A stretch of DNA of 53,018 bases from an uncultured Burkholderiales bacterium (GTDB lineage Bacteria > Pseudomonadota > Gammaproteobacteria > Burkholderiales > Burkholderiaceae_C): positions 125,161 to 178,178 of the forward strand of contig CAIRQX010000103.1 of NCBI GenBank assembly GCA_903880855.1, read 5' to 3'. Positions 1 to 53,018 of this stretch are shown piece by piece. The first letter of the stretch is position 1. Each line of letters starts with the position of its first letter. The notes beneath the pieces are model-generated. The model had not been told where the DNA came from. It saw nothing but the letters and a program-made list of their open reading frames with translations, and did no database searches. A program made the position numbers and the translations under genes.

Positions 1-1003
1 CGACAGAGATATGGCAGTACAAATCTCCAGGGAAGCTAGAACGTAAACCCTTCATGCCTTTACCGCGTAAACGGAACTGCTTGTCGTTTTGCGTGCCTTC
101 TGGAATATCAATAGCGGCTTCGCCAGCCAATGTAGGCACGCGAATTTCTCCACCCAATGCAGCGGTCGTGAAACTGATAGGCACGGAGCAATGCAAGTCG
201 TCACCATCACGCTCAAAGATGTCGTGCTTCTTCAAGCGGATTTCGATGAACAAGTCGCCCGATGGTCCGCCGTTGGTGCCTGGCTCACCATTGCCCGTGC
301 TACGGATGCGCATGCCGTCGTCGATGCCCGCTGGAATTTTGACTTCCAGTGTTTTTTGTTTTTTGACTTTGCCTTGACCATGACAAGTGGTGCAGGGGTC
401 CGGAATGATCTTGCCTGAGCCACGGCAATGCGGACACGTTTGTTGCACGCTAAAGAAACCTTGGCGCATTTGTACTTGGCCACTGCCGTTACACGTTGAA
501 CAAGCTTTGGCAGATGTACCTGGCTTTGCACCAGTTCCATGACATGGGTCGCACTCGTCCCAACCGGGGATACGAATTTCAGCATCTTTGCCTTTGGCTG
601 CTTCTTCGAGCGATATCTCCATCGCATAGCTCAAGTCGTTGCCGCGGTAAACCTGACGGCCGCCTGCACCGCGACGTGCTTGTCCAAAGATGTCACCAAA
701 GATATCGCCAAAGGCTTCACCAAATCCGCCCGCAAACTCAGCACCGCCAGGGCCACCGCGCATATTGGGGTCTACGCCTGCATGGCCATATTGGTCGTAG
801 GCTGCACGCTTTTGCGGGTCAGACAGCATCTCGTAGGCTTCTTTGCCTTCTTTGAATTTCACTTCGGCGTCTTTGGCGGCATCACCTTGGTTGCGGTCGG
901 GGTGGTGCTTCATTGCCAGTTTGCGATAAGCCTTTTTGATCTCGTCTTCGCTGGCAGTTTTGGAGATGCCCAAAATTTCGTAAAAGTCGCGTTTAGTAGC
1001 CAT
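1..1003 (-). CDS. dnaJ: Chaperone protein DnaJ (C-terminus cut by window edge)
   Basis: Hsp40 co-chaperone that delivers unfolded protein to DnaK and stimulates its ATPase in the cytoplasm. Reading from the ATG at 1003-1001 gives 334 codons with no stop before the window edge; E. coli DnaJ has 376 residues, so about 40 are missing. The J domain carries the HPD motif (KHHPDRN) near residue 33. A Gly/Phe-rich linker ([19 protein letters not shown]) follows. Four zinc-finger repeats CxxCxGxG are intact: [33 protein letters not shown] substrate-binding beta domain follows. It is the last visible gene of grpE-dnaK-dnaJ, 79 bp after dnaK. The identification is certain; only the end is unseen. Confidence 0.97.
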
Positions 1004-1030
1004 GTTTGTTTGCTGTTTTATATGTGCCAA

Positions 1031-1065
1031 CGCCGCGCTGACCCTTGTGGGGCCTTGGCGCGGCG
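1031..1065 (-). promoter_or_regulatory. Stem-loop between dnaK and dnaJ
   Basis: Perfect 8-bp G+C-only arms, CGCCGCGC at 1031-1038 and GCGCGGCG at 1058-1065, separated by 19 nt in the 79-bp dnaK-dnaJ gap. There is no run of T after the stem on the minus strand, so it is unlikely to be a full intrinsic terminator. It could protect the dnaK message 3' end or partly attenuate dnaJ; that role is inference. Confidence 0.4.
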
Positions 1066-1082
1066 CACGGAGCTAAAAAGTT

Positions 1083-3017
1083 TTAGCCTTTTTTGACTTC
1101 TTTGACCTCTGCGTCAACGACGTTGTCGTCAGCGGGTTTGGCGTTCTCGTTGGCAGCGCCTGGAGCGCCGCCAGCTGCAGCAGCTTGTTGGGCTTGCATG
1201 TCGGCATAGACTTTTTCGCCTAGCTTTTGAGACACGGTCATCAACGCTTCTGTTTTCGCATCGATCTCGGCTTTGTCTTCGCCTTTCAAAGCGTCTTCGA
1301 CTTCTTTGACGGCAGCTTCGATTTTTTCTTTCTCGCCTGCGTCGAGTTTGTCGCCGTGCTCGGTCAAGCTCTTCTTCACGCTGTGAACAGCGGCGTCGGC
1401 TTGGTTGCGTGATTGCACGATTTCAAGTTTCTTCTTGTCTTCGACGGCATTGAGTTCAGCGTCTTTGACCATTTGCTGGATTTCTTCTTCCGACAAACCA
1501 GAGTTAGCCTTGATGGTGATTTTGTTTTCTTTGCCAGTCGCTTTGTCTTTGGCGCCGACGTGCAAGATGCCGTTGGCGTCAATGTCAAAGCTCACTTCAA
1601 TTTGTGGGGTACCACGCGCTGCCGGTGCAATGCCTTCCAAGTTGAATTCACCCAAAGACTTGTTGCCAGAAGCCATCTCACGCTCACCTTGGTAAACCTT
1701 GATGGTCACGGCAGGTTGGTTGTCATCTGCAGTGGAGAAGGTTTGTGCAAACTTGGTAGGGATGGTAGTGTTTTTGGTGATCATCTTGGTCATGACACCG
1801 CCCAAGGTTTCAATGCCTAAGCTCAGTGGTGTGACGTCCAACAACAGCACGTCAGAGCGGTCGCCTGAGAGCACTTGTCCTTGGATCGCAGCGCCTACAG
1901 CAACGGCTTCGTCAGGGTTGACGTCACGGCGTGGCTCTTTGCCAAAGAATTCTTTGACCTTGTCTTGCACTTTAGGCATGCGGGTCATACCGCCAACCAT
2001 GATCACGTCGTCGATGTCACCCACCGACACGCCCGCATCTTTGATGGCGGTGCGGCAAGGTGCGATGGTGCGTTCGATCAACTCTTCAACGAGTTGTTCG
2101 AGCTTGGCGCGGTTGAGTTTGATGTTCAGGTGCTTAGGACCTGAAGCGTCAGCCGTGATGTAAGGCAAGTTGATGTCGGTGCCAGTGGAAGATGAGAGTT
2201 CGATCTTGGCTTTTTCGGCAGACTCTTTGAGACGTTGCAGGGCCAGCACGTCTTTGGACAAATCAACGCCAGATTCTTTCTTGAACTCAGCAATGATGAA
2301 GTCGATGATGCGTTGGTCAAAGTCTTCGCCACCCAAGAAGGTATCGCCGTTGGTGGAGAGCACTTCGAATTGTTTTTCACCATCGACGTCAGCGATTTCA
2401 ATGATCGACACGTCAAACGTGCCGCCGCCTAAGTCGTACACAGCAATCTTGCGATCGCCTTTTTCGGTTTTGTCCAAACCGAAGGCCAATGCAGCTGCGG
2501 TTGGTTCGTTGATGATGCGTTTGACATCCAAACCTGCGATGCGTCCGGCATCTTTGGTGGCTTGGCGTTGCGCGTCGTTGAAATACGCTGGAACGGTGAT
2601 GACTGCCTCAGTCACTTCTTCGCCTAGGTAGTCTTCGGCGGTCTTTTTCATCTTGCGCAGAATTTCAGCGCTGATTTGTGGAGGTGCTAATTTGTTGCCG
2701 CGTACTTCTACCCATGCGTCACCGTTGTCGGCTTTGGCGATGGTGTAGGGCATCAGGTCGATGTCTTTTTGCACTTCTTTTTCGGCAAATTTGCGTCCGA
2801 TCAAGCGCTTGACAGCGAACAAGGTGTTGCGTGGGTTGGTAACCGCTTGGCGTTTGGCCGAAGCGCCAACCAAAATTTCACCGTCTTCTTGGTACGCAAT
2901 GATTGAAGGGGTGGTACGTGCGCCTTCGGCGTTTTCGATTACCTTGGTGGTGTTGCCTTCCATGATGGCCACGCACGAGTTGGTGGTGCCTAAGTCAATG
3001 CCAATAATTTTTCCCAT
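1083..3017 (-). CDS. dnaK: Molecular chaperone DnaK (Hsp70)
   Basis: ATP-dependent cytoplasmic foldase of 644 aa, normal for the family. The N-terminal ATPase domain starts [14 protein letters not shown] (phosphate-1 loop near residues 6-13) and contains the second phosphate motif [10 protein letters not shown] near residue 195. The phosphorylation-type threonine region [11 protein letters not shown] follows. The interdomain linker is [13 protein letters not shown], then the beta-sandwich substrate domain, a helical lid, and a tail [13 protein letters not shown] close to the usual EEVKD end. It lies 127 bp downstream of grpE and upstream of dnaJ on the same strand. A second possible heat-shock promoter in that gap may boost dnaK alone. 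Confidence 0.99.
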
Positions 3018-3056
3018 TTTTTTCTCCGGTAATTTCTAACAATTCAGATGAGGAAT

Positions 3057-3084
3057 AGTTGTGGATAACTTTTCCGATTTCAAG
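3057..3084 (-). promoter_or_regulatory. Possible second sigma-32 promoter upstream of dnaK
   Basis: Minus strand: CTTGAA (3084-3079), 14-nt spacer, CCACAACT (3064-3057), compared with the sigma-32 consensus CTTGAA and CCCCATNT. The -35 is perfect; the -10 matches only in part. It sits 40-67 bp before the dnaK start codon. Confidence 0.35.
3060..3068 (-). promoter_or_regulatory. Perfect DnaA-box 9-mer upstream of dnaK
   Basis: The minus strand reads TTATCCACA, the exact high-affinity DnaA box. It overlaps the possible -10 of the dnaK promoter. It is a single site; one such 9-mer is expected by chance in a few such windows, so function is unproven. Confidence 0.25.
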
Positions 3085-3144
3085 TCTTTACGCCCTGTAT
3101 TTACTGATTTAAGTCAGCAATTGCGCGTTTTTGACCCAGCCCAT

Positions 3145-3765
3145 TTATTTAGGGGCCGAGACTGTCACAAGTGCAGGGCGCAAAACACGCTCGGCAATCA
3201 GATAACCTTTTTGCAAAACAGTCACCACGGTGTTGGGCTCTTGTTCCACCGGCACCACGCTGATAGCTTGGTGTTGGGCTGGGTCGAATTTGGTGCCGGC
3301 AGCTGGGTCGATCGCGATGATCTTATTGCGCTCCATAGCGCTCTTGAGTTGGCGAAGCGTCGCTTCAGCACCTTCACGAATTTGCTCAGGCGTTGCGCTT
3401 TGTATGGCAAGGCCAGCTTCTAAGCTGTCGAGCACAGGAAGCAGGCTGTCAGCGAAGCTCTCCAGCGCAAACTTGCGGGCTTTGGACACTTCTTCGTCCG
3501 CACGGCGACGGGCGTTTTGCACCTCGGCTTGGCCGCGGACAAATTGGTCTTGTAATTCAGCGACTTTGGCTTGAAGAATGGCAACTTCCGCTTGGGCAGC
3601 CGCTAAGGGGTCAAGAGGCTCAGAGCTTTCAGGCGGTGGGGCGCCAGTTGGCTGCGCACCTGCATGCGCGGAACTGCCAGTTGGGTGGGCAGGGTCGCTA
3701 GGCTGTGCATGACCTTGCGATTGAGAAGCATGCAAAGGGTCGTTATGAGCTTGTGGGTCGGACAT
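3145..3765 (-). CDS. grpE: Nucleotide exchange factor GrpE
   Basis: Releases ADP from DnaK and so completes the Hsp70 cycle. The 206-aa protein has a low-complexity, Pro/His/Ala-rich N-terminus (residues 1-55). A long coiled-coil follows ([20 protein letters not shown] onward), with the family signature around [19 protein letters not shown]. The conserved beta-wing region near the end includes [10 protein letters not shown] and ERVLRPALV. It is the first gene of the chaperone operon, preceded by a good sigma-32-like promoter and isolated from the FKBP gene by a terminator. Confidence 0.98.
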
Positions 3766-3809
3766 AGTGTTTAAACAGGTAATCTGGTGGAGGCTGAACT
3801 TACCAAAGA

Positions 3810-3836
3810 CTTGAGGGCTAAAACCTTAAGTTCAAG
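3810..3836 (-). promoter_or_regulatory. Probable sigma-32 (heat-shock) promoter of grpE-dnaK-dnaJ
   Basis: Minus strand: CTTGAA (3836-3831), 13-nt spacer, CCCTCAAG (3817-3810), 45 bp upstream of the grpE ATG. The -35 is perfect and the -10 begins CCC as in the RpoH consensus CCCCATNT. Spacer length is within the RpoH range. Its position directly upstream of a classical heat-shock operon makes it convincing. Confidence 0.55.
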
Positions 3837-3874
3837 AGTGAAACAGCCAAAAAACGGCCAAAGAGAAGCAAAAA

Positions 3875-3896
3875 GGGGCTCTAAAGCCCCTTTTTT
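3875..3896 (-). terminator. Intrinsic terminator after the FKBP gene
   Basis: A six-bp stem, GGGGCT (3875-3880) and AGCCCC (3885-3890), has a 4-nt loop and T tracts on both sides. On the minus strand it is followed by five T. It lies just past the FKBP stop codon and shields the grpE promoter from read-through. Confidence 0.85.
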
Positions 3897-3911
3897 GTAA
3901 TGCAAAAGAAC

Positions 3912-4262
3912 TTATTCGACAGCGATCAACTCGACATCGAACTTCAAAGTGGCGTTGGGTGGAATGACGCCACCCGCACCGCGCGCGCCGTAGCCGAGTT
4001 CGGGAGGGATGATCAACGTGCGTTGTCCGCCGATCTTCATACCTTGGACGCCTTCGTCCCAGCCCTTGATCACCATGCCAGCGCCGAGCGAAAACTCGAA
4101 TGGGTCGTTGCGGTCACGGCTCGAATCAAACTTGGCGCCTTGCTCGCCGTCTTCGTAGAGCCAGCCGGTGTAATGCACGGTGACAAATTGGCCAGAAGCA
4201 GCTTCGTCGCCATCCCCCACGACGGAGTCGGTGAATTGCAAGCCGGAGGGTGTGGTGTTCAT
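3912..4262 (-). CDS. FKBP-type peptidyl-prolyl cis-trans isomerase
   Basis: Single-domain 116-aa FKBP without signal peptide, so cytoplasmic; it catalyses proline isomerisation in folding. The signature blocks are visible: VTVHYTGWLYEDG near residue 27, KFDSSRDRNDPFEFSLGAGMV-type flap, VIKGWDEGVQGMK, then LIIPPELGYGARG and VIPPNATLKFDVELI at the end. The size and the ELGYGARG block match the short bacterial FKBP group. SD-like AGGACG precedes the ATG. It is a single-gene unit with its own terminator and no obvious functional link to its neighbours. Confidence 0.95.
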   Translation of the reverse strand: MNTTPSGLQFTDSVVGDGDEAASGQFVTVHYTGWLYEDGEQGAKFDSSRDRNDPFEFSLGAGMVIKGWDEGVQGMKIGGQRTLIIPPELGYGARGAGGVIPPNATLKFDVELIAVE

Positions 4263-4306
4263 GTGACGTCCTTTTAATAGTCAGGCAAAAAAGGTTGCCA
4301 GTGTAC

Positions 4307-4780
4307 TCACAGGTAAATCTTCTGCAGCAAGCGCGCCAAAGTTTGACGTTCGCTCTCGGTCAATGCGGATGTGGCTTTGAGACCAGAGTCCATGGCTGTT
4401 TTCTCCGCTGCTTGTATGAGTGCCTCACCGCTTTCGGTCAGCGTCAGCCCCATGGCGCGTCCGTCGGTGGGATGGGGCGTGCGCTCTACCAGTTGGCGTT
4501 TTTCGAAGTTCTTCAAAAAAACCACCATATTGGGCGGCAAGATATTGAGCGCTTGGCACAACTGGCGCGAGGTAGTACCTGGGTTGTGCCTAATTAAAGA
4601 GAGCACAGAAAAATCGACAGGTCGCAAATCAAAGTTGGCCATATCGACGTGGAATTGCTCGATGAGGGCCAGCGAGGCTCGGCGGGCGTTATAGCCGAGC
4701 AAACTTTGCAAAAACGCCGCGTCCAATTTAAGACTCAGCGGTAAACCCAATGCGTTTGACGATAGGTCCCCACGCGTCAA
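4307..4780 (-). CDS. MarR-family transcriptional regulator
   Basis: A 157-aa winged-helix repressor. The helix-turn-helix and wing are recognised in TTSRQLCQALNILPPNMVV and the following RTPHPTDGRAMGLTLTESG (the family DxRxxxLxLT wing). It is the last gene of the minus arm of the aromatic-acid cluster. MarR proteins of this kind (CouR, FerR) commonly respond to hydroxycinnamoyl-CoA esters, so it probably controls the divergent promoters at 8403-8567; that is inference. The ATG at 4780 makes it overlap the end of the Bug gene by 53 bp. A TTG at 4726, just after the Bug stop, is an alternative start. Confidence 0.88.
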   Translation of the reverse strand: MTRGDLSSNALGLPLSLKLDAAFLQSLLGYNARRASLALIEQFHVDMANFDLRPVDFSVLSLIRHNPGTTSRQLCQALNILPPNMVVFLKNFEKRQLVERTPHPTDGRAMGLTLTESGEALIQAAEKTAMDSGLKATSALTESERQTLARLLQKIYL

Positions 4781-5729
4781 ATTGTTTTTTCATGTCGCGG
4801 GCCATGTCTTCTGGGCTGCCTCCAACGGGCACCATGCCAGACAAACCAAGGCCTTCGATCACGCCTTTGTCTTTGAGCGCTAGGTTCATCGCTGCATTGG
4901 CAGTAGAGACGACAGACGCTGGTGTTTTTGCCGGAGCGTAGAAACCAAACCACTCCTCAACCACCAAGTCGGGAAAACCTTGCTCGATGAAGGTGGGCAC
5001 CTCTGGAACGAATGTGGAACGCGAACGACCAGAAGTTGCAAGGATGCGAATTTTTCCAGCCTTGTGATTTGCAATGAAGTCGCCGTGTGGGGTAAACATA
5101 GAGGCAAGTTGCCCGCCAATCATGTCGGCAATGCCAGGCACGGAGCCGCGGTAAGGAATATGTTTGAGATCAACGTTGTTATTCAATCCCAATAAGGCGC
5201 CCAAGAAATGGGGTGTTGATCCTGCCGCAGGAGAACCGTAGCTTGCATCGTTGGGATTGGCCTTCGCCCATGCCAAATAGTCTTTGACGGTTTTGACTGT
5301 CGCGGGAACCATAGGTCCGACTGCTAAGCCGTGCGACAACATCGACGCCATACCCACAGGTACAAAATCTTTGAATGGGTCATAGCTCAACTTGCTGTAG
5401 ATGTGCGGATAAATGGACATCATGGAATAGGGCGTGAGCAACAAGGTGGCACCGTCTGGGTTAGCGGCTTTGACGGTGTCCACCGCAATGCGGCCAGCGG
5501 CGCCAGTTTTGTTTTCGACTACAGCGGATTTGGTGTAGTTGGTTCCGCCCATCTTGTCGCCAACACGGCGACTGGTCACGTCAGCACTTCCGCCAGCGGG
5601 AAAGCCGTTGACTATTTTGACGACATCCAAAGGCAGGGCGCTTTGGGCGAATGCGCTCCAAGGGGTGAGGGCGCTGGCCGCGGCGGGGGCCAAGGCGGCT
5701 TGTATAAATTGACGGCGGTTGTTTTTCAT
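4728..5729 (-). CDS. Bug/TctC-type periplasmic solute-binding protein
   Basis: A 333-aa periplasmic receptor of the tripartite tricarboxylate transporter family, expected to bind a carboxylated ligand. The N-terminus NNRRQFIQAALAP is a twin-arginine-type signal, unlike most Bug proteins here. The ligand-loop motif is FPAGGSADVTSR, followed by GAAGRIAVDTVKAANPDGATL. SD AGGAG lies 6-9 nt before the ATG and overlaps the stop of the upstream CoA ligase. Co-transcription with ligase and crotonase suggests the ligand is the aromatic acid degraded by this cluster (inference). No TctAB genes are in this operon. Confidence 0.92.
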   Translation of the reverse strand: MKNNRRQFIQAALAPAAASALTPWSAFAQSALPLDVVKIVNGFPAGGSADVTSRRVGDKMGGTNYTKSAVVENKTGAAGRIAVDTVKAANPDGATLLLTPYSMMSIYPHIYSKLSYDPFKDFVPVGMASMLSHGLAVGPMVPATVKTVKDYLAWAKANPNDASYGSPAAGSTPHFLGALLGLNNNVDLKHIPYRGSVPGIADMIGGQLASMFTPHGDFIANHKAGKIRILATSGRSRSTFVPEVPTFIEQGFPDLVVEEWFGFYAPAKTPASVVSTANAAMNLALKDKGVIEGLGLSGMVPVGGSPEDMARDMKKQFDAWGPIVKRIGFTAES

Positions 5730-5738
5730 AGTGGTCTC

Positions 5739-7610
5739 CTAGTGATGTTTAACTTGAGGCTGAGGGAAAAAAATATTCGGTGCAGTTCCTGCGTGCAGAG
5801 CCTGCACCAAGCTGTCTCGGTGTTTGAGTACCGCACGTTGGTTGATCGAACCTTTGTCGGTCACTTCGCCTTTGTCGATTGAGGGCGGCTCGCTCAGCAT
5901 CACCATTCGCGCTACGCGCGAGGCACTGCCGGTAGCAGTTTGGGCTAAGCCATTGAGCACATGTTGAAAATGCGCCACCACGGGTGCGCTCGCTAAAACC
6001 TCTGCAATGGTCACTTCAGCGCCAAGCCCACTCAAACCGCGCACTGCGGCTGTCGGGAAAATCATGGCACCGACTTCATGCATATTCAAACCGGTGATAA
6101 CAGCGTCTTGCACATAGGGCGCTCCGGCGGCGATGATCTTGCCGCGCAAAGGCCCGACGCTAACAAAAGTGCCCGTCGCGAGTTTGAAGTCTTCGGCTAT
6201 GCGTCCGTCGAATTTAAGACCTTGGTGGACGTCGTTTTCGTCAATCCACTGCACGGCATCGCCAGTGCAAAAAAAGCCTTCGTCGTCAAAAGCTTCTTGG
6301 GTTTCTTGCGGTGCACGCCAATAGCCTGGGGCGATGTTTGGTCCTTTGTAGCGCACTTCGATTTTGTCGCTGTTGGGCACGAGTTTGAGTTCCATACCTG
6401 GAGTGGGCACGCCCAAGTCGCCCGCTTTTACAAAAGGGCTGGTGACAAAGATGGCAAATGGCCCTGACTCGGTCATGCCCAATCCAGTCCCCATGACGAT
6501 GCGCTCGCCGACCTCGCGTTCTTGGCTTTCGTGCAAGCTGTCCCAGATGGGTTGCGCCAAGGCCGCGCCCGCATAGAAAAACATTTGCACGCGGCTGAGC
6601 AGGTTTTTGCGCAGAGCGTCGTCGGTTTTCATGGCGATGGCGATCGCTTCAAATCCTGTGGGCACGTTGAAGTACACCGTAGGCGCTATCTCGCGCAAGT
6701 TGCGCAAAGTTTCACCCATCAGCGCGGGCGTGGGTTTGCCTTCATCTATGTAGAGCGTGCCGCCGTGGTAGAGCACCATGCCAAAGTTATGGTTACCGCC
6801 AAATGTGTGGTTCCAAGGCAGCCAGTCGACTAAGACAGGAGGTGTTTCAGCCAACACGGGCATCGATTGCGCCATCTGCTGTTGGTTGGCGCACCACATG
6901 CGCTGGGTGTTGATCACCGCTTTGGGCAATTTGGTCGAACCAGAGGTGAACAGGAATTTTGCGATGGTGTCAGGTCCAGTCGCTTGCATCGCGGCATCCA
7001 CTGCGGGGGTAGCTGTTGTGGCGAGCAAGCTTTCAAAAGGGGTGGTCGCACGGCCAGTTATCTCGCCACTGTGCAGAACAACTTCTATGTCTTTACCGAC
7101 TGCTGCTTCGATCGCTTTTCCATATCGCTTGGCATCTGCGGCGAAGACCAAGCCTGGGGTCAAAGTCGTCAAGATGTGACGCAGCTTTTCAAAGTCTTGG
7201 CTGATGGTGGAGTAGGCGGGTGAAGCCGCGCAAAACGGCACGCCTGCAACCAGACAACCGAGCGAGAGCAAGGCGTGTTCGAGATCGTTTTCCGACATGA
7301 TGACCACGGGACGTTCGGCGCTCAGCCCTCGATCGATCAAGGCTTGTGCAATAGACTGCGCGCTTTGCCAGGCTTGGGCATAACTGATGTGTCGCCAATC
7401 GCCCAAACTGCCGTCTGCGTTTTTGACCCGCTTGGCCAGCATAGTTGCGTCTGGTTTGCTTGTCGCCCAATGCACCAAGCGATCGGTCATCCGGGTGGCG
7501 AAGTCTTCCAGCGTTTGGTCGGCCGACATGTAGCGCACACCAATGGTGCCCTCGCGCATGTTCACGCGTGTCACGCCAAACTTCAAGGGTCTGAATTTGG
7601 GAGTGCTCAT
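5739..7610 (-). CDS. Feruloyl-CoA synthase-like acyl-CoA ligase
   Basis: A 623-aa AMP-forming CoA ligase expected to activate a cinnamate-type acid with ATP and CoA. The P-loop TSGSTKLPK is at 222-230, the adenylation motif GLGMTESGP at about 376-384, and the hinge/aspartate region FFCTGDAVQW lies further on. The catalytic C-terminal lysine is probably in EVTDKGSINQRAV. Length and opening (KFGVTRVNMREGTIGVRYMS-type start) fit the long feruloyl-CoA synthase group rather than 540-aa acyl-CoA synthetases. It lies 12 bp after the crotonase and 9 bp before the Bug gene. The exact substrate (ferulate, p-coumarate or another arylpropenoate) cannot be read from the sequence. Confidence 0.85.
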   Translation of the reverse strand: MSTPKFRPLKFGVTRVNMREGTIGVRYMSADQTLEDFATRMTDRLVHWATSKPDATMLAKRVKNADGSLGDWRHISYAQAWQSAQSIAQALIDRGLSAERPVVIMSENDLEHALLSLGCLVAGVPFCAASPAYSTISQDFEKLRHILTTLTPGLVFAADAKRYGKAIEAAVGKDIEVVLHSGEITGRATTPFESLLATTATPAVDAAMQATGPDTIAKFLFTSGSTKLPKAVINTQRMWCANQQQMAQSMPVLAETPPVLVDWLPWNHTFGGNHNFGMVLYHGGTLYIDEGKPTPALMGETLRNLREIAPTVYFNVPTGFEAIAIAMKTDDALRKNLLSRVQMFFYAGAALAQPIWDSLHESQEREVGERIVMGTGLGMTESGPFAIFVTSPFVKAGDLGVPTPGMELKLVPNSDKIEVRYKGPNIAPGYWRAPQETQEAFDDEGFFCTGDAVQWIDENDVHQGLKFDGRIAEDFKLATGTFVSVGPLRGKIIAAGAPYVQDAVITGLNMHEVGAMIFPTAAVRGLSGLGAEVTIAEVLASAPVVAHFQHVLNGLAQTATGSASRVARMVMLSEPPSIDKGEVTDKGSINQRAVLKHRDSLVQALHAGTAPNIFFPQPQVKHH

Positions 7611-7622
7611 GGGTTTTATTTT

Positions 7623-8402
7623 TTAGGAAGTTTTGGCAACTTTGGCGGCCTTGCCTTCTAAGAAGTCGCGTACCCGTTGCTTGGCTTCGGGGGCAGACTG
7701 GGCGATGGCAGCCATCATGGCTTCAGTGAAAAAACCTTGGTCAGCGGGTTGCTCGGCAATGCGGGGCAGGGCGTGCATCAGCGCGTAATTAGTGAGCGGT
7801 GCGTTGGTCGCCACGCGTTGTGCGATTTCCATCGCTTTGTCAAATGCGGTTCCGGCGGGAACTAAATATTGCGCCATGCCAATGCGTTCGCCGTCTTGTG
7901 CGTTGTAGACACGGCCTGTGAGCATCATGTCGGTCATACGCGCCACGCCAATTAGGCGCGGAATACGCACGGAGCCGCCGCCTCCCACAAAAATACCGCG
8001 CGTACCTTCTGGCAATGCGTAAAAGGTGGACTCGTCTGCCACTCGGATGTGACAAGCGCTAGCCAGCTCTAAGCCGCCGCCCACCACCGCGCCGTGCAAT
8101 GCGGCGATGACGGGAACATTGCCAGACTGCACGCGGTCTAGGGCTGTGTGCCAAGAGCGCGAGTGGTAGAGGCCTTCGCCCGCGTCGCGTTCCTTGAGTT
8201 CGCTGAGGTCAAGGCCTGCGCAAAAGTGATCGCCATCACCAGCGACCACTGCAGCGCGCGCTTCTTTTGGGAGGTTCTCGAAAATGTGGCGTAGTGAAGC
8301 AATCAGTCCGTCGTTCAAAGCGTTGCGTTTGGTGGGGCGCGTCAGTCGCACGATGGCAACGCTGCCTTGCATCTCTAAATGAATATCTGGGTTGGAGTTC
8401 AT
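7623..8402 (-). CDS. Enoyl-CoA hydratase/isomerase (crotonase) family protein
   Basis: A 259-aa full-length crotonase. The oxyanion-hole segments HFCAGLDLSEL (59-69) and HGAVVGGGLELAS (103-115) are intact. The first catalytic glutamate is E132 in LPEGTRGIF. The second canonical glutamate position (MTDMMLTG) is Asp. It is the first gene of the minus arm and upstream of the CoA ligase, so it most likely hydrates the arylacryloyl-CoA. It could instead be a hydratase-lyase, but no aldehyde dehydrogenase accompanies it. The presence of an SDR and an amidohydrolase on the other arm favours simple hydration. Confidence 0.88.
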   Translation of the reverse strand: MNSNPDIHLEMQGSVAIVRLTRPTKRNALNDGLIASLRHIFENLPKEARAAVVAGDGDHFCAGLDLSELKERDAGEGLYHSRSWHTALDRVQSGNVPVIAALHGAVVGGGLELASACHIRVADESTFYALPEGTRGIFVGGGGSVRIPRLIGVARMTDMMLTGRVYNAQDGERIGMAQYLVPAGTAFDKAMEIAQRVATNAPLTNYALMHALPRIAEQPADQGFFTEAMMAAIAQSAPEAKQRVRDFLEGKAAKVAKTS

Positions 8403-8481
8403 GTTCTAACTAGGTATGTGTTTTTGTATGTAACAAGGATGGCGTTTGGTTTTTAAAACGTCTTGGGGTTTGTGGGCTTGC

Positions 8482-8516
8482 ATTGGACGATTATTTGGAT
8501 TATGGTTATGTCCAAT
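8482..8516. promoter_or_regulatory. Inverted repeat in the divergent promoter region of the aromatic cluster
   Basis: Perfect 7-bp arms ATTGGAC (8482-8488) and GTCCAAT (8510-8516) are separated by 21 nt. A third TTTGGA copy lies inside at 8494-8499. The element sits in the 165-bp gap between two divergent operons and 52 bp before the amidohydrolase ATG. It is a candidate operator for the MarR-type regulator at 4307-4780. Promoter elements were not resolved. Confidence 0.45.
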
Positions 8517-8567
8517 AACTAATTGATCGGGATTTACCCTCGAAACCCACGCCACAGGAAAGCCAGC

Positions 8568-9437
8568 ATGGACTACAAAAACCTCATCGCCATCGACATC
8601 CACACCCATGCCGAGGTGAGTTGCCGCAACCCGTTTGACAACTACGGCGAGGAATACGACCGCGCGGCCGACAAGTTCTTCGGCTCCGACAGAAGACCGA
8701 CGATCGACGAAACAGTCGCTTACTACCGAGAAAAGAAAATCGGCTTGGTCATGTTCACCGTCGACAGCGAATCGCAACTTGGCCGTCGTCGCATTCCTAA
8801 TGAAGAAATCGCCGACGCCGCCAAAGCCAACAGCGACATGATGGTTGCCTTTGCCAGCATTGACCCCCACAAAGGCAAGATGGGGGCGCGCGAGGCAGAG
8901 CGCTTGATCAAAGAAAACGGCATCAAAGGCTTTAAGTTCCACCCCACGGTGCAGGGCTACCACCCTTACGACAAGATGGCGTGGCCGATTTACGACGTTA
9001 TCAACCATTACAAATTGCCCGCGATTTTTCATACCGGCCACAGCGGTATTGGCAGTGGCATGCGTTGCGGCGGTGGCTTGCGTTTGGCCTACAGCAACCC
9101 TATGCACTTAGACGACGTCGCCATCGACTGGCCCGATATGCAAATCGTGATGGCGCATCCGAGCTTCCCATGGCAAGATGAAGCGCTGAGTGTGGCGACC
9201 CACAAGCCCAATGTGTGGATCGATCTTTCCGGTTGGAGTCCGAAATATTTCCCCAAGCAACTGGTGCAATACGCCAACACCTTGCTCAAAGACCGTGTGC
9301 TGTTTGGCAGCGATTACCCGCTGATCACGCCAGAGCGCTGGATGAAAGACTTTGAAGTTGCAGGATTTAAGCCAGAAGTGATGCCTGGCATCTTGAAAGA
9401 CAACGCTGTCAGGCTATTGGGATTGGATAAAGTCTGA
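8568..9437 (+). CDS. Amidohydrolase-superfamily (amidohydrolase 2) metal-dependent hydrolase
   Basis: A 289-aa TIM-barrel hydrolase. The N-terminal metal motif is IDIHTHAEV (H12, H14). Later ligands lie in FHTGHSGIGSG and MAHPSFPWQ, and the C-terminal metal aspartate is D249 in FGSDYPLITPERW. The ATG at 8568 is chosen because SD AGGAAA precedes it; an upstream in-frame start at 8523 lacks an SD. Next to a cinnamate-type ligase and hydratase it recalls CouO of Rhodococcus jostii, an amidohydrolase-superfamily enzyme that cleaves aryl-beta-ketopropionyl-CoA (retro-Claisen) and needs an equivalent Asp. That function is inference; family assignment is firm. Confidence 0.87.
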   Translation: MDYKNLIAIDIHTHAEVSCRNPFDNYGEEYDRAADKFFGSDRRPTIDETVAYYREKKIGLVMFTVDSESQLGRRRIPNEEIADAAKANSDMMVAFASIDPHKGKMGAREAERLIKENGIKGFKFHPTVQGYHPYDKMAWPIYDVINHYKLPAIFHTGHSGIGSGMRCGGGLRLAYSNPMHLDDVAIDWPDMQIVMAHPSFPWQDEALSVATHKPNVWIDLSGWSPKYFPKQLVQYANTLLKDRVLFGSDYPLITPERWMKDFEVAGFKPEVMPGILKDNAVRLLGLDKV

Positions 9438-9473
9438 TCTTTTAAATAATTTTGGTGTGCGGGAGTACTTCTT

Positions 9474-9875
9474 TTGAATGATGCCTTGCAAATTGATGAG
9501 TCTGAGGTCGAAATCACCGCAGTGCGCGCGCAAGGGGCGGGCGGTCAAAACGTCAACAAAGTCTCAAGTGCCATCCACTTGCGGTTTGACATCGGCGCTT
9601 CTTCTTTGCCCGACGACGTCAAAGTCCGCTTGCTGGCGCTGAGCGACAACCGTATTACCCGCGCTGGCGTCTTGGTCATCAAAGCCCAAGAACACCGTAG
9701 CCAAGACATGAACCGCATCGAAGCTTTTGCACGTTTGATGGATGTGGTGCAGTCGGTTGCGAAGCCGCCCAAGAAACGTCGCCCCACTAAACCTACATTC
9801 GCCTCCAAGCAAAGGCGCTTGGAAGGCAAAAAGAAGCTGTCTGAAATCAAGTCTGGGCGCAGCAAAGTGCTTTAA
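9474..9875 (+). CDS. arfB: Alternative ribosome-rescue factor / peptidyl-tRNA hydrolase ArfB (YaeJ)
   Basis: A 133-aa release-factor-like hydrolase that frees peptides from ribosomes stalled on nonstop messages. The catalytic GGQ is at residues 23-25 in RAQGAGGQNVNKVSSAIHLR. The C-terminal tail is rich in Lys/Arg (KPPKKRRPTKPTF, KQRRLEGKKKLSEIK), as needed to enter the empty mRNA channel. The start is a TTG at 9474 with GGGAG eight nt upstream; the nearby ATG is out of frame. It lies between two genes of a catabolic operon, with 36 and 39 bp gaps, which is an unexpected context. Confidence 0.95.
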   Translation: MNDALQIDESEVEITAVRAQGAGGQNVNKVSSAIHLRFDIGASSLPDDVKVRLLALSDNRITRAGVLVIKAQEHRSQDMNRIEAFARLMDVVQSVAKPPKKRRPTKPTFASKQRRLEGKKKLSEIKSGRSKVL

Positions 9876-9914
9876 TAAGCGGCCAGAATACATCTTTAGC
9901 ATAAGGAGACAAAC

Positions 9915-10910
9915 ATGCACCCCATCACCCACCACAAACACACAGTTTCTTGGATGCGCCGAAGCGCTATCGCTTTTTGCTTAGCCTTGCCGCTGTTTGC
10001 GCAAGCCCAAGCTTGGCCGAATAAGCCGATCAAATGGATCATTCCCTACACCCCAGGTGGTATCACCGACAACGCCACGCGCATGGTGGTGCAAAAAATC
10101 ATGGAGCAAACCGGCTGGACCATCGTCATCGAAAACAAGCCTGGGGCTAACTCCATCTTGGGGGCCGATCTGGCAGCGCGTGCCGCGCCAGATGGATATA
10201 CCTTTGTGACAGTAATTGGCGCCCACGCTGCCAATGCCACGCTTTATGCGGGTCGTTTGCCCTATGACCCGGTCAAGAGCTTCGCGCCAGTCTCCTTGGT
10301 GGGTATTGCGCCTTTGCTCATGACGGTCAATAACAGCCTTCCTGTGAAAGACGTGAAAGAACTGGTTGCCTATACAAAAGCCAATCCCGGCAAGGTTTCT
10401 TTCGGTTCATCAGGCGTGGGTGCAGCCGCGCATTTGACACAAGAGCTATTCAAACAAGTGACCCAAGCTGACATAGTGCATATTCCCTACAAAGGTACCG
10501 CTCCCGCACTAAGCGATTTGATGGGCGGCAGCTTGCAAATCTTGACCGATACGCCCAGCGCCTTGATGCCGCACGTACGGAGCGGAAAAATCAAGGCCAT
10601 GGCGGTCTTCTCCAACAAACGAGTTCCAGGCGCCTCTGAAGTGCCGACGATTGCAGAAGCGGGTGGGCCTGCCATTGAAGGTTCAACGTGGGTTTTGTTT
10701 TTGACCCAAGCCGCAGCCCCGAAGGACGTCGTGAACCGTATGTCTGCTGAAGCTGCCAAAGCAATTAATTCACCTGAACTGCGCGCCAAGTTTGAGTCCT
10801 TAGGCATTGAGTCTGTAGGCAGTACACCTGATCAAGCTGGTAAGTTCTTGGATGAAGAAATCGTCAAATGGGCCAAAGTCATTTCTGCAGCTGGAGTCAA
10901 AGCGGAGTGA
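9915..10910 (+). CDS. Bug/TctC-type periplasmic solute-binding protein
   Basis: A 331-aa receptor with a Sec signal: basic MRRS near residue 14, then hydrophobic AIAFCLALPLFAQAQA. The ligand-loop motif is IPYTPGGITDNATR and the second loop is NKPGANSILGADLAARAAPDGY. SD AAGGAG six nt before the ATG at 9915 supports the long start. It sits between arfB and the SDR gene, in the plus arm of the aromatic cluster. The cluster therefore has one Bug protein in each arm, possibly for different aromatic or aliphatic acids (inference). Confidence 0.92.
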   Translation: MHPITHHKHTVSWMRRSAIAFCLALPLFAQAQAWPNKPIKWIIPYTPGGITDNATRMVVQKIMEQTGWTIVIENKPGANSILGADLAARAAPDGYTFVTVIGAHAANATLYAGRLPYDPVKSFAPVSLVGIAPLLMTVNNSLPVKDVKELVAYTKANPGKVSFGSSGVGAAAHLTQELFKQVTQADIVHIPYKGTAPALSDLMGGSLQILTDTPSALMPHVRSGKIKAMAVFSNKRVPGASEVPTIAEAGGPAIEGSTWVLFLTQAAAPKDVVNRMSAEAAKAINSPELRAKFESLGIESVGSTPDQAGKFLDEEIVKWAKVISAAGVKAE

Positions 10911-10986
10911 GTGTGGCTCGGCTAGTTAAATTAGCCTTTTTGATCAAAATTAGAAAATCAAATTTCAAGATTTAAGGAATACGTCT

Positions 10987-11751
10987 GTGAATTTATTCAG
11001 TTTAGAGGGCCAAGTTGCCATCATCACCGGTTCTTCGCGCGGTATCGGTCGTGCCATTGCATTACGCATGGCCGAGCACGGCGCCAAAGTTGTGGTGTCG
11101 TCACGCAAAGTAGCTGCTTGCGAAGAGGTGGTCAAAACTATCCAAGAAAAATACGGCAAAGACCGTGCGATAGCGATAGCCGCCAACATCTCTTCTAAAG
11201 ACGATCTGGCCAATTTGGTAGCTGAAACCGAGCGGCATTGGGGACAAGTGAATGTGCTGGTGTGTAACGCAGCCAGTAACCCCTATTACGGGCCACAAGC
11301 AGGCATTGCCGACGAGCAGTTCCGCAAAATCTTGGATAACAACATCGTGGCCAACCACTGGTTGATCAACTTGGTCGCGCCACAGATGATCCAACGCAAA
11401 ACTGGTTCCATCATCATTGTGTCTTCTATTGGCGGTTTGCGTGGGTCACCCGTGATCGGTGCTTATTGCATCAGCAAAGCCGCCGATATGCAACTCGCCC
11501 GTAACTTGGCTGTCGAATATGGTCCGCACAATGTGCGGGTCAATTGCATTGCCCCAGGTTTGATCAAAACCGACTTTGCCCGCGCATTGTGGGAAGACGA
11601 AGCCATGCTGAAAGAGCGCATGGTGACGACACCGCTTAGACGGATTGGCGAGCCAGACGAAATTGCTGGCGCCGCTGTTTTCTTGGCCTCGCAGGCTGGT
11701 TCTTATGTCACTGGGCAAAGCTTGGTAGTGGATGGTGGCGTGACGATCTAG
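10987..11751 (+). CDS. Short-chain dehydrogenase/reductase (SDR)
   Basis: A 254-aa classical SDR. The NAD(P) motif is TGSSRGIGRA near residues 13-22, the core motif CNAAS replaces NNAG, the catalytic Ser lies in IIVSSIGG, and the YxxxK motif is YCISK. The C-terminus GSYVTGQSLVVDGG is typical. The start is GTG at 10987 with AAGG upstream. In context it may oxidise the 3-hydroxy-arylpropionyl-CoA made by the crotonase to the beta-keto form. Its stop shares the four bases CTAG with the convergent tctA stop. Confidence 0.9.
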   Translation: MNLFSLEGQVAIITGSSRGIGRAIALRMAEHGAKVVVSSRKVAACEEVVKTIQEKYGKDRAIAIAANISSKDDLANLVAETERHWGQVNVLVCNAASNPYYGPQAGIADEQFRKILDNNIVANHWLINLVAPQMIQRKTGSIIIVSSIGGLRGSPVIGAYCISKAADMQLARNLAVEYGPHNVRVNCIAPGLIKTDFARALWEDEAMLKERMVTTPLRRIGEPDEIAGAAVFLASQAGSYVTGQSLVVDGGVTI

Positions 11752-13262
11752 TGCGATGGTTTTGGCGCATTACCATTTGTGATACGGTCATAAGCCCATG
11801 TTCCCACTGGCCAAAGCAAAATGATGATGGTACTTATCGCCAGCCACATCGCAATCGGACGCGTGAAGAAGACCAATGGGTCACCGTCTGACTTGATCAT
11901 CGAGGTGACAAAGTTTTCTTCCATCATCGTGCCGAGCACGACGCCCAAGATGGCGGGGGCCACCGGAAACCCGTTCTCCTCAAAGATGAAAGACACCACA
12001 CCGAAGAACAAGATCAGCGTGACACCCCAGACAGAGTTGTTGATCGAGAAAGAACCAACGATACAGAACATCAAAATGATTGGCATCAAGATATTGCGTT
12101 TCACACGCAAGATTTTGGTCGCTACTTTGACTGTCAGCCAACCGAGCGGCACCATGATGATGTTGGCCAAGATAAAGACTAAAAAGATGGCGTAAATGTT
12201 CTCAGGGTTGTTGATAAAAATCATCGGCCCTGGATTCATGTTTTTCAAATACAGCACACCAATCGCAATCGCTGTGATGGAGTCACCGGGAATACCAAAA
12301 ACAATAGCCGGAATCCAAGCCCCCGCCAACGACGAGTTATTGGCTGCACCTGATTCGACAATGCCTTCGACGTGGCCTGTGCCAAATTTTTCTGGCTCTT
12401 TGGAGAACTTCTTGCTCATGGCATAACTCAGCCAAGAGGCCATGTCAGCGCCAGAGCCTGGTTGTATGCCGATGATGGTGCCCAAGGCGCTACCGCGCAA
12501 AAGGGCCCACGGATATTTTTTCAACAAGCCCCACATACCTGCAAAGATGTTGCCGATTTTCTCGGTCGCAATCATCGGTGGCGGATCCATATTGGTGATG
12601 TAGCGCAGTAACTCGGATACAGCAAACATACCCACCATCATGGGAATCAGCTCGATTCCGCTCATCAACTCTTTCATACCGAAGGTAAAGCGCAGATGGC
12701 CTGCTGGGTTTTCTAAACCAATACAAGCGATCAACAAACCCAGCAACAAGGATATGCAAGCTTTAAGGACGCTGGTGTTACCAATAAACACTGCACCGGC
12801 CAAGCCAAGAACGACTAACCAGAAGTATTCAAAAGAAGAAAACTTCAACGCAATTTCAGCCAAAGCTGGCGAGAAAAGCACCATCACGATGGTGCCAAAT
12901 AAGCCGCCAATGGCTGAGAACACCAAGCCAGCGCCAAGGGCGATTTCTGCTTGGCCCTTGAGCGTCATTTGGTAGGCCTCGTCTGTATAAGCAGCTGAGG
13001 CAGGCGTACCTGGAATACGAAGCAGCGCACCAGGAATATCGCCAGAGAAAATCGCCATCGCCGTGGCAGTGACGATCGCAGCAATCGCAGGCACTGGCGG
13101 CATGAAGAAGGTAATGGGCACCAATAAGGCCGTGGCCATCGTGGCACTCAGCCCTGGGATAGCGCCTACAAAAAGTCCGAATAAGGCCGAACACAAGATG
13201 ACCAGCAATACATACGGGTCAAACACCAGCCAAAAGGCTTGTAACAAAACAGCAGTGGTCAT
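11748..13262 (-). CDS. tctA: Tripartite tricarboxylate transporter, large membrane subunit TctA
   Basis: A 504-aa integral inner-membrane protein that forms the sodium- or proton-coupled translocation path for a carboxylate delivered by TctC. The family motif GAIPGLSATMATALLVPITFFMPP-type segment (about residues 33-56, with the key GLSATMATALL core) and the later GIQPGSGADMASWLSYAMS block are present. About a dozen hydrophobic segments are visible. It is the third gene of tctCBA, 12 bp after tctB. It is the only TctA in the window and may serve several Bug proteins (inference). Confidence 0.96.
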   Translation of the reverse strand: MTTAVLLQAFWLVFDPYVLLVILCSALFGLFVGAIPGLSATMATALLVPITFFMPPVPAIAAIVTATAMAIFSGDIPGALLRIPGTPASAAYTDEAYQMTLKGQAEIALGAGLVFSAIGGLFGTIVMVLFSPALAEIALKFSSFEYFWLVVLGLAGAVFIGNTSVLKACISLLLGLLIACIGLENPAGHLRFTFGMKELMSGIELIPMMVGMFAVSELLRYITNMDPPPMIATEKIGNIFAGMWGLLKKYPWALLRGSALGTIIGIQPGSGADMASWLSYAMSKKFSKEPEKFGTGHVEGIVESGAANNSSLAGAWIPAIVFGIPGDSITAIAIGVLYLKNMNPGPMIFINNPENIYAIFLVFILANIIMVPLGWLTVKVATKILRVKRNILMPIILMFCIVGSFSINNSVWGVTLILFFGVVSFIFEENGFPVAPAILGVVLGTMMEENFVTSMIKSDGDPLVFFTRPIAMWLAISTIIILLWPVGTWAYDRITNGNAPKPSH

Positions 13263-13274
13263 TGTTTTCTTTCT

Positions 13275-13748
13275 TTACCACTGAATGGGCATCAAAAGAC
13301 CCCACGGAAGAGGAACACGTAGTCCCTTATAAAAAATAAAGTGCACTATCAGAGTCACGATGATGGCAATAGGAAGAATGCTCTTCGCTCGCACTTCTAG
13401 TGCTGCAAACATCAATGCTAAAAGTATGGTTCCACAAATAATGAAACCTAAAAAGTCTGACAAGTAAATGTAGAAAAATAAGCAACCCACCGTGACCAAA
13501 AAGTTGCGCAGGTGAAACCAAGATTTCACCCAACCGCCAATGACCACCCAATCCTCATGCTTCTTGGCTTTGAGTCCTTTGAGTATGAGAAGGACAGAAC
13601 ACAAGGCTAGTAAGCCCGCCAGCAATCCAGGAAAAGCGCCCGGGCCAATGTTTTGGCCAGGGATCACGGGATAACTGCTCACGGTGTAGAGAATCAGTAG
13701 CGAAAGCGCTAACAGCGCTAAGCCACTTAGGGTGTCATTGATTTTCAT
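13275..13748 (-). CDS. tctB: Tripartite tricarboxylate transporter, small membrane subunit TctB
   Basis: A 157-aa inner-membrane protein with four hydrophobic segments: LSGLALLALSLLILYTV, FPGLLAGLLALCSVLLIL, FLVTVGCLFFYIYLSDFLG, and ILPIAIIVTLIVHFIFY. The opening segment followed by IPGQNIGPGAFPG is the TctB signature region. It lies 6 bp after tctC and 12 bp before tctA. It is required for transport with TctA, although its precise role is unclear. Confidence 0.93.
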   Translation of the reverse strand: MKINDTLSGLALLALSLLILYTVSSYPVIPGQNIGPGAFPGLLAGLLALCSVLLILKGLKAKKHEDWVVIGGWVKSWFHLRNFLVTVGCLFFYIYLSDFLGFIICGTILLALMFAALEVRAKSILPIAIIVTLIVHFIFYKGLRVPLPWGLLMPIQW

Positions 13749-13754
13749 AAATGC

Positions 13755-14729
13755 TTATTTGGCTAATCCGAGAGACTTCATGACAACACCCATATCGGCG
13801 TCACCCTTAGCCATGAATTGCTCAAAGCCCTTAGCGTCTGCATAGACCACGCCAAAGCCACGCTGTTGCATAAAGCCTTGGTAGTCTTGGCTGTCATAGA
13901 TTTTCTTGAGCACAGAACCCAATTTAGCTTGCACATCTGCTGGCAAACCTTTGGGGCCTGCGATGCCACGCCAAGCACCTATAGTCCAGTTGCTACCAGT
14001 AGCAGCCTTGAGGGTTGGCACATTGGGATACAAACCCGATGGTTGTGTGGCCATCACTGCGAGTGGACGCGCTTTCCCTGCGTCAATCAATGCGCGTGAT
14101 TCAGGCAATGAACAAGTGACAAATTCGATGCCTCCAGCCGCCAAGTCATTCATAGCAGGTGCGGCACCGTTTGATGGCACCCAAGGTGCAGCGCTGACAT
14201 CTAATTTTTGGTCTTTCAACATGCCAGCTAGAGCCAAATGCCAAATACCACCTTGACCCGTGCCAGACGCTTTGAACTTGCCTGGGTTGGCTTTGACAGC
14301 GTTCATCAAGTCGTTGACAGTTTTATAAGGTGAGTCTGCACGCACAGTGACGGCGGCAGGGTCAATGTTCATCAAAGCTAGAGGTGTGTATTCCTTGGGA
14401 TTCAATTCAGTCAAACCCGCCCAATGCATCATCGAGATTTCTACGGTAATCATGCCAATCGTGTAACCGTCAGCAGGTGCCGTAGCGATGGCGGAGTGGC
14501 CCACCACGCCGTTGCCGCCAGTGCGGTTAACAACGTTGACCGGTTGACCCATTTCCTTCTCCATCAAGGCTGCCACGATACGCGCGGTCGCGTCTGTTCC
14601 GCCACCAGCACCCCATGGAACCACCATGGTGATAGGACGAGATGGGTAGCTCTGGGCAACAGCAGAACCCACGAGGGTTAAGCCTAGTGAGAGGGCTAGT
14701 AAAGATTTAGAAAATACGCGACGTGTCAT
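13755..14729 (-). CDS. tctC: Tripartite tricarboxylate transporter receptor TctC
   Basis: A 324-aa periplasmic binding protein. The signal region is SKSLLALSLGLTLVGSAVAQ. The ligand-loop motif is VPWGAGGGTDATAR and the second loop is GGNGVVGHSAIATAPADGY. SD AGGAG lies upstream of the ATG. It is the first gene of a complete tctCBA operon, so unlike the other seven Bug proteins it has a dedicated membrane pair. The ligand is unknown; tricarboxylates or other organic acids are typical. Confidence 0.94.
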   Translation of the reverse strand: MTRRVFSKSLLALSLGLTLVGSAVAQSYPSRPITMVVPWGAGGGTDATARIVAALMEKEMGQPVNVVNRTGGNGVVGHSAIATAPADGYTIGMITVEISMMHWAGLTELNPKEYTPLALMNIDPAAVTVRADSPYKTVNDLMNAVKANPGKFKASGTGQGGIWHLALAGMLKDQKLDVSAAPWVPSNGAAPAMNDLAAGGIEFVTCSLPESRALIDAGKARPLAVMATQPSGLYPNVPTLKAATGSNWTIGAWRGIAGPKGLPADVQAKLGSVLKKIYDSQDYQGFMQQRGFGVVYADAKGFEQFMAKGDADMGVVMKSLGLAK

Positions 14730-14788
14730 AGTAAATGTCTCCTAAACAAAGTGCGGAGATCATGGCATTTGCCTGCGTTTTTGTCAGT

Positions 14789-14800
14789 GGGGATTACCCC
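14789..14800. promoter_or_regulatory. GGGG-ATTA-CCCC hairpin/palindrome between divergent transport genes
   Basis: GGGG (14789-14792), ATTA, CCCC (14797-14800) lies in the 187-bp gap between tctCBA and the plus-strand Bug gene. It could be an operator controlling both sides. Nothing else definite was seen in the gap apart from the two Shine-Dalgarno sequences. Confidence 0.25.
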
Positions 14801-14916
14801 TCTATGGCAAACCCCTCCTGGTCTTTGTCGCTTAAGGGACCAAAGGCCATGAAGGCACTGTGCGATAGTGAAAAGAAAGACAAATAGATACTTATTATTT
14901 CTACAAGGAGACGATC

Positions 14917-15912
14917 ATGCATTTCAATCGACGGACCATTCACCGCCTGTTAGCTATTTTGGTTGGCACGGTTTGCCTAGGAGCGATCCCGAGTGTGGCC
15001 CTCGGGCAGGCATATCCATCCAAGCCGATCAAAATGATCGTGCCTTTTCCTGCTGGCGGAACGACCGACATCGTGGCCCGTATCGTGGCCCAGCGCATGA
15101 GCGAGTCGATGGGACAACCCGTGTTGGTAGACAACCGTGGTGGTGCCGGCGGAGCGATTGGTGCGGACTTGGTCGCAAAAGCTGCGCCTGACGGCTACAC
15201 CATCTTGATGCACAACATCACCTTTCCCTTGTCTTCAGTTGCGCAGGCATTGAACAACCGATCTCCATTCAATGTCGATACCGATTTCACGGGCGTGTCT
15301 ATCGCTGTCTATGTGCCATTTGTATGGACTGCCAACCCTGGCATTCCTGCCAAAGATCTGCGCGAGTTAGCCAATTTATTAAGAACCAATAAAAGCTTGC
15401 AATACAACTATGGCTCTACTGGCCCTGGTTCGGGGATGCACGTTTTGGGTGAGTCTTTTAAACGTGACGCCAAAATCGAGATGGAACACGTTCCCTTTAA
15501 AGGCGCTGCACCTTTGAAGCAAGAGTTACTCTCTGGTCGCATTCAAGTGGGTGGCGACCAACTCTCTTCATCATTGGCTGAAATCAAAGCTGGAACCTTA
15601 CGTGCTTTGGCGACAACGGCGACTAAACGCATTGCTGTTTTACCTGATGTGCCTACTGTCAAAGAATTAGGTTTTCCTGGTTTGGAGTTGGAAGGATGGA
15701 ATGGTGTGTTTGCTCCCGCAAAAACCCCCAAAGACATCGTGGACCGTTTAAACCGCGAAATCGTTGCGGCAGTCCGCAACCCTGAAGTATCTAAGCGACT
15801 TGCCGATTTAGGTGCTGAGGCTGTGGGGTCTACACCAGCAGAGCAAGACGCCATTTTGAAGCGGCAAATGGACCAATTCCGTGCCGTGATTCGTGAAATG
15901 AAACTGGAGTGA
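14917..15912 (+). CDS. Bug/TctC-type periplasmic solute-binding protein
   Basis: A 331-aa receptor. The signal spans roughly residues 1-31 (NRRTIHRLLAILVG, ending SVALGQA). The ligand-loop motif is VPFPAGGTTDIVAR and the second loop is NRGGAGGAIGADLVAKAAPDGY. SD AAGGAG is six nt upstream of the ATG. It is followed after 7 bp by a beta-hydroxyacid dehydrogenase, suggesting the pair takes up and oxidises or reduces a hydroxy acid. It diverges from tctCBA, whose TctAB could be its membrane partner (inference). Confidence 0.92.
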   Translation: MHFNRRTIHRLLAILVGTVCLGAIPSVALGQAYPSKPIKMIVPFPAGGTTDIVARIVAQRMSESMGQPVLVDNRGGAGGAIGADLVAKAAPDGYTILMHNITFPLSSVAQALNNRSPFNVDTDFTGVSIAVYVPFVWTANPGIPAKDLRELANLLRTNKSLQYNYGSTGPGSGMHVLGESFKRDAKIEMEHVPFKGAAPLKQELLSGRIQVGGDQLSSSLAEIKAGTLRALATTATKRIAVLPDVPTVKELGFPGLELEGWNGVFAPAKTPKDIVDRLNREIVAAVRNPEVSKRLADLGAEAVGSTPAEQDAILKRQMDQFRAVIREMKLE

Positions 15913-15919
15913 AAAAACT

Positions 15920-16801
15920 ATGAAGATTGGTATCGCTGGAACCGGAAAAATGGGCACTGCGATTGCAGCGCGTTTGAAGTCTGTAGGACATGAACTCTTG
16001 GTATGGAATAGAACCGAAGCCAAAGCCCAGGCTGCGATGGCCTTGGGTGCCGCTTGGTGCCCCACGGCGAGAGACTTGATTCAACAATCAGACATCGTGA
16101 TTTGTTTGTTGACCAACGAGCAAGCGCTCGACGATGTGTATTTCTCTGCGAATGGACTCTTGTCAGCACCTGCTCCGGGCAAACTCATCATTGAGATGAG
16201 CACGGTCTCGCCGGACAAACAAGCGGTGATGGCAGAGAAGGCATCCAAAGTAGGCGTGAAATATTTGGAGTGCCCCGTAGGCGGCAGTATCGGTCCTGCA
16301 AAAGAGGGCAAGTTGATTGGTTTTGTCGGCGGGAGTGCAGAAGACTTAGAAATTGCTAGACCGCTACTAGAGCAAATGTGCAAACGAGTTGAGCATGTCG
16401 GTAACCACGGCGCTGGGTCGATGATGAAACTCGCCATCAACTTACCCCTGCTGGTGTATTGGCACACCTTTGCCGAAGCTTTGTCGCTGATTCAACCTTT
16501 GGGTTTAGATCCCAAACGCGTGGTCGATATTTTTTCAGAAACCTCTGGCGGTCCGAACTTGTTGAAAAACCGCGGCGCTTTTATTGCGCAATCTTTGATC
16601 GACGGCAAGTCCGATACGGTCAATGTCACCCTCAACACGGTGATCAAAGACTTGAACGCGATGCGCACGCACGCGCAAACGCTGGATAGAAAACTTCCAC
16701 TCACAGAACTTGCGATGGCGAACTTTGAAGCGTCTGCTAAATCGGGCTTAGGCGATGCAGACGCTGCCGAGCACTTAGTGCGTTGGCTGAAAAAAGCCTG
16801 A
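15920..16801 (+). CDS. 3-hydroxyisobutyrate dehydrogenase-family NAD(P) oxidoreductase
   Basis: A 293-aa beta-hydroxyacid dehydrogenase. The Rossmann motif is IGIAGTGKMGTAIA (GxGxxG, residues 6-12). The substrate-binding signature is ECPVGGSIGPAKEGKL (117-131), where DCPVSGG is usual. The catalytic lysine is K170 in SMMKLAINLPLL. It may act on 3-hydroxyisobutyrate, tartronate semialdehyde or a related acid; the Bug gene immediately upstream suggests an imported hydroxy acid. Its stop codon directly abuts the convergent permease stop with no gap and no terminator. Confidence 0.88.
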   Translation: MKIGIAGTGKMGTAIAARLKSVGHELLVWNRTEAKAQAAMALGAAWCPTARDLIQQSDIVICLLTNEQALDDVYFSANGLLSAPAPGKLIIEMSTVSPDKQAVMAEKASKVGVKYLECPVGGSIGPAKEGKLIGFVGGSAEDLEIARPLLEQMCKRVEHVGNHGAGSMMKLAINLPLLVYWHTFAEALSLIQPLGLDPKRVVDIFSETSGGPNLLKNRGAFIAQSLIDGKSDTVNVTLNTVIKDLNAMRTHAQTLDRKLPLTELAMANFEASAKSGLGDADAAEHLVRWLKKA

Positions 16802-17674
16802 TTACTCTTTGACCGAACCGGTCATGCCTGAGACGTAGTACTCGACAAAGAAAGAGTAGATCACCGCCACAGGCAACGACCCAAACAGGGCGCCTGCCAT
16901 CAGTGCGCCCCAGTGGTAGACATCACCTTCGACCAATTCAGTGACCACGCCGACTGGCAAAGTTTTCATTTCACTCGATGACACAAATGTGAGGGCGTAA
17001 ATAAATTCGTTCCACGATAGGGTGAAAGCAAAGATGCCTGCAGAAATCAAGCCAGGCACAGCCAAAGGCAGGATGATCTTGACCAAGATTTCCCAACGGT
17101 TGGCACCATCAATCAAAGCGCATTCTTCTAACTCCATAGGAATGGAGCGGAAGTAGCCCATCAGCAACCAGGTGCAAAACGGAATCAAGAAGGTGGGGTA
17201 GGTGAGGATGAGCGCCAAGCGTGTGTCAAACAATCCCATTTGAAACACAACAGAGGCCAGTGGAATAAACAAAATAGAGGGCGGCACCAAATACGCCAAG
17301 AAGATGCCTAGGCCTACATTTTTAGCACCAGAAAACCGCAGCCGTTCAATCGCATAGGCTGCAAATACGGAGGCGAGTAATGAAAAGAAAGTGGCAGTGA
17401 CGGACACCACGACGGTGTTCCACATCCACTGTGGGTACTCGGTTTTAAAAAGTAATTTCTCGATATGTGCCAATGTTGGAGAAATGATCCAGAAAGGATT
17501 GCCATCGCGCGACAGTAATTCGTTGTCGGGCTTGAATGTGGTGACACCCATCCAATAAAAAGGAAACAGCAGTACGAATAAAAATGCCAAGAGTGGCAAA
17601 TAAGTCATGAAGAATTGGCGTGAACGGCTGTCCAAATAGGACATGCCAACGGTATCGCTTTGGTCTTGGCTCAT
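16802..17674 (-). CDS. Carbohydrate ABC transporter permease (MalG/UgpE type)
   Basis: A 290-aa inner-membrane permease with about six hydrophobic segments. The EAA-loop that docks the ATPase is ECALIDGANRWEILVKIILP. It pairs with the MalF-type permease encoded just upstream. The ATG at 17674 overlaps the upstream stop by four bases and is preceded by an exceptionally strong Shine-Dalgarno inside the upstream gene. It is the last gene of the four-gene importer. Confidence 0.95.
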   Translation of the reverse strand: MSQDQSDTVGMSYLDSRSRQFFMTYLPLLAFLFVLLFPFYWMGVTTFKPDNELLSRDGNPFWIISPTLAHIEKLLFKTEYPQWMWNTVVVSVTATFFSLLASVFAAYAIERLRFSGAKNVGLGIFLAYLVPPSILFIPLASVVFQMGLFDTRLALILTYPTFLIPFCTWLLMGYFRSIPMELEECALIDGANRWEILVKIILPLAVPGLISAGIFAFTLSWNEFIYALTFVSSSEMKTLPVGVVTELVEGDVYHWGALMAGALFGSLPVAVIYSFFVEYYVSGMTGSVKE

Positions 17675-18585
17675 TTGTCATCACCTCCTTGTTGCCATGC
17701 ACGTCTTTGGAGGCCGAAGTAGCTAAACATGATGGCTGCGAGCAAGAACGGCACCATCGCAATCGAGATCGCTGCGCCTTCGCCAAGCGCACCACCTGAA
17801 ATAGCGCGCTGGAAAGACAGCGTTGCCATCAAGTGCGTGGCATTCAAAGGCCCACCGCGTGTGATGACATAAATAAGTTGGAAGTCAGTAAAAGTGAACA
17901 GCACCGAGAAGGTCATGACCACCGCGATGATGGGCGTGAGCAATGGCAATGTCACGTGGTAGAACTGTTGCCAGGGCGTGGCGCCATCAATCGCTGATGC
18001 TTCGTAATACGAAGGCGATATGGTTTGCAAACCGGCTAGCAAAGTAATCGCGACAAAGGGCACACCGCGCCATACGTTGGCTACGATCGTAGAAAACCGT
18101 GCATTCCAAGGCTCGCCCAAGAAGTCGATGTAGGTGTCGATGAATCCCATTTTGACCAAGCCCCAACTGATGATGGAGAACTGCGAATCAAAAATCCACC
18201 AAAAAGCAATGGCAGACAAAGCGGTGGGAACGATATAGGGCAGCAAAATCACTGCTCTGAAAAATGATTTGAAACGAATATTTTTATTCAATAACAAGGC
18301 TAACCAAAGCCCTAAGAAAAACTTGGCAGCACTCGCTATCGTGGTGTAGAACAAGGTGTTGAAAAGCGCTAGCTGGGTGACGCTGTCACCCGCTAGAAAG
18401 ATATAGTTTTCAAGACCAATCCATTCACCAGGCCGCCCCACTTTGGCATCGGTGAATCCGAGCCAAACGCCCAAACCCAAGGGGTACGTCAGAAACAGCA
18501 GCAGCAGCACAGCGGCTGGCAGCATAAAAACCAAGCCGAGCACATTGCGGCTGTTCTGAAGTTTCTCGAGAATGGGTGTCGTCAT
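17671..18585 (-). CDS. Carbohydrate ABC transporter permease (MalF/UgpA type)
   Basis: A 304-aa permease; the first membrane segment is LVFMLPAAVLLLLFLTYPLG. The EAA loop is YYEASAIDGATPWQQFYHVT. It forms a heterodimer with the 16802-17674 product. It follows the binding-protein gene by 26 bp. The hydrophilic end RRAWQQGGDDK is encoded by the bases that also form the next gene's ribosome-binding site. Confidence 0.95.
   Translation of the reverse strand: MTTPILEKLQNSRNVLGLVFMLPAAVLLLLFLTYPLGLGVWLGFTDAKVGRPGEWIGLENYIFLAGDSVTQLALFNTLFYTTIASAAKFFLGLWLALLLNKNIRFKSFFRAVILLPYIVPTALSAIAFWWIFDSQFSIISWGLVKMGFIDTYIDFLGEPWNARFSTIVANVWRGVPFVAITLLAGLQTISPSYYEASAIDGATPWQQFYHVTLPLLTPIIAVVMTFSVLFTFTDFQLIYVITRGGPLNATHLMATLSFQRAISGGALGEGAAISIAMVPFLLAAIMFSYFGLQRRAWQQGGDDK
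17680..17690 (-). promoter_or_regulatory. Near-perfect Shine-Dalgarno for the MalG-type permease
   Basis: The minus strand reads AAGGAGGTGAT, 11 consecutive bases complementary to the 3' end of 16S rRNA, ending six nt before the ATG at 17674. It lies inside the last codons of the preceding permease and fixes the start codon. It likely secures 1:1 production of the two permeases. Confidence 0.8.
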
Positions 18586-18611
18586 AGGGGCAGAGGTTTC
18601 AGGAATTGTCT

Positions 18612-19943
18612 TTAGACTTTGTAGTAACGCTCGGCACGCTTTTGCGCGCGCTCTGCCGCTTCTTTCGGAGTCTTGGAGCCGCTTGCAGCTTCGGCCACCA
18701 TGTTGACAACGATGAAGTCAGCGCCTGCGCCTGCTGATGCATAGCCGAGTTTGCCGGCGTAGCCAGCAGGGCGCATGTTTTTGACGCAATCGCGGTAAGG
18801 CGTGTGCTTAGGATCAGACGTCCAAATAGCCGTCTTTTCATACGCTGCCAAAGGCTGAGCGATGTAGCCGCCTGCTGCAGTCAACCATGGATCGAACTGC
18901 TCTTTCTCCATCATGAAGCGCAAGAACTCTTTTGCTGCTTGTGGGTACTTGGTGTACTTCATGATCATTTGGTTGAAGAACAAATGCGATTCCGTTGCCA
19001 CACCGACAGGGCCGATAGGGTAGTTGGCATGGAACACGTCAGAATTGAGTTCACGCACTTTGGGGTCTGGTGAAGTTTTGGTAGCGTAGTAAATCGAGAT
19101 GCCGTTATTGGTGACACTGATTTGACCGTCCAAGAATGCTTTGTTGTTATTGGGGTCGAGCCAAGACAAAGTGCCAGGAATGAAGGTGGCATACAACTCT
19201 TTCGCGTATTCCAAAGCCTTGATGGTCTCTGGACTATCGATCACCACCTTGTTGTCTTTGTCGACCAACTTGCCACCAAATGCCCACATGAGCCAGTTAC
19301 ACCACAAGCCATCGCCCGTAGCGTTGCCAAGTGCAAAGCCGACAGGAGTGCCTTTTTCTTTCAGGGCTTTACACATGCGCAAGAAGCTATCGGTGTCTTT
19401 AGGAAAACTATCGATACCTGCGGCTTTGAGCATGCTCTGGCGATAGACCATCATCGCGCCAGCAGCACCTAAAGGCACGCCGATCCATTTTTTGCCATCG
19501 GGCTTGAGGTATGTTTGTGCAGCTGGATAAAAGCCACCGTATTTTTTGCCTAAGTACTCGCACAGGTCGGTGACGTCGAGGAGTTTTTCTGGGTACAGAT
19601 TCGCATCATCGTTGGTCGACAAAATAATGTCTGGACCGGCGCCCGTGTTGGCGGCAACAGCCGCTTTAGGGCGAACGTCTTCCCAACCTTCGTTATCGAC
19701 GCGCACTTCAATGCCAGTAGCTTCGGTGAATTTCTTCACGTTTGCCATGTAGGCATCGATATCGCCTTGCACGAAACGGCTCCAACGCAAAACGCGCAAC
19801 TTCGCACCTTTCTCAGGCTTGAGGTTCATCGTCTGGGCTTGAGCCGCAGGGGCAAAGCTCAAAGCCCCGGCGCCAAGCGTCGAGGACGCGGCTGCCACCG
19901 TAGCAGTGCTTTCTAAAAAATTTCGTCGATTGAACTTAGTCAT
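18612..19943 (-). CDS. Extracellular solute-binding protein, family 1 (ABC importer)
   Basis: A 443-aa periplasmic receptor. It has a Tat-type signal (FNRRNFLEST at residues 4-13, then a hydrophobic stretch ending SFAPAAQAQ). The mature part shows the family-1 pattern, for example FTEATGIEVRVDNEGWEDV and ANTGAGPDIILSTNDDA. SD AAAGGAG lies eight nt before the ATG. It lies between the ATPase and permease genes. The family binds sugars, polyols or glycerol phosphate; the ligand here cannot be named. Confidence 0.94.
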   Translation of the reverse strand: MTKFNRRNFLESTATVAAASSTLGAGALSFAPAAQAQTMNLKPEKGAKLRVLRWSRFVQGDIDAYMANVKKFTEATGIEVRVDNEGWEDVRPKAAVAANTGAGPDIILSTNDDANLYPEKLLDVTDLCEYLGKKYGGFYPAAQTYLKPDGKKWIGVPLGAAGAMMVYRQSMLKAAGIDSFPKDTDSFLRMCKALKEKGTPVGFALGNATGDGLWCNWLMWAFGGKLVDKDNKVVIDSPETIKALEYAKELYATFIPGTLSWLDPNNNKAFLDGQISVTNNGISIYYATKTSPDPKVRELNSDVFHANYPIGPVGVATESHLFFNQMIMKYTKYPQAAKEFLRFMMEKEQFDPWLTAAGGYIAQPLAAYEKTAIWTSDPKHTPYRDCVKNMRPAGYAGKLGYASAGAGADFIVVNMVAEAASGSKTPKEAAERAQKRAERYYKV

Positions 19944-19992
19944 GAATAGTCTCCTTTGGATAAATTAAAACGGACTGACAACGGGAAAAAAA

Positions 19993-21066
19993 TTAGGCGG
20001 CGAGACGAACACCAGTTTGGGAATCAAACAAATGTGCGCGTGTGAGGTCGGGTATCAAATGAATCGTGCTGTCAACATCGAAATCATGACGCTCCCTGAA
20101 AACAGCTGATAACTCAGTAGATCCATGGCGACACGCAACAAAGGTGTCCATGCCGGTGGGTTCCATCACGACTACCCGAGCAGAAATGCCGCCAGAATTG
20201 GCAAGCGTTAAGTGTTCAGGGCGTATGCCAAAAACCGCGGGTTGCCCATCTATTCCGCCGGACCCTTGCGGAGCATCCAGCAGTGTTCCATCGGACAACT
20301 CGATACGCGCAGTGCCGCCACTGCGACGCACAGTGCACGGCAAGAAATTCATAGCGGGTGAACCGATAAACCCAGCCACAAATTGGTTGGCAGGCATGTC
20401 ATATAAATTGAGTGGAGAGCCCGTTTGTTCAATACGGCCATCACGCATCACCACAATTTTGTCGCCCATGGTCATCGCTTCGATTTGGTCGTGGGTGACG
20501 TAAATAGAAGTGGTTTTGAGGCGCTGGTGCAGTTCTTTGATCTCGCTGCGCATGGCCACACGCAATTTGGCGTCTAGGTTAGAGAGGGGTTCGTCAAATA
20601 AGAAAACCTGTGGGTTACGCACAATCGCGCGACCCATCGCAACACGTTGGCGTTGGCCGCCAGACAGTTGACGGGGATAGCGTTCAAGTAGTGGATCAAG
20701 AGCCAAAATTTCTGCAGCGCGGCGTACCTTGGTTTCTATATCGGTTTTGCTTTCTTTGGCTAGTTCAAGGGAGAAAGCCATGTTTTGGCGCACTGTCATG
20801 TGTGGATACAGCGCATAGTTTTGAAACACCATGGCGATGTCCCGCTCTTTGGGGGGTAGATCGTTGACGCGCTTGTCACCAATACGAATTTCACCTGAAC
20901 TAATTTGTTCTAAACCAGCGATCATACGCAAAAGCGTGGATTTACCGCAACCAGAGGGACCGACTAGAACGGTGAATGACCCGTCTTGGATATCAATGTC
21001 TACACCGTGAAGAATGGGTACTTCACCAAAATTCTTTTTAACCGATGCAATCGTGACGCTAGCCAT
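19993..21066 (-). CDS. ABC transporter ATP-binding protein, UgpC/MalK type
   Basis: A 357-aa ATPase that powers the importer. Walker A is GPSGCGKST at residues 36-44, the signature is QLSGGQRQRVAMGRA, Walker B is VFLFDEPLSNLDAKLR, and the switch histidine is in YVTHDQIEAMT. A C-terminal TOBE-like regulatory domain follows (FGIRPEHLTL). The start at 21066 is preferred over 21108 because SD AGGAA precedes it and the sequence MASVTIASVKKNFG is typical. It is the first gene of the operon. Confidence 0.96.
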   Translation of the reverse strand: MASVTIASVKKNFGEVPILHGVDIDIQDGSFTVLVGPSGCGKSTLLRMIAGLEQISSGEIRIGDKRVNDLPPKERDIAMVFQNYALYPHMTVRQNMAFSLELAKESKTDIETKVRRAAEILALDPLLERYPRQLSGGQRQRVAMGRAIVRNPQVFLFDEPLSNLDAKLRVAMRSEIKELHQRLKTTSIYVTHDQIEAMTMGDKIVVMRDGRIEQTGSPLNLYDMPANQFVAGFIGSPAMNFLPCTVRRSGGTARIELSDGTLLDAPQGSGGIDGQPAVFGIRPEHLTLANSGGISARVVVMEPTGMDTFVACRHGSTELSAVFRERHDFDVDSTIHLIPDLTRAHLFDSQTGVRLAA

Positions 21067-21128
21067 GTATAGATTTCCTGCTGCTGATATTTCGTTGCGC
21101 AGTATCACACGCTAATGGTCATATCAAT

Positions 21129-21192
21129 ACTATGTTTTACCCCCATGTGCGTCACAAATGCAACTATATGGTTCGTAACTTGGGGGTATAGT
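21129..21192. promoter_or_regulatory. Long-spaced inverted repeat between divergent ABC and EamA genes
   Basis: ACCCCCA (21139-21145) and TGGGGGT (21181-21187) are perfect 7-bp arms whose centres are 42 bp apart, about four helical turns. Outer bases ACTAT (21129-21133) and ATAGT (21188-21192) extend the symmetry with a shifted offset. It occupies the middle of the 153-bp divergent gap, suggesting two operator sites joined by a DNA loop; inference only. Confidence 0.4.
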
Positions 21193-21219
21193 GTTTGCAA
21201 GTCGCTTACTTTTTGATAC

Positions 21220-22116
21220 ATGACGCAACTCTTTGGCGACAGTTCTAAAAACCGAAAAATCGGTATTGCACTCGTCACTCTCACCACTTTGATGTTTGCC
21301 AGCTTGGATACCAGCGCCAAGTGGTTGGTTTTATCCTTGCCCGTTTTGCAAGTGGTGTGGATGCGATTTTTCTCCCAAGTGCTATTCACTGCCGCTGTAT
21401 TTGCCCCCACGATGGGATGGGGCATGTTTCGCGTAGTCAACCTGAAACTCCAATGCCTTCGTGGTCTTATCTTGGCGTTGATGACCGCCCTGAATTTTCT
21501 AGCGCTGCAATACCTGCAACTAGCTGAAACAGGCGCCATTCAATTTTCTGTGCCTATCTTGATTGCGGTTTTATCGTCTTGGTGGCTCAAAGAAAAGCTT
21601 GATGTTGCAAGTTGGATTGCCATTTGGGTGGGGTTTGCTGGCGTACTGGTCATCATTCGGCCTGGCAGCCACGCTTTTCATCCTGCTATTTTCTTGAGTG
21701 TGATGAACGCTTTTTTGTATGCGGGGTTCAATATGCTGACACGCCGCTTGGCAGCTAGTGAAAATCCAGTGTCTACCCAATTGTTCTCTGCGGCTGTTTC
21801 TGCCGTCGTTTTGGCTCCGTTTGCATGGTCCCAATGGCAAACACCCGAGGGCGTGTTGACTTGGGTCATTATTGGCTTGATAGGTGTTTTTGCAGGCTTG
21901 GGCCATTTATCCGTCGCATCAGCCCATCGTTATGCCTCAGCTGCCTTCCTAGGTCCTTTTTTATACCAACAAATTTTGTATATGACCTTAGGTGGTTGGT
22001 TAGTTTTTGGTCAGACACCAGACCATGCGGTTGCTTTAGGTGCTGTGATCGTGGTTGCCAGTGGCATGTTTTTGCTATGGCGAGAAATGCGCACCAAGGT
22101 ATCATCAGTGTTATGA
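21220..22116 (+). CDS. EamA/DMT-superfamily permease
   Basis: A 298-aa inner-membrane protein with about ten hydrophobic segments and two repeated EamA halves. Examples are IALVTLTTLMFASLDTSAKW at the start and the motif TGAIQFSVPILIAVLSSWWLKEKL, split as TGAIQFSVPILI and SSWWLKEKL, at the end of the first half. The family exports amino acids or other metabolites, or acts as a metabolite exchanger; the substrate is unknown. The stop overlaps the next ATG (ATGA), linking it to the ParA-like gene. Confidence 0.93.
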   Translation: MTQLFGDSSKNRKIGIALVTLTTLMFASLDTSAKWLVLSLPVLQVVWMRFFSQVLFTAAVFAPTMGWGMFRVVNLKLQCLRGLILALMTALNFLALQYLQLAETGAIQFSVPILIAVLSSWWLKEKLDVASWIAIWVGFAGVLVIIRPGSHAFHPAIFLSVMNAFLYAGFNMLTRRLAASENPVSTQLFSAAVSAVVLAPFAWSQWQTPEGVLTWVIIGLIGVFAGLGHLSVASAHRYASAAFLGPFLYQQILYMTLGGWLVFGQTPDHAVALGAVIVVASGMFLLWREMRTKVSSVL

Positions 22117-22739
22117 AAGTTGTTGTGATTGCTAACCCCAAAGGGGGCTCCGGTAAATCTACTTTATCTACGAATATTGCGGGTTATTTCGCGAGTTGCG
22201 GGCATCAAGTGATGCTTGGAGACGCGGATGTGCAACGGTCGGCTAAATTTTGGGTGACGCAACGCCCTGAGACATTGCCCAAAATTTCTACATGGGAATA
22301 CGAAGCTGACTTAATTTATACCGCCAAGCCTTATAAAGATACCACCCACGTCGTCATTGACACTCCTGGCGGCCTGACTGGTTGGCGCATGCAAGAGGTC
22401 ATAGGCAGAGCCGACAAAATCATTGTTCCCATCATGCCAAGCATGTTTGATATGCAAGCTACCCATGCATTCATTGTCAAGTTGTTGCAACTCAAACGTG
22501 CCCATACCACTCATGTAGCCGTAGTAGGTAACCGTGTCGATTCACGAACTGTTGCCGCAGCCAATCTTAAAAAATTCATGGATTCACTCAACGTTCCTGT
22601 CTTGACTTACATACGTGATACGCAGTACTACGTGCACATGGCGGCCCACGGCCTGTCTATGTTCGACATATCAGCTTCTAAAGTGCAGCGCGACCTCGAT
22701 CAATGGCAACCTATTTGCCAATGGTTAGACGCTGACTAG
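22113..22739 (+). CDS. Orphan ParA/MinD-family P-loop ATPase
   Basis: A 208-aa ATPase with the deviant Walker A KGGSGKST at residues 10-17 (two lysines, the ParA hallmark), a switch I region LGDADVQRSAKFW, and Walker B HVVIDTPGG. It is short and lacks a helix-turn-helix domain, as in ParA2/Soj-like or protein-positioning ATPases. No ParB or other cargo gene is adjacent. The ATG at 22113 overlaps the EamA stop; an in-frame extension back to 21825 is rejected because it would overlap a real gene. Cargo and function are unknown. Confidence 0.92.
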   Translation: MKVVVIANPKGGSGKSTLSTNIAGYFASCGHQVMLGDADVQRSAKFWVTQRPETLPKISTWEYEADLIYTAKPYKDTTHVVIDTPGGLTGWRMQEVIGRADKIIVPIMPSMFDMQATHAFIVKLLQLKRAHTTHVAVVGNRVDSRTVAAANLKKFMDSLNVPVLTYIRDTQYYVHMAAHGLSMFDISASKVQRDLDQWQPICQWLDAD

Positions 22740-22778
22740 TTATCAACTTTCCATAATTTAAATACGTAGGAGATACGC

Positions 22779-23981
22779 ATGGTTGCCATCAGTCAACGCG
22801 CACAGGGGTTAGGCACAGAAAACGCTTTCGTCGTATTGGCTGAAGTCAATCAATTGATCCGTGAAGGGCGCGACATCATTTCGTTTTGTATCGGCCAGCC
22901 AGACTTTCCAACGCCAACCAATATCCAAGACGCAGGTGTAAAAGCGATTCGCGAAGGCAAACATGGTTACACAGCATCTGCTGGTATTCCTGAATTAAGA
23001 CAGGCAGCAGCAGACTATTTGAACCGCACGCGTACTGGAATCAAGGTCGACCCCAATGATGTCGTCGTCGCTGCTGGAGCCAAGCCATTTATTGGTTACT
23101 CCATCTTGTCCGTAACAGACTTTGGTGCGGGCGATGAAGTGATTTATCCCGTTCCAGGGTTTCCGATTTATGAGTCTCAAATCAAAGCCAATGGGGCAGT
23201 GGGCGTACCTATCTTTTTGCGTGAAGACCGTAACTTTGGCTTTGACCCACAAGAGCTAGCCGACAAAATCACACCGCGTACCAAGTTGTTGATTTTGAAT
23301 TCACCGCACAACCCAACGGGCGGCATCATTCCACGTAAAGACTTGGAGGCCATTGCAGAGATCTTGCGTAAGCATCCGCAAATTTGGATATTTGCAGATG
23401 AAATCTATGGGCAACTGGTGTATGACGGCGCATTCGAATCCATCGCCTCTCTACCTGGGATGCAAGAGCGCACCATCATCTCTGATGGTTGCTCCAAAAC
23501 ATGGGCGATGACAGGTTGGCGTTTGGGATTTGCTGCCAACAAAAAACTCGCACCATTTTTCACAAACTGGATTACCAACACCGAGTCATGTGCCTCGCAC
23601 ATCACGCAATGGGCAGGGGTAGAAGCATTGAATGGTCCACAGACCGATGCCCAACGCATGCACGACATATTTCACAAACGTCGTGATTTGATCGTAGGTT
23701 TGCTAAATGGCGTGCCTGGCATCACTTGCAAATCACCTGGCGGTGCTTTTTATGCATGGCCCAATGTGACCGAGGCCTGCAAGTTGACGAAGTGCGCAGA
23801 TTCAGAAGAGTTTCGCAAGCGCCTGCTCAATGAGGCAGGCGTTGCAGTGTTGGCCGATATCCATTTCGGACCCCGTGTGCCCAATGAAGGTCAGCATATT
23901 CGCTTTAGCTATGCGGCTTCAGATGAAGCCATCACGGCAGGTATTGCGCGAGTGGCTGAATTCATTCGGAAAAATTCTTAA
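22779..23981 (+). CDS. PLP-dependent class I/II aminotransferase
   Basis: A 400-aa fold-type I aminotransferase. Landmarks are CIGQPDFPTP near residue 40, YTASAGIPELRQA, LNSPHNPTGG, and DEIYGQLVYDG. The PLP lysine is K240 in ISDGCSKTWAMTGWRLGF, with the phosphate-binding Arg in GWRLG. It resembles the aspartate/aromatic aminotransferase group with broad specificity; the amino donor is not deducible. SD AGGAGA precedes the ATG. It follows the ParA-like gene by 39 bp. Confidence 0.93.
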   Translation: MVAISQRAQGLGTENAFVVLAEVNQLIREGRDIISFCIGQPDFPTPTNIQDAGVKAIREGKHGYTASAGIPELRQAAADYLNRTRTGIKVDPNDVVVAAGAKPFIGYSILSVTDFGAGDEVIYPVPGFPIYESQIKANGAVGVPIFLREDRNFGFDPQELADKITPRTKLLILNSPHNPTGGIIPRKDLEAIAEILRKHPQIWIFADEIYGQLVYDGAFESIASLPGMQERTIISDGCSKTWAMTGWRLGFAANKKLAPFFTNWITNTESCASHITQWAGVEALNGPQTDAQRMHDIFHKRRDLIVGLLNGVPGITCKSPGGAFYAWPNVTEACKLTKCADSEEFRKRLLNEAGVAVLADIHFGPRVPNEGQHIRFSYAASDEAITAGIARVAEFIRKNS

Positions 23982-23990
23982 AGAATTTAG

Positions 23991-24013
23991 CGACAGTTGC
24001 TTACCAACTGTCG
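23991..24013. terminator. Hairpin at a convergent gene junction
   Basis: A perfect 9-bp stem, CGACAGTTG (23991-23999) and CAACTGTCG (24005-24013), has a 5-nt loop containing the stop of the minus-strand TPR gene. There is no T tract. An AT-rich palindrome (AAATTCTT/AAGAATTT, 23972-23988) lies just upstream. Probably a bidirectional transcription brake. Confidence 0.4.
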
Positions 24014-24870
24014 TCGCCACCTGACGATCCGCTGTCGCCCCAAGAGTCGCCACCGCTGCCTGAGTCAAAGCTTCCGAGGTCAGGTTGGGCGGGACTGTCA
24101 AAAGGCACATAGCCTCCAGATTGCGCTGGGGCAGCGTTGGCATGACCAGCACCGTGGTCACCTTCCATCGCTTTCGATAAGGCGTATCCAGCAGCAACGC
24201 CAGCCAATCCACCAATGACGGCACCACCCATGCCAGAACCCATTCCACCAGTTGGTGCAGGACCGTAGGGCTGTTGCTGAGGCGCACCCGGTGCGTACTG
24301 CTGACCAAAACCTCTTTGTGCCACTGGCGACCCATCAGGATTGGTTTGTGGATACGTAGGCGCGTAGTTCGCAGCGGGTGGCGCTGGACGCATGATGCGA
24401 ATGATCAACGCCAATGCCACCAGACCAGCAATGCCAATCCACACATAGTTCAAATTGATTCCGCCGCTTTGGGCGGGTGCGGGCGATTGGGATTGCGCGG
24501 TTGCCACACTGTGTTGCGCAGTTGGCGTTTTGTTTTGCAATTGACTGACTTTGTCAAATACAACATTGAATTTTTCAGGGCTACTGGCAAATTTGAGAGT
24601 TGGGTCAATTTCTTTGGCTTTGAGCAATTCTTGGTGGGCTTGCGCATAGTGTTCTTGACGCGCAAGTACTTGTCCCAATTCGTAATGCGCTTTGGCACTT
24701 TGTGGTTTTTCTGCAATCACTTCCCGAAGCATGCTTTCAGCTTTGGCAAGATTGCCCGCTTGCATTTCTGACTCAATATCTTTTGGCGATGGCAGTGCTA
24801 AAGCCAGGCACGTAGTGAAAGCCAATATCCACGTGAGGAATAGTTTGGTGAGGAGTCGTGAATTGATCAT
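24001..24870 (-). CDS. Membrane-anchored TPR protein with Gly/Ser-rich tail
   Basis: A 289-aa protein of unknown function. A signal or anchor segment (LLTKLFLTWILAFTTCLALA) opens it. TPR-like helices follow (AGNLAKAESMLREVIAEKP, SAKAHYELGQVLARQEHYA). A Gln/Ser-rich linker leads to one clear membrane helix (YVWIGIAGLVALALIIRIM), then a Pro/Gln/Gly-rich region. The tail repeats Asp, Ser and Trp: GSGGDSWGDSG and GGDDSW. The ATG at 24870 has SD AGGAA eight nt upstream; a start at 24897 has none. Such Gly-rich SW tails occur on secreted or envelope proteins; the role here is unknown. Confidence 0.8.
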   Translation of the reverse strand: MINSRLLTKLFLTWILAFTTCLALALPSPKDIESEMQAGNLAKAESMLREVIAEKPQSAKAHYELGQVLARQEHYAQAHQELLKAKEIDPTLKFASSPEKFNVVFDKVSQLQNKTPTAQHSVATAQSQSPAPAQSGGINLNYVWIGIAGLVALALIIRIMRPAPPAANYAPTYPQTNPDGSPVAQRGFGQQYAPGAPQQQPYGPAPTGGMGSGMGGAVIGGLAGVAAGYALSKAMEGDHGAGHANAAPAQSGGYVPFDSPAQPDLGSFDSGSGGDSWGDSGSSGGDDSW

Positions 24871-24896
24871 GCTAGTAATTCCTATTGAAGGTTGCA

Positions 24897-25880
24897 TTAG
24901 TCTGATCTTATTTGATTATCTTTAATGACTTTGGCATATTTCGCAAATTGTTGTTGTGTGCGTGTGGCTAATTCCTCTGGAGATGTTCCTAAAGGAGCCA
25001 ATCCAAGTGTTTCATAACGTTCGCGTAACTCTGGATCAGCCAAAGCTTTGACAATTTCACGATTCAAGCGCGTCACTATGTCTTTGGGCGTTCCAGGTGG
25101 TGCTGTTACCAAAAACCAAGTGCTGAATTCAAATCCAGGTGCGCCAGATTCAGAAATAGTCGGCACATCCGGAAATTGCGGGTGTCTTTGTTTCATAGAT
25201 ACGCCCATGATGCGTAACTTGCCACCTTTGACTAAGCCTGCAACCGTGGCGATACCTTGCATGGTGACAGGCACTTGGCCTGATGCAACGTCTTGCGCTG
25301 CTTGGCTAGCACCTTTGTAGGGAATATGTTTCATCACCGTATTGGTTTGCGAGTTGAACATCGCAAAACCGATATGTTGGGGGCTTCCGTTGCCACCAGA
25401 TGCATAGGCAACGCTGTCTGGCGCTTTCTTGGCTGCGGCAATTAAATCGGCAGTGGTTTTGTAAGGTGAATCGGGTGGCACCGCCAAACAAAATTCAACC
25501 GTAGCCACCAACGATACAAAAGTAAAGTCTTTGAGCGGGTTATACGGCGTGTTGGGGTTGAGGTTGGGCACCATGGTGACCACGCTGTCGTTGAAACCTC
25601 CAATGGTGTAACCATCTGGTGCCGCTTTGGCTAATTTATCGGCGCCAATGATGCCAGCTGCGCCGGTGATGTTTTCAATCACGATGGATTGCCCCATATT
25701 GGCAGACATTTTTTGTGCCAACAGCCTGGCCGCGACATCGACAGCACTGCCAACAGCCAAAGGCAAGATCATGCGAATAGGTTTATTGGGGTAACCCGAT
25801 GGCGCTTGTGCCTGCGCCTGCGAAGCGAAGGTGATGCCCACAGCTACGATGAGGCTTATCAAAAATTTGGTGTGTTTCAT
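24897..25880 (-). CDS. Bug/TctC-type periplasmic solute-binding protein (atypical ligand loop)
   Basis: A 327-aa receptor with Sec signal (KFLISLIVAVGITFASQAQAQ). The first ligand loop reads LPLAVGSAVDVAAR, lacking the PxGG bases of the family pattern seen in every other Bug protein here (for example PAGG or TPGG). The second loop, TGAAGIIGADKLAKAAPDGY, is normal. ATG at 25880 is preferred to a TTG two codons upstream. It follows a malate/lactate dehydrogenase-family gene by 62 bp, so its ligand may be a 2-hydroxy acid. Confidence 0.9.
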   Translation of the reverse strand: MKHTKFLISLIVAVGITFASQAQAQAPSGYPNKPIRMILPLAVGSAVDVAARLLAQKMSANMGQSIVIENITGAAGIIGADKLAKAAPDGYTIGGFNDSVVTMVPNLNPNTPYNPLKDFTFVSLVATVEFCLAVPPDSPYKTTADLIAAAKKAPDSVAYASGGNGSPQHIGFAMFNSQTNTVMKHIPYKGASQAAQDVASGQVPVTMQGIATVAGLVKGGKLRIMGVSMKQRHPQFPDVPTISESGAPGFEFSTWFLVTAPPGTPKDIVTRLNREIVKALADPELRERYETLGLAPLGTSPEELATRTQQQFAKYAKVIKDNQIRSD

Positions 25881-25942
25881 AGTCAATTCGTTACAGAGTT
25901 TTGTATTTCAGGTAAGCTCGTTTTGCGTTTGAAGCGTGCGGC

Positions 25943-26998
25943 TCAGGCCAGAGGTGTGATACCTAATTCCGTAGCTAATCCTTGCAATTGTTTAGCCAAT
26001 GCTTCTGGAATTGGAATACCGTCACGCGCATAGTCAATGCGTTTTTGGTGCGATTGCTCGCCAGGTAGCCAAATGCGGTCTACCCCTTTGATGCGCTCGC
26101 TGTTGCGCATTTCTTGAATGACCGAATCCATGCGCTCTTTAAATTCCTTCACCTCACCAAATGCATCGGGGTCAATCACCATGATGGCTTGCCCTGTGTT
26201 GGTAGGTGTGCTGGCATCATGGTTGAAGTCCACCACGTCTTTGCCTAAAGCGGCTCCATTGAGGGTGCCGGCCAACATGCCAATGATCAAAGCCAGGCCA
26301 TAGCCTTTGTAGCCACCAATCGGTAACAACAAACCGTCATCCGCATGCTGGGGGTCTAGTAGCGGCGTTCCGTCACGGTTGATCATCCAGCCTTCTGGCA
26401 TCATCTCGCCGCGTTGGCGTTTGGCTTTTACTTTGCCGTACGAAGTGACTGTGGTGGCCATATCCAAAATGACCGGCGCTTCGTGCATCGCGGGTATGGC
26501 GCAAGCGATGGGGTTGGTGGAGAGCAACATGCTCAATCCCCCCCAAGGTGGTAGGTGGTTTGCGTTACCCACTGCGAAGTACAAACCAATCATGTCGTGC
26601 GCTAGTGGCATACGTGCATACAAAGAAGCAGGGCCTGCATGGTTGGAATGCACAGATCCAACCCATGCAACACCAGCAGTTTTGGCTTTTTTGATGGCAA
26701 GTTCGGTAGCTTGCTTCATCACCAAATGGCCCATGCCGTTGTCGCCATCGATCAAAGCCATCGCAGCTTTTTCTTTGACGACGCGGATATTGGGCTTGAG
26801 ATTAACGCCACCACCTTTGAATCGGGTGATGTAGGGCACCATGCGGATTACCCCGTGCCCATCAGAGCCTTGTAAATCGGCTTCGGCCATCAACGCACCC
26901 ATGGTGCGCGCATCTGCTTCTGGCAGGCCAGTTTTGAGGAAAGCCTCGTAAATAAATTTTTCAAGTTTGTCTTGGCTAACGCGAAGGGTAACGGTCAT
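25943..26998 (-). CDS. Malate/L-lactate dehydrogenase family (Ldh_2) oxidoreductase
   Basis: A 351-aa NAD(P)-dependent 2-hydroxyacid or ketimine reductase of the type-2 malate/L-lactate dehydrogenase fold, unrelated to classical LDH. Landmarks are EADLQGSDGHGVIRM (39-53), the catalytic His region SVHSNHAGPASLYAR (H120), NPIACAIPA, and GGYKGYGLALIIGML. Members act on malate, lactate, sulfolactate, ureidoglycolate or delta1-piperideine-2-carboxylate, so the substrate is open. It leads an operon with a Bug gene and the TPR gene. Confidence 0.92.
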   Translation of the reverse strand: MTVTLRVSQDKLEKFIYEAFLKTGLPEADARTMGALMAEADLQGSDGHGVIRMVPYITRFKGGGVNLKPNIRVVKEKAAMALIDGDNGMGHLVMKQATELAIKKAKTAGVAWVGSVHSNHAGPASLYARMPLAHDMIGLYFAVGNANHLPPWGGLSMLLSTNPIACAIPAMHEAPVILDMATTVTSYGKVKAKRQRGEMMPEGWMINRDGTPLLDPQHADDGLLLPIGGYKGYGLALIIGMLAGTLNGAALGKDVVDFNHDASTPTNTGQAIMVIDPDAFGEVKEFKERMDSVIQEMRNSERIKGVDRIWLPGEQSHQKRIDYARDGIPIPEALAKQLQGLATELGITPLA

Positions 26999-27037
26999 GT
27001 CTTGGCCTTTGAATATGTTCTAGGGGGATCATACGAA

Positions 27038-27080
27038 AATCGAGTTCGATTAATCAACTTGTCATACCATCTTGTCATAC
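27038..27080. promoter_or_regulatory. Palindrome plus tandem direct repeat in a divergent promoter region
   Basis: AATCGA-GT-TCGATT (27038-27051) is a perfect inverted repeat. CTTGTCATAC occurs twice, at 27058-27067 and 27071-27080, with a 13-bp period. Both fall in the 113-bp gap between the Ldh_2 operon (minus) and the outer-membrane-like gene (plus). The GT-N3-AC core recalls GntR-family half-sites. No regulator gene is adjacent. Confidence 0.4.
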
Positions 27081-27111
27081 TTTCCTCCAAAGTTAATACG
27101 TAAATTTCATA

Positions 27112-27804
27112 ATGCGACATCACCTTCTTTGCTTGACTTTGCTTGTTTGCACATCATCTTTTGCTGCGCGTCCCTTTATGACCGATGATGCGCGATTGGC
27201 TACGGCTGGAAGTTGCCAGCTAGAGAGTTGGACACGCATTTACAAAGATAGCAATGAAAAATGGGCCCTTCCTGCTTGCAACCCTACTGGCAATTTTGAA
27301 ATCACAGCTGGTGGCGGCCATATTAAAAATACGGGACAAGTGGCCACAAATGACTATGTGTTGCAAGGCAAATCGTTGTACCGCGAGTTAAAAACTAACG
27401 ATTACGGATGGGGATTGGCTGTTGGCCAGATTAACCACCCAAGTACAACAGCCGGCCCTAACAGCTTGGGTAATACCTATGCCTACATTCCATTGTCTGT
27501 ATCCACTCTGAATGACAAAGTCGTCTACCACACCAACCTTGGATGGCTTCGTGATAAAGCCAAAAATGAAAACCGCATGACTTACGGCTTTGGTGCAGAA
27601 ATTCAAACCAGCAGTCGATTCATTTTCATCGCTGAAACTTTTGGGGACAACAAGGCTAAGCCTTATTGGCAAACTGGAGGGCGATACTCCCTCATACCCA
27701 ACTTGTTACAAATTGACACGACGATTGGCCAACAATTCAATGGCATAACAAATACGCGATGGATTTCTTTTGGTCTGCGCTACATTCCAGATTCAATTTT
27801 TTAA
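27112..27804 (+). CDS. Secreted, probable outer-membrane beta-barrel protein, function unknown
   Basis: A 230-aa protein with a signal peptide (HHLLCLTLLVCTSSFA, cleavage likely before ARPF). The mature part begins RPFMTDDARLATAGSCQLE and contains alternating polar/hydrophobic strands rich in Tyr, Gly and Asn, such as GWGLAVGQI and TYGFGAEIQTSSRFIFIAE. It ends WISFGLRYIPDSIF with a C-terminal Phe, as outer-membrane barrels often do. Two cysteines, in SCQLE and PACNP, could form a disulfide. I do not recognise a named family. Confidence 0.75.
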   Translation: MRHHLLCLTLLVCTSSFAARPFMTDDARLATAGSCQLESWTRIYKDSNEKWALPACNPTGNFEITAGGGHIKNTGQVATNDYVLQGKSLYRELKTNDYGWGLAVGQINHPSTTAGPNSLGNTYAYIPLSVSTLNDKVVYHTNLGWLRDKAKNENRMTYGFGAEIQTSSRFIFIAETFGDNKAKPYWQTGGRYSLIPNLLQIDTTIGQQFNGITNTRWISFGLRYIPDSIF

Positions 27805-27830
27805 TATCCACCATTTAGTTTGTAAAACTC

Positions 27831-28985
27831 ATGACTTACCCGTTACCTGCAGCACCTATCTCCAACGCACCCATCCAAGCGGATGCGATGGCGCGTTTAG
27901 GTGAACTTATCACCACCCATATCCAAGACAAACGTTACCCAGGCGCGCAAATTGCGCTCGCCTACAAAGGCAGTTTGGTGTGGGAGCAAAGTTTTGGACA
28001 AGCCCGTGTGGGCCAAGGCCAAGAGGCCGATACAAAAGCGGTGACCGCTGATAACCAGTCTTTGTGGTTGTTGTACTCGAACACCAAAGTCATCATGGCA
28101 ACTTTGCTTTGGAAGTTGCACGAGCAAGGCAAGCTGCGTTTCACGGATCGGGTGGCCGACTACCTGCCAGAGTTTGCGAAAAACGGTAAAGAAGCGATCA
28201 CGCTGTTTCAAGTAATCACCCACCAAGGCGGGTTTCCAGATGGCGATGTGCCCAGCACCACTTGGAATGACCACGCAAAAGTGCGACAAGCCGTATGCGA
28301 CTTCAACTTGCAGTGGGCACCTGGTGCGCGCATCAGCTACCACGGACTTAGCGCCCACTGGGTGTTGGCGATGGTGGTGGAAGCCTTGACAGGTAAAGAT
28401 TTCAGAGACGTTCTTCGTACTGAGGTGCTCGAGCCTTTGGGATTGGCAAACGATTTGTTCGTTGGGTTACCCGCATCTGAAACTTCGCGCATGACTTTTC
28501 TTTACGAGCCTGATGCCAAGTCTCCAAATGGTTTGCGCTTACGTGAAGAAAGTACCAGCAGGGTATGGCAAGAAGCTGGTGTTCCTGGCGGTGGCGCTTA
28601 TGGCACTGCAAGAGGCATGGCGGCTTTGTACCAAATGATGTTGCAAGGTGGCACGCTCAATGGTGTGCGTTTGCTATCACCTAGAACACTGGCATATGCC
28701 ATCCAAAATTACACCGCAGACCGTGTGGATGAATTTATGGGTATCCCTATGCACCGTGGTTTAGGTCCGCATTTGCGTGGAACCACCATCGGCGTTCGTG
28801 GCTTAGGTTCTTTGGCCAAGCCTGACTCTTTTGGTCATGGTGGAGTAGGTACCAGTTATTGCTGGGCTGATCCGCAAAGTGGTTTGTCATTTGCCTACAT
28901 CACCAATGCGCGTGTGCCAGACCCTTGGCATTCGGTGCGTTTGGACCAAGTCTCTAACTTGATTCACGCATCTATTACGCAATAG
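27831..28985 (+). CDS. Serine hydrolase, beta-lactamase/esterase (EstB) family
   Basis: A 384-aa protein with the class-C beta-lactamase fold; cytoplasmic, as no signal peptide is seen. The SxxK nucleophile motif is S83-N-T-K86 (LLYSNTKVIMA). The second motif is Y170-H-G where YSN or YxN is usual. The third is HGG in SFGHGGVGTSYCW. Such proteins are mostly esterases or lactone/amide hydrolases. It precedes a convergent SMP-30 lactonase with an 11-bp overlap of the 3' ends. Confidence 0.87.
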   Translation: MTYPLPAAPISNAPIQADAMARLGELITTHIQDKRYPGAQIALAYKGSLVWEQSFGQARVGQGQEADTKAVTADNQSLWLLYSNTKVIMATLLWKLHEQGKLRFTDRVADYLPEFAKNGKEAITLFQVITHQGGFPDGDVPSTTWNDHAKVRQAVCDFNLQWAPGARISYHGLSAHWVLAMVVEALTGKDFRDVLRTEVLEPLGLANDLFVGLPASETSRMTFLYEPDAKSPNGLRLREESTSRVWQEAGVPGGGAYGTARGMAALYQMMLQGGTLNGVRLLSPRTLAYAIQNYTADRVDEFMGIPMHRGLGPHLRGTTIGVRGLGSLAKPDSFGHGGVGTSYCWADPQSGLSFAYITNARVPDPWHSVRLDQVSNLIHASITQ

Positions 28986-29877
28986 TGGTGTTTTTAAACT
29001 GAGGCTCTGCCAGGCCTTTCACGCCAGGCTGCAAAGCAAAAACTCTTCCTGCGTAGGGGTCTTCTTCATCAGTGATGTCTGGTCGACTTAATGAGGTTAC
29101 GAACAAGGTGTCTAAGTTGTCTCCACCAAAAGCGCACATGCCAGGCTTGGTAGTGGGCACTGAAATTGATCGATCTAACTTTCCTTGTGGTGTGAAACGA
29201 GATACTAAACCTGCATCTGTCGCACAAACCCAGTAGCAACCATCTGCGTCTACTGCCGCACCATCAGGGCGACCAAGATGCTGGTGCATATCAACAAATA
29301 CACGTTGGTTGTACGGCGCACCCGTATCAACGTCGTAGTCAAACGCCCACACGGTTTGTCGACTGGCATACGTGTCTGCCAAATACATGGTGCATCCATC
29401 TGGGCTGAAAGCGAGACCGTTGGGAACAATCAAATCACCCACCAAGGGTGTCAGTTGTTTATCGTTTCCAAATCGGTACAAAGATCCAACGCTTTTACCC
29501 GCCTTGGTATCGTTGAACATGGTGCCCGATAAAAATCTGCCTTGCCTGTCGCAACGTCCATCGTTGAAACGCATGGGTTGTGTAGGGTGTTCTACATCAG
29601 CGAGCTTTTCATGTGTGGAAGCGCCGTTAGATTGAAGTTGCACCAGATAAATCCCCGTCTCCATGGCGACTATCCATCCGCCAGTGGCGCACATTGCCAT
29701 CGAACCCGCCATTTCTGGCATTTGCCATTGGCTCAATTCATCAAAAGAAGCTTGCCAACGATAGATCTTGCCAGCAGGAATATCTACCCAATACAAAGCG
29801 GATTCTTGTGCGACCCAGACAGGGCTCTCTCCAGTTTGGCAGCGGGCTTCAGAGATAAGCGAGTAATTTGTTGTCAC
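28975..29877 (-). CDS. SMP-30/gluconolactonase family lactonase
   Basis: A 300-aa six-bladed propeller hydrolase that opens sugar-acid lactones using one divalent metal. Metal and active-site landmarks are GESPVW (E17), MRFNDGRCDRQGRFLSGTM, VPNGLAFSPDG, YLADTY, and GRPDGAAVDADG. The start is GTG at 29877. Gluconolactonase, arabinolactonase or similar specificity cannot be separated by eye. It diverges from the cupin gene. Confidence 0.92.
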   Translation of the reverse strand: MTTNYSLISEARCQTGESPVWVAQESALYWVDIPAGKIYRWQASFDELSQWQMPEMAGSMAMCATGGWIVAMETGIYLVQLQSNGASTHEKLADVEHPTQPMRFNDGRCDRQGRFLSGTMFNDTKAGKSVGSLYRFGNDKQLTPLVGDLIVPNGLAFSPDGCTMYLADTYASRQTVWAFDYDVDTGAPYNQRVFVDMHQHLGRPDGAAVDADGCYWVCATDAGLVSRFTPQGKLDRSISVPTTKPGMCAFGGDNLDTLFVTSLSRPDITDEEDPYAGRVFALQPGVKGLAEPQFKNTTIA

Positions 29878-29940
29878 GATGCGATGTTAATGCGTGTCAA
29901 AATCATTTGCGGATCAATAAATATTCGGAGCAATAGCAAG

Positions 29941-30531
29941 ATGAGCGAGCAACAACCCAGAAAATATATTCGTCGTGTCGTCACAGGCCATGATGCACAA
30001 GGCCGATCGATCTTCACAGAAGACCAACTGGCACCATCGGTTCACAACAATCCTAAAAGAGTGGGGTACCACCTGACGCAGTTATGGATGACGGACCAAA
30101 CCCCTGCATTCGTTGGAAACGAGCCAGATCCGACTTTTCGCCCTTTGAAACTCGAGCCCCCTAAAAACGGAACCGTGGTGCGCATCATTGAATTTGGACC
30201 AGAGGGTGAGTGGCTAGAAAAAATTGATACCCAAGACACCAAAATTGCCTGGGGTGCAATGGGAACCCAAACCGCATCCACCAACCAAACTGGCGATGCT
30301 AAACACCCCTTTATGCACCGCACCGAATCAGTCGACTACGCCTTGGTATTGGAAGGCGAGATCACCATCGTGCTCGACAACGAAGAAGTCTTGCTGAAAA
30401 CCGGTGACTTCCTCGTAGAGCGCGGTACCAACCATGCATGGGCTAACCGTTCAGGAAAGATGTGCCGCATGCTGTTTGTGTTGATCGATGGAAAGTTCGA
30501 TCCTGAAATTTCCAAGCACTTTGATCAATAA
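29941..30531 (+). CDS. Cupin-domain protein
   Basis: A 196-aa protein with a single C-terminal cupin barrel. Motif 1 is MHRTESVDYALVLEGEI and motif 2 is GDFLVERGTNHAWANRS. In motif 1 the usual HxH is reduced to HRT, so metal binding may be altered. The N-terminal half starts RKYIRRVVTGHDAQGRSIF, a pattern found in small cupins next to aromatic or sugar-acid genes. The ATG at 29941 is chosen; an in-frame extension to 29542 would run through the lactonase. The end overlaps cynS by seven bases. Confidence 0.87.
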   Translation: MSEQQPRKYIRRVVTGHDAQGRSIFTEDQLAPSVHNNPKRVGYHLTQLWMTDQTPAFVGNEPDPTFRPLKLEPPKNGTVVRIIEFGPEGEWLEKIDTQDTKIAWGAMGTQTASTNQTGDAKHPFMHRTESVDYALVLEGEITIVLDNEEVLLKTGDFLVERGTNHAWANRSGKMCRMLFVLIDGKFDPEISKHFDQ

Positions 30532-30968
30532 GTTTTGTAAGGCAAAAACTTGCCTGACAAAACTACATTGACGCGATCGCCTTTGGGGTCTGGTTCACGC
30601 ACGATGTCCATGCTGAAGTCGATCGCACTCATGATGCCGTCACCAAACTCTTCGTGAATCAGCTCTTTGATGGTGGTGCCATACACACTGACGATTTCAT
30701 ACCAACGGTAAATCAATGGATCGGTAGGAACTTGTGTGGGTAGAGAGCCCTTGTAAGGAACTACGCACAACCACTTTTGTTCTTCAGCAGTCAATCCAAA
30801 AATCTTTCCAATAATTTTTGCTTGTGCTGGTGTAGCGGTCATTTGGCCAAGGCATAAGGCAGTTGTCCATTCTTTGGAATGGCCTACTTTTTTGGCAATA
30901 TCTTCCCACTTGAGGCCTTTTGAGACCTTGGTTGAAATGATTTTTTCAGTAACGGCTAATCGGTTCAT
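30525..30968 (-). CDS. cynS: Cyanate hydratase (cyanase)
   Basis: Converts cyanate and bicarbonate to carbamate and CO2, detoxifying cyanate and freeing ammonia. The 147-aa protein has the helical N-terminal domain (WEDIAKKVGHSKEWTTALCLG) and the catalytic C-terminal domain. Catalytic residues R88, E91 (IYRWYEIV) and S114 (GIMSAIDFSM) are present, each eight positions before E. coli R96, E99 and S122. SD GGAG is six nt before the ATG. It ends the cyanate ABC operon, 12 bp after the ATPase gene. Confidence 0.98.
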   Translation of the reverse strand: MNRLAVTEKIISTKVSKGLKWEDIAKKVGHSKEWTTALCLGQMTATPAQAKIIGKIFGLTAEEQKWLCVVPYKGSLPTQVPTDPLIYRWYEIVSVYGTTIKELIHEEFGDGIMSAIDFSMDIVREPDPKGDRVNVVLSGKFLPYKTY

Positions 30969-30980
30969 AAAAACTCCTGT

Positions 30981-31784
30981 TTAGTGTGAAATTGAAAGTC
31001 CGTGGCCGACTAAAAAATCCACGATGTGGTTTCTTAAGTCGTAATAGCCATCTAAATGGTGCAGGTCTGCGCGTTTGCGCTGAGCGGGTAGGGGGTTCAT
31101 TACCACTTCAGCGATGCCCCCTGGTGTGTAACCAGTTGGGTCTTCTGTAGCGTTGCGCATCAAAATAATTTTGTCTGCTAACAAAATAGCTTCGTCTACA
31201 TCGTGTGTGATCATGAAGACGGTTTGTTGCGTCGCTTTAACGATTTGGATCAATTCGTCTTGAATGGTGCCGCGGGTCAAAGCGTCTAGCGCACCAAACG
31301 GCTCGTCGAGCAAAAGCATCTTTGGTTGAATGGCGAAGGCACGCGCAATGCCCACGCGTTGCTTCATGCCACCTGACAATTCAGATGGTTTTTTCTCAAT
31401 GGCGTGCGACAAACCCACCATACCCACAAATTTTTCAACTTGCGCAGTCACTTCTGCTTTGGACCAATCTGGCCACTTCGATTGCACCGCAAATGCAATA
31501 TTGCTACGCACCGATAACCAAGGCATTAATGCATGGCTTTGAAATACGACGCCACGCTCCAAGCTTGGGCCTACTACTTCGCGCCCATCCATGATCACCA
31601 CACCTGAAGATGCCTCATCTAAACCCGCCAGCACATTCAAAATAGTGGTCTTACCGCAGCCGGAGTGTCCAATGATGCAGACAAATTCTCCGCGGGCGAT
31701 ACCAAAATCAACATCAGCAAAAACTGGATTGCTAGGGTTGAATGATTTGGATAACCCTTCGACTGTTAGAAAGTCACTCGACAT
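30981..31784 (-). CDS. ABC transporter ATP-binding protein, nitrate/cyanate type (CynD-like)
   Basis: A 267-aa ATPase of the nitrate/sulfonate/bicarbonate importer family. Walker A is GHSGCGKTT, signature ELSGGMKQRVGIARA, Walker B MLLLDEPFGALDALTR, and switch His in MITHDVDEAI. It overlaps the permease gene by 11 bp and precedes cynS by 12 bp. This location makes cyanate the likely substrate rather than nitrate or taurine. Confidence 0.93.
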   Translation of the reverse strand: MSSDFLTVEGLSKSFNPSNPVFADVDFGIARGEFVCIIGHSGCGKTTILNVLAGLDEASSGVVIMDGREVVGPSLERGVVFQSHALMPWLSVRSNIAFAVQSKWPDWSKAEVTAQVEKFVGMVGLSHAIEKKPSELSGGMKQRVGIARAFAIQPKMLLLDEPFGALDALTRGTIQDELIQIVKATQQTVFMITHDVDEAILLADKIILMRNATEDPTGYTPGGIAEVVMNPLPAQRKRADLHHLDGYYDLRNHIVDFLVGHGLSISH

Positions 31785-32643
31785 ACGTCACCCATCTCTG
31801 AAACTTGGCGAACATCAAATCCAGCAGCATGCCGACTAAGCCAATCAGAACAATCGCAAAAATCACATTGGTCAGCGATAGGTTGTTCCATTCATTCCAT
31901 ACAAAGTAACCAATGCCCGTGCCGCCCACCAGCATTTCAGCTGCAACGATGACTAGCCACGCAATACCCATGCTGATGCGCATTCCCGTCACTATCGTGG
32001 GTGCGGCTGCGGGCAAGATCACCAGAAATGCTTTGCGTAAAGGGCTCACCTCTAGCGTCTTAGCCACATTCAGCCATTCACGCTTCACAGTTGATACGCC
32101 AAATGCGGTGTTCAAGAGCATCGGCCATACCGAGCAAATGAAGATGACAAATACACCTGATATGGATGAATCTTTGATGGTGTAGAGCGCCAAGGGCATC
32201 CAAGCGAGAGGACTGATGGGCTTCAGTATCTGAATAAATGGATCGCAAGATTTGTATAAAAGTGGACTCATGCCAATCACAAACCCAAAAGGTACCGCTA
32301 CTGCACAGGCCAGCAAAAAACCAAGCGCCACACGCACCAAAGAGTGACCCAGTTGAATCGCAATACCTTTGTCATTGGGTCCGTTGTCATAAAAAGGGTC
32401 TGACAACTGGTGTGCAAATGTGGTCAGCATTTGTGAGGGTGTCGGAAAACCTGTGGTTTTTTGGCTGCCCACGTCTTTGCCCATCATCTTTTGGTATTCA
32501 ATTTGCTCAGCCGTCATACCTGCCACATTGACCGAAACTGACTTAGTCGGCAGGGTAGCGATATGCCACACCAACACAAATACCGTGAATACGAGCAGCG
32601 AAACAATGCCCGCCTTGAGTTGCAATGATTTCATTGCGATCAC
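31774..32643 (-). CDS. ABC transporter permease, nitrate/cyanate type (CynB-like)
   Basis: A 289-aa permease with about six membrane segments and the EAA docking loop EWLNVAKTLEVSPLRKAFLV. A long periplasmic insert follows the first segment (about residues 30-80). The GTG at 32643 overlaps the stop of the binding-protein gene; an ATG three codons later is an alternative. It is the second gene of the cyanate operon. Confidence 0.92.
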   Translation of the reverse strand: MIAMKSLQLKAGIVSLLVFTVFVLVWHIATLPTKSVSVNVAGMTAEQIEYQKMMGKDVGSQKTTGFPTPSQMLTTFAHQLSDPFYDNGPNDKGIAIQLGHSLVRVALGFLLACAVAVPFGFVIGMSPLLYKSCDPFIQILKPISPLAWMPLALYTIKDSSISGVFVIFICSVWPMLLNTAFGVSTVKREWLNVAKTLEVSPLRKAFLVILPAAAPTIVTGMRISMGIAWLVIVAAEMLVGGTGIGYFVWNEWNNLSLTNVIFAIVLIGLVGMLLDLMFAKFQRWVTYVE

Positions 32644-34034
32644 GTCATTTTGTTGATGGCAAAACTCTTGACGTAATCATCAGGCTTAGCAGGATCAAAT
32701 TCTTTGCCCATGACTTTGAACTTCTTGTACGCACCCTCTGGTGGTTTGAAGCCGGCTTCTGCCATGTGCTTTTTGGCGTCCGTCAACAAAAATACTTTTT
32801 CTGCGATCTGCTTGTAGTTCACATCGCCCTTGATGTATCCCCAACGCTTCATTTGGGTCAACATCCACACGGCCATGCTCTGCCATGGAACGGGGTCAAA
32901 GTTGGCACGGTCAGGTACGTTTTTGATTCCACCTAAACCGTCAGCAAATTTGCCTGTTAAAACTTGTGCCAAAACCGTTTCAGGTTGGTTCAGATACTGG
33001 GTAGGCGCAATGATTTTGGCGATCAATTCGCGGTCTTTGGGCTGACTCGCCATATAGCTAGCCGTCAAAATGGCGCGATAGAGCGCAGCAAAGGTGTTTG
33101 GATTTTGTTTGATGAATTCATCGCTCACGCCAAATGCACAACAAGGGTGTCCATCCCAAATTTCTTTAGAAAGGATGTGGATAAAACCTATCTCGTCGTA
33201 CACAGCGCGTTGGTTAAACGGATCAGGTCCTAAAAATCCGTCAATATTGCCTGCGCGTAAGTTGGCCACCATTTCAGGTGGTGGGGTAACGCGTATTTGT
33301 ACATCGGTATCTGGATTGACACCGTTTTCTGCCAAGTAGTAGCGCAATAAGAAGTTGTGCATGCTGTACTCAAATGGCACAGCGAACTTAAATCCCTTCC
33401 ATTGTTTAGGGTCGCGCTTATCCTTGTGCTTGACGTGCAAGGTAATCGCTTGGCCGTTGGTGTTTTGAATGCTGGCCACGTTCATGCCCACTTGGTTGCT
33501 GCCTAAGCCCATCGTCATCGCAATAGGCATGGGAGACAAAAAGTGGCTGGCGTCATGCTCTTTGTTGATCATCTTGTCGCGAATCAAGGCCCAACCGGCT
33601 GTTTTGTTGAGCTGAACGTTTAATCCTTCTTTGCGATAAAACCCGAGTGGGTCAGCCATGATCAGAGGACTGGCACAGGTAATGGCGATGAAGCCTATTT
33701 TTAAATCTTTCTTTTCTAGCGGGCCTTTGTCTTGGGCCATAGCTTGCAGCGCACCCAAAGGCATCATGGAAGCAATAGCAGCTCTAGCTGTGTTCGCGCC
33801 AACAGCTCTTAAGAAATTTCTACGAACTGCGTCAACCGGAAAGAGGGCTTTGACAAATGCGGCTTCCATAAAGTTGCGTGAGGTGTCTTCTACGCTCAAA
33901 GCAGCTTGCGCGTTGTGATCCTCAGGGCTGTGCGCTTGACCACACGCGCAATGCAACATCAGAGGTTTATCGGCGTCGTATGCGTCGTGTGTGGAGGCTT
34001 GATTCTGAATCAGGCTAGACAGGTCTTTTTTCAT
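32640..34034 (-). CDS. ABC substrate-binding protein, NrtA/CynA type, with Cys/His N-terminal extension
   Basis: A 464-aa periplasmic receptor of the CmpA/NrtA family (PF13379-like). Mature landmarks are LKIGFIAITCASPLIMADPLGF, split as LKIGFIAITC and ASPLIMADPLGF, then VTPPPEMVANLRAGNIDGF and WDGHPCCAFGV. The Tat motif RRNFLRAVG starts only at residue 71. It is preceded by a 70-residue extension with a cluster H28-C-x-C31-G-x-x-H35 and H40. The extension would stay outside the mature protein or act before export. It is the first gene of the cyanate operon. Substrate is inferred from cynS. Confidence 0.9.
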   Translation of the reverse strand: MKKDLSSLIQNQASTHDAYDADKPLMLHCACGQAHSPEDHNAQAALSVEDTSRNFMEAAFVKALFPVDAVRRNFLRAVGANTARAAIASMMPLGALQAMAQDKGPLEKKDLKIGFIAITCASPLIMADPLGFYRKEGLNVQLNKTAGWALIRDKMINKEHDASHFLSPMPIAMTMGLGSNQVGMNVASIQNTNGQAITLHVKHKDKRDPKQWKGFKFAVPFEYSMHNFLLRYYLAENGVNPDTDVQIRVTPPPEMVANLRAGNIDGFLGPDPFNQRAVYDEIGFIHILSKEIWDGHPCCAFGVSDEFIKQNPNTFAALYRAILTASYMASQPKDRELIAKIIAPTQYLNQPETVLAQVLTGKFADGLGGIKNVPDRANFDPVPWQSMAVWMLTQMKRWGYIKGDVNYKQIAEKVFLLTDAKKHMAEAGFKPPEGAYKKFKVMGKEFDPAKPDDYVKSFAINKMT

Positions 34035-34129
34035 GGAACATCCTCAATAGAAATGGGCTCCACCATTTCAGCAAGGTGCATGCCATCGAGTCTGTGCCTA
34101 ATTTGCTTTAAATTGGTGCCTGGCTAGAT

Positions 34130-34157
34130 AAAAATGCAAGTGCATGGTGCATTTTTT
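34130..34157 (-). terminator. Hairpin downstream of the MhpD-like gene
   Basis: AAAAATGCA (34130-34138) and TGCATTTTT (34148-34156) form a 9-bp stem with a 9-nt loop; on the minus strand the stem itself ends in five T. It lies 71 bp after the hydratase stop and 96 bp before the cyanate operon start. It may be a weak terminator, or an operator for the cyanate operon. The rest of the 193-bp gap shows nothing clear. Confidence 0.45.
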
Positions 34158-34227
34158 AAGAATGTTCCATCCAAGTGCATAGCCTAATGGTCATATGAAA
34201 AACAGAAATTCTGCTCAAAGCGGTTTG

Positions 34228-35058
34228 CTATTTCACATGTAAGTGAATGGGCTTGAAGCCTTCAAGTTCAAAACGCAAGTCATCTCCCTTGTTGGGAAAC
34301 TTGGAAGTAACTAATGAGCCCAGCATCGCGATATCGCCTTTCTTTAAATAGGTGCCGCGGTCATTGGCTTCGTTGGCTAACCAAGCAATAGCGTTGAGAG
34401 GATGTCCCATCAAATCATGTGTATAGCCGAGACCCACCGATGCGCCATTGATGAATGCTTCGCCTTTTAATTCGCCCAGCGCGTCATCGGCCTTGGGTGT
34501 TGCTGACATATTTGGCCAAATCTGAGAGAAGGGTATCCACTCGCCCAACACAGCGCCTTCGTTCCAGGTGTTGTCTGCCAAAAGCTGCATGCCCTGTCCA
34601 CCCAATTGGGTGTAATCCGCCTGTCTGTCATCGGCGACTTCAAATGCAGATGTCACAGCGCTAACAGCAGAAGCAACAGATTGCCCTGTATGCCGCGTGC
34701 CTGAAGGCAAGAGGTTGCTGCCGATTTGAATGGCAATTTCAAATTCAATCAGTAAACGGCCATACCCTTTGGTAGTGACATCTGCAGGTGCATGCAACAC
34801 TTGTTTACGGTGCAATCTACCGGCTGTAGGAGCATCGAGCCCTACCATCTTTTGCATAGCGGGGGTGGCTAAAGCAATCTTCCAACCAACGATATCGCCA
34901 CATTGCTGTGCTTTGATCCGGACAAATTCGTTTTGCACTGCAACGGCTTGTCTCGCATTTGACAAAGTCAAATCTTTTGGAAGCGCTTTGAATGGAATCT
35001 TGTTGGCATGTTGATGCACGAGCCATTTGGCTATGTTGAAGGCATTGAAACTTTGCAT
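34228..35058 (-). CDS. 2-keto-4-pentenoate hydratase / FAH-fold (MhpD family) protein
   Basis: A 276-aa enzyme of the 2-oxopent-4-enoate hydratase and 4-oxalocrotonate decarboxylase family. Landmarks are VGWKIALATPAMQKMVGLDAP, split as VGWKIALATP and AMQKMVGLDAP, the metal region LLIEFEIAIQIG (two Glu), and FEVADDRQADY. The C-terminus has LTSK-type closing strands (LGSLVTSKFPNKGD). It hydrates an unsaturated 2-keto acid from ring cleavage. No ring-cleavage dioxygenase is nearby, so it may act on another keto acid. It diverges from tcuA across a 113-bp gap. Confidence 0.87.
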   Translation of the reverse strand: MQSFNAFNIAKWLVHQHANKIPFKALPKDLTLSNARQAVAVQNEFVRIKAQQCGDIVGWKIALATPAMQKMVGLDAPTAGRLHRKQVLHAPADVTTKGYGRLLIEFEIAIQIGSNLLPSGTRHTGQSVASAVSAVTSAFEVADDRQADYTQLGGQGMQLLADNTWNEGAVLGEWIPFSQIWPNMSATPKADDALGELKGEAFINGASVGLGYTHDLMGHPLNAIAWLANEANDRGTYLKKGDIAMLGSLVTSKFPNKGDDLRFELEGFKPIHLHVK

Positions 35059-35171
35059 ATCGAGGCATCCCGTATCAGGTGAATAAAGTTTGTATAGGTT
35101 TTAAAGCATAACTGCATATCTCCGTATGTGTACCATGTGGTTATCCCTTGCTACCTAGTAACTTCTCACTC

Positions 35172-36605
35172 ATGAAACCCCAGACCGATGTCCTCGTTAT
35201 AGGCGGTGGCAATGCGGCGTTATGCGCAGCACTTGTGGCTGCAGAGGCAGGCGCCTCTGTGCGAATACTGGAATCTTCTCCGAAGGCTTGGCGTGGCGGC
35301 AATTCATCGCATACACGCAATGTGCGATGCATGCACGACGCCCCACAAGATGTGTTGGTCGAGGCCTACTCTGAGGAAGAGTACTGGCAAGATTTGCTCA
35401 AAGTCACTGGTGGTCAAACTAACGAGTATTTGGCGCGTTTGGTCATTCGTTCATCCGCCACATTTCGTACGTGGATGCATAAGCACGGGGTTCGCTTTCA
35501 GCCATCTCTGTCAGGCGCCTTGCATACTGCGCGTACCAATGCTTTTTTTATGGGTGGCGGTAAGGCGCTGGTCAATGCCTACTACCTCAGTGCTGAGCGC
35601 CACGGCATTAACGTCGACTACAACGCCCGCGTGAGTGAACTCAAACTCGTTGATGGTCGTTTTGAAGCGGCACGCGTCATACACACCCATGCAAATGGTG
35701 AAACCCAAGAAGAGTGGGTGCATGCCAAAACATGCATATTGGCTTGTGGTGGCTTCGAGTCCAACCGCGAATGGTTGCGCGAAGCGTGGGGGCAGAACGC
35801 TTGGGGAGAATGGTCAGCAGATAACTTCTTGATTCGCGGTTCACGCTACAACCAAGGTGAGATGTTGAAGTTTTTGATGGGGCAGGGGGCAGACATTATT
35901 GGTGACCCCACCCAAGCGCACATGGTGGCGATCGATGCCAGAGCCCCGTTGTATGACGGTGGTATTTGCACGAGGCTTGACTCTGTCTCTTTAGGTGTTG
36001 TCGTCAACCAAAATGCCGAGCGTTTTTATGATGAAGGCGAAGATTTTTGGCCTAAACGCTATGCGATTTGGGGCCGACTGGTTGCACAACAACCGCAACA
36101 AATTGGCTATTCCATTATTGACAGCAAAGCTATTGGCCGGTTCATGCCGCCAGTGTTTGAAGCCATCGTGGCCAACACCTTGCCTGAATTGGCGGCAAAG
36201 TTAGAACTCAACGTAGAGAAATTCATGCAGACTATGGATGCCTTCAATGCATCGTGTGTGCCTGGTGACTTTAACCACACAGTTTTAGACAACTGCCACA
36301 CCGAGGGGGTGCAGCCTGCGAAGACCCATTGGGCACGCACCATCGATGTCGCGCCTTTTTATGCCTATCCCTTGCGCCCAGGCGTCACCTTTACCTACCT
36401 GGGTCTTAAAACAGATGAAACAACTGCGGTTCATTTTGCTGGAGTACCCAGCCCTAATTTATTTGCTGCTGGTGAAATCATGGCCGGTAATGTATTGGGC
36501 AAGGGTTACACAGCGGGCGTTGGTATGACTATCGGTACGTTTTTTGGACGTCAGGCCGGTGCCTATGCAGCCAAAGCAGCACAAGAAGCGGGGGCGCTCG
36601 CATGA
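35172..36605 (+). CDS. tcuA: Tricarballylate dehydrogenase TcuA (FAD-dependent)
   Basis: A 477-aa flavoprotein of the succinate-dehydrogenase/fumarate-reductase family that oxidises tricarballylate to cis-aconitate. The dinucleotide motif [15 protein letters not shown] is at residues 6-20. The substrate region [15 protein letters not shown] and the C-terminal FAD/active-site block [19 protein letters not shown] with [12 protein letters not shown] match TcuA. ATG at 35172 is preferred to a TTG at 35148. The stop overlaps tcuB (ATGA), matching the known tcuAB pairing. The transporter tcuC and regulator tcuR are absent. Confidence 0.93.
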
Positions 36606-37768
36606 GTAATCTTCTAGCCCTCACAGAACAAGCCAAAGCCTTGGCCAGAGGCGAAGGATTGAACGCTGAACAAGAAGTCGCGCGGCAAATGCAAGTGTGC
36701 AATGCCTGTCGTTATTGCGAAAGCTTTTGCGCAACGTTTTCGGCTATGACGCGCCGTCTCTCATTTGCCGATGCTGACATCCATTACCTTGCCAATCTCT
36801 GCCACAACTGCGGTGCATGTCTACATGCATGCCAATATGCGCCACCACATGACTTCGGCATCAACGTGCCGCGTGCCATGGCACGTGTGCGGTTAGAGAC
36901 TTACACGCGTTATGCATGGCCTGCTGCTTTTGGCAAGCTCTACGCTGCCAATGGACTCTGGGTTGCCTTGTGCTTGGCCTTTGGCCTAACTGTTTTTCTG
37001 TGTCTGGCTTTGAGCCGCAATGGAAGCTTGTTTGGTTCCGTTGCTGACAACAATTTCTACAACATATTTCCGCACGGCTTGTTGGTGAATTTGTTTTTGC
37101 CAGTGTTTGCTTTTGTAGTGCTTTCACTGGGGCTGGGTGTGCGTCGCTTTTGGCGCGACGTGACTCCTGCAACTGGGCGGCAAGAACCCAATTTAGACGC
37201 TACATCTGTTGCAGTATGGGACGCTTTACGTTTGAAAAATTTAGATGGCGGCCATGGAGAAGGTTGCCATAACGAAGATGAAAACTGGACCGATGCGCGA
37301 CGCAAAGCGCACCATCTCACTTTTTATGGCTTCATGCTGTGTTTTTTAGCAACTTCGGTGGCTACGCTCTACCACTATGTGTTTGGTTGGGTAGCGCCTT
37401 ACGACTTCAGCAGTCTTCCCAAACTATTTGGTGTCACGGGTGGACTATTCTTAGGAGTAGGCACTATGTGGTTAGGCTGGTTGCATCTTCGACGCCACCC
37501 AGACCATGGTGATAAGGCGCAAAGGCCAATGGATTTAGGTTTTATTGCTTTGCTGTGGTTGACCGCATGGAGTGGTTTGCTTCTGGTAATGGTTAAAGCC
37601 AGTCCTTATTTGCCTTTGGTGCTCGCAGTCCATTTAGGCGTAGTGATGGCTCTTTTTCTAACTCTTCCGTATGGAAAGTTTGCCCACGGTATTTTCAGAA
37701 TGGCGGCCTTGTTACGCCACCATGTTGAAAAGAGATTGCCCTACAACCTGGGACTTGCGGGCGAATAG
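36602..37768 (+). CDS. tcuB: TcuB, electron-transfer partner for tricarballylate oxidation
   Basis: A 388-aa iron-sulfur membrane protein that re-oxidises TcuA and passes electrons to the quinone pool. Two [4Fe-4S] motifs are visible: C33-x2-C36-x2-C39-x3-C43, and C67-x2-C70-x2-C73-x3-C77. They are followed by about six hydrophobic segments, e.g. [19 protein letters not shown], with histidines suitable for heme ([15 protein letters not shown]). Translational coupling with tcuA supports a complex. Confidence 0.94.
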
Positions 37769-37788
37769 CGGCGTTTGCTTTGGTTTTC

Positions 37789-37802
37789 TTGATGTAGCGC
37801 AA
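37789..37802 (+). promoter_or_regulatory. FNR/ANR-like half-conserved box upstream of hemN
   Basis: TTGAT-GTAG-CGCAA lies 53 bp before the hemN ATG. The left half-site is perfect for TTGAT-N4-ATCAA and the right matches three of five. hemN is FNR/ANR-controlled in several proteobacteria, which raises the likelihood. Confidence 0.3.
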
Positions 37803-37854
37803 ATCTTTCCCATGCGCTTTCGGTCATATTCGGTACTGAAATTACTAACCACTT

Positions 37855-39234
37855 ATGACACCCTCTTCACAGTTGCTGCAAAGCTTTGACGTTCCAGGAC
37901 CACGCTACACCTCTTACCCCACGGCAGACAGGTTTGTAGAGGCTTTTGCTGAGCGCGAATATCTTCAAGCCCTTCAACTTCGTAGGCACAGTGCACGATC
38001 GCATGCATTTCCCCTGTCTGTTTATGTGCACATTCCATTTTGTGAGTCACTGTGCTACTACTGTGCTTGCAACAAAATCATTACTGGTAAATATGAGCGC
38101 GCTGAGCAGTATCTAAAGAGTCTGCAAACCGAAGTGGAATTGCTCCTTCCACATTTGGGTACGGGAAATGTGGTTTCCCAACTCCACCTAGGTGGTGGAA
38201 CGCCAACCTTTTTACGAGATCCAGAGTTGCGGTCTTTGATGGAAATACTTGGTAAGGCGTTTCAATGGAAGTCAGATGGTGAATATTCTGTCGAAGTAGA
38301 CCCTCGCACGGTCGATGCACAAAGACTTAAAACCCTGCGAGAGTTAGGTTTCAACCGCCTGTCTTTAGGCGTTCAAGACTTTGACAAGCAGGTGCAAATA
38401 GCGGTGCATCGTGAGCAAACAGTGCAACAAGTGCAGGACCTCATGCTGGCGGCACGTGGCATGGGATTTAAGTCTGTCAACCTTGACTTGATATATGGAC
38501 TACCGAAGCAAACCACGCAATCCTGGACGCAAACACTGCACAGTGTTGCCCAACTTCGGCCTGAGCGCATTGCTTTGTATGCCTATGCGCATTTACCAGC
38601 CAGGTTCAAACCACAACGCCACATCAACGCTAGCGAATTGCCAATGGCCGAGGCGAAAACTGCCATGTTGTCGCAGGCGATTGATGTTTTGCAGTCTGAA
38701 GGCTATGTGTATATCGGCATGGACCATTTCGCGTTACCAGAAGACGCTTTGGCCATTGCTAAACGCCAAGGACGTTTGCATCGTAATTTCCAGGGTTACA
38801 CCACCCAGCCGGATTGCGATTTGATTGGCCTAGGCGTTTCGTCGATTGGCAATATTGGCGCCACCTACCAGCAAAATACCAAGTCATTAGATGAATACCA
38901 AGACATGCTTGAGCAAGGGCGTTTGCCTGTGGTGCGTGGTGTGGCCTTGTCAAAAGATGACTTGCTGCGCAGAAGCGTCATCATGGCCTTGATGTGCCAA
39001 GGCACTGTAGAGTTTGACATCATCAACTCAACCCACCTGATAGATTTCAAACACTATTTTCAAAATGAGCTGTTACAACTCACACACATGCAAGCCCAAG
39101 GCATTGTGCATCTCGACGATAAAGGGATTGAGGTGACGGACATAGGTTGGTTTGTCATACGCGCCATCGCCATGGTGTTTGACCGCTATTTACAGGGCGA
39201 CCAACAAAGAATGCGGTTCTCGAAAATACTGTGA
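37855..39234 (+). CDS. hemN: Oxygen-independent coproporphyrinogen III oxidase
   Basis: Radical-SAM enzyme of heme synthesis that decarboxylates two propionates of coproporphyrinogen III without oxygen. The 459-aa protein has the cluster motif C63-x3-C67-x2-C70 and C72 in FCESLCYYCACNK, one residue offset from E. coli HemN. The HLGGGTPTFL and SLGVQDFD blocks follow. The N-terminal HemN-specific trip-wire YPTADRF region distinguishes it from HemW. It implies micro-oxic growth. Its context beside tcuAB, whose partner may use heme, may be coincidental. Confidence 0.96.
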   Translation: MTPSSQLLQSFDVPGPRYTSYPTADRFVEAFAEREYLQALQLRRHSARSHAFPLSVYVHIPFCESLCYYCACNKIITGKYERAEQYLKSLQTEVELLLPHLGTGNVVSQLHLGGGTPTFLRDPELRSLMEILGKAFQWKSDGEYSVEVDPRTVDAQRLKTLRELGFNRLSLGVQDFDKQVQIAVHREQTVQQVQDLMLAARGMGFKSVNLDLIYGLPKQTTQSWTQTLHSVAQLRPERIALYAYAHLPARFKPQRHINASELPMAEAKTAMLSQAIDVLQSEGYVYIGMDHFALPEDALAIAKRQGRLHRNFQGYTTQPDCDLIGLGVSSIGNIGATYQQNTKSLDEYQDMLEQGRLPVVRGVALSKDDLLRRSVIMALMCQGTVEFDIINSTHLIDFKHYFQNELLQLTHMQAQGIVHLDDKGIEVTDIGWFVIRAIAMVFDRYLQGDQQRMRFSKIL

Positions 39235-39255
39235 CATGTCATAGAACAGTCACAG
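39229..39255. terminator. Hairpin at the hemN / Bug convergent junction
   Basis: CTGTGAC (39229-39235) and GTCACAG (39249-39255) form a perfect 7-bp stem with a 13-nt loop, overlapping the hemN stop and ending 15 bp before the convergent Bug gene's stop codon. There is no T tract, so termination would be weak. Confidence 0.3.
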
Positions 39256-39269
39256 CCCAAGGCATTGCG

Positions 39270-40283
39270 TCAATCAGCAGTCAACTGGTTTTCGATAATG
39301 ATGCGCGCGTAACGTTTTCTGTCATTGGCGATCAACTCTGCAAATTGTGCTGGTGTTGAGCTCATAGGAACAGCACCTTGCCCAATCAATTGCTGACTCA
39401 CCTCGGGCATGGCAACCACCTCTTTGACACCCGCCACAATTTTGTCGATGATCTCTTTGGGCGTGCCAGTGGGTGCCAGAAAGCCAATCCAAGAACCTGA
39501 CTCAGCACCCGTGATACCTGCTTCCACCATGGTCGGAACATCTGGCATGGCAGGTGAACGCACTTTGCTCGTGACAGCCAGTCCTTTCAATTTACCGGCT
39601 TTGACGTAGGCAGACGTCTCCAAGATAGAGACCATCAACACTTGTACATTGCCCGACATCAAGTCGGTAATAGCAGCACTGCCGCCTTTATAGGGCACGT
39701 GTTGAATTTTGGCGCCGGTTGCAATTTTGAAAGTCTCCATTGACAAATGGGGAGAACCTCCGGAACCAGAGCTAGCGTAAGAGAGCAGGTTAGGTTGCGC
39801 CTTAGATAACGCCACCAAGTCTTGCGGCGTTTTAACTGGCAATGAGGGCGTTACCACCATTGCAAAAGGCAATTCTGCAATCAAGCTGATGGGTGTGAAT
39901 GAGGTGTCTGGGTTGTAGTTGAGTTTTTTATACAGCGTGGGGTTAATAGACTGCGTGCCCACATTGCCAGTGAGCAGTGTGTAGCCGTCAGGCTTTGCAC
40001 GGGATACAGCTTCTAGGCCCACATTGCCGCCAGCACCGGCACGGTTTTCAATCAATACGGGTTGGCCCCACAGTTGCGACAAACGTTGCGCGACGACCCG
40101 CGTCCCGACATCGGTTCCACCGCCAGGAGTGAATGGCACAACAATAGTGACTGCTCGCGTGGGCCAAGTGGTTTGTGCGTGGACACCTAAGGGTAAAAAC
40201 GCCAATAGACTGGCTAAAAGTGAAATATGTTTCCGATGACAAAATAGCGCTTGTAAATTTAGACCTTTAAACACTTCAGCCAT
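39270..40283 (-). CDS. Bug/TctC-type periplasmic solute-binding protein
   Basis: A 337-aa receptor. The ligand-loop motif is VPFTPGGGTDVGTR, and the second loop is NRAGAGGNVGLEAVSRAKPDGY. The signal is unusual: about 22 residues with Cys and His (QALFCHRKH) precede the hydrophobic LLASLLAFLPLGVHAQ. The ATG at 40283 is chosen because GGAG lies six nt upstream on the minus strand; a TTG at 40295 would leave two bp to the divergent gene. Proximity to tcuAB makes tricarballylate a candidate ligand (inference). Confidence 0.9.
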   Translation of the reverse strand: MAEVFKGLNLQALFCHRKHISLLASLLAFLPLGVHAQTTWPTRAVTIVVPFTPGGGTDVGTRVVAQRLSQLWGQPVLIENRAGAGGNVGLEAVSRAKPDGYTLLTGNVGTQSINPTLYKKLNYNPDTSFTPISLIAELPFAMVVTPSLPVKTPQDLVALSKAQPNLLSYASSGSGGSPHLSMETFKIATGAKIQHVPYKGGSAAITDLMSGNVQVLMVSILETSAYVKAGKLKGLAVTSKVRSPAMPDVPTMVEAGITGAESGSWIGFLAPTGTPKEIIDKIVAGVKEVVAMPEVSQQLIGQGAVPMSSTPAQFAELIANDRKRYARIIIENQLTAD

Positions 40284-40297
40284 ACATATCTCCAATT

Positions 40298-41287
40298 ATG
40301 AAAAACCATCTTAACCAACTCTCTCGTGCATGGGCATTAGGTCTGACACTATGTTTGGCAGGCACATCGATTGCGCAAACGACACCTTTTCCCAGCAAGG
40401 CGCTCAAAATTGTGGTGCCCAATGCTGCAGGTGGTGCCGCTGACATTACTGCGCGTACGGTGGCACAAAAGTTATCTGAATCGCTTGGCCAATCGGTAGT
40501 GACTGAAAACAAGCCCAGCGCGGGCGGCATTGTGGCTGGCGAACAGGTGGCTCGTGCGGAGCCCGATGGCCACACCCTATTGCTGATTTCTAGTGGAACG
40601 GCTGTAAGTGCATCGCTATTTAAAACGCTTCCTTTTGATACGGTTAAAGACTTCATTCCTGTGTCTAAGTTGGCGACGTTTGATTTGGTGATTGCTGTTG
40701 CCGAAGGCGGGCGCTTCAAAACCTTTGCAGAGTTACTGGCCTACGCCAAGGCTAATCCAGGCAAACTCAATATTGGTACCCCGCAAATTGGTACTACGCA
40801 AAATTTGTCTGCTGAATATTTTCTGAGTGCTTCTGGCATTCAAGCGCAAATCGTGCCGTTCAATGGCACGCCGCCCGTCATCACAGCATTGCGCGGCGGT
40901 AGCCTAGACGCGATGGTCGAAATCTTGGGGCCTCTGATGCCACAAATCAAATCCAATGCGGTACGACCCCTCGCCTTGTTAGGCGATAAACGCACCGATA
41001 GCTTGCCAGGCGTGCCCACCGTGCAAGAGTCTGGTGGCAGCTTGGCTAAGTTTCAGGCGTCTTCATGGAACGGTTTGGCAGTGCCCGCGCGCACACCGCG
41101 CGATGTGGTCATGCGTTTGAACCGCGAAATTCAAACCATCATGGAAATGCCAGATGTTAAAAAACGTTTGAGTGATCTCAACCTCACTGCGCAAAGCAGC
41201 ACGCCTGAGCAGGTTGCAGAAGTTCTAGCCGCAGATATCAAACGCTGGCATGAAGTGATCACCAAAGCCAAAATCGAGAAGCAATAA
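40298..41287 (+). CDS. Bug/TctC-type periplasmic solute-binding protein
   Basis: A 329-aa receptor with signal WALGLTLCLAGTSIAQ. The ligand-loop motif is VPNAAGGAADITAR and the second loop NKPSAGGIVAGEQVARAEPDGH, in which the usual DGY is DGH. No Shine-Dalgarno is visible (upstream is ATCTCCAATT), and only 14 bp separate its ATG from that of the divergent Bug gene. It ends 9 bp from the convergent enolase-like gene. Confidence 0.91.
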   Translation: MKNHLNQLSRAWALGLTLCLAGTSIAQTTPFPSKALKIVVPNAAGGAADITARTVAQKLSESLGQSVVTENKPSAGGIVAGEQVARAEPDGHTLLLISSGTAVSASLFKTLPFDTVKDFIPVSKLATFDLVIAVAEGGRFKTFAELLAYAKANPGKLNIGTPQIGTTQNLSAEYFLSASGIQAQIVPFNGTPPVITALRGGSLDAMVEILGPLMPQIKSNAVRPLALLGDKRTDSLPGVPTVQESGGSLAKFQASSWNGLAVPARTPRDVVMRLNREIQTIMEMPDVKKRLSDLNLTAQSSTPEQVAEVLAADIKRWHEVITKAKIEKQ

Positions 41288-41296
41288 GGCGAAGTT

Positions 41297-42577
41297 TTAT
41301 TTTCTAAAGACGGAACCGCCTGCAAAGCTGGCTTGCGATCCAAGCGATTCTTCTATGCGCAGGGCATGGTTCCACTTGACCATGCGCTCACTTCGTGCAA
41401 AAGAACCTACTTTGAGTTGCCCGACGTTCCAACCAATTGCTAAGTCAACGATGGTGGTGTCTTCGGTTTCACCAGATCGGGCTGAAACAATCGCAGAGTA
41501 GCCAAGTTCTTGCGCTACTTTCCATGCTTCTAGGGTCTCGCTCAGAGTGCCGCGCTGATTAGGTTTTAACAACACTGTGTTGGCAGCGCCAATGTTTGCG
41601 GCCTCACGAATGAGTTTTGCGTTAGAAACTAAAAAATCGTCACCCACGATTTGCAGTCGATGGCCGATGGCTTTTGTAAAGCGCGCAAAACCCTCGGGAT
41701 CATCTTCAGCCAGTGGGTCTTCAATCGATACGATGGGATATTTTGAAATCCAACCAAGTAGCATCTCGATTAATCCGTCTGAGTCCAAAGCGCGTGATTC
41801 AAGACCCAGTCGGTATTGCCCCAACTTGCCAAATTCTGAAGCAGCAATGTCAAGGGCAATGGCAACCTGTTCACCAGGAATAAAGCCTGCGCGCTCAATC
41901 GAGAGCACCAGCATCTCCAGTGCTTGTTCATTGCTAGAAAAATCTGGCCACCAACCACCTTCGTCGGCCACGCCAAAGAGTGAGCCACGTTGCGCCATCA
42001 ACAAACCAGCGTGGCGGTAGACCTCAGCTGTCCATTCCAATGCTTGGGCAAAGCTGCTGGCACCTGGACACACCACCATAAAGTCTTGCACGTCTACACG
42101 GCGACCCGCATGTGCACCGCCACCAAAAATTTGTATCTGTGGCATTGGCAGTCTGCCAATATTTCCTTGGCCTAGGTAACGGTAGAGAGGAACGCCAGAG
42201 GCCTGGGCCATGGCATGGGCTGTTGCCATGGAAACAGCCAAAGTGGCATTTGCACCTAAGCGTGTTTTGTTTTCCGTGCCGTCAAGTGCGATCAGGGCTT
42301 GGTCCAAGGCTAACTGGTTATCTGCATGCGACCCTATTAACGTCTTTGCTATTTCGCCATTGATATGGCCCACTGCCTGCATGACATCTAGTCCCCCAAA
42401 TCGGGCGCCACCATCGCGTAACTCCAATGCTTCACGTGTTCCTTTAGAGGCTCCGGCTGGAGCGATGGCGCTGCCCTTTGCGCCATCCTGCAAAGTGACT
42501 TCTGCTTCTACGGTGGGACGGCCACGACTGTCCCAAACGCGGCGTCCGTGAATGGATTGGATGGCAGACGAAGTCAT
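41297..42577 (-). CDS. Divergent enolase-family protein (aberrant active site)
   Basis: A 426-aa protein clearly homologous to enolase along its full length: WDSRGRPTVEAEV, GASKGTREALELRDG, DEGG (E206), LDIAASEF (D243), SIEDPLAEDD (E286), VGDD (D313), LLKPNQRGTLSETL (K338), RSGETEDTT, QLKVGS (K389). Metal ligands and both lysines are kept. However, QEFM is QDFM (D165 for catalytic-site Glu), SHRSGE is SARSGE (A366 for the substrate-binding His), and PSGASTG is PAGASKG. It is therefore probably not the glycolytic enolase. The start ATG at 42577 overlaps the kinase stop (ATGA), so the two are translationally coupled. A phosphorylated glycerate-like acid is a plausible substrate. Confidence 0.9.
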   Translation of the reverse strand: MTSSAIQSIHGRRVWDSRGRPTVEAEVTLQDGAKGSAIAPAGASKGTREALELRDGGARFGGLDVMQAVGHINGEIAKTLIGSHADNQLALDQALIALDGTENKTRLGANATLAVSMATAHAMAQASGVPLYRYLGQGNIGRLPMPQIQIFGGGAHAGRRVDVQDFMVVCPGASSFAQALEWTAEVYRHAGLLMAQRGSLFGVADEGGWWPDFSSNEQALEMLVLSIERAGFIPGEQVAIALDIAASEFGKLGQYRLGLESRALDSDGLIEMLLGWISKYPIVSIEDPLAEDDPEGFARFTKAIGHRLQIVGDDFLVSNAKLIREAANIGAANTVLLKPNQRGTLSETLEAWKVAQELGYSAIVSARSGETEDTTIVDLAIGWNVGQLKVGSFARSERMVKWNHALRIEESLGSQASFAGGSVFRK

Positions 42578-43581
42578 GTGGTGAGTTCCTGTGCCCACGC
42601 TTGGGCGATGTGTTGAAGTTGTGAGGCTGGACTGACTAGCAATGCAGTAGCGGTTCGTCTGACGTGGTCACGTTGACTATCTTCGGTGATGTATTCCACC
42701 GGTGATTTTCCGTCGACGCGCGCGAGTAACAGTCCAGGGAGAAGACGCGCCGCCCTGGCTTCAAGCGCTTGCGGTTGCTCCCAGTCGACAGCTTGCAAAT
42801 AGGTTTGGGCTAAAACGCCAAAGCTATGCAAAAAATCGGATGTGGAAGAGGGCGTCCACAGACATTTCAATAACAGGTGGTTGAGGCAAAACGCTAAGTC
42901 AAATGCAGGGTCACTCCAAGTAGCGCATTCCGCATCTAGTAAAACAGGACCGTTCTTGCCTAACAAAATGTTTTTGGGGCTGACATCGCCGTGCACCAAA
43001 GTTTTGGCGTTTTGCTGCGTTTGTGCGACTAGCGCATGCAATGCGCTAGCGAGCTTGGGGTGTCTCTCGGCAGTAGCCATCAAGTAGGGTGCCAATCGGA
43101 TTTCAAAAAATATTTTGTCGGTTGGAAACTCTTGCGCCAACTCTGACCTCTTGGCTGCATAGCTGTGGATGCTGGCCAGAATATGGCCCAGTTCTTTGGC
43201 GGTGGATGCGTCTACGCGCCCAGCATGCAGTTCTTTTTTCCAAAGTTGAAAGTCGGATGGTGGCAAGTAGCGCATGACAAGTACGCCAAGTTCTGCGTGT
43301 TGTCCTAGTAATTCAGGAGCACTACCTGCCCTAGCCAAATGCGCGATTTGCAGCCAACGTGCTTCATACTGATTACGCTCAACAGGTGCGCGCCAATCAG
43401 CCGCCACCCGAAGTTTCGACAAGGCACGCTTGGCGCATACACGACCATCTTCTGTTTCAATGCACCAGATATCTGAGGACACGCCTCCGGTTAGTGGACT
43501 ACCTTGCAGTGCACTGGATTTGGTGAGGCCAAGTTCTTGTAAGGCTCTTACGAACTCTTTGGGTACTTCTTCTGTAGACAT
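42574..43581 (-). CDS. APH/choline-kinase-type phosphotransferase
   Basis: A 335-aa small-molecule kinase of the aminoglycoside phosphotransferase fold. The catalytic loop is LVHGDVSPKNILL (H197, D199, N204), the metal motif LLDAECATWSDPAFDLA (D216, E218), and the ATP lysine is probably K51 in VCAKRA. The start at 43581 is chosen; an extension to 43932 would run through the divergent aldolase gene. It is upstream of and overlapping the enolase-like gene, which points to a metabolic kinase supplying a phosphorylated acid rather than an antibiotic-resistance enzyme (inference). Confidence 0.88.
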   Translation of the reverse strand: MSTEEVPKEFVRALQELGLTKSSALQGSPLTGGVSSDIWCIETEDGRVCAKRALSKLRVAADWRAPVERNQYEARWLQIAHLARAGSAPELLGQHAELGVLVMRYLPPSDFQLWKKELHAGRVDASTAKELGHILASIHSYAAKRSELAQEFPTDKIFFEIRLAPYLMATAERHPKLASALHALVAQTQQNAKTLVHGDVSPKNILLGKNGPVLLDAECATWSDPAFDLAFCLNHLLLKCLWTPSSTSDFLHSFGVLAQTYLQAVDWEQPQALEARAARLLPGLLLARVDGKSPVEYITEDSQRDHVRRTATALLVSPASQLQHIAQAWAQELTT

Positions 43582-43621
43582 AAACGGGTAGACTTCACCG
43601 AGGTCACAACAAGGAATCAAA

Positions 43622-44395
43622 ATGAAACCCAACAAAATTAAGCAATTATGGGCGCAAGGCAAGCCTGTTACTTTGGGATGGATCTCTATCGCCAACAGCT
43701 TCTCCGCTGAAATCACGGCCAGACAAGGTTTTGATGCAGTCTGTGTCGATATGCAACATGGTGTCACGGACTTGGGCAGCTTGATGGAAATGCTGCAAGC
43801 AGTTTCAGCGACCGATGCGGCTCCAGTCGTGCGTGTCGGTTGGAATGAACCCGCCGCCATCATGAAAGCACTGGACTTTGGCGCCGTTGCCATCATCGTT
43901 CCCCTAATCAATAACGCCGAGGAAGCCCGCAAAGCTGTTTCGGCATGCCGCTATCCGCCAGTAGGTGACCGTTCGTCAGGGCCTGTCCGTGCATTGCAAA
44001 TTCACGGCCCAGAGTATTTTTCTAAAGCGAATGATGAAATCTTGTTGATGGCCATGATCGAGACCAAAGAAGGCTTGAACAATTTGGAAGAGATTTGCGC
44101 CACCCCGGGCGTAGATGTCATCTACATCGGCCCTGCTGATCTTTCTTACGCTTTGGGTATGGCGCCACGCGCTGACAACCCAGATCCGCTGCATATGTCA
44201 ACGTGTGACCGCATCAAAGAAGTGGCCCATCGCCATGGCAAAAAGGTGTGCATGCATTGCGCGAGTGCTGAGTTTGCCGCCGCATCGGTCAAGCGCGGTT
44301 TCGATATGGTGATGATTACCTCAGACCTCTCCTCCATGATTGCTGGGCTCAAAAGGCAAATCACCACTTTCCACGAAGCGCTCAAAGGCAGTTAA
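43622..44395 (+). CDS. HpaI/HpcH-type class II 2-keto-acid aldolase
   Basis: A 257-aa metal-dependent pyruvate aldolase. Active-site residues are visible: H46 (VDMQHGV), R71 (VVRVGW), E147 (AMIETKEGLNN) and D173 (IGPADLSYALG), matching HpaI H45, R70, E149 and D175. Typical reactions cleave 4-hydroxy-2-keto acids to pyruvate plus an aldehyde such as tartronate semialdehyde or succinate semialdehyde. It diverges from the kinase-enolase pair across 40 bp and converges on a HIBADH-type reductase. Confidence 0.93.
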   Translation: MKPNKIKQLWAQGKPVTLGWISIANSFSAEITARQGFDAVCVDMQHGVTDLGSLMEMLQAVSATDAAPVVRVGWNEPAAIMKALDFGAVAIIVPLINNAEEARKAVSACRYPPVGDRSSGPVRALQIHGPEYFSKANDEILLMAMIETKEGLNNLEEICATPGVDVIYIGPADLSYALGMAPRADNPDPLHMSTCDRIKEVAHRHGKKVCMHCASAEFAAASVKRGFDMVMITSDLSSMIAGLKRQITTFHEALKGS

Positions 44396-44409
44396 AGCAA
44401 GCTTAACTG
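44389..44409. terminator. Hairpin spanning both stop codons of convergent genes
   Basis: CAGTTAA (44389-44395) and TTAACTG (44403-44409) are perfect 7-bp arms with a 7-nt loop. Each arm carries the stop codon of one gene (aldolase plus, reductase minus). The loop bases AGC and GC could extend pairing with one bulged A. No T tract. Confidence 0.35.
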
Positions 44410-45317
44410 TGCGTAGGCGCTGGCACTTGACTGCGGTCAACCCCTGCTAAGCGTTCCATCACAGCACATACCGCTGCGGTATCTGACATTTTCATGCCCT
44501 GCGCCACAGCAGCGGCATGGATGTTGGAAGCCAATGAAAACAAAGGTGTGGGGCAATCAATGCTTTGCGCATACTGGCCAATCACAGACAAATCTTTGCC
44601 CATGGTGACAAACGTAGCGGATACGTTTTCGTCGTAGGTGTTTTTCACCATCATGGGGCCACGTACTTCAAAGATGCGTGAGGTCGCTGCGCTGCCGCAC
44701 AGCACGTCATAAATCGTCTCAGGCGCAATGCCGGCTTTCATACCAAAAGCCATGGCCTCTGCGGTGGATACGTTATGAATGGCCACCAATAAATTGGCCA
44801 CATACTTCATGCGACTTCCATTACCAAAAACGCCTAGGTGATGTGCAACACGGCCCATGGCTAAAAGGGCTGGACGCATAAGGTCATACGACGCCTTGTC
44901 GCCACTGGCGAAAAAAACCAAATCACCTTTTGCAGCCTGCGCGCCTGTTCCACTGACAGGGCAATCCAAAAGCGTGACACCTGCAGCGGTGAGAGCTTCA
45001 TAGGCTTGTTCTTTGTCGCTTAATGCCAATGTGCATGTGTCGGCCACCACGATAGGGCGACCCACTTCTGTTAATCCGTTGGGGCCAGACATCACTGCAT
45101 GAAAGGCTTTGGGTGTGGGCAAAGAGGTGACGACTAAGTCACATTTGCGCCCTACATCGGCAGGTGAAGTGGCAGCTTGCAGTCCTTCTGCTTGGAGTGT
45201 TTTGATTTTTGCGGTGTCGACATCAAAACCAATGACCTTAAAACCTTTACCCATTAAATTGCGTGCGTAAGCCGCACCCATAATGCCAAGCCCAATAACG
45301 CCGATAGTTGTATCCAT
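44403..45317 (-). CDS. 3-hydroxyisobutyrate dehydrogenase-family reductase (GarR/tartronate-semialdehyde-reductase-like)
   Basis: A 304-aa beta-hydroxyacid dehydrogenase. The Rossmann motif is IGVIGLGIMGAAYARN (GxGxxG at 9-14), the substrate loop DCPVSGTGAQAAKGDL (118-132), and the catalytic lysine K171 in RMKYVANLL. Placed between an HpaI aldolase and a TarD-type dehydratase, it may reduce the aldehyde released by the aldolase to a glycerate-like acid. It differs clearly from the second family member at 15920, which has a VGGS substrate loop. Confidence 0.9.
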   Translation of the reverse strand: MDTTIGVIGLGIMGAAYARNLMGKGFKVIGFDVDTAKIKTLQAEGLQAATSPADVGRKCDLVVTSLPTPKAFHAVMSGPNGLTEVGRPIVVADTCTLALSDKEQAYEALTAAGVTLLDCPVSGTGAQAAKGDLVFFASGDKASYDLMRPALLAMGRVAHHLGVFGNGSRMKYVANLLVAIHNVSTAEAMAFGMKAGIAPETIYDVLCGSAATSRIFEVRGPMMVKNTYDENVSATFVTMGKDLSVIGQYAQSIDCPTPLFSLASNIHAAAVAQGMKMSDTAAVCAVMERLAGVDRSQVPAPTHS

Positions 45318-45390
45318 ACTGCTGTCTCCTTATTTAACTAACAAATAATCAAGAGATGCTAGCATTCGCCCCAATAAATAGGAGACCTAA

Positions 45391-46356
45391 ATGAAATTCA
45401 TCATGCGTATCGTTATCAGTTTTATTGCTCTGTTGTTGTCTGTTGCTTCCATAGCCCAGACTTACCCTAATAAACCGGTGCGCATCATCGTACCTTTTGC
45501 AACAGGTGGTCCTACGGACTCTATGGCGCGCATCTTGGCTCAGAAATTGACTGAAAGCATGGGCCAATCCTATGTGGTCGAAAACCGCGCAGGTGCTGGT
45601 GGCAATATTGGTATGGGTATGGGTGCCAAAGCCGCACCGGATGGCTATACGTTGACGATGGTCAGCAGTAGCTTTGTTGTCAATCCCAGTCTCTATGCCA
45701 ACGTGCCTTATGACGCCTACAAAGACTTCTTACCCATTTCGTTGGCTGGAGCCTCGCCCAATTTGATCGTGGTGCATCCTTCTGTTCCTGCAAAAACGGT
45801 TCAAGAACTCATTGCGCTGATCCGCGCAAACCCAGGCAAATACAGCTTCGCGCATCCTGGTGTGGGTACTACGCCCCATCTCTCCGGTGAATTGCTTCGC
45901 TTGTCTTTCAATATTGATATGGTGAGCGCACCATTTGGTGGAGCAGGTCCTGCTATTACTTCAGTCCTTGCAGGACACACACCGGTGGGCGTGACAGCGT
46001 TGCCTCCAGCCATGGTGCATGTGAAAAGTGGCGCCTTGCGTGCGCTCGCAGTGACAAGCGCCAAACGCAATCCTGAATTGCCCGACGTGCCCACTTTGGC
46101 AGAAGCGGGTGTCAGTGGACAAGAAGCTGAGACCATGCAAGGTTTGTTGGTTCCCGTCGGAACACCGAAGGCCATCGTGGATCGCTTGCACCAAGAAATC
46201 GTCAAAATTGTGAATCAGCCCGATACCCGTGCAAAGCTCACTTCTATGGGCTTCGATATTGTTGGAAATACGCCTGATCAATTCACTACCTATATCCACT
46301 CCGAAGTCAATCGTTGGGGCAAAGTGATCCGCGACGCAAAAATCAAGGTTGAATAA
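45391..46356 (+). CDS. Bug/TctC-type periplasmic solute-binding protein
   Basis: A 321-aa receptor with signal MRIVISFIALLLSVASIAQ. The ligand-loop motif is VPFATGGPTDSMAR and the second loop NRAGAGGNIGMGMGAKAAPDGY. SD GGAG is six nt before the ATG. It is the first gene of the dehydratase-crotonase operon, 26 bp ahead of the TarD-type gene, so its likely ligand is the hydroxy- or sugar acid that TarD dehydrates. Confidence 0.92.
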   Translation: MKFIMRIVISFIALLLSVASIAQTYPNKPVRIIVPFATGGPTDSMARILAQKLTESMGQSYVVENRAGAGGNIGMGMGAKAAPDGYTLTMVSSSFVVNPSLYANVPYDAYKDFLPISLAGASPNLIVVHPSVPAKTVQELIALIRANPGKYSFAHPGVGTTPHLSGELLRLSFNIDMVSAPFGGAGPAITSVLAGHTPVGVTALPPAMVHVKSGALRALAVTSAKRNPELPDVPTLAEAGVSGQEAETMQGLLVPVGTPKAIVDRLHQEIVKIVNQPDTRAKLTSMGFDIVGNTPDQFTTYIHSEVNRWGKVIRDAKIKVE

Positions 46357-46382
46357 TTCCTTAGCTGACCATTGACTTAGCT

Positions 46383-47552
46383 ATGCGCATCGTCGACATA
46401 AGAGAGAGAGCAGTACCTCTCAACTCAACCCTTAGCAATTCGAGTTTTGATTTTTCAGAGATGACCACTTCGGTGGTCGCTGTGATCACCGATTGCGTGC
46501 GCGACGGACAACCTGTCGTTGGCTATGCCTTCAATTCCACCGGTCGCTATGCCTGCGGCGCTCAGATGCGGGACCGTTTTATTCCGCGTATCTTGCGTGC
46601 CGATCCTGCCAGCTTGCTGGATGCAACTGGTGAAAATCTCGACCCTCAAAAAATCGTGGCCTGCATGATGCAACGAGAAAAAGCGGGTGGCCACAGCGAG
46701 CGCTCGATCGCCATCGGAACGATAGAGGTTGCCCTTTGGGACGCAGTAGCCAAAGTCGAACGTAAACCCTTGCATCGCGTTTTGGCTGAACGTTTCAATG
46801 GCGGAAAAAAAATCGCCGATCGCGTCTTTTGTTATGTAGGCGGCGGATGGTATTTCCCTGGCCAGACCATCAAAGACCTGCAAGACGAAATGCGTCGCCA
46901 TCTCGATGCCGGTTACACCATGGTCAAAATGAAGGTCGGTGGTTTGCCTTTGTCAGAAGATTTACGCCGCTTAGAAGCTGTGTTGCAAGTCGTAGGTTCT
47001 GGTGACCATTTGGCGGTAGATGCTAATTGCAAATTTGACCGCGAGAATGCCTTCGCTTACGCCAAGGCCTTAGCACCCTTCAAATTGCGTTGGTTCGAAG
47101 AACCCTGCGACCCTTTGGACTATGGTCTCATGGCTGAACTTGCCCAGATGTATGACAGCCCATTGGCGACTGGCGAAAACCTGTTCTCCACCCAAGATGT
47201 GAAAAACCTAGTCCGGTTTGGTGGACTGCGTGGTGACCGCGATGTCATCCAAGTCGATCCACCTCAGGCTTACGGTATTGCCCAATATGCGCGCACCTTG
47301 TCTCAGTTAGATGCCATGGGTTGGCAAAGAAGCGGACTGTTCCCCCATGGTGGCAACCAAATGTCTTTGCATATTGCCGCAGGCTTTGGCCTTGGTGGGG
47401 CCGAGTCATACCCAGGCGTTTTTGGTGACTTCGGTGGATTTGCTGACGATGCGCGTTTGACTGAAGGTAAGTTGAATTTGCCTGAGCGACCCGGCATTGG
47501 GTTTGAAGGCCAGGCAAAACTTTATCGCATCATGCGTGAGTTAGTGGCTTGA
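46383..47552 (+). CDS. Enolase-superfamily acid-sugar dehydratase, D-tartrate dehydratase (TarD) type
   Basis: A 389-aa enzyme, the same length as Bradyrhizobium TarD. Residues expected in TarD fall at the same numbers: K182 and K184 (VKMKVGG), metal ligands D213 (VDAN), E239 (WFEEP) and E265 (GENL), and the acid/base H322 (PHGGNQM). The N-terminal capping domain begins RIVDIRERAVPL. TarD dehydrates D-tartrate to oxaloacetate; a related hydroxy acid is possible because the loops differ (WFEEP where I recall WYEEV in TarD). It overlaps the next gene by one base (TGATG). Confidence 0.85.
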   Translation: MRIVDIRERAVPLNSTLSNSSFDFSEMTTSVVAVITDCVRDGQPVVGYAFNSTGRYACGAQMRDRFIPRILRADPASLLDATGENLDPQKIVACMMQREKAGGHSERSIAIGTIEVALWDAVAKVERKPLHRVLAERFNGGKKIADRVFCYVGGGWYFPGQTIKDLQDEMRRHLDAGYTMVKMKVGGLPLSEDLRRLEAVLQVVGSGDHLAVDANCKFDRENAFAYAKALAPFKLRWFEEPCDPLDYGLMAELAQMYDSPLATGENLFSTQDVKNLVRFGGLRGDRDVIQVDPPQAYGIAQYARTLSQLDAMGWQRSGLFPHGGNQMSLHIAAGFGLGGAESYPGVFGDFGGFADDARLTEGKLNLPERPGIGFEGQAKLYRIMRELVA

Positions 47553-48151
47553 TGAGCGCTAGTCCCTATGCGCCCGATGATCTAGTCGAGGGTGTGCTGA
47601 CTATTCGATTACAGGTGAACGCGATGAACAAACTCATGGCCCTGTTGTCATTCGCGCAGGCCGATGAAAACGTCAACGTCATCGTGCTGCGCGACGAAGG
47701 TGAGCAATTTGGCGCGTCCCATGGTTCTGCTGCTGATACCGATCCGAAAGTTAGCCATCAGTTTGTGCAACGCTTGCGCGATTTACCCCAACCCATTGTG
47801 GCCATGGTGCCTGGGCATATTCATGATCAGGCGTTAGCTGTATTACAAGCTTGCGACATCGTTCTCGCTACGGGACAAGACGACTGGTCTACGCTAAGTG
47901 TTCCCGCGTCAGAGTTAGAAGAGCAGACTTATAAATTGGCGCGTGAACTCGCATCCAAAGACCCGCTCATACTGCGCTTCACCAAAAAAACGGTGCAACA
48001 AGTTGCTTCTATCGCTTGGGAAGACATATTGAGTTTCACGACTGCCCAACAAGCGGAAATCAAATCTCTCCAAGCAGGGCAGCCTTCCCCCCGCGCCTTG
48101 GCGATTGAAAGTTTTCTGGCTGGCAAATCTAAGCCAGGCGCTGGCGCTTAA
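47552..48151 (+). CDS. Degenerate crotonase-like protein (lacks oxyanion hole and core segment)
   Basis: A 199-aa protein related to enoyl-CoA hydratases: VNAMNKLMALLS, VNVIVLRDEGEQFGASHG, LPQPIVAMVPGHIHDQALAVLQACDIVLAT. The AG(L/M)D segment is SHG and the GGG oxyanion loop is HDQ. About 50 residues that normally follow (PE...G..GG...LTGR...A...GLV..VV) are missing. The C-terminal helices, KDPLILRFTKKTVQQ onward, are present. It is encoded between TarD and a crotonase that has exactly the complementary parts. Probably a non-catalytic partner subunit; inference. Confidence 0.75.
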   Translation: MSASPYAPDDLVEGVLTIRLQVNAMNKLMALLSFAQADENVNVIVLRDEGEQFGASHGSAADTDPKVSHQFVQRLRDLPQPIVAMVPGHIHDQALAVLQACDIVLATGQDDWSTLSVPASELEEQTYKLARELASKDPLILRFTKKTVQQVASIAWEDILSFTTAQQAEIKSLQAGQPSPRALAIESFLAGKSKPGAGA

Positions 48152-48154
48152 ACA

Positions 48155-48754
48155 ATGCTCAAAATTGAAGACACAGCAGACGGCATACGTTGCATCGGTC
48201 TAAACCGACCAGAGAAACGCAACGCCATTGGCGTGGAGATGACGCTAGCGCTAGAAGACGTGCTGCTTAAAACCAAAACCGATTCGATGGTGAAAGCTAT
48301 CGTCTTTCATGGCCTAGGCGGTCATTTTTGTGCCGGTATGGACATGAAGGACTTCTTCGACAGCTCGACTCGCCCGCCCGATGTCTTGCAGCGTGCGCGG
48401 GCAGCCACTGAGCATTGGCGCATTGCGTTGATTCGCCAAATGCCGCAAAAAATCTTCACTGCTATCGAAGGCTATTGCTTGGGTGGGGGATTGCCCATCT
48501 TGGCCGCGTCCACTGCGGTGGTGGCGCAACGCGAAGCCAAGTTAGGTTTGCCAGAAATCAATTTTGGTTTTGTCGCTGGAGGCCAGATCCTCAAAGCAGT
48601 GGGCGAGGTGATGTCACCACGCGGATTGGCGTATGCGACATTGACTGGGCGGCCCTTTAATGCTGAACAAGCCCAGCGATGGGGCTTGGTTACGCAAGTG
48701 GTGGAGAGTGATCCACTTCAACAAACATTAGCAATAGCCAAGGCCTCGATATAG
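48155..48754 (+). CDS. Short crotonase-family protein lacking the C-terminal helical domain
   Basis: A 199-aa enoyl-CoA hydratase/isomerase homologue. The first oxyanion segment HFCAGMDMKDFF and the second GYCLGGGLPILAAS are intact, as is LPEINFGFVAGG (catalytic-type Glu) and TLTGRPFNAEQAQRWGLVTQVV. It stops about 60 residues short of normal, without the trimerisation helices. The stop is followed closely by a terminator, so it is not a simple frameshift. It starts three bases after the degenerate crotonase ends. Substrate unknown. Confidence 0.82.
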   Translation: MLKIEDTADGIRCIGLNRPEKRNAIGVEMTLALEDVLLKTKTDSMVKAIVFHGLGGHFCAGMDMKDFFDSSTRPPDVLQRARAATEHWRIALIRQMPQKIFTAIEGYCLGGGLPILAASTAVVAQREAKLGLPEINFGFVAGGQILKAVGEVMSPRGLAYATLTGRPFNAEQAQRWGLVTQVVESDPLQQTLAIAKASI

Positions 48755-48774
48755 AAAACCGCTGGGCAAAAAAG

Positions 48775-48804
48775 AAAAAGGCCTATTCGTAAATAGGCCT
48801 TTTT
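48775..48804. terminator. Bidirectional intrinsic terminator
   Basis: AAAAAGGCCTATT (48775-48787), loop CGTA, AATAGGCCTTTTT (48792-48804): a perfect 13-bp stem with A tract before and T tract after. It lies between the convergent short crotonase and acyl-CoA dehydrogenase genes and serves both. Confidence 0.93.
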
Positions 48805-48836
48805 ATTGATAGGCTGATTTAAAACCTCAAATTAGA

Positions 48837-49979
48837 TCAAAGCCCCAAAGTAGAAGCAATGATGTTCTTTTGAATCTCCGAAGTGCCGCCGCCAATGGTG
48901 GCCAAGCGCGAGTCACGGAAGAAACGCTGCATCGGATATTCCATGCTGTAGCCGTAGCCCCCTAGGATTTGCAGGCACATGTCCGAAATAGTTTTGTAAG
49001 ACTCGGCGATGTAGTACTTGATCACAGCGGTATCAGCGCGTTCAGCTTTGCCGTTTTCCATCAACCACGCGTAGCGACGCACCATGGTGAACGATGTGTC
49101 GAGCATCACCTTCATATCGGCAAACTTGTGTTGCGTGACTTGAAAGCTACCAATAGGTTTGCCAAACTGGTGGCGGGTCTTGGCATAGTCCAGTGCATAT
49201 TCAAAGGCACGACGCGCAGCGCCGATGCGCACAGCGGAGAGGCATAGACGTTCATAGCGCAAAGTGTCTTCACAGACAGCCCAGCCATGGTCTAGTTGCC
49301 CGAGCAAAGCGGTGCGAGGCACGCGCACGTCGGTAAAGGTGACTTCCGTTGTACCAATTGCATGCTGACCCAAGGTGGCGATCTTGCGTACTTCGATGCC
49401 CGGGAGTTTGGTATCAATCATGAGGGTACTGATACCCAATTGCTTTTTGCCTAAGTCGTTGGTGCGCAGAGCTACCAAAGCGTAGTCGGCGATGTCCATA
49501 CCGGATGTCCACTGCTTGCGTCCATTGACGATGAAATAGTCACCATCGATCACTGCACGGGTTCTCAGCGATGCGGCGTCAGAACCAGAGTCAGGCTCTG
49601 ACAGTGCGAAAGCAAAAGACAACTTGCCATTGGCCGCGCCTGGCACGATGCGTTGTTTTTGTTCGTCGGTGCCGTGCTGCAAGATGGCATAGCAACCGTA
49701 GGTATAGCTGCGAAACAGCCACAAACCTAATTCTTCAAAATGGTGGCCTGTTTCTTCCAAAACTAAAGCGAGATCGGTAGGGGATCCGCCTGATCCGCCG
49801 AATGATTCAGGGGCAATCAAACCCAACCAGCCGTTTTCAGCCATCGCATTGAAGGCTTCTCTGGGCGGGGTGTGGTTGATGTCGCACTTGGCGGCGTAGT
49901 CCATGCTGCAGACATCGTCTAACAAAGAGCGCACGGACTGGAGCATTAACTCCTGATCGCTGGTATTTCCAAAATTCAT
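48837..49979 (-). CDS. Acyl-CoA dehydrogenase
   Basis: A 380-aa FAD enzyme that makes an alpha,beta-double bond in an acyl-CoA. Landmarks are FALSEPDSGSDAAS (flavin/substrate loop), KQWTSG, YAKTRHQFGKPIGSFQ, and LQILGGYGYSMEYPMQR. The C-terminal block reads IGGGTSEIQKN, so the usual catalytic Glu of YEGT is Gly. A Glu in LRYERLCL is positioned as in isovaleryl-CoA dehydrogenase and could be the base. It diverges from the crotonase-lyase-ligase operon and probably belongs to the same pathway. Confidence 0.93.
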   Translation of the reverse strand: MNFGNTSDQELMLQSVRSLLDDVCSMDYAAKCDINHTPPREAFNAMAENGWLGLIAPESFGGSGGSPTDLALVLEETGHHFEELGLWLFRSYTYGCYAILQHGTDEQKQRIVPGAANGKLSFAFALSEPDSGSDAASLRTRAVIDGDYFIVNGRKQWTSGMDIADYALVALRTNDLGKKQLGISTLMIDTKLPGIEVRKIATLGQHAIGTTEVTFTDVRVPRTALLGQLDHGWAVCEDTLRYERLCLSAVRIGAARRAFEYALDYAKTRHQFGKPIGSFQVTQHKFADMKVMLDTSFTMVRRYAWLMENGKAERADTAVIKYYIAESYKTISDMCLQILGGYGYSMEYPMQRFFRDSRLATIGGGTSEIQKNIIASTLGL

Positions 49980-50057
49980 AGGTATTTACTGACAAACAGG
50001 CTACAGGTGTTATGACCTGATTGGGGTATTCTATATTTGGACAACCAATCAAACCCT

Positions 50058-50852
50058 ATGAACACTATCACCTTCGAGACCATTCAAGTCGAAAAACACG
50101 GACGCGTTGCTACGTTGACGCTCAACCGACCCGACGCTATGCACGCGATCAATATGCAAATGCGAAGTGAATTACGCCAAGCATTAGACGCTTTGCGCCG
50201 TGACTCAGAAATCGGTGCGGTGGTGTTGACAGGCGGCGGAGAAAAAGCGTTTTCCGCCGGCATGGATTTACGCGAATTTGCTAAAACAAATGCAGATATG
50301 CCTGTGGCAGAAATGAAGCGCTACCGCTGGGAAAACAACGAAGGCATTGCCGCGTTTGACAAGCCCATCATCGCGGCGGTCAATGGTTTGGCGATTGGTG
50401 GTGGTGTAGAACTCGCGCTTTTGTGCGATCTGACTTTTGCAGCAGAAGAAGCCACGTTTGCATTTGGCGAAGTCAAACGTGGATTGATGCCTGGTAATGG
50501 TGGTACACAACGCCTATCGCGCCGCGTGGGAACAGCCCGCGCCTTGGACATGATCTTGACGGGACGCACTGTTTCAGCCCATGAAGCGCTTGCCATGGGT
50601 TTGGTCGAATACGTGGTACCTGCTAAAGAACTGCTTAACAAAGCCATACAACTCGCCGAGCAAATGGCCGCTAACGCACCTATTGCGGTGCGTAGCGCGA
50701 AAGCAGCGGTGCACAGAGGCGCAGACTTGACATTGGCGGACGGTCTTCGCTTGGAGCAAGATTTAGCGTCATTTCTCTACACCACCGATGACGCAAAAGA
50801 AGGGCCCAAGGCATTTCTAGAAAAACGTGCGCCTGTTTGGAAAGGTCAATAA
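50058..50852 (+). CDS. Enoyl-CoA hydratase/isomerase (crotonase) family protein
   Basis: A 264-aa full-length crotonase. The oxyanion segments are AFSAGMDLREF and NGLAIGGGVELALLCD. The catalytic Glu lies in FGEVKRGLMPGNGG, and the second acidic position is Asp in LDMILTGR. The C-terminal helices are complete. ATG at 50058 is chosen over a TTG at 50037. It is the first gene of an operon with a CitE-like lyase and a CoA synthetase, so hydration of an enoyl-CoA before C-C cleavage is likely. Confidence 0.9.
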   Translation: MNTITFETIQVEKHGRVATLTLNRPDAMHAINMQMRSELRQALDALRRDSEIGAVVLTGGGEKAFSAGMDLREFAKTNADMPVAEMKRYRWENNEGIAAFDKPIIAAVNGLAIGGGVELALLCDLTFAAEEATFAFGEVKRGLMPGNGGTQRLSRRVGTARALDMILTGRTVSAHEALAMGLVEYVVPAKELLNKAIQLAEQMAANAPIAVRSAKAAVHRGADLTLADGLRLEQDLASFLYTTDDAKEGPKAFLEKRAPVWKGQ

Positions 50853-50855
50853 GTT

Positions 50856-51752
50856 ATGGATAGTCAGCCCGTCAAGATGTACCGCACCCTATTGTTCGCG
50901 CCTGGTAGTCGTCCAGAGTTGCTCGCCAAAGCACAACTCGGCGATGCAGACGCCATGATTTTTGACTTAGAAGACTCGGTCCCCTTAAACGCCAAAGACG
51001 AAGCCCGTAAAAATATCGCCGATGCGTTGGCTGTAGGTTTAAAGAAGCCTATGTTTTTGCGCATCAGTAACCCGAGAGCGGGTGACTTCATGGCCGATCT
51101 CCAAGTCTTGGCCAGCGCGAGTAGTTTGCTAAATGTGGCTGGCATTGTTTTGCCCAAAGCCGATGACGCAGACGATATAAAAGCCGTGGCCAAAGCCCTG
51201 AAAGACGTTGAGGCGAAACACAACATGCAAGAAGGCACTTTGTCTGTTCTGCCGCTGATAGAAACCTGCTTAGGTCTTCGCAACGGTTTTGAAATTGCCA
51301 AAGCCTCACCGCGGGTCGTTGGCATGGCATTGGCCAGTGCAGAGCAGGGCGATTTTATGGTCGATTTAGGTGGACGCTGGACACCACGCAGTTTGGCGCT
51401 GGCTTATCCGCGCAGCAAACTGGTGGTCGATGCGCGTGCCGCTGGTGTGCAGTGGTTGGTCGATGGTGTTTTTATGAACCTCAAAGACACCGACATGCTG
51501 CGTGAAGAATGTTTGATCGCGCGCGAGTTGGGCTTTGTGGGCAAGATGGCCATCCATCCCACCCAAGTCGATGTCATGCACACCGTCTTTTCTCCTAGCG
51601 AGTTGGAAGTGGAATACGCCCGCGGTTTGATTGCCGCTTTCCGTGACGGCGAGGCACGTGGTGTAGGGGCAGTTAAATACGAGGGCATGATGGTCGATTA
51701 CGCCAACGTGCGGTTGGCCGAGCGCACATTGGCACTTGCGGGCGGACTATGA
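50856..51752 (+). CDS. CitE-like (HpcH/HpaI family) hydroxyacyl-CoA lyase
   Basis: A 298-aa Mg-dependent lyase of the citrate-lyase-beta/malyl-CoA-lyase family. Landmarks are RTLLFAPGSRPELLAKA (phosphate/CoA region), FDLEDSVP (E39), R69 in LRISNP, the metal ligands E136 (PLIETCLGLRNGFEI) and D166 (SAEQGDFMVDLGG), and AIHPTQVD near the end. Stand-alone relatives cleave citramalyl-CoA, malyl-CoA or similar beta-hydroxyacyl-CoA. Its stop overlaps the synthetase ATG. Confidence 0.92.
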   Translation: MDSQPVKMYRTLLFAPGSRPELLAKAQLGDADAMIFDLEDSVPLNAKDEARKNIADALAVGLKKPMFLRISNPRAGDFMADLQVLASASSLLNVAGIVLPKADDADDIKAVAKALKDVEAKHNMQEGTLSVLPLIETCLGLRNGFEIAKASPRVVGMALASAEQGDFMVDLGGRWTPRSLALAYPRSKLVVDARAAGVQWLVDGVFMNLKDTDMLREECLIARELGFVGKMAIHPTQVDVMHTVFSPSELEVEYARGLIAAFRDGEARGVGAVKYEGMMVDYANVRLAERTLALAGGL

Positions 51753-53018
51753 GCCAGTACCTGCCGGGGGCTGGCGTCATAAAAGACCATTACGACCCGC
51801 TTCGCACTATGGCAGATGTCGAAGCCATAGAAAAAATCCCACTAGAAGAACGCATCACGCGTTGGGACTTTGCTCTAAATTTGCTCGATGGTTGTCGTGA
51901 CGACCCGAGTCGGATTGCCTTGTATGCCACGCACAACGGCAATGTCGATGGCGAAGTGCGTACATGGACTTTTGGTGAACTAGAGCATCGCGCGATCCAA
52001 TGCGCGAATCTTTTGCGCGCATCTGGAATGGGGGCAGACGATGTAGTGGCGGTAGTAACTCCCACCGTCCCAGGTTTGTTTGCCACCATGATGGGTGGCT
52101 TGCTGGCGGTGCGTGTGTTTCCTATCAACTGGATGCTTGACGCACATGCATTGGCAGACTTGATGCAACGCGCACAAGTCAAGATGGTCATTGCTTTGGG
52201 CAAGACAGAAGGTTTTTCTGTGTGGGAGAACGTGCAAGCAGCCGTTGCAAGCCTGCCTAGCCAACCTAAGTTATTCACCTTACATGAAGCTTTTAGCGCG
52301 CCTGCCAAAGATGACTTACTAACTGCTGCATCTCAGCACCCAGGCGACCGACTCACATTCCCACGCGAAACAGCCAAGCGAGACAGCATCGCTTGTTATG
52401 TGCACTCGGGTGGCACCACAGGACACCCCAAGATCGTCAAGATATTGCACGGCGGCATGGTGTTTAGGCATTGGGCAGCGAACAATGGCCTTGCCTTTAC
52501 GCGTCGTGATGTCGTGCTCTCCGACACGCCGCTATTTCATATTGGTGGTTTGCTGGTGCGTGGGCTTGTTAACACGGCCAATGGCAACACCGCCGTTATT
52601 CCCAGTATTTTTGGAGCGCGGGACAAAACTTATATCGCCAACTACTGGCGCTACATCGAACGTTTCGGCATCACGCAAGTCTCTGGCGTTCCAACCACTT
52701 TATCGGTGCTCGCTAAGAACCCGCCCACCAAAGAGAACATCTCCTCACTTCGCCCCTATTTCGCAACAGGCTCTACCGCTATGGCGCCCGCCGTGCAAGA
52801 CCGTGTGGCAGAGGTTACAGGCGCGCAAGTTCTTCAGAGCTACGGCATGACAGAGAGCACAAGCCACTGCACACTTGACCCACGTGATGGCGAAGTAAGA
52901 AGGCGTTGTTCTGGCATTCGCGTGCCCTACGTCAAAGTGCGTATCGTCAAGATGGGCGAGGGCGCAACGATTTTGCGAGACTGTGAGATCGATGAAATCG
53001 GCATGGTGCTCGTATGTG
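51749..53018 (+). CDS. Acyl-CoA synthetase, AMP-forming (3' end beyond window)
   Basis: 423 codons are visible from the ATG at 51749 without a stop; a typical full length is about 540-600. The P-loop HSGGTTGHPK is at residues 219-228, PLFHIGGLL follows, and the adenylation motif SYGMTEST is present. The TGD hinge and catalytic lysine lie outside the window. It would activate the free acid that the dehydrogenase, crotonase and lyase then process. Translational coupling to the lyase supports one pathway. Confidence 0.93.
   Translation, partial: MSQYLPGAGVIKDHYDPLRTMADVEAIEKIPLEERITRWDFALNLLDGCRDDPSRIALYATHNGNVDGEVRTWTFGELEHRAIQCANLLRASGMGADDVVAVVTPTVPGLFATMMGGLLAVRVFPINWMLDAHALADLMQRAQVKMVIALGKTEGFSVWENVQAAVASLPSQPKLFTLHEAFSAPAKDDLLTAASQHPGDRLTFPRETAKRDSIACYVHSGGTTGHPKIVKILHGGMVFRHWAANNGLAFTRRDVVLSDTPLFHIGGLLVRGLVNTANGNTAVIPSIFGARDKTYIANYWRYIERFGITQVSGVPTTLSVLAKNPPTKENISSLRPYFATGSTAMAPAVQDRVAEVTGAQVLQSYGMTESTSHCTLDPRDGEVRRRCSGIRVPYVKVRIVKMGEGATILRDCEIDEIGMVLVC

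Follow-up and report, generated by a model that had tools for sequence, protein, structure and literature searches.

The window, a 53,018-nucleotide stretch of DNA from an uncultured Burkholderiales bacterium, encodes a variant enolase (ENO) and an APH-fold kinase (KIN), which together probably dehydrate a phosphorylated sugar acid different from that of glycolysis. The D165/A366 pair is a fixed signature of the ENO family (residue 366 is rarely Gly), and ENO and KIN both evolve under purifying selection. The usual view of enolase is of a single enzyme catalysing a single reaction, and the label phosphopyruvate hydratase is carried by most of the annotated ENO family members that we inspected; a fixed two-residue change at the leaving-group site and a co-inherited kinase, from haloarchaea to Burkholderiales, indicate a distinct activity. 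It is possible, though somewhat doubtful, that the pair represents an unrecognised sugar-acid dehydration spanning two domains of life, in which the 2-hydroxyl would be phosphorylated and the 3-substituent eliminated by a re-specialised true enolase to give homologues of phosphoenolpyruvate (PEP). If this is true, automatic 'phosphopyruvate hydratase' annotation conceals an enolase family of ancient divergence that acts on something different from 2-phosphoglycerate. A reductase and two orphans, a kinase and a dehydratase, would then be joined into one testable pathway, and metabolic models of genomes with two 'enolases' would be corrected. Until it has been assayed, ENO should not be annotated as phosphopyruvate hydratase.

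Features of the window around the variant enolase (scores are for the models named)
Feature	Coordinates	Strand	Remarks
Variant enolase (ENO)	41297..42577	-	426 aa; D165, A366; TIGR01060 498 bits
APH-fold small-molecule kinase (KIN)	42574..43581	-	335 aa; overlaps ENO by ATGA
HpcH/HpaI-family aldolase	43622..44395	+	divergent from KIN; HpaI 175 bits, GarL 158 bits, both below cut-offs
3-hydroxyisobutyrate / tartronate-semialdehyde / L-threonate dehydrogenase-like reductase	44403..45317	-	best models below cut-off
Mandelate-racemase-superfamily sugar-acid dehydratase-like protein	46383..47552	+	L-talarate/galactarate dehydratase 132.5 bits, cut-off 500

The ENO reading frame (427 codons including the stop) is matched over nearly its whole length by Enolase_N and Enolase_C (PF03952 and PF00113), and its TIGR01060 'eno' score lies well above the cut-off of 300 bits. 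The metal ligands, the base K338, the second lysine K389, the acid E206 and the phosphate-binding Arg and Ser are all present (D243, E286, D313, K338, K389, E206, H156, R367, S368, and S44 are kept), which confirms the original prediction of a full-length enolase with its metal ligands and both lysines. What ENO lacks are the Glu of QEFM and the His of SHRSGE, the residues that bind the water at C3: position 165 is Asp, position 366 is Ala and the mobile loop reads PAGASKG, all as first described. In the part of the Synechococcus enolase report available to us (PMC8996150), a water located 3.5 Å from C3 is hydrogen bonded to His367 and Glu168, and the efficiency of ordinary enolase on 2-phospho-D-glycerate is about 1e5 per M per s. 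His367 and Glu168 align to positions 366 and 165 of ENO, with the offset taken from K339, R368, S369, D246, and the PSGASTG loop in that same part of the report. The replaced residues had been predicted to contact the phosphate/hydroxyl region of the substrate; contact with the C3 water refines this (PMC8996150, available part), and the contacts to the phosphate itself are all kept. The canonical second enolase that had been expected near pyrG/kdsA lies on another contig of the same genome (G000:C122), 30 bases downstream of kdsA, and ENO is thus not the only enolase of its genome.

We determined the extent of the signature from a residue census of 112 loci, from which six recognised duplicates and off-family rows had been removed and which do not necessarily represent 112 species. 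D165 is found in all 110 aligned paralogues, A366 and A204 in 112/112, and W210 in 109/112, while positions 165, 366, 204, and 210 are E, H, G, and A in 21/21 ordinary enolases of the same order and likewise in 7/7 from Selenomonas, Azospirillum, Xanthomonas, Arthrobacter (two), Collinsella, and Priestia. Twenty plasmid loci (including Haladaptatus, Halomarina, Rhodococcus, and Persicobacter) all have D165; residue 366 is Ala in 18 and Gly in two, and residue 204 is Ala in 18 and Cys in two. W210 is not kept in the distant plasmid members. The mobile loop, whose altered sequence had been pointed out, belongs to the signature only in part: S41 is Ala in 106 of the 109 sequences aligned at that position (112 loci), but A41 is lost in the distant plasmid members and K45 falls outside the signature. 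We rejected the lysine of PAGASKG as a functional switch, as position 45 varies across the family (R 40, T 38, K 27, M 4).

Two residues of the catalytic pocket are altered, and in the Enterobacter plasmid members E206 is replaced by Lys, which could suggest that ENO is non-catalytic or moonlighting and that its pairing with KIN is regulatory. We regard this as extremely improbable, given that the ten other catalytic and metal-binding residues show no exception among the 109–112 aligned sequences of the 112 loci and that the dN/dS of ENO is around 0.035 (0.034–0.038 in four of five pairs, the remaining pair being saturated at silent sites). The corresponding values for KIN are 0.065–0.10 in three of five pairs, with the remaining pairs saturated at silent sites. 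The Enterobacter plasmids (L142, 7229–16684, and L149; rep_cluster_1088) carry a very divergent enolase beside KIN, with D165, G366 and E206 changed to Lys. The L142 cluster has a biosynthetic appearance and also contains a D-2-hydroxyacid dehydrogenase, an aminotransferase, an MFS transporter, and a haem-oxygenase-like protein; in L149, KIN is followed by an IS1 gene.

An unrooted tree of 69 rows, obtained by a short search and containing no chromosomal haloarchaeal enolase, parts 48 D/A enolases from 20 ordinary ones by one branch (SH-aLRT 99.7). The haloarchaeal, actinobacterial, and Bacteroidota ENO sequences fall on the same side of this branch as the rest of the family. Long branches (L164, L154, and L166) and odd composition (L154, L144, and L145) were flagged. 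Left out were the two Enterobacter ENO sequences and L019 (very distant) and L020 (a second enolase of ordinary type), and thinning removed a further 19 rows; an earlier tree with those four rows and with ordinary enolases of one order only also gave a one-branch split. L019 itself (7779–8984; G046:C42) encodes an enolase-like protein of 32% identity that carries R165 and A366, with no KIN match in its 17-kb stretch. Compared with phosphopyruvate hydratase, ENO is alike in full-length fold, metal ligands, K338, K389, E206, and phosphate contacts, but differs in the fixed changes E165 to Asp, H366 to Ala, and G204 to Ala, in its KIN partner and in its separate branch of the tree. Carboxyphosphonoenolpyruvate synthase, the enolase homologue of bialaphos biosynthesis, is likewise an enolase relative with a new reaction, a likeness by description only.

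The KIN and ENO genes share an ATGA, read directly at the junction (CACCACATGACTTCG), as the original prediction of coupling to an APH-type kinase had stated. KIN belongs to the APH/choline kinase superfamily (PF01636) by its fold and its HGD..N and D.E motifs, and H197, G198, D199, N204, D216, and E218 are invariant in 36 sequences (35 of 70 suitable loci plus the window). When KIN was searched without its first 20 residues, neither PF02595 (GK-I, GarK family) nor PF13660 (GK-II) appeared among the families up to an E-value of 0.001, and TIGR01767 (5-methylthioribose kinase) scored 48.3 bits against a cut-off of 275; KIN differs from the 5-methylthioribose kinases 2pul and 2pyw, with 17–18% identity, and none of the neighbours recognised is a methionine-salvage gene.

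Searches for the family covered 61 genomes of relatives (the window's own included), named genome contigs (80 loci kept of 159 relatives), 200 genomes of the order, a phylum sample of 398, and a plasmid collection. KIN is present in 127 of 130 ENO loci (129 different ENO proteins), and the other three are cut by the contig end on the upstream side. For the reverse direction, a KIN match of E ≤ 1e-30 was required (40 sampled genomes and 31 plasmid records). KIN occurs in 32 of the 200 genomes of the order, and an ENO sequence adjoins it in all 32 (three partial); it occurs in nine of the 398 genomes of the phylum sample, with ENO and KIN on one contig in 8/8 further KIN-positive genomes; and ENO lies within 6 kb of KIN in 31/31 KIN-bearing plasmid records (20 loci read, 11 from match coordinates alone). 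Whether the D/A enolases always sit beside this kinase had been posed as a test, and the loci bear the pairing out. As the pairing holds in both directions, the natural reading of these sequences is that KIN makes the substrate of ENO. Our literature searches retrieved no paper that we recognised as describing the pairing of an APH kinase with an enolase paralogue. On a Halorubrum sp. CBA1229 plasmid (L164, 5992–8643), among sugar-acid genes, another enolase paralogue (E165, E366, and L156) directly precedes a gene of the DUF4147/MOFRL glycerate-2-kinase family, which makes an independent pairing of acid kinase and enolase.

Neighbouring genes were called by codon usage, a rougher approach than a proper gene finder that misses or shortens some genes. 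A PanE-type reductase is located within 2.5 kb in 36 of 130 loci, compared to one at 4–8 kb, and a D-2-hydroxyacid dehydrogenase (2HADH) in 31, again compared to one at 4–8 kb. The two are never found together at one of the 130 loci and are therefore probably interchangeable. With KARI-like genes in two haloarchaeal loci (the Halomarina one also has a 2HADH 3.6 kb away) and the window-type reductase in two, the total reaches 71/130; 59/130 have no recognised reductase within 2.5 kb. PanE, KARI, and D-2-hydroxyacid dehydrogenases all give (2R) products. Sugar-acid-type genes are found near some loci, all except PdxA scoring under the curated cut-off where one was tested: DUF1537 with PdxA in three related loci (L058, L066, and L100), FAH of the 2,4-diketo-3-deoxyrhamnonate-hydrolase type, a UxaA/GarD-type gene in two loci, galactonate-dehydratase-like dgoD and mandelate-racemase dehydratases.

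The window has neither PanE nor 2HADH near KIN. Its reductase scores 184.7 bits as L-threonate dehydrogenase (cut-off 350) and 170.4 bits as 2-hydroxy-3-oxopropionate reductase (cut-off 397), and L035, a close relative of the window, likewise has a GarR/threonate-dehydrogenase-like gene and an HpcH aldolase. An HpcH-family gene is divergent from KIN in Haladaptatus too (L144). The mandelate-racemase-superfamily protein may belong to the pathway. E. coli breaks down hexarates by the GarL–GarR–GarK–enolase route, which the window resembles in that a kinase and an enolase adjoin GarL-like and GarR-like genes; it differs in that KIN (minus its first 20 residues) has no match to PF02595, the GarK family, and in that the enolase is a dedicated paralogue. 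Three TctC-type solute-binding proteins, assigned by resemblance, surround the locus (39270–41287 and 45391–46356). The case for the TctC genes beside ENO as a pathway transporter is weak, as they are near in 14 loci and far in eight.

We propose that a module for sugar-acid catabolism is built around ENO and KIN. A 2-keto-acid reductase, its type varying by lineage (PanE, D-2-hydroxyacid dehydrogenase or ketol-acid-reductoisomerase-like, and 3-hydroxyisobutyrate-dehydrogenase type in the window), would supply a (2R)-2,3-dihydroxy acid, the 2-hydroxyl of which would be phosphorylated by KIN with ATP. ENO would then hold the carboxylate through two Mg ions while K338 removes the C2 proton, and would expel the C3 group with the assistance of E206; the product, PEP or a close homologue, would enter central metabolism. 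The residues, the pairing, the tree grouping and the neighbourhood are observed, whereas we infer the order of the reactions, the 2-phosphate and the difference at C3. The C2 chemistry is probably as in enolase, because the (2R) reductases match the configuration of 2-phospho-D-glycerate at C2 and ENO retains the base and phosphate residues. The substrate likely differs at C3, because D165 and A366 are smaller at the C3 leaving-group site and the residues for phosphate, metal, and base are unchanged; D165 retains a carboxylate and could still hold water. Judged from sequence, the best explanation, which we put forward tentatively as having a near-even prospect, is that the substrate is the 2-phosphate of a C3-substituted (2R)-2,3-dihydroxy acid, such as tetronate or 2,3-dihydroxybutyrate 2-phosphate. 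Among the genes near the loci, we recognised none that would use a PEP homologue. The suggestion that ENO works in the reverse direction is favoured by no evidence.

The main rival casts KIN as a D-glycerate 2-kinase of a new class and ENO as a second enolase dedicated to plain 2-phospho-D-glycerate, derived from hydroxypyruvate or tartronate semialdehyde, with D165 and A366 tolerated or tuning the kinetics. Several neighbours could point to plain glycerate and PEP. The window has GarL- and GarR-like genes, and the best PDB matches of its aldolase include hydroxyketoacid aldolase, a crystal of which holds hydroxypyruvate according to the part of the report available (PMC10099721). The one 2HADH tested has its best scores with the models for phosphoglycerate dehydrogenase and glyoxylate reductase, without reaching the cut-off of either; such 2HADHs resemble hydroxypyruvate reductase. 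A PEP carboxylase gene is found no farther than 2.5 kb away in only four loci, all of rhizobial type (L122, L123, with a 645-codon copy, L141, and L152); that of Cupriavidus L151 is 8 kb distant. The Halorubrum paralogue beside a glycerate-2-kinase-family gene fits as well, as do four KIN-positive genomes, listed as 100% complete, that showed neither GK-I nor GK-II (G046, G482, G568, and G445). However, GK-II coexists with KIN in 39/44 KIN-positive genomes (among them the genome of the window), which means that a route for plain D-glycerate is already in place; an ordinary enolase is also listed in most ENO-searched genomes; and two water-contacting positions would hardly stay D/A (rarely G) over two domains of life if plain 2-phospho-D-glycerate were the substrate. 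We consider this rival rather unlikely. Replacement of a missing D-glycerate kinase was rejected as a general reason for KIN, since GK-II is found in 30/36 KIN-negative genomes as well; GK-I is found in 0/44 KIN-positive and 5/36 KIN-negative genomes.

Returning to a C3-substituted acid, two further substrates have to be weighed against it. A leaving group at C3 larger than hydroxyl (sulfite from sulfolactate 2-phosphate, or an alkoxide), with PEP itself as the product, would fit the smaller residues at the leaving-group site and the PEP carboxylase of the four loci; we find it improbable, as the neighbours resemble sugar-acid or aromatic catabolic genes, with none recognised as sulfonate-specific, and the UxaA/GarD-type gene near L138 and L139 matched galactarate dehydratase alone, below cut-off. 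2-Phospho-L-glycerate from L-sugar acids, a mirror-image substrate, would require its own kinase and enolase, and the FAH genes near some loci, which are like 2,4-diketo-3-deoxyrhamnonate hydrolase and accompanied by an SDR, could release L-glycerate; this is quite improbable, in that the reductases form (2R) products and ENO keeps the base and phosphate contacts of ordinary enolase.

An extradiol dioxygenase/cupin/ADH set is found near the loci of Rhizobium, Pararhizobium, Cupriavidus, Paraburkholderia, and Sphingobium. Around KIN–ENO in L141 (9082–26873) and L150–L153, the recurrent mix, which varies in its combination, consists of a cupin, an extradiol enzyme (homoprotocatechuate-2,3-dioxygenase-like), carboxymuconolactone decarboxylase, ADH, FMN reductase, and 2HADH. 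Rhodococcus opacus G13 (L158, 11532–16479) has FolD-, PurU-, and GcvT-type-demethylase-like genes after KIN–ENO, judged from their first residues, hinting at a methoxylated substrate.
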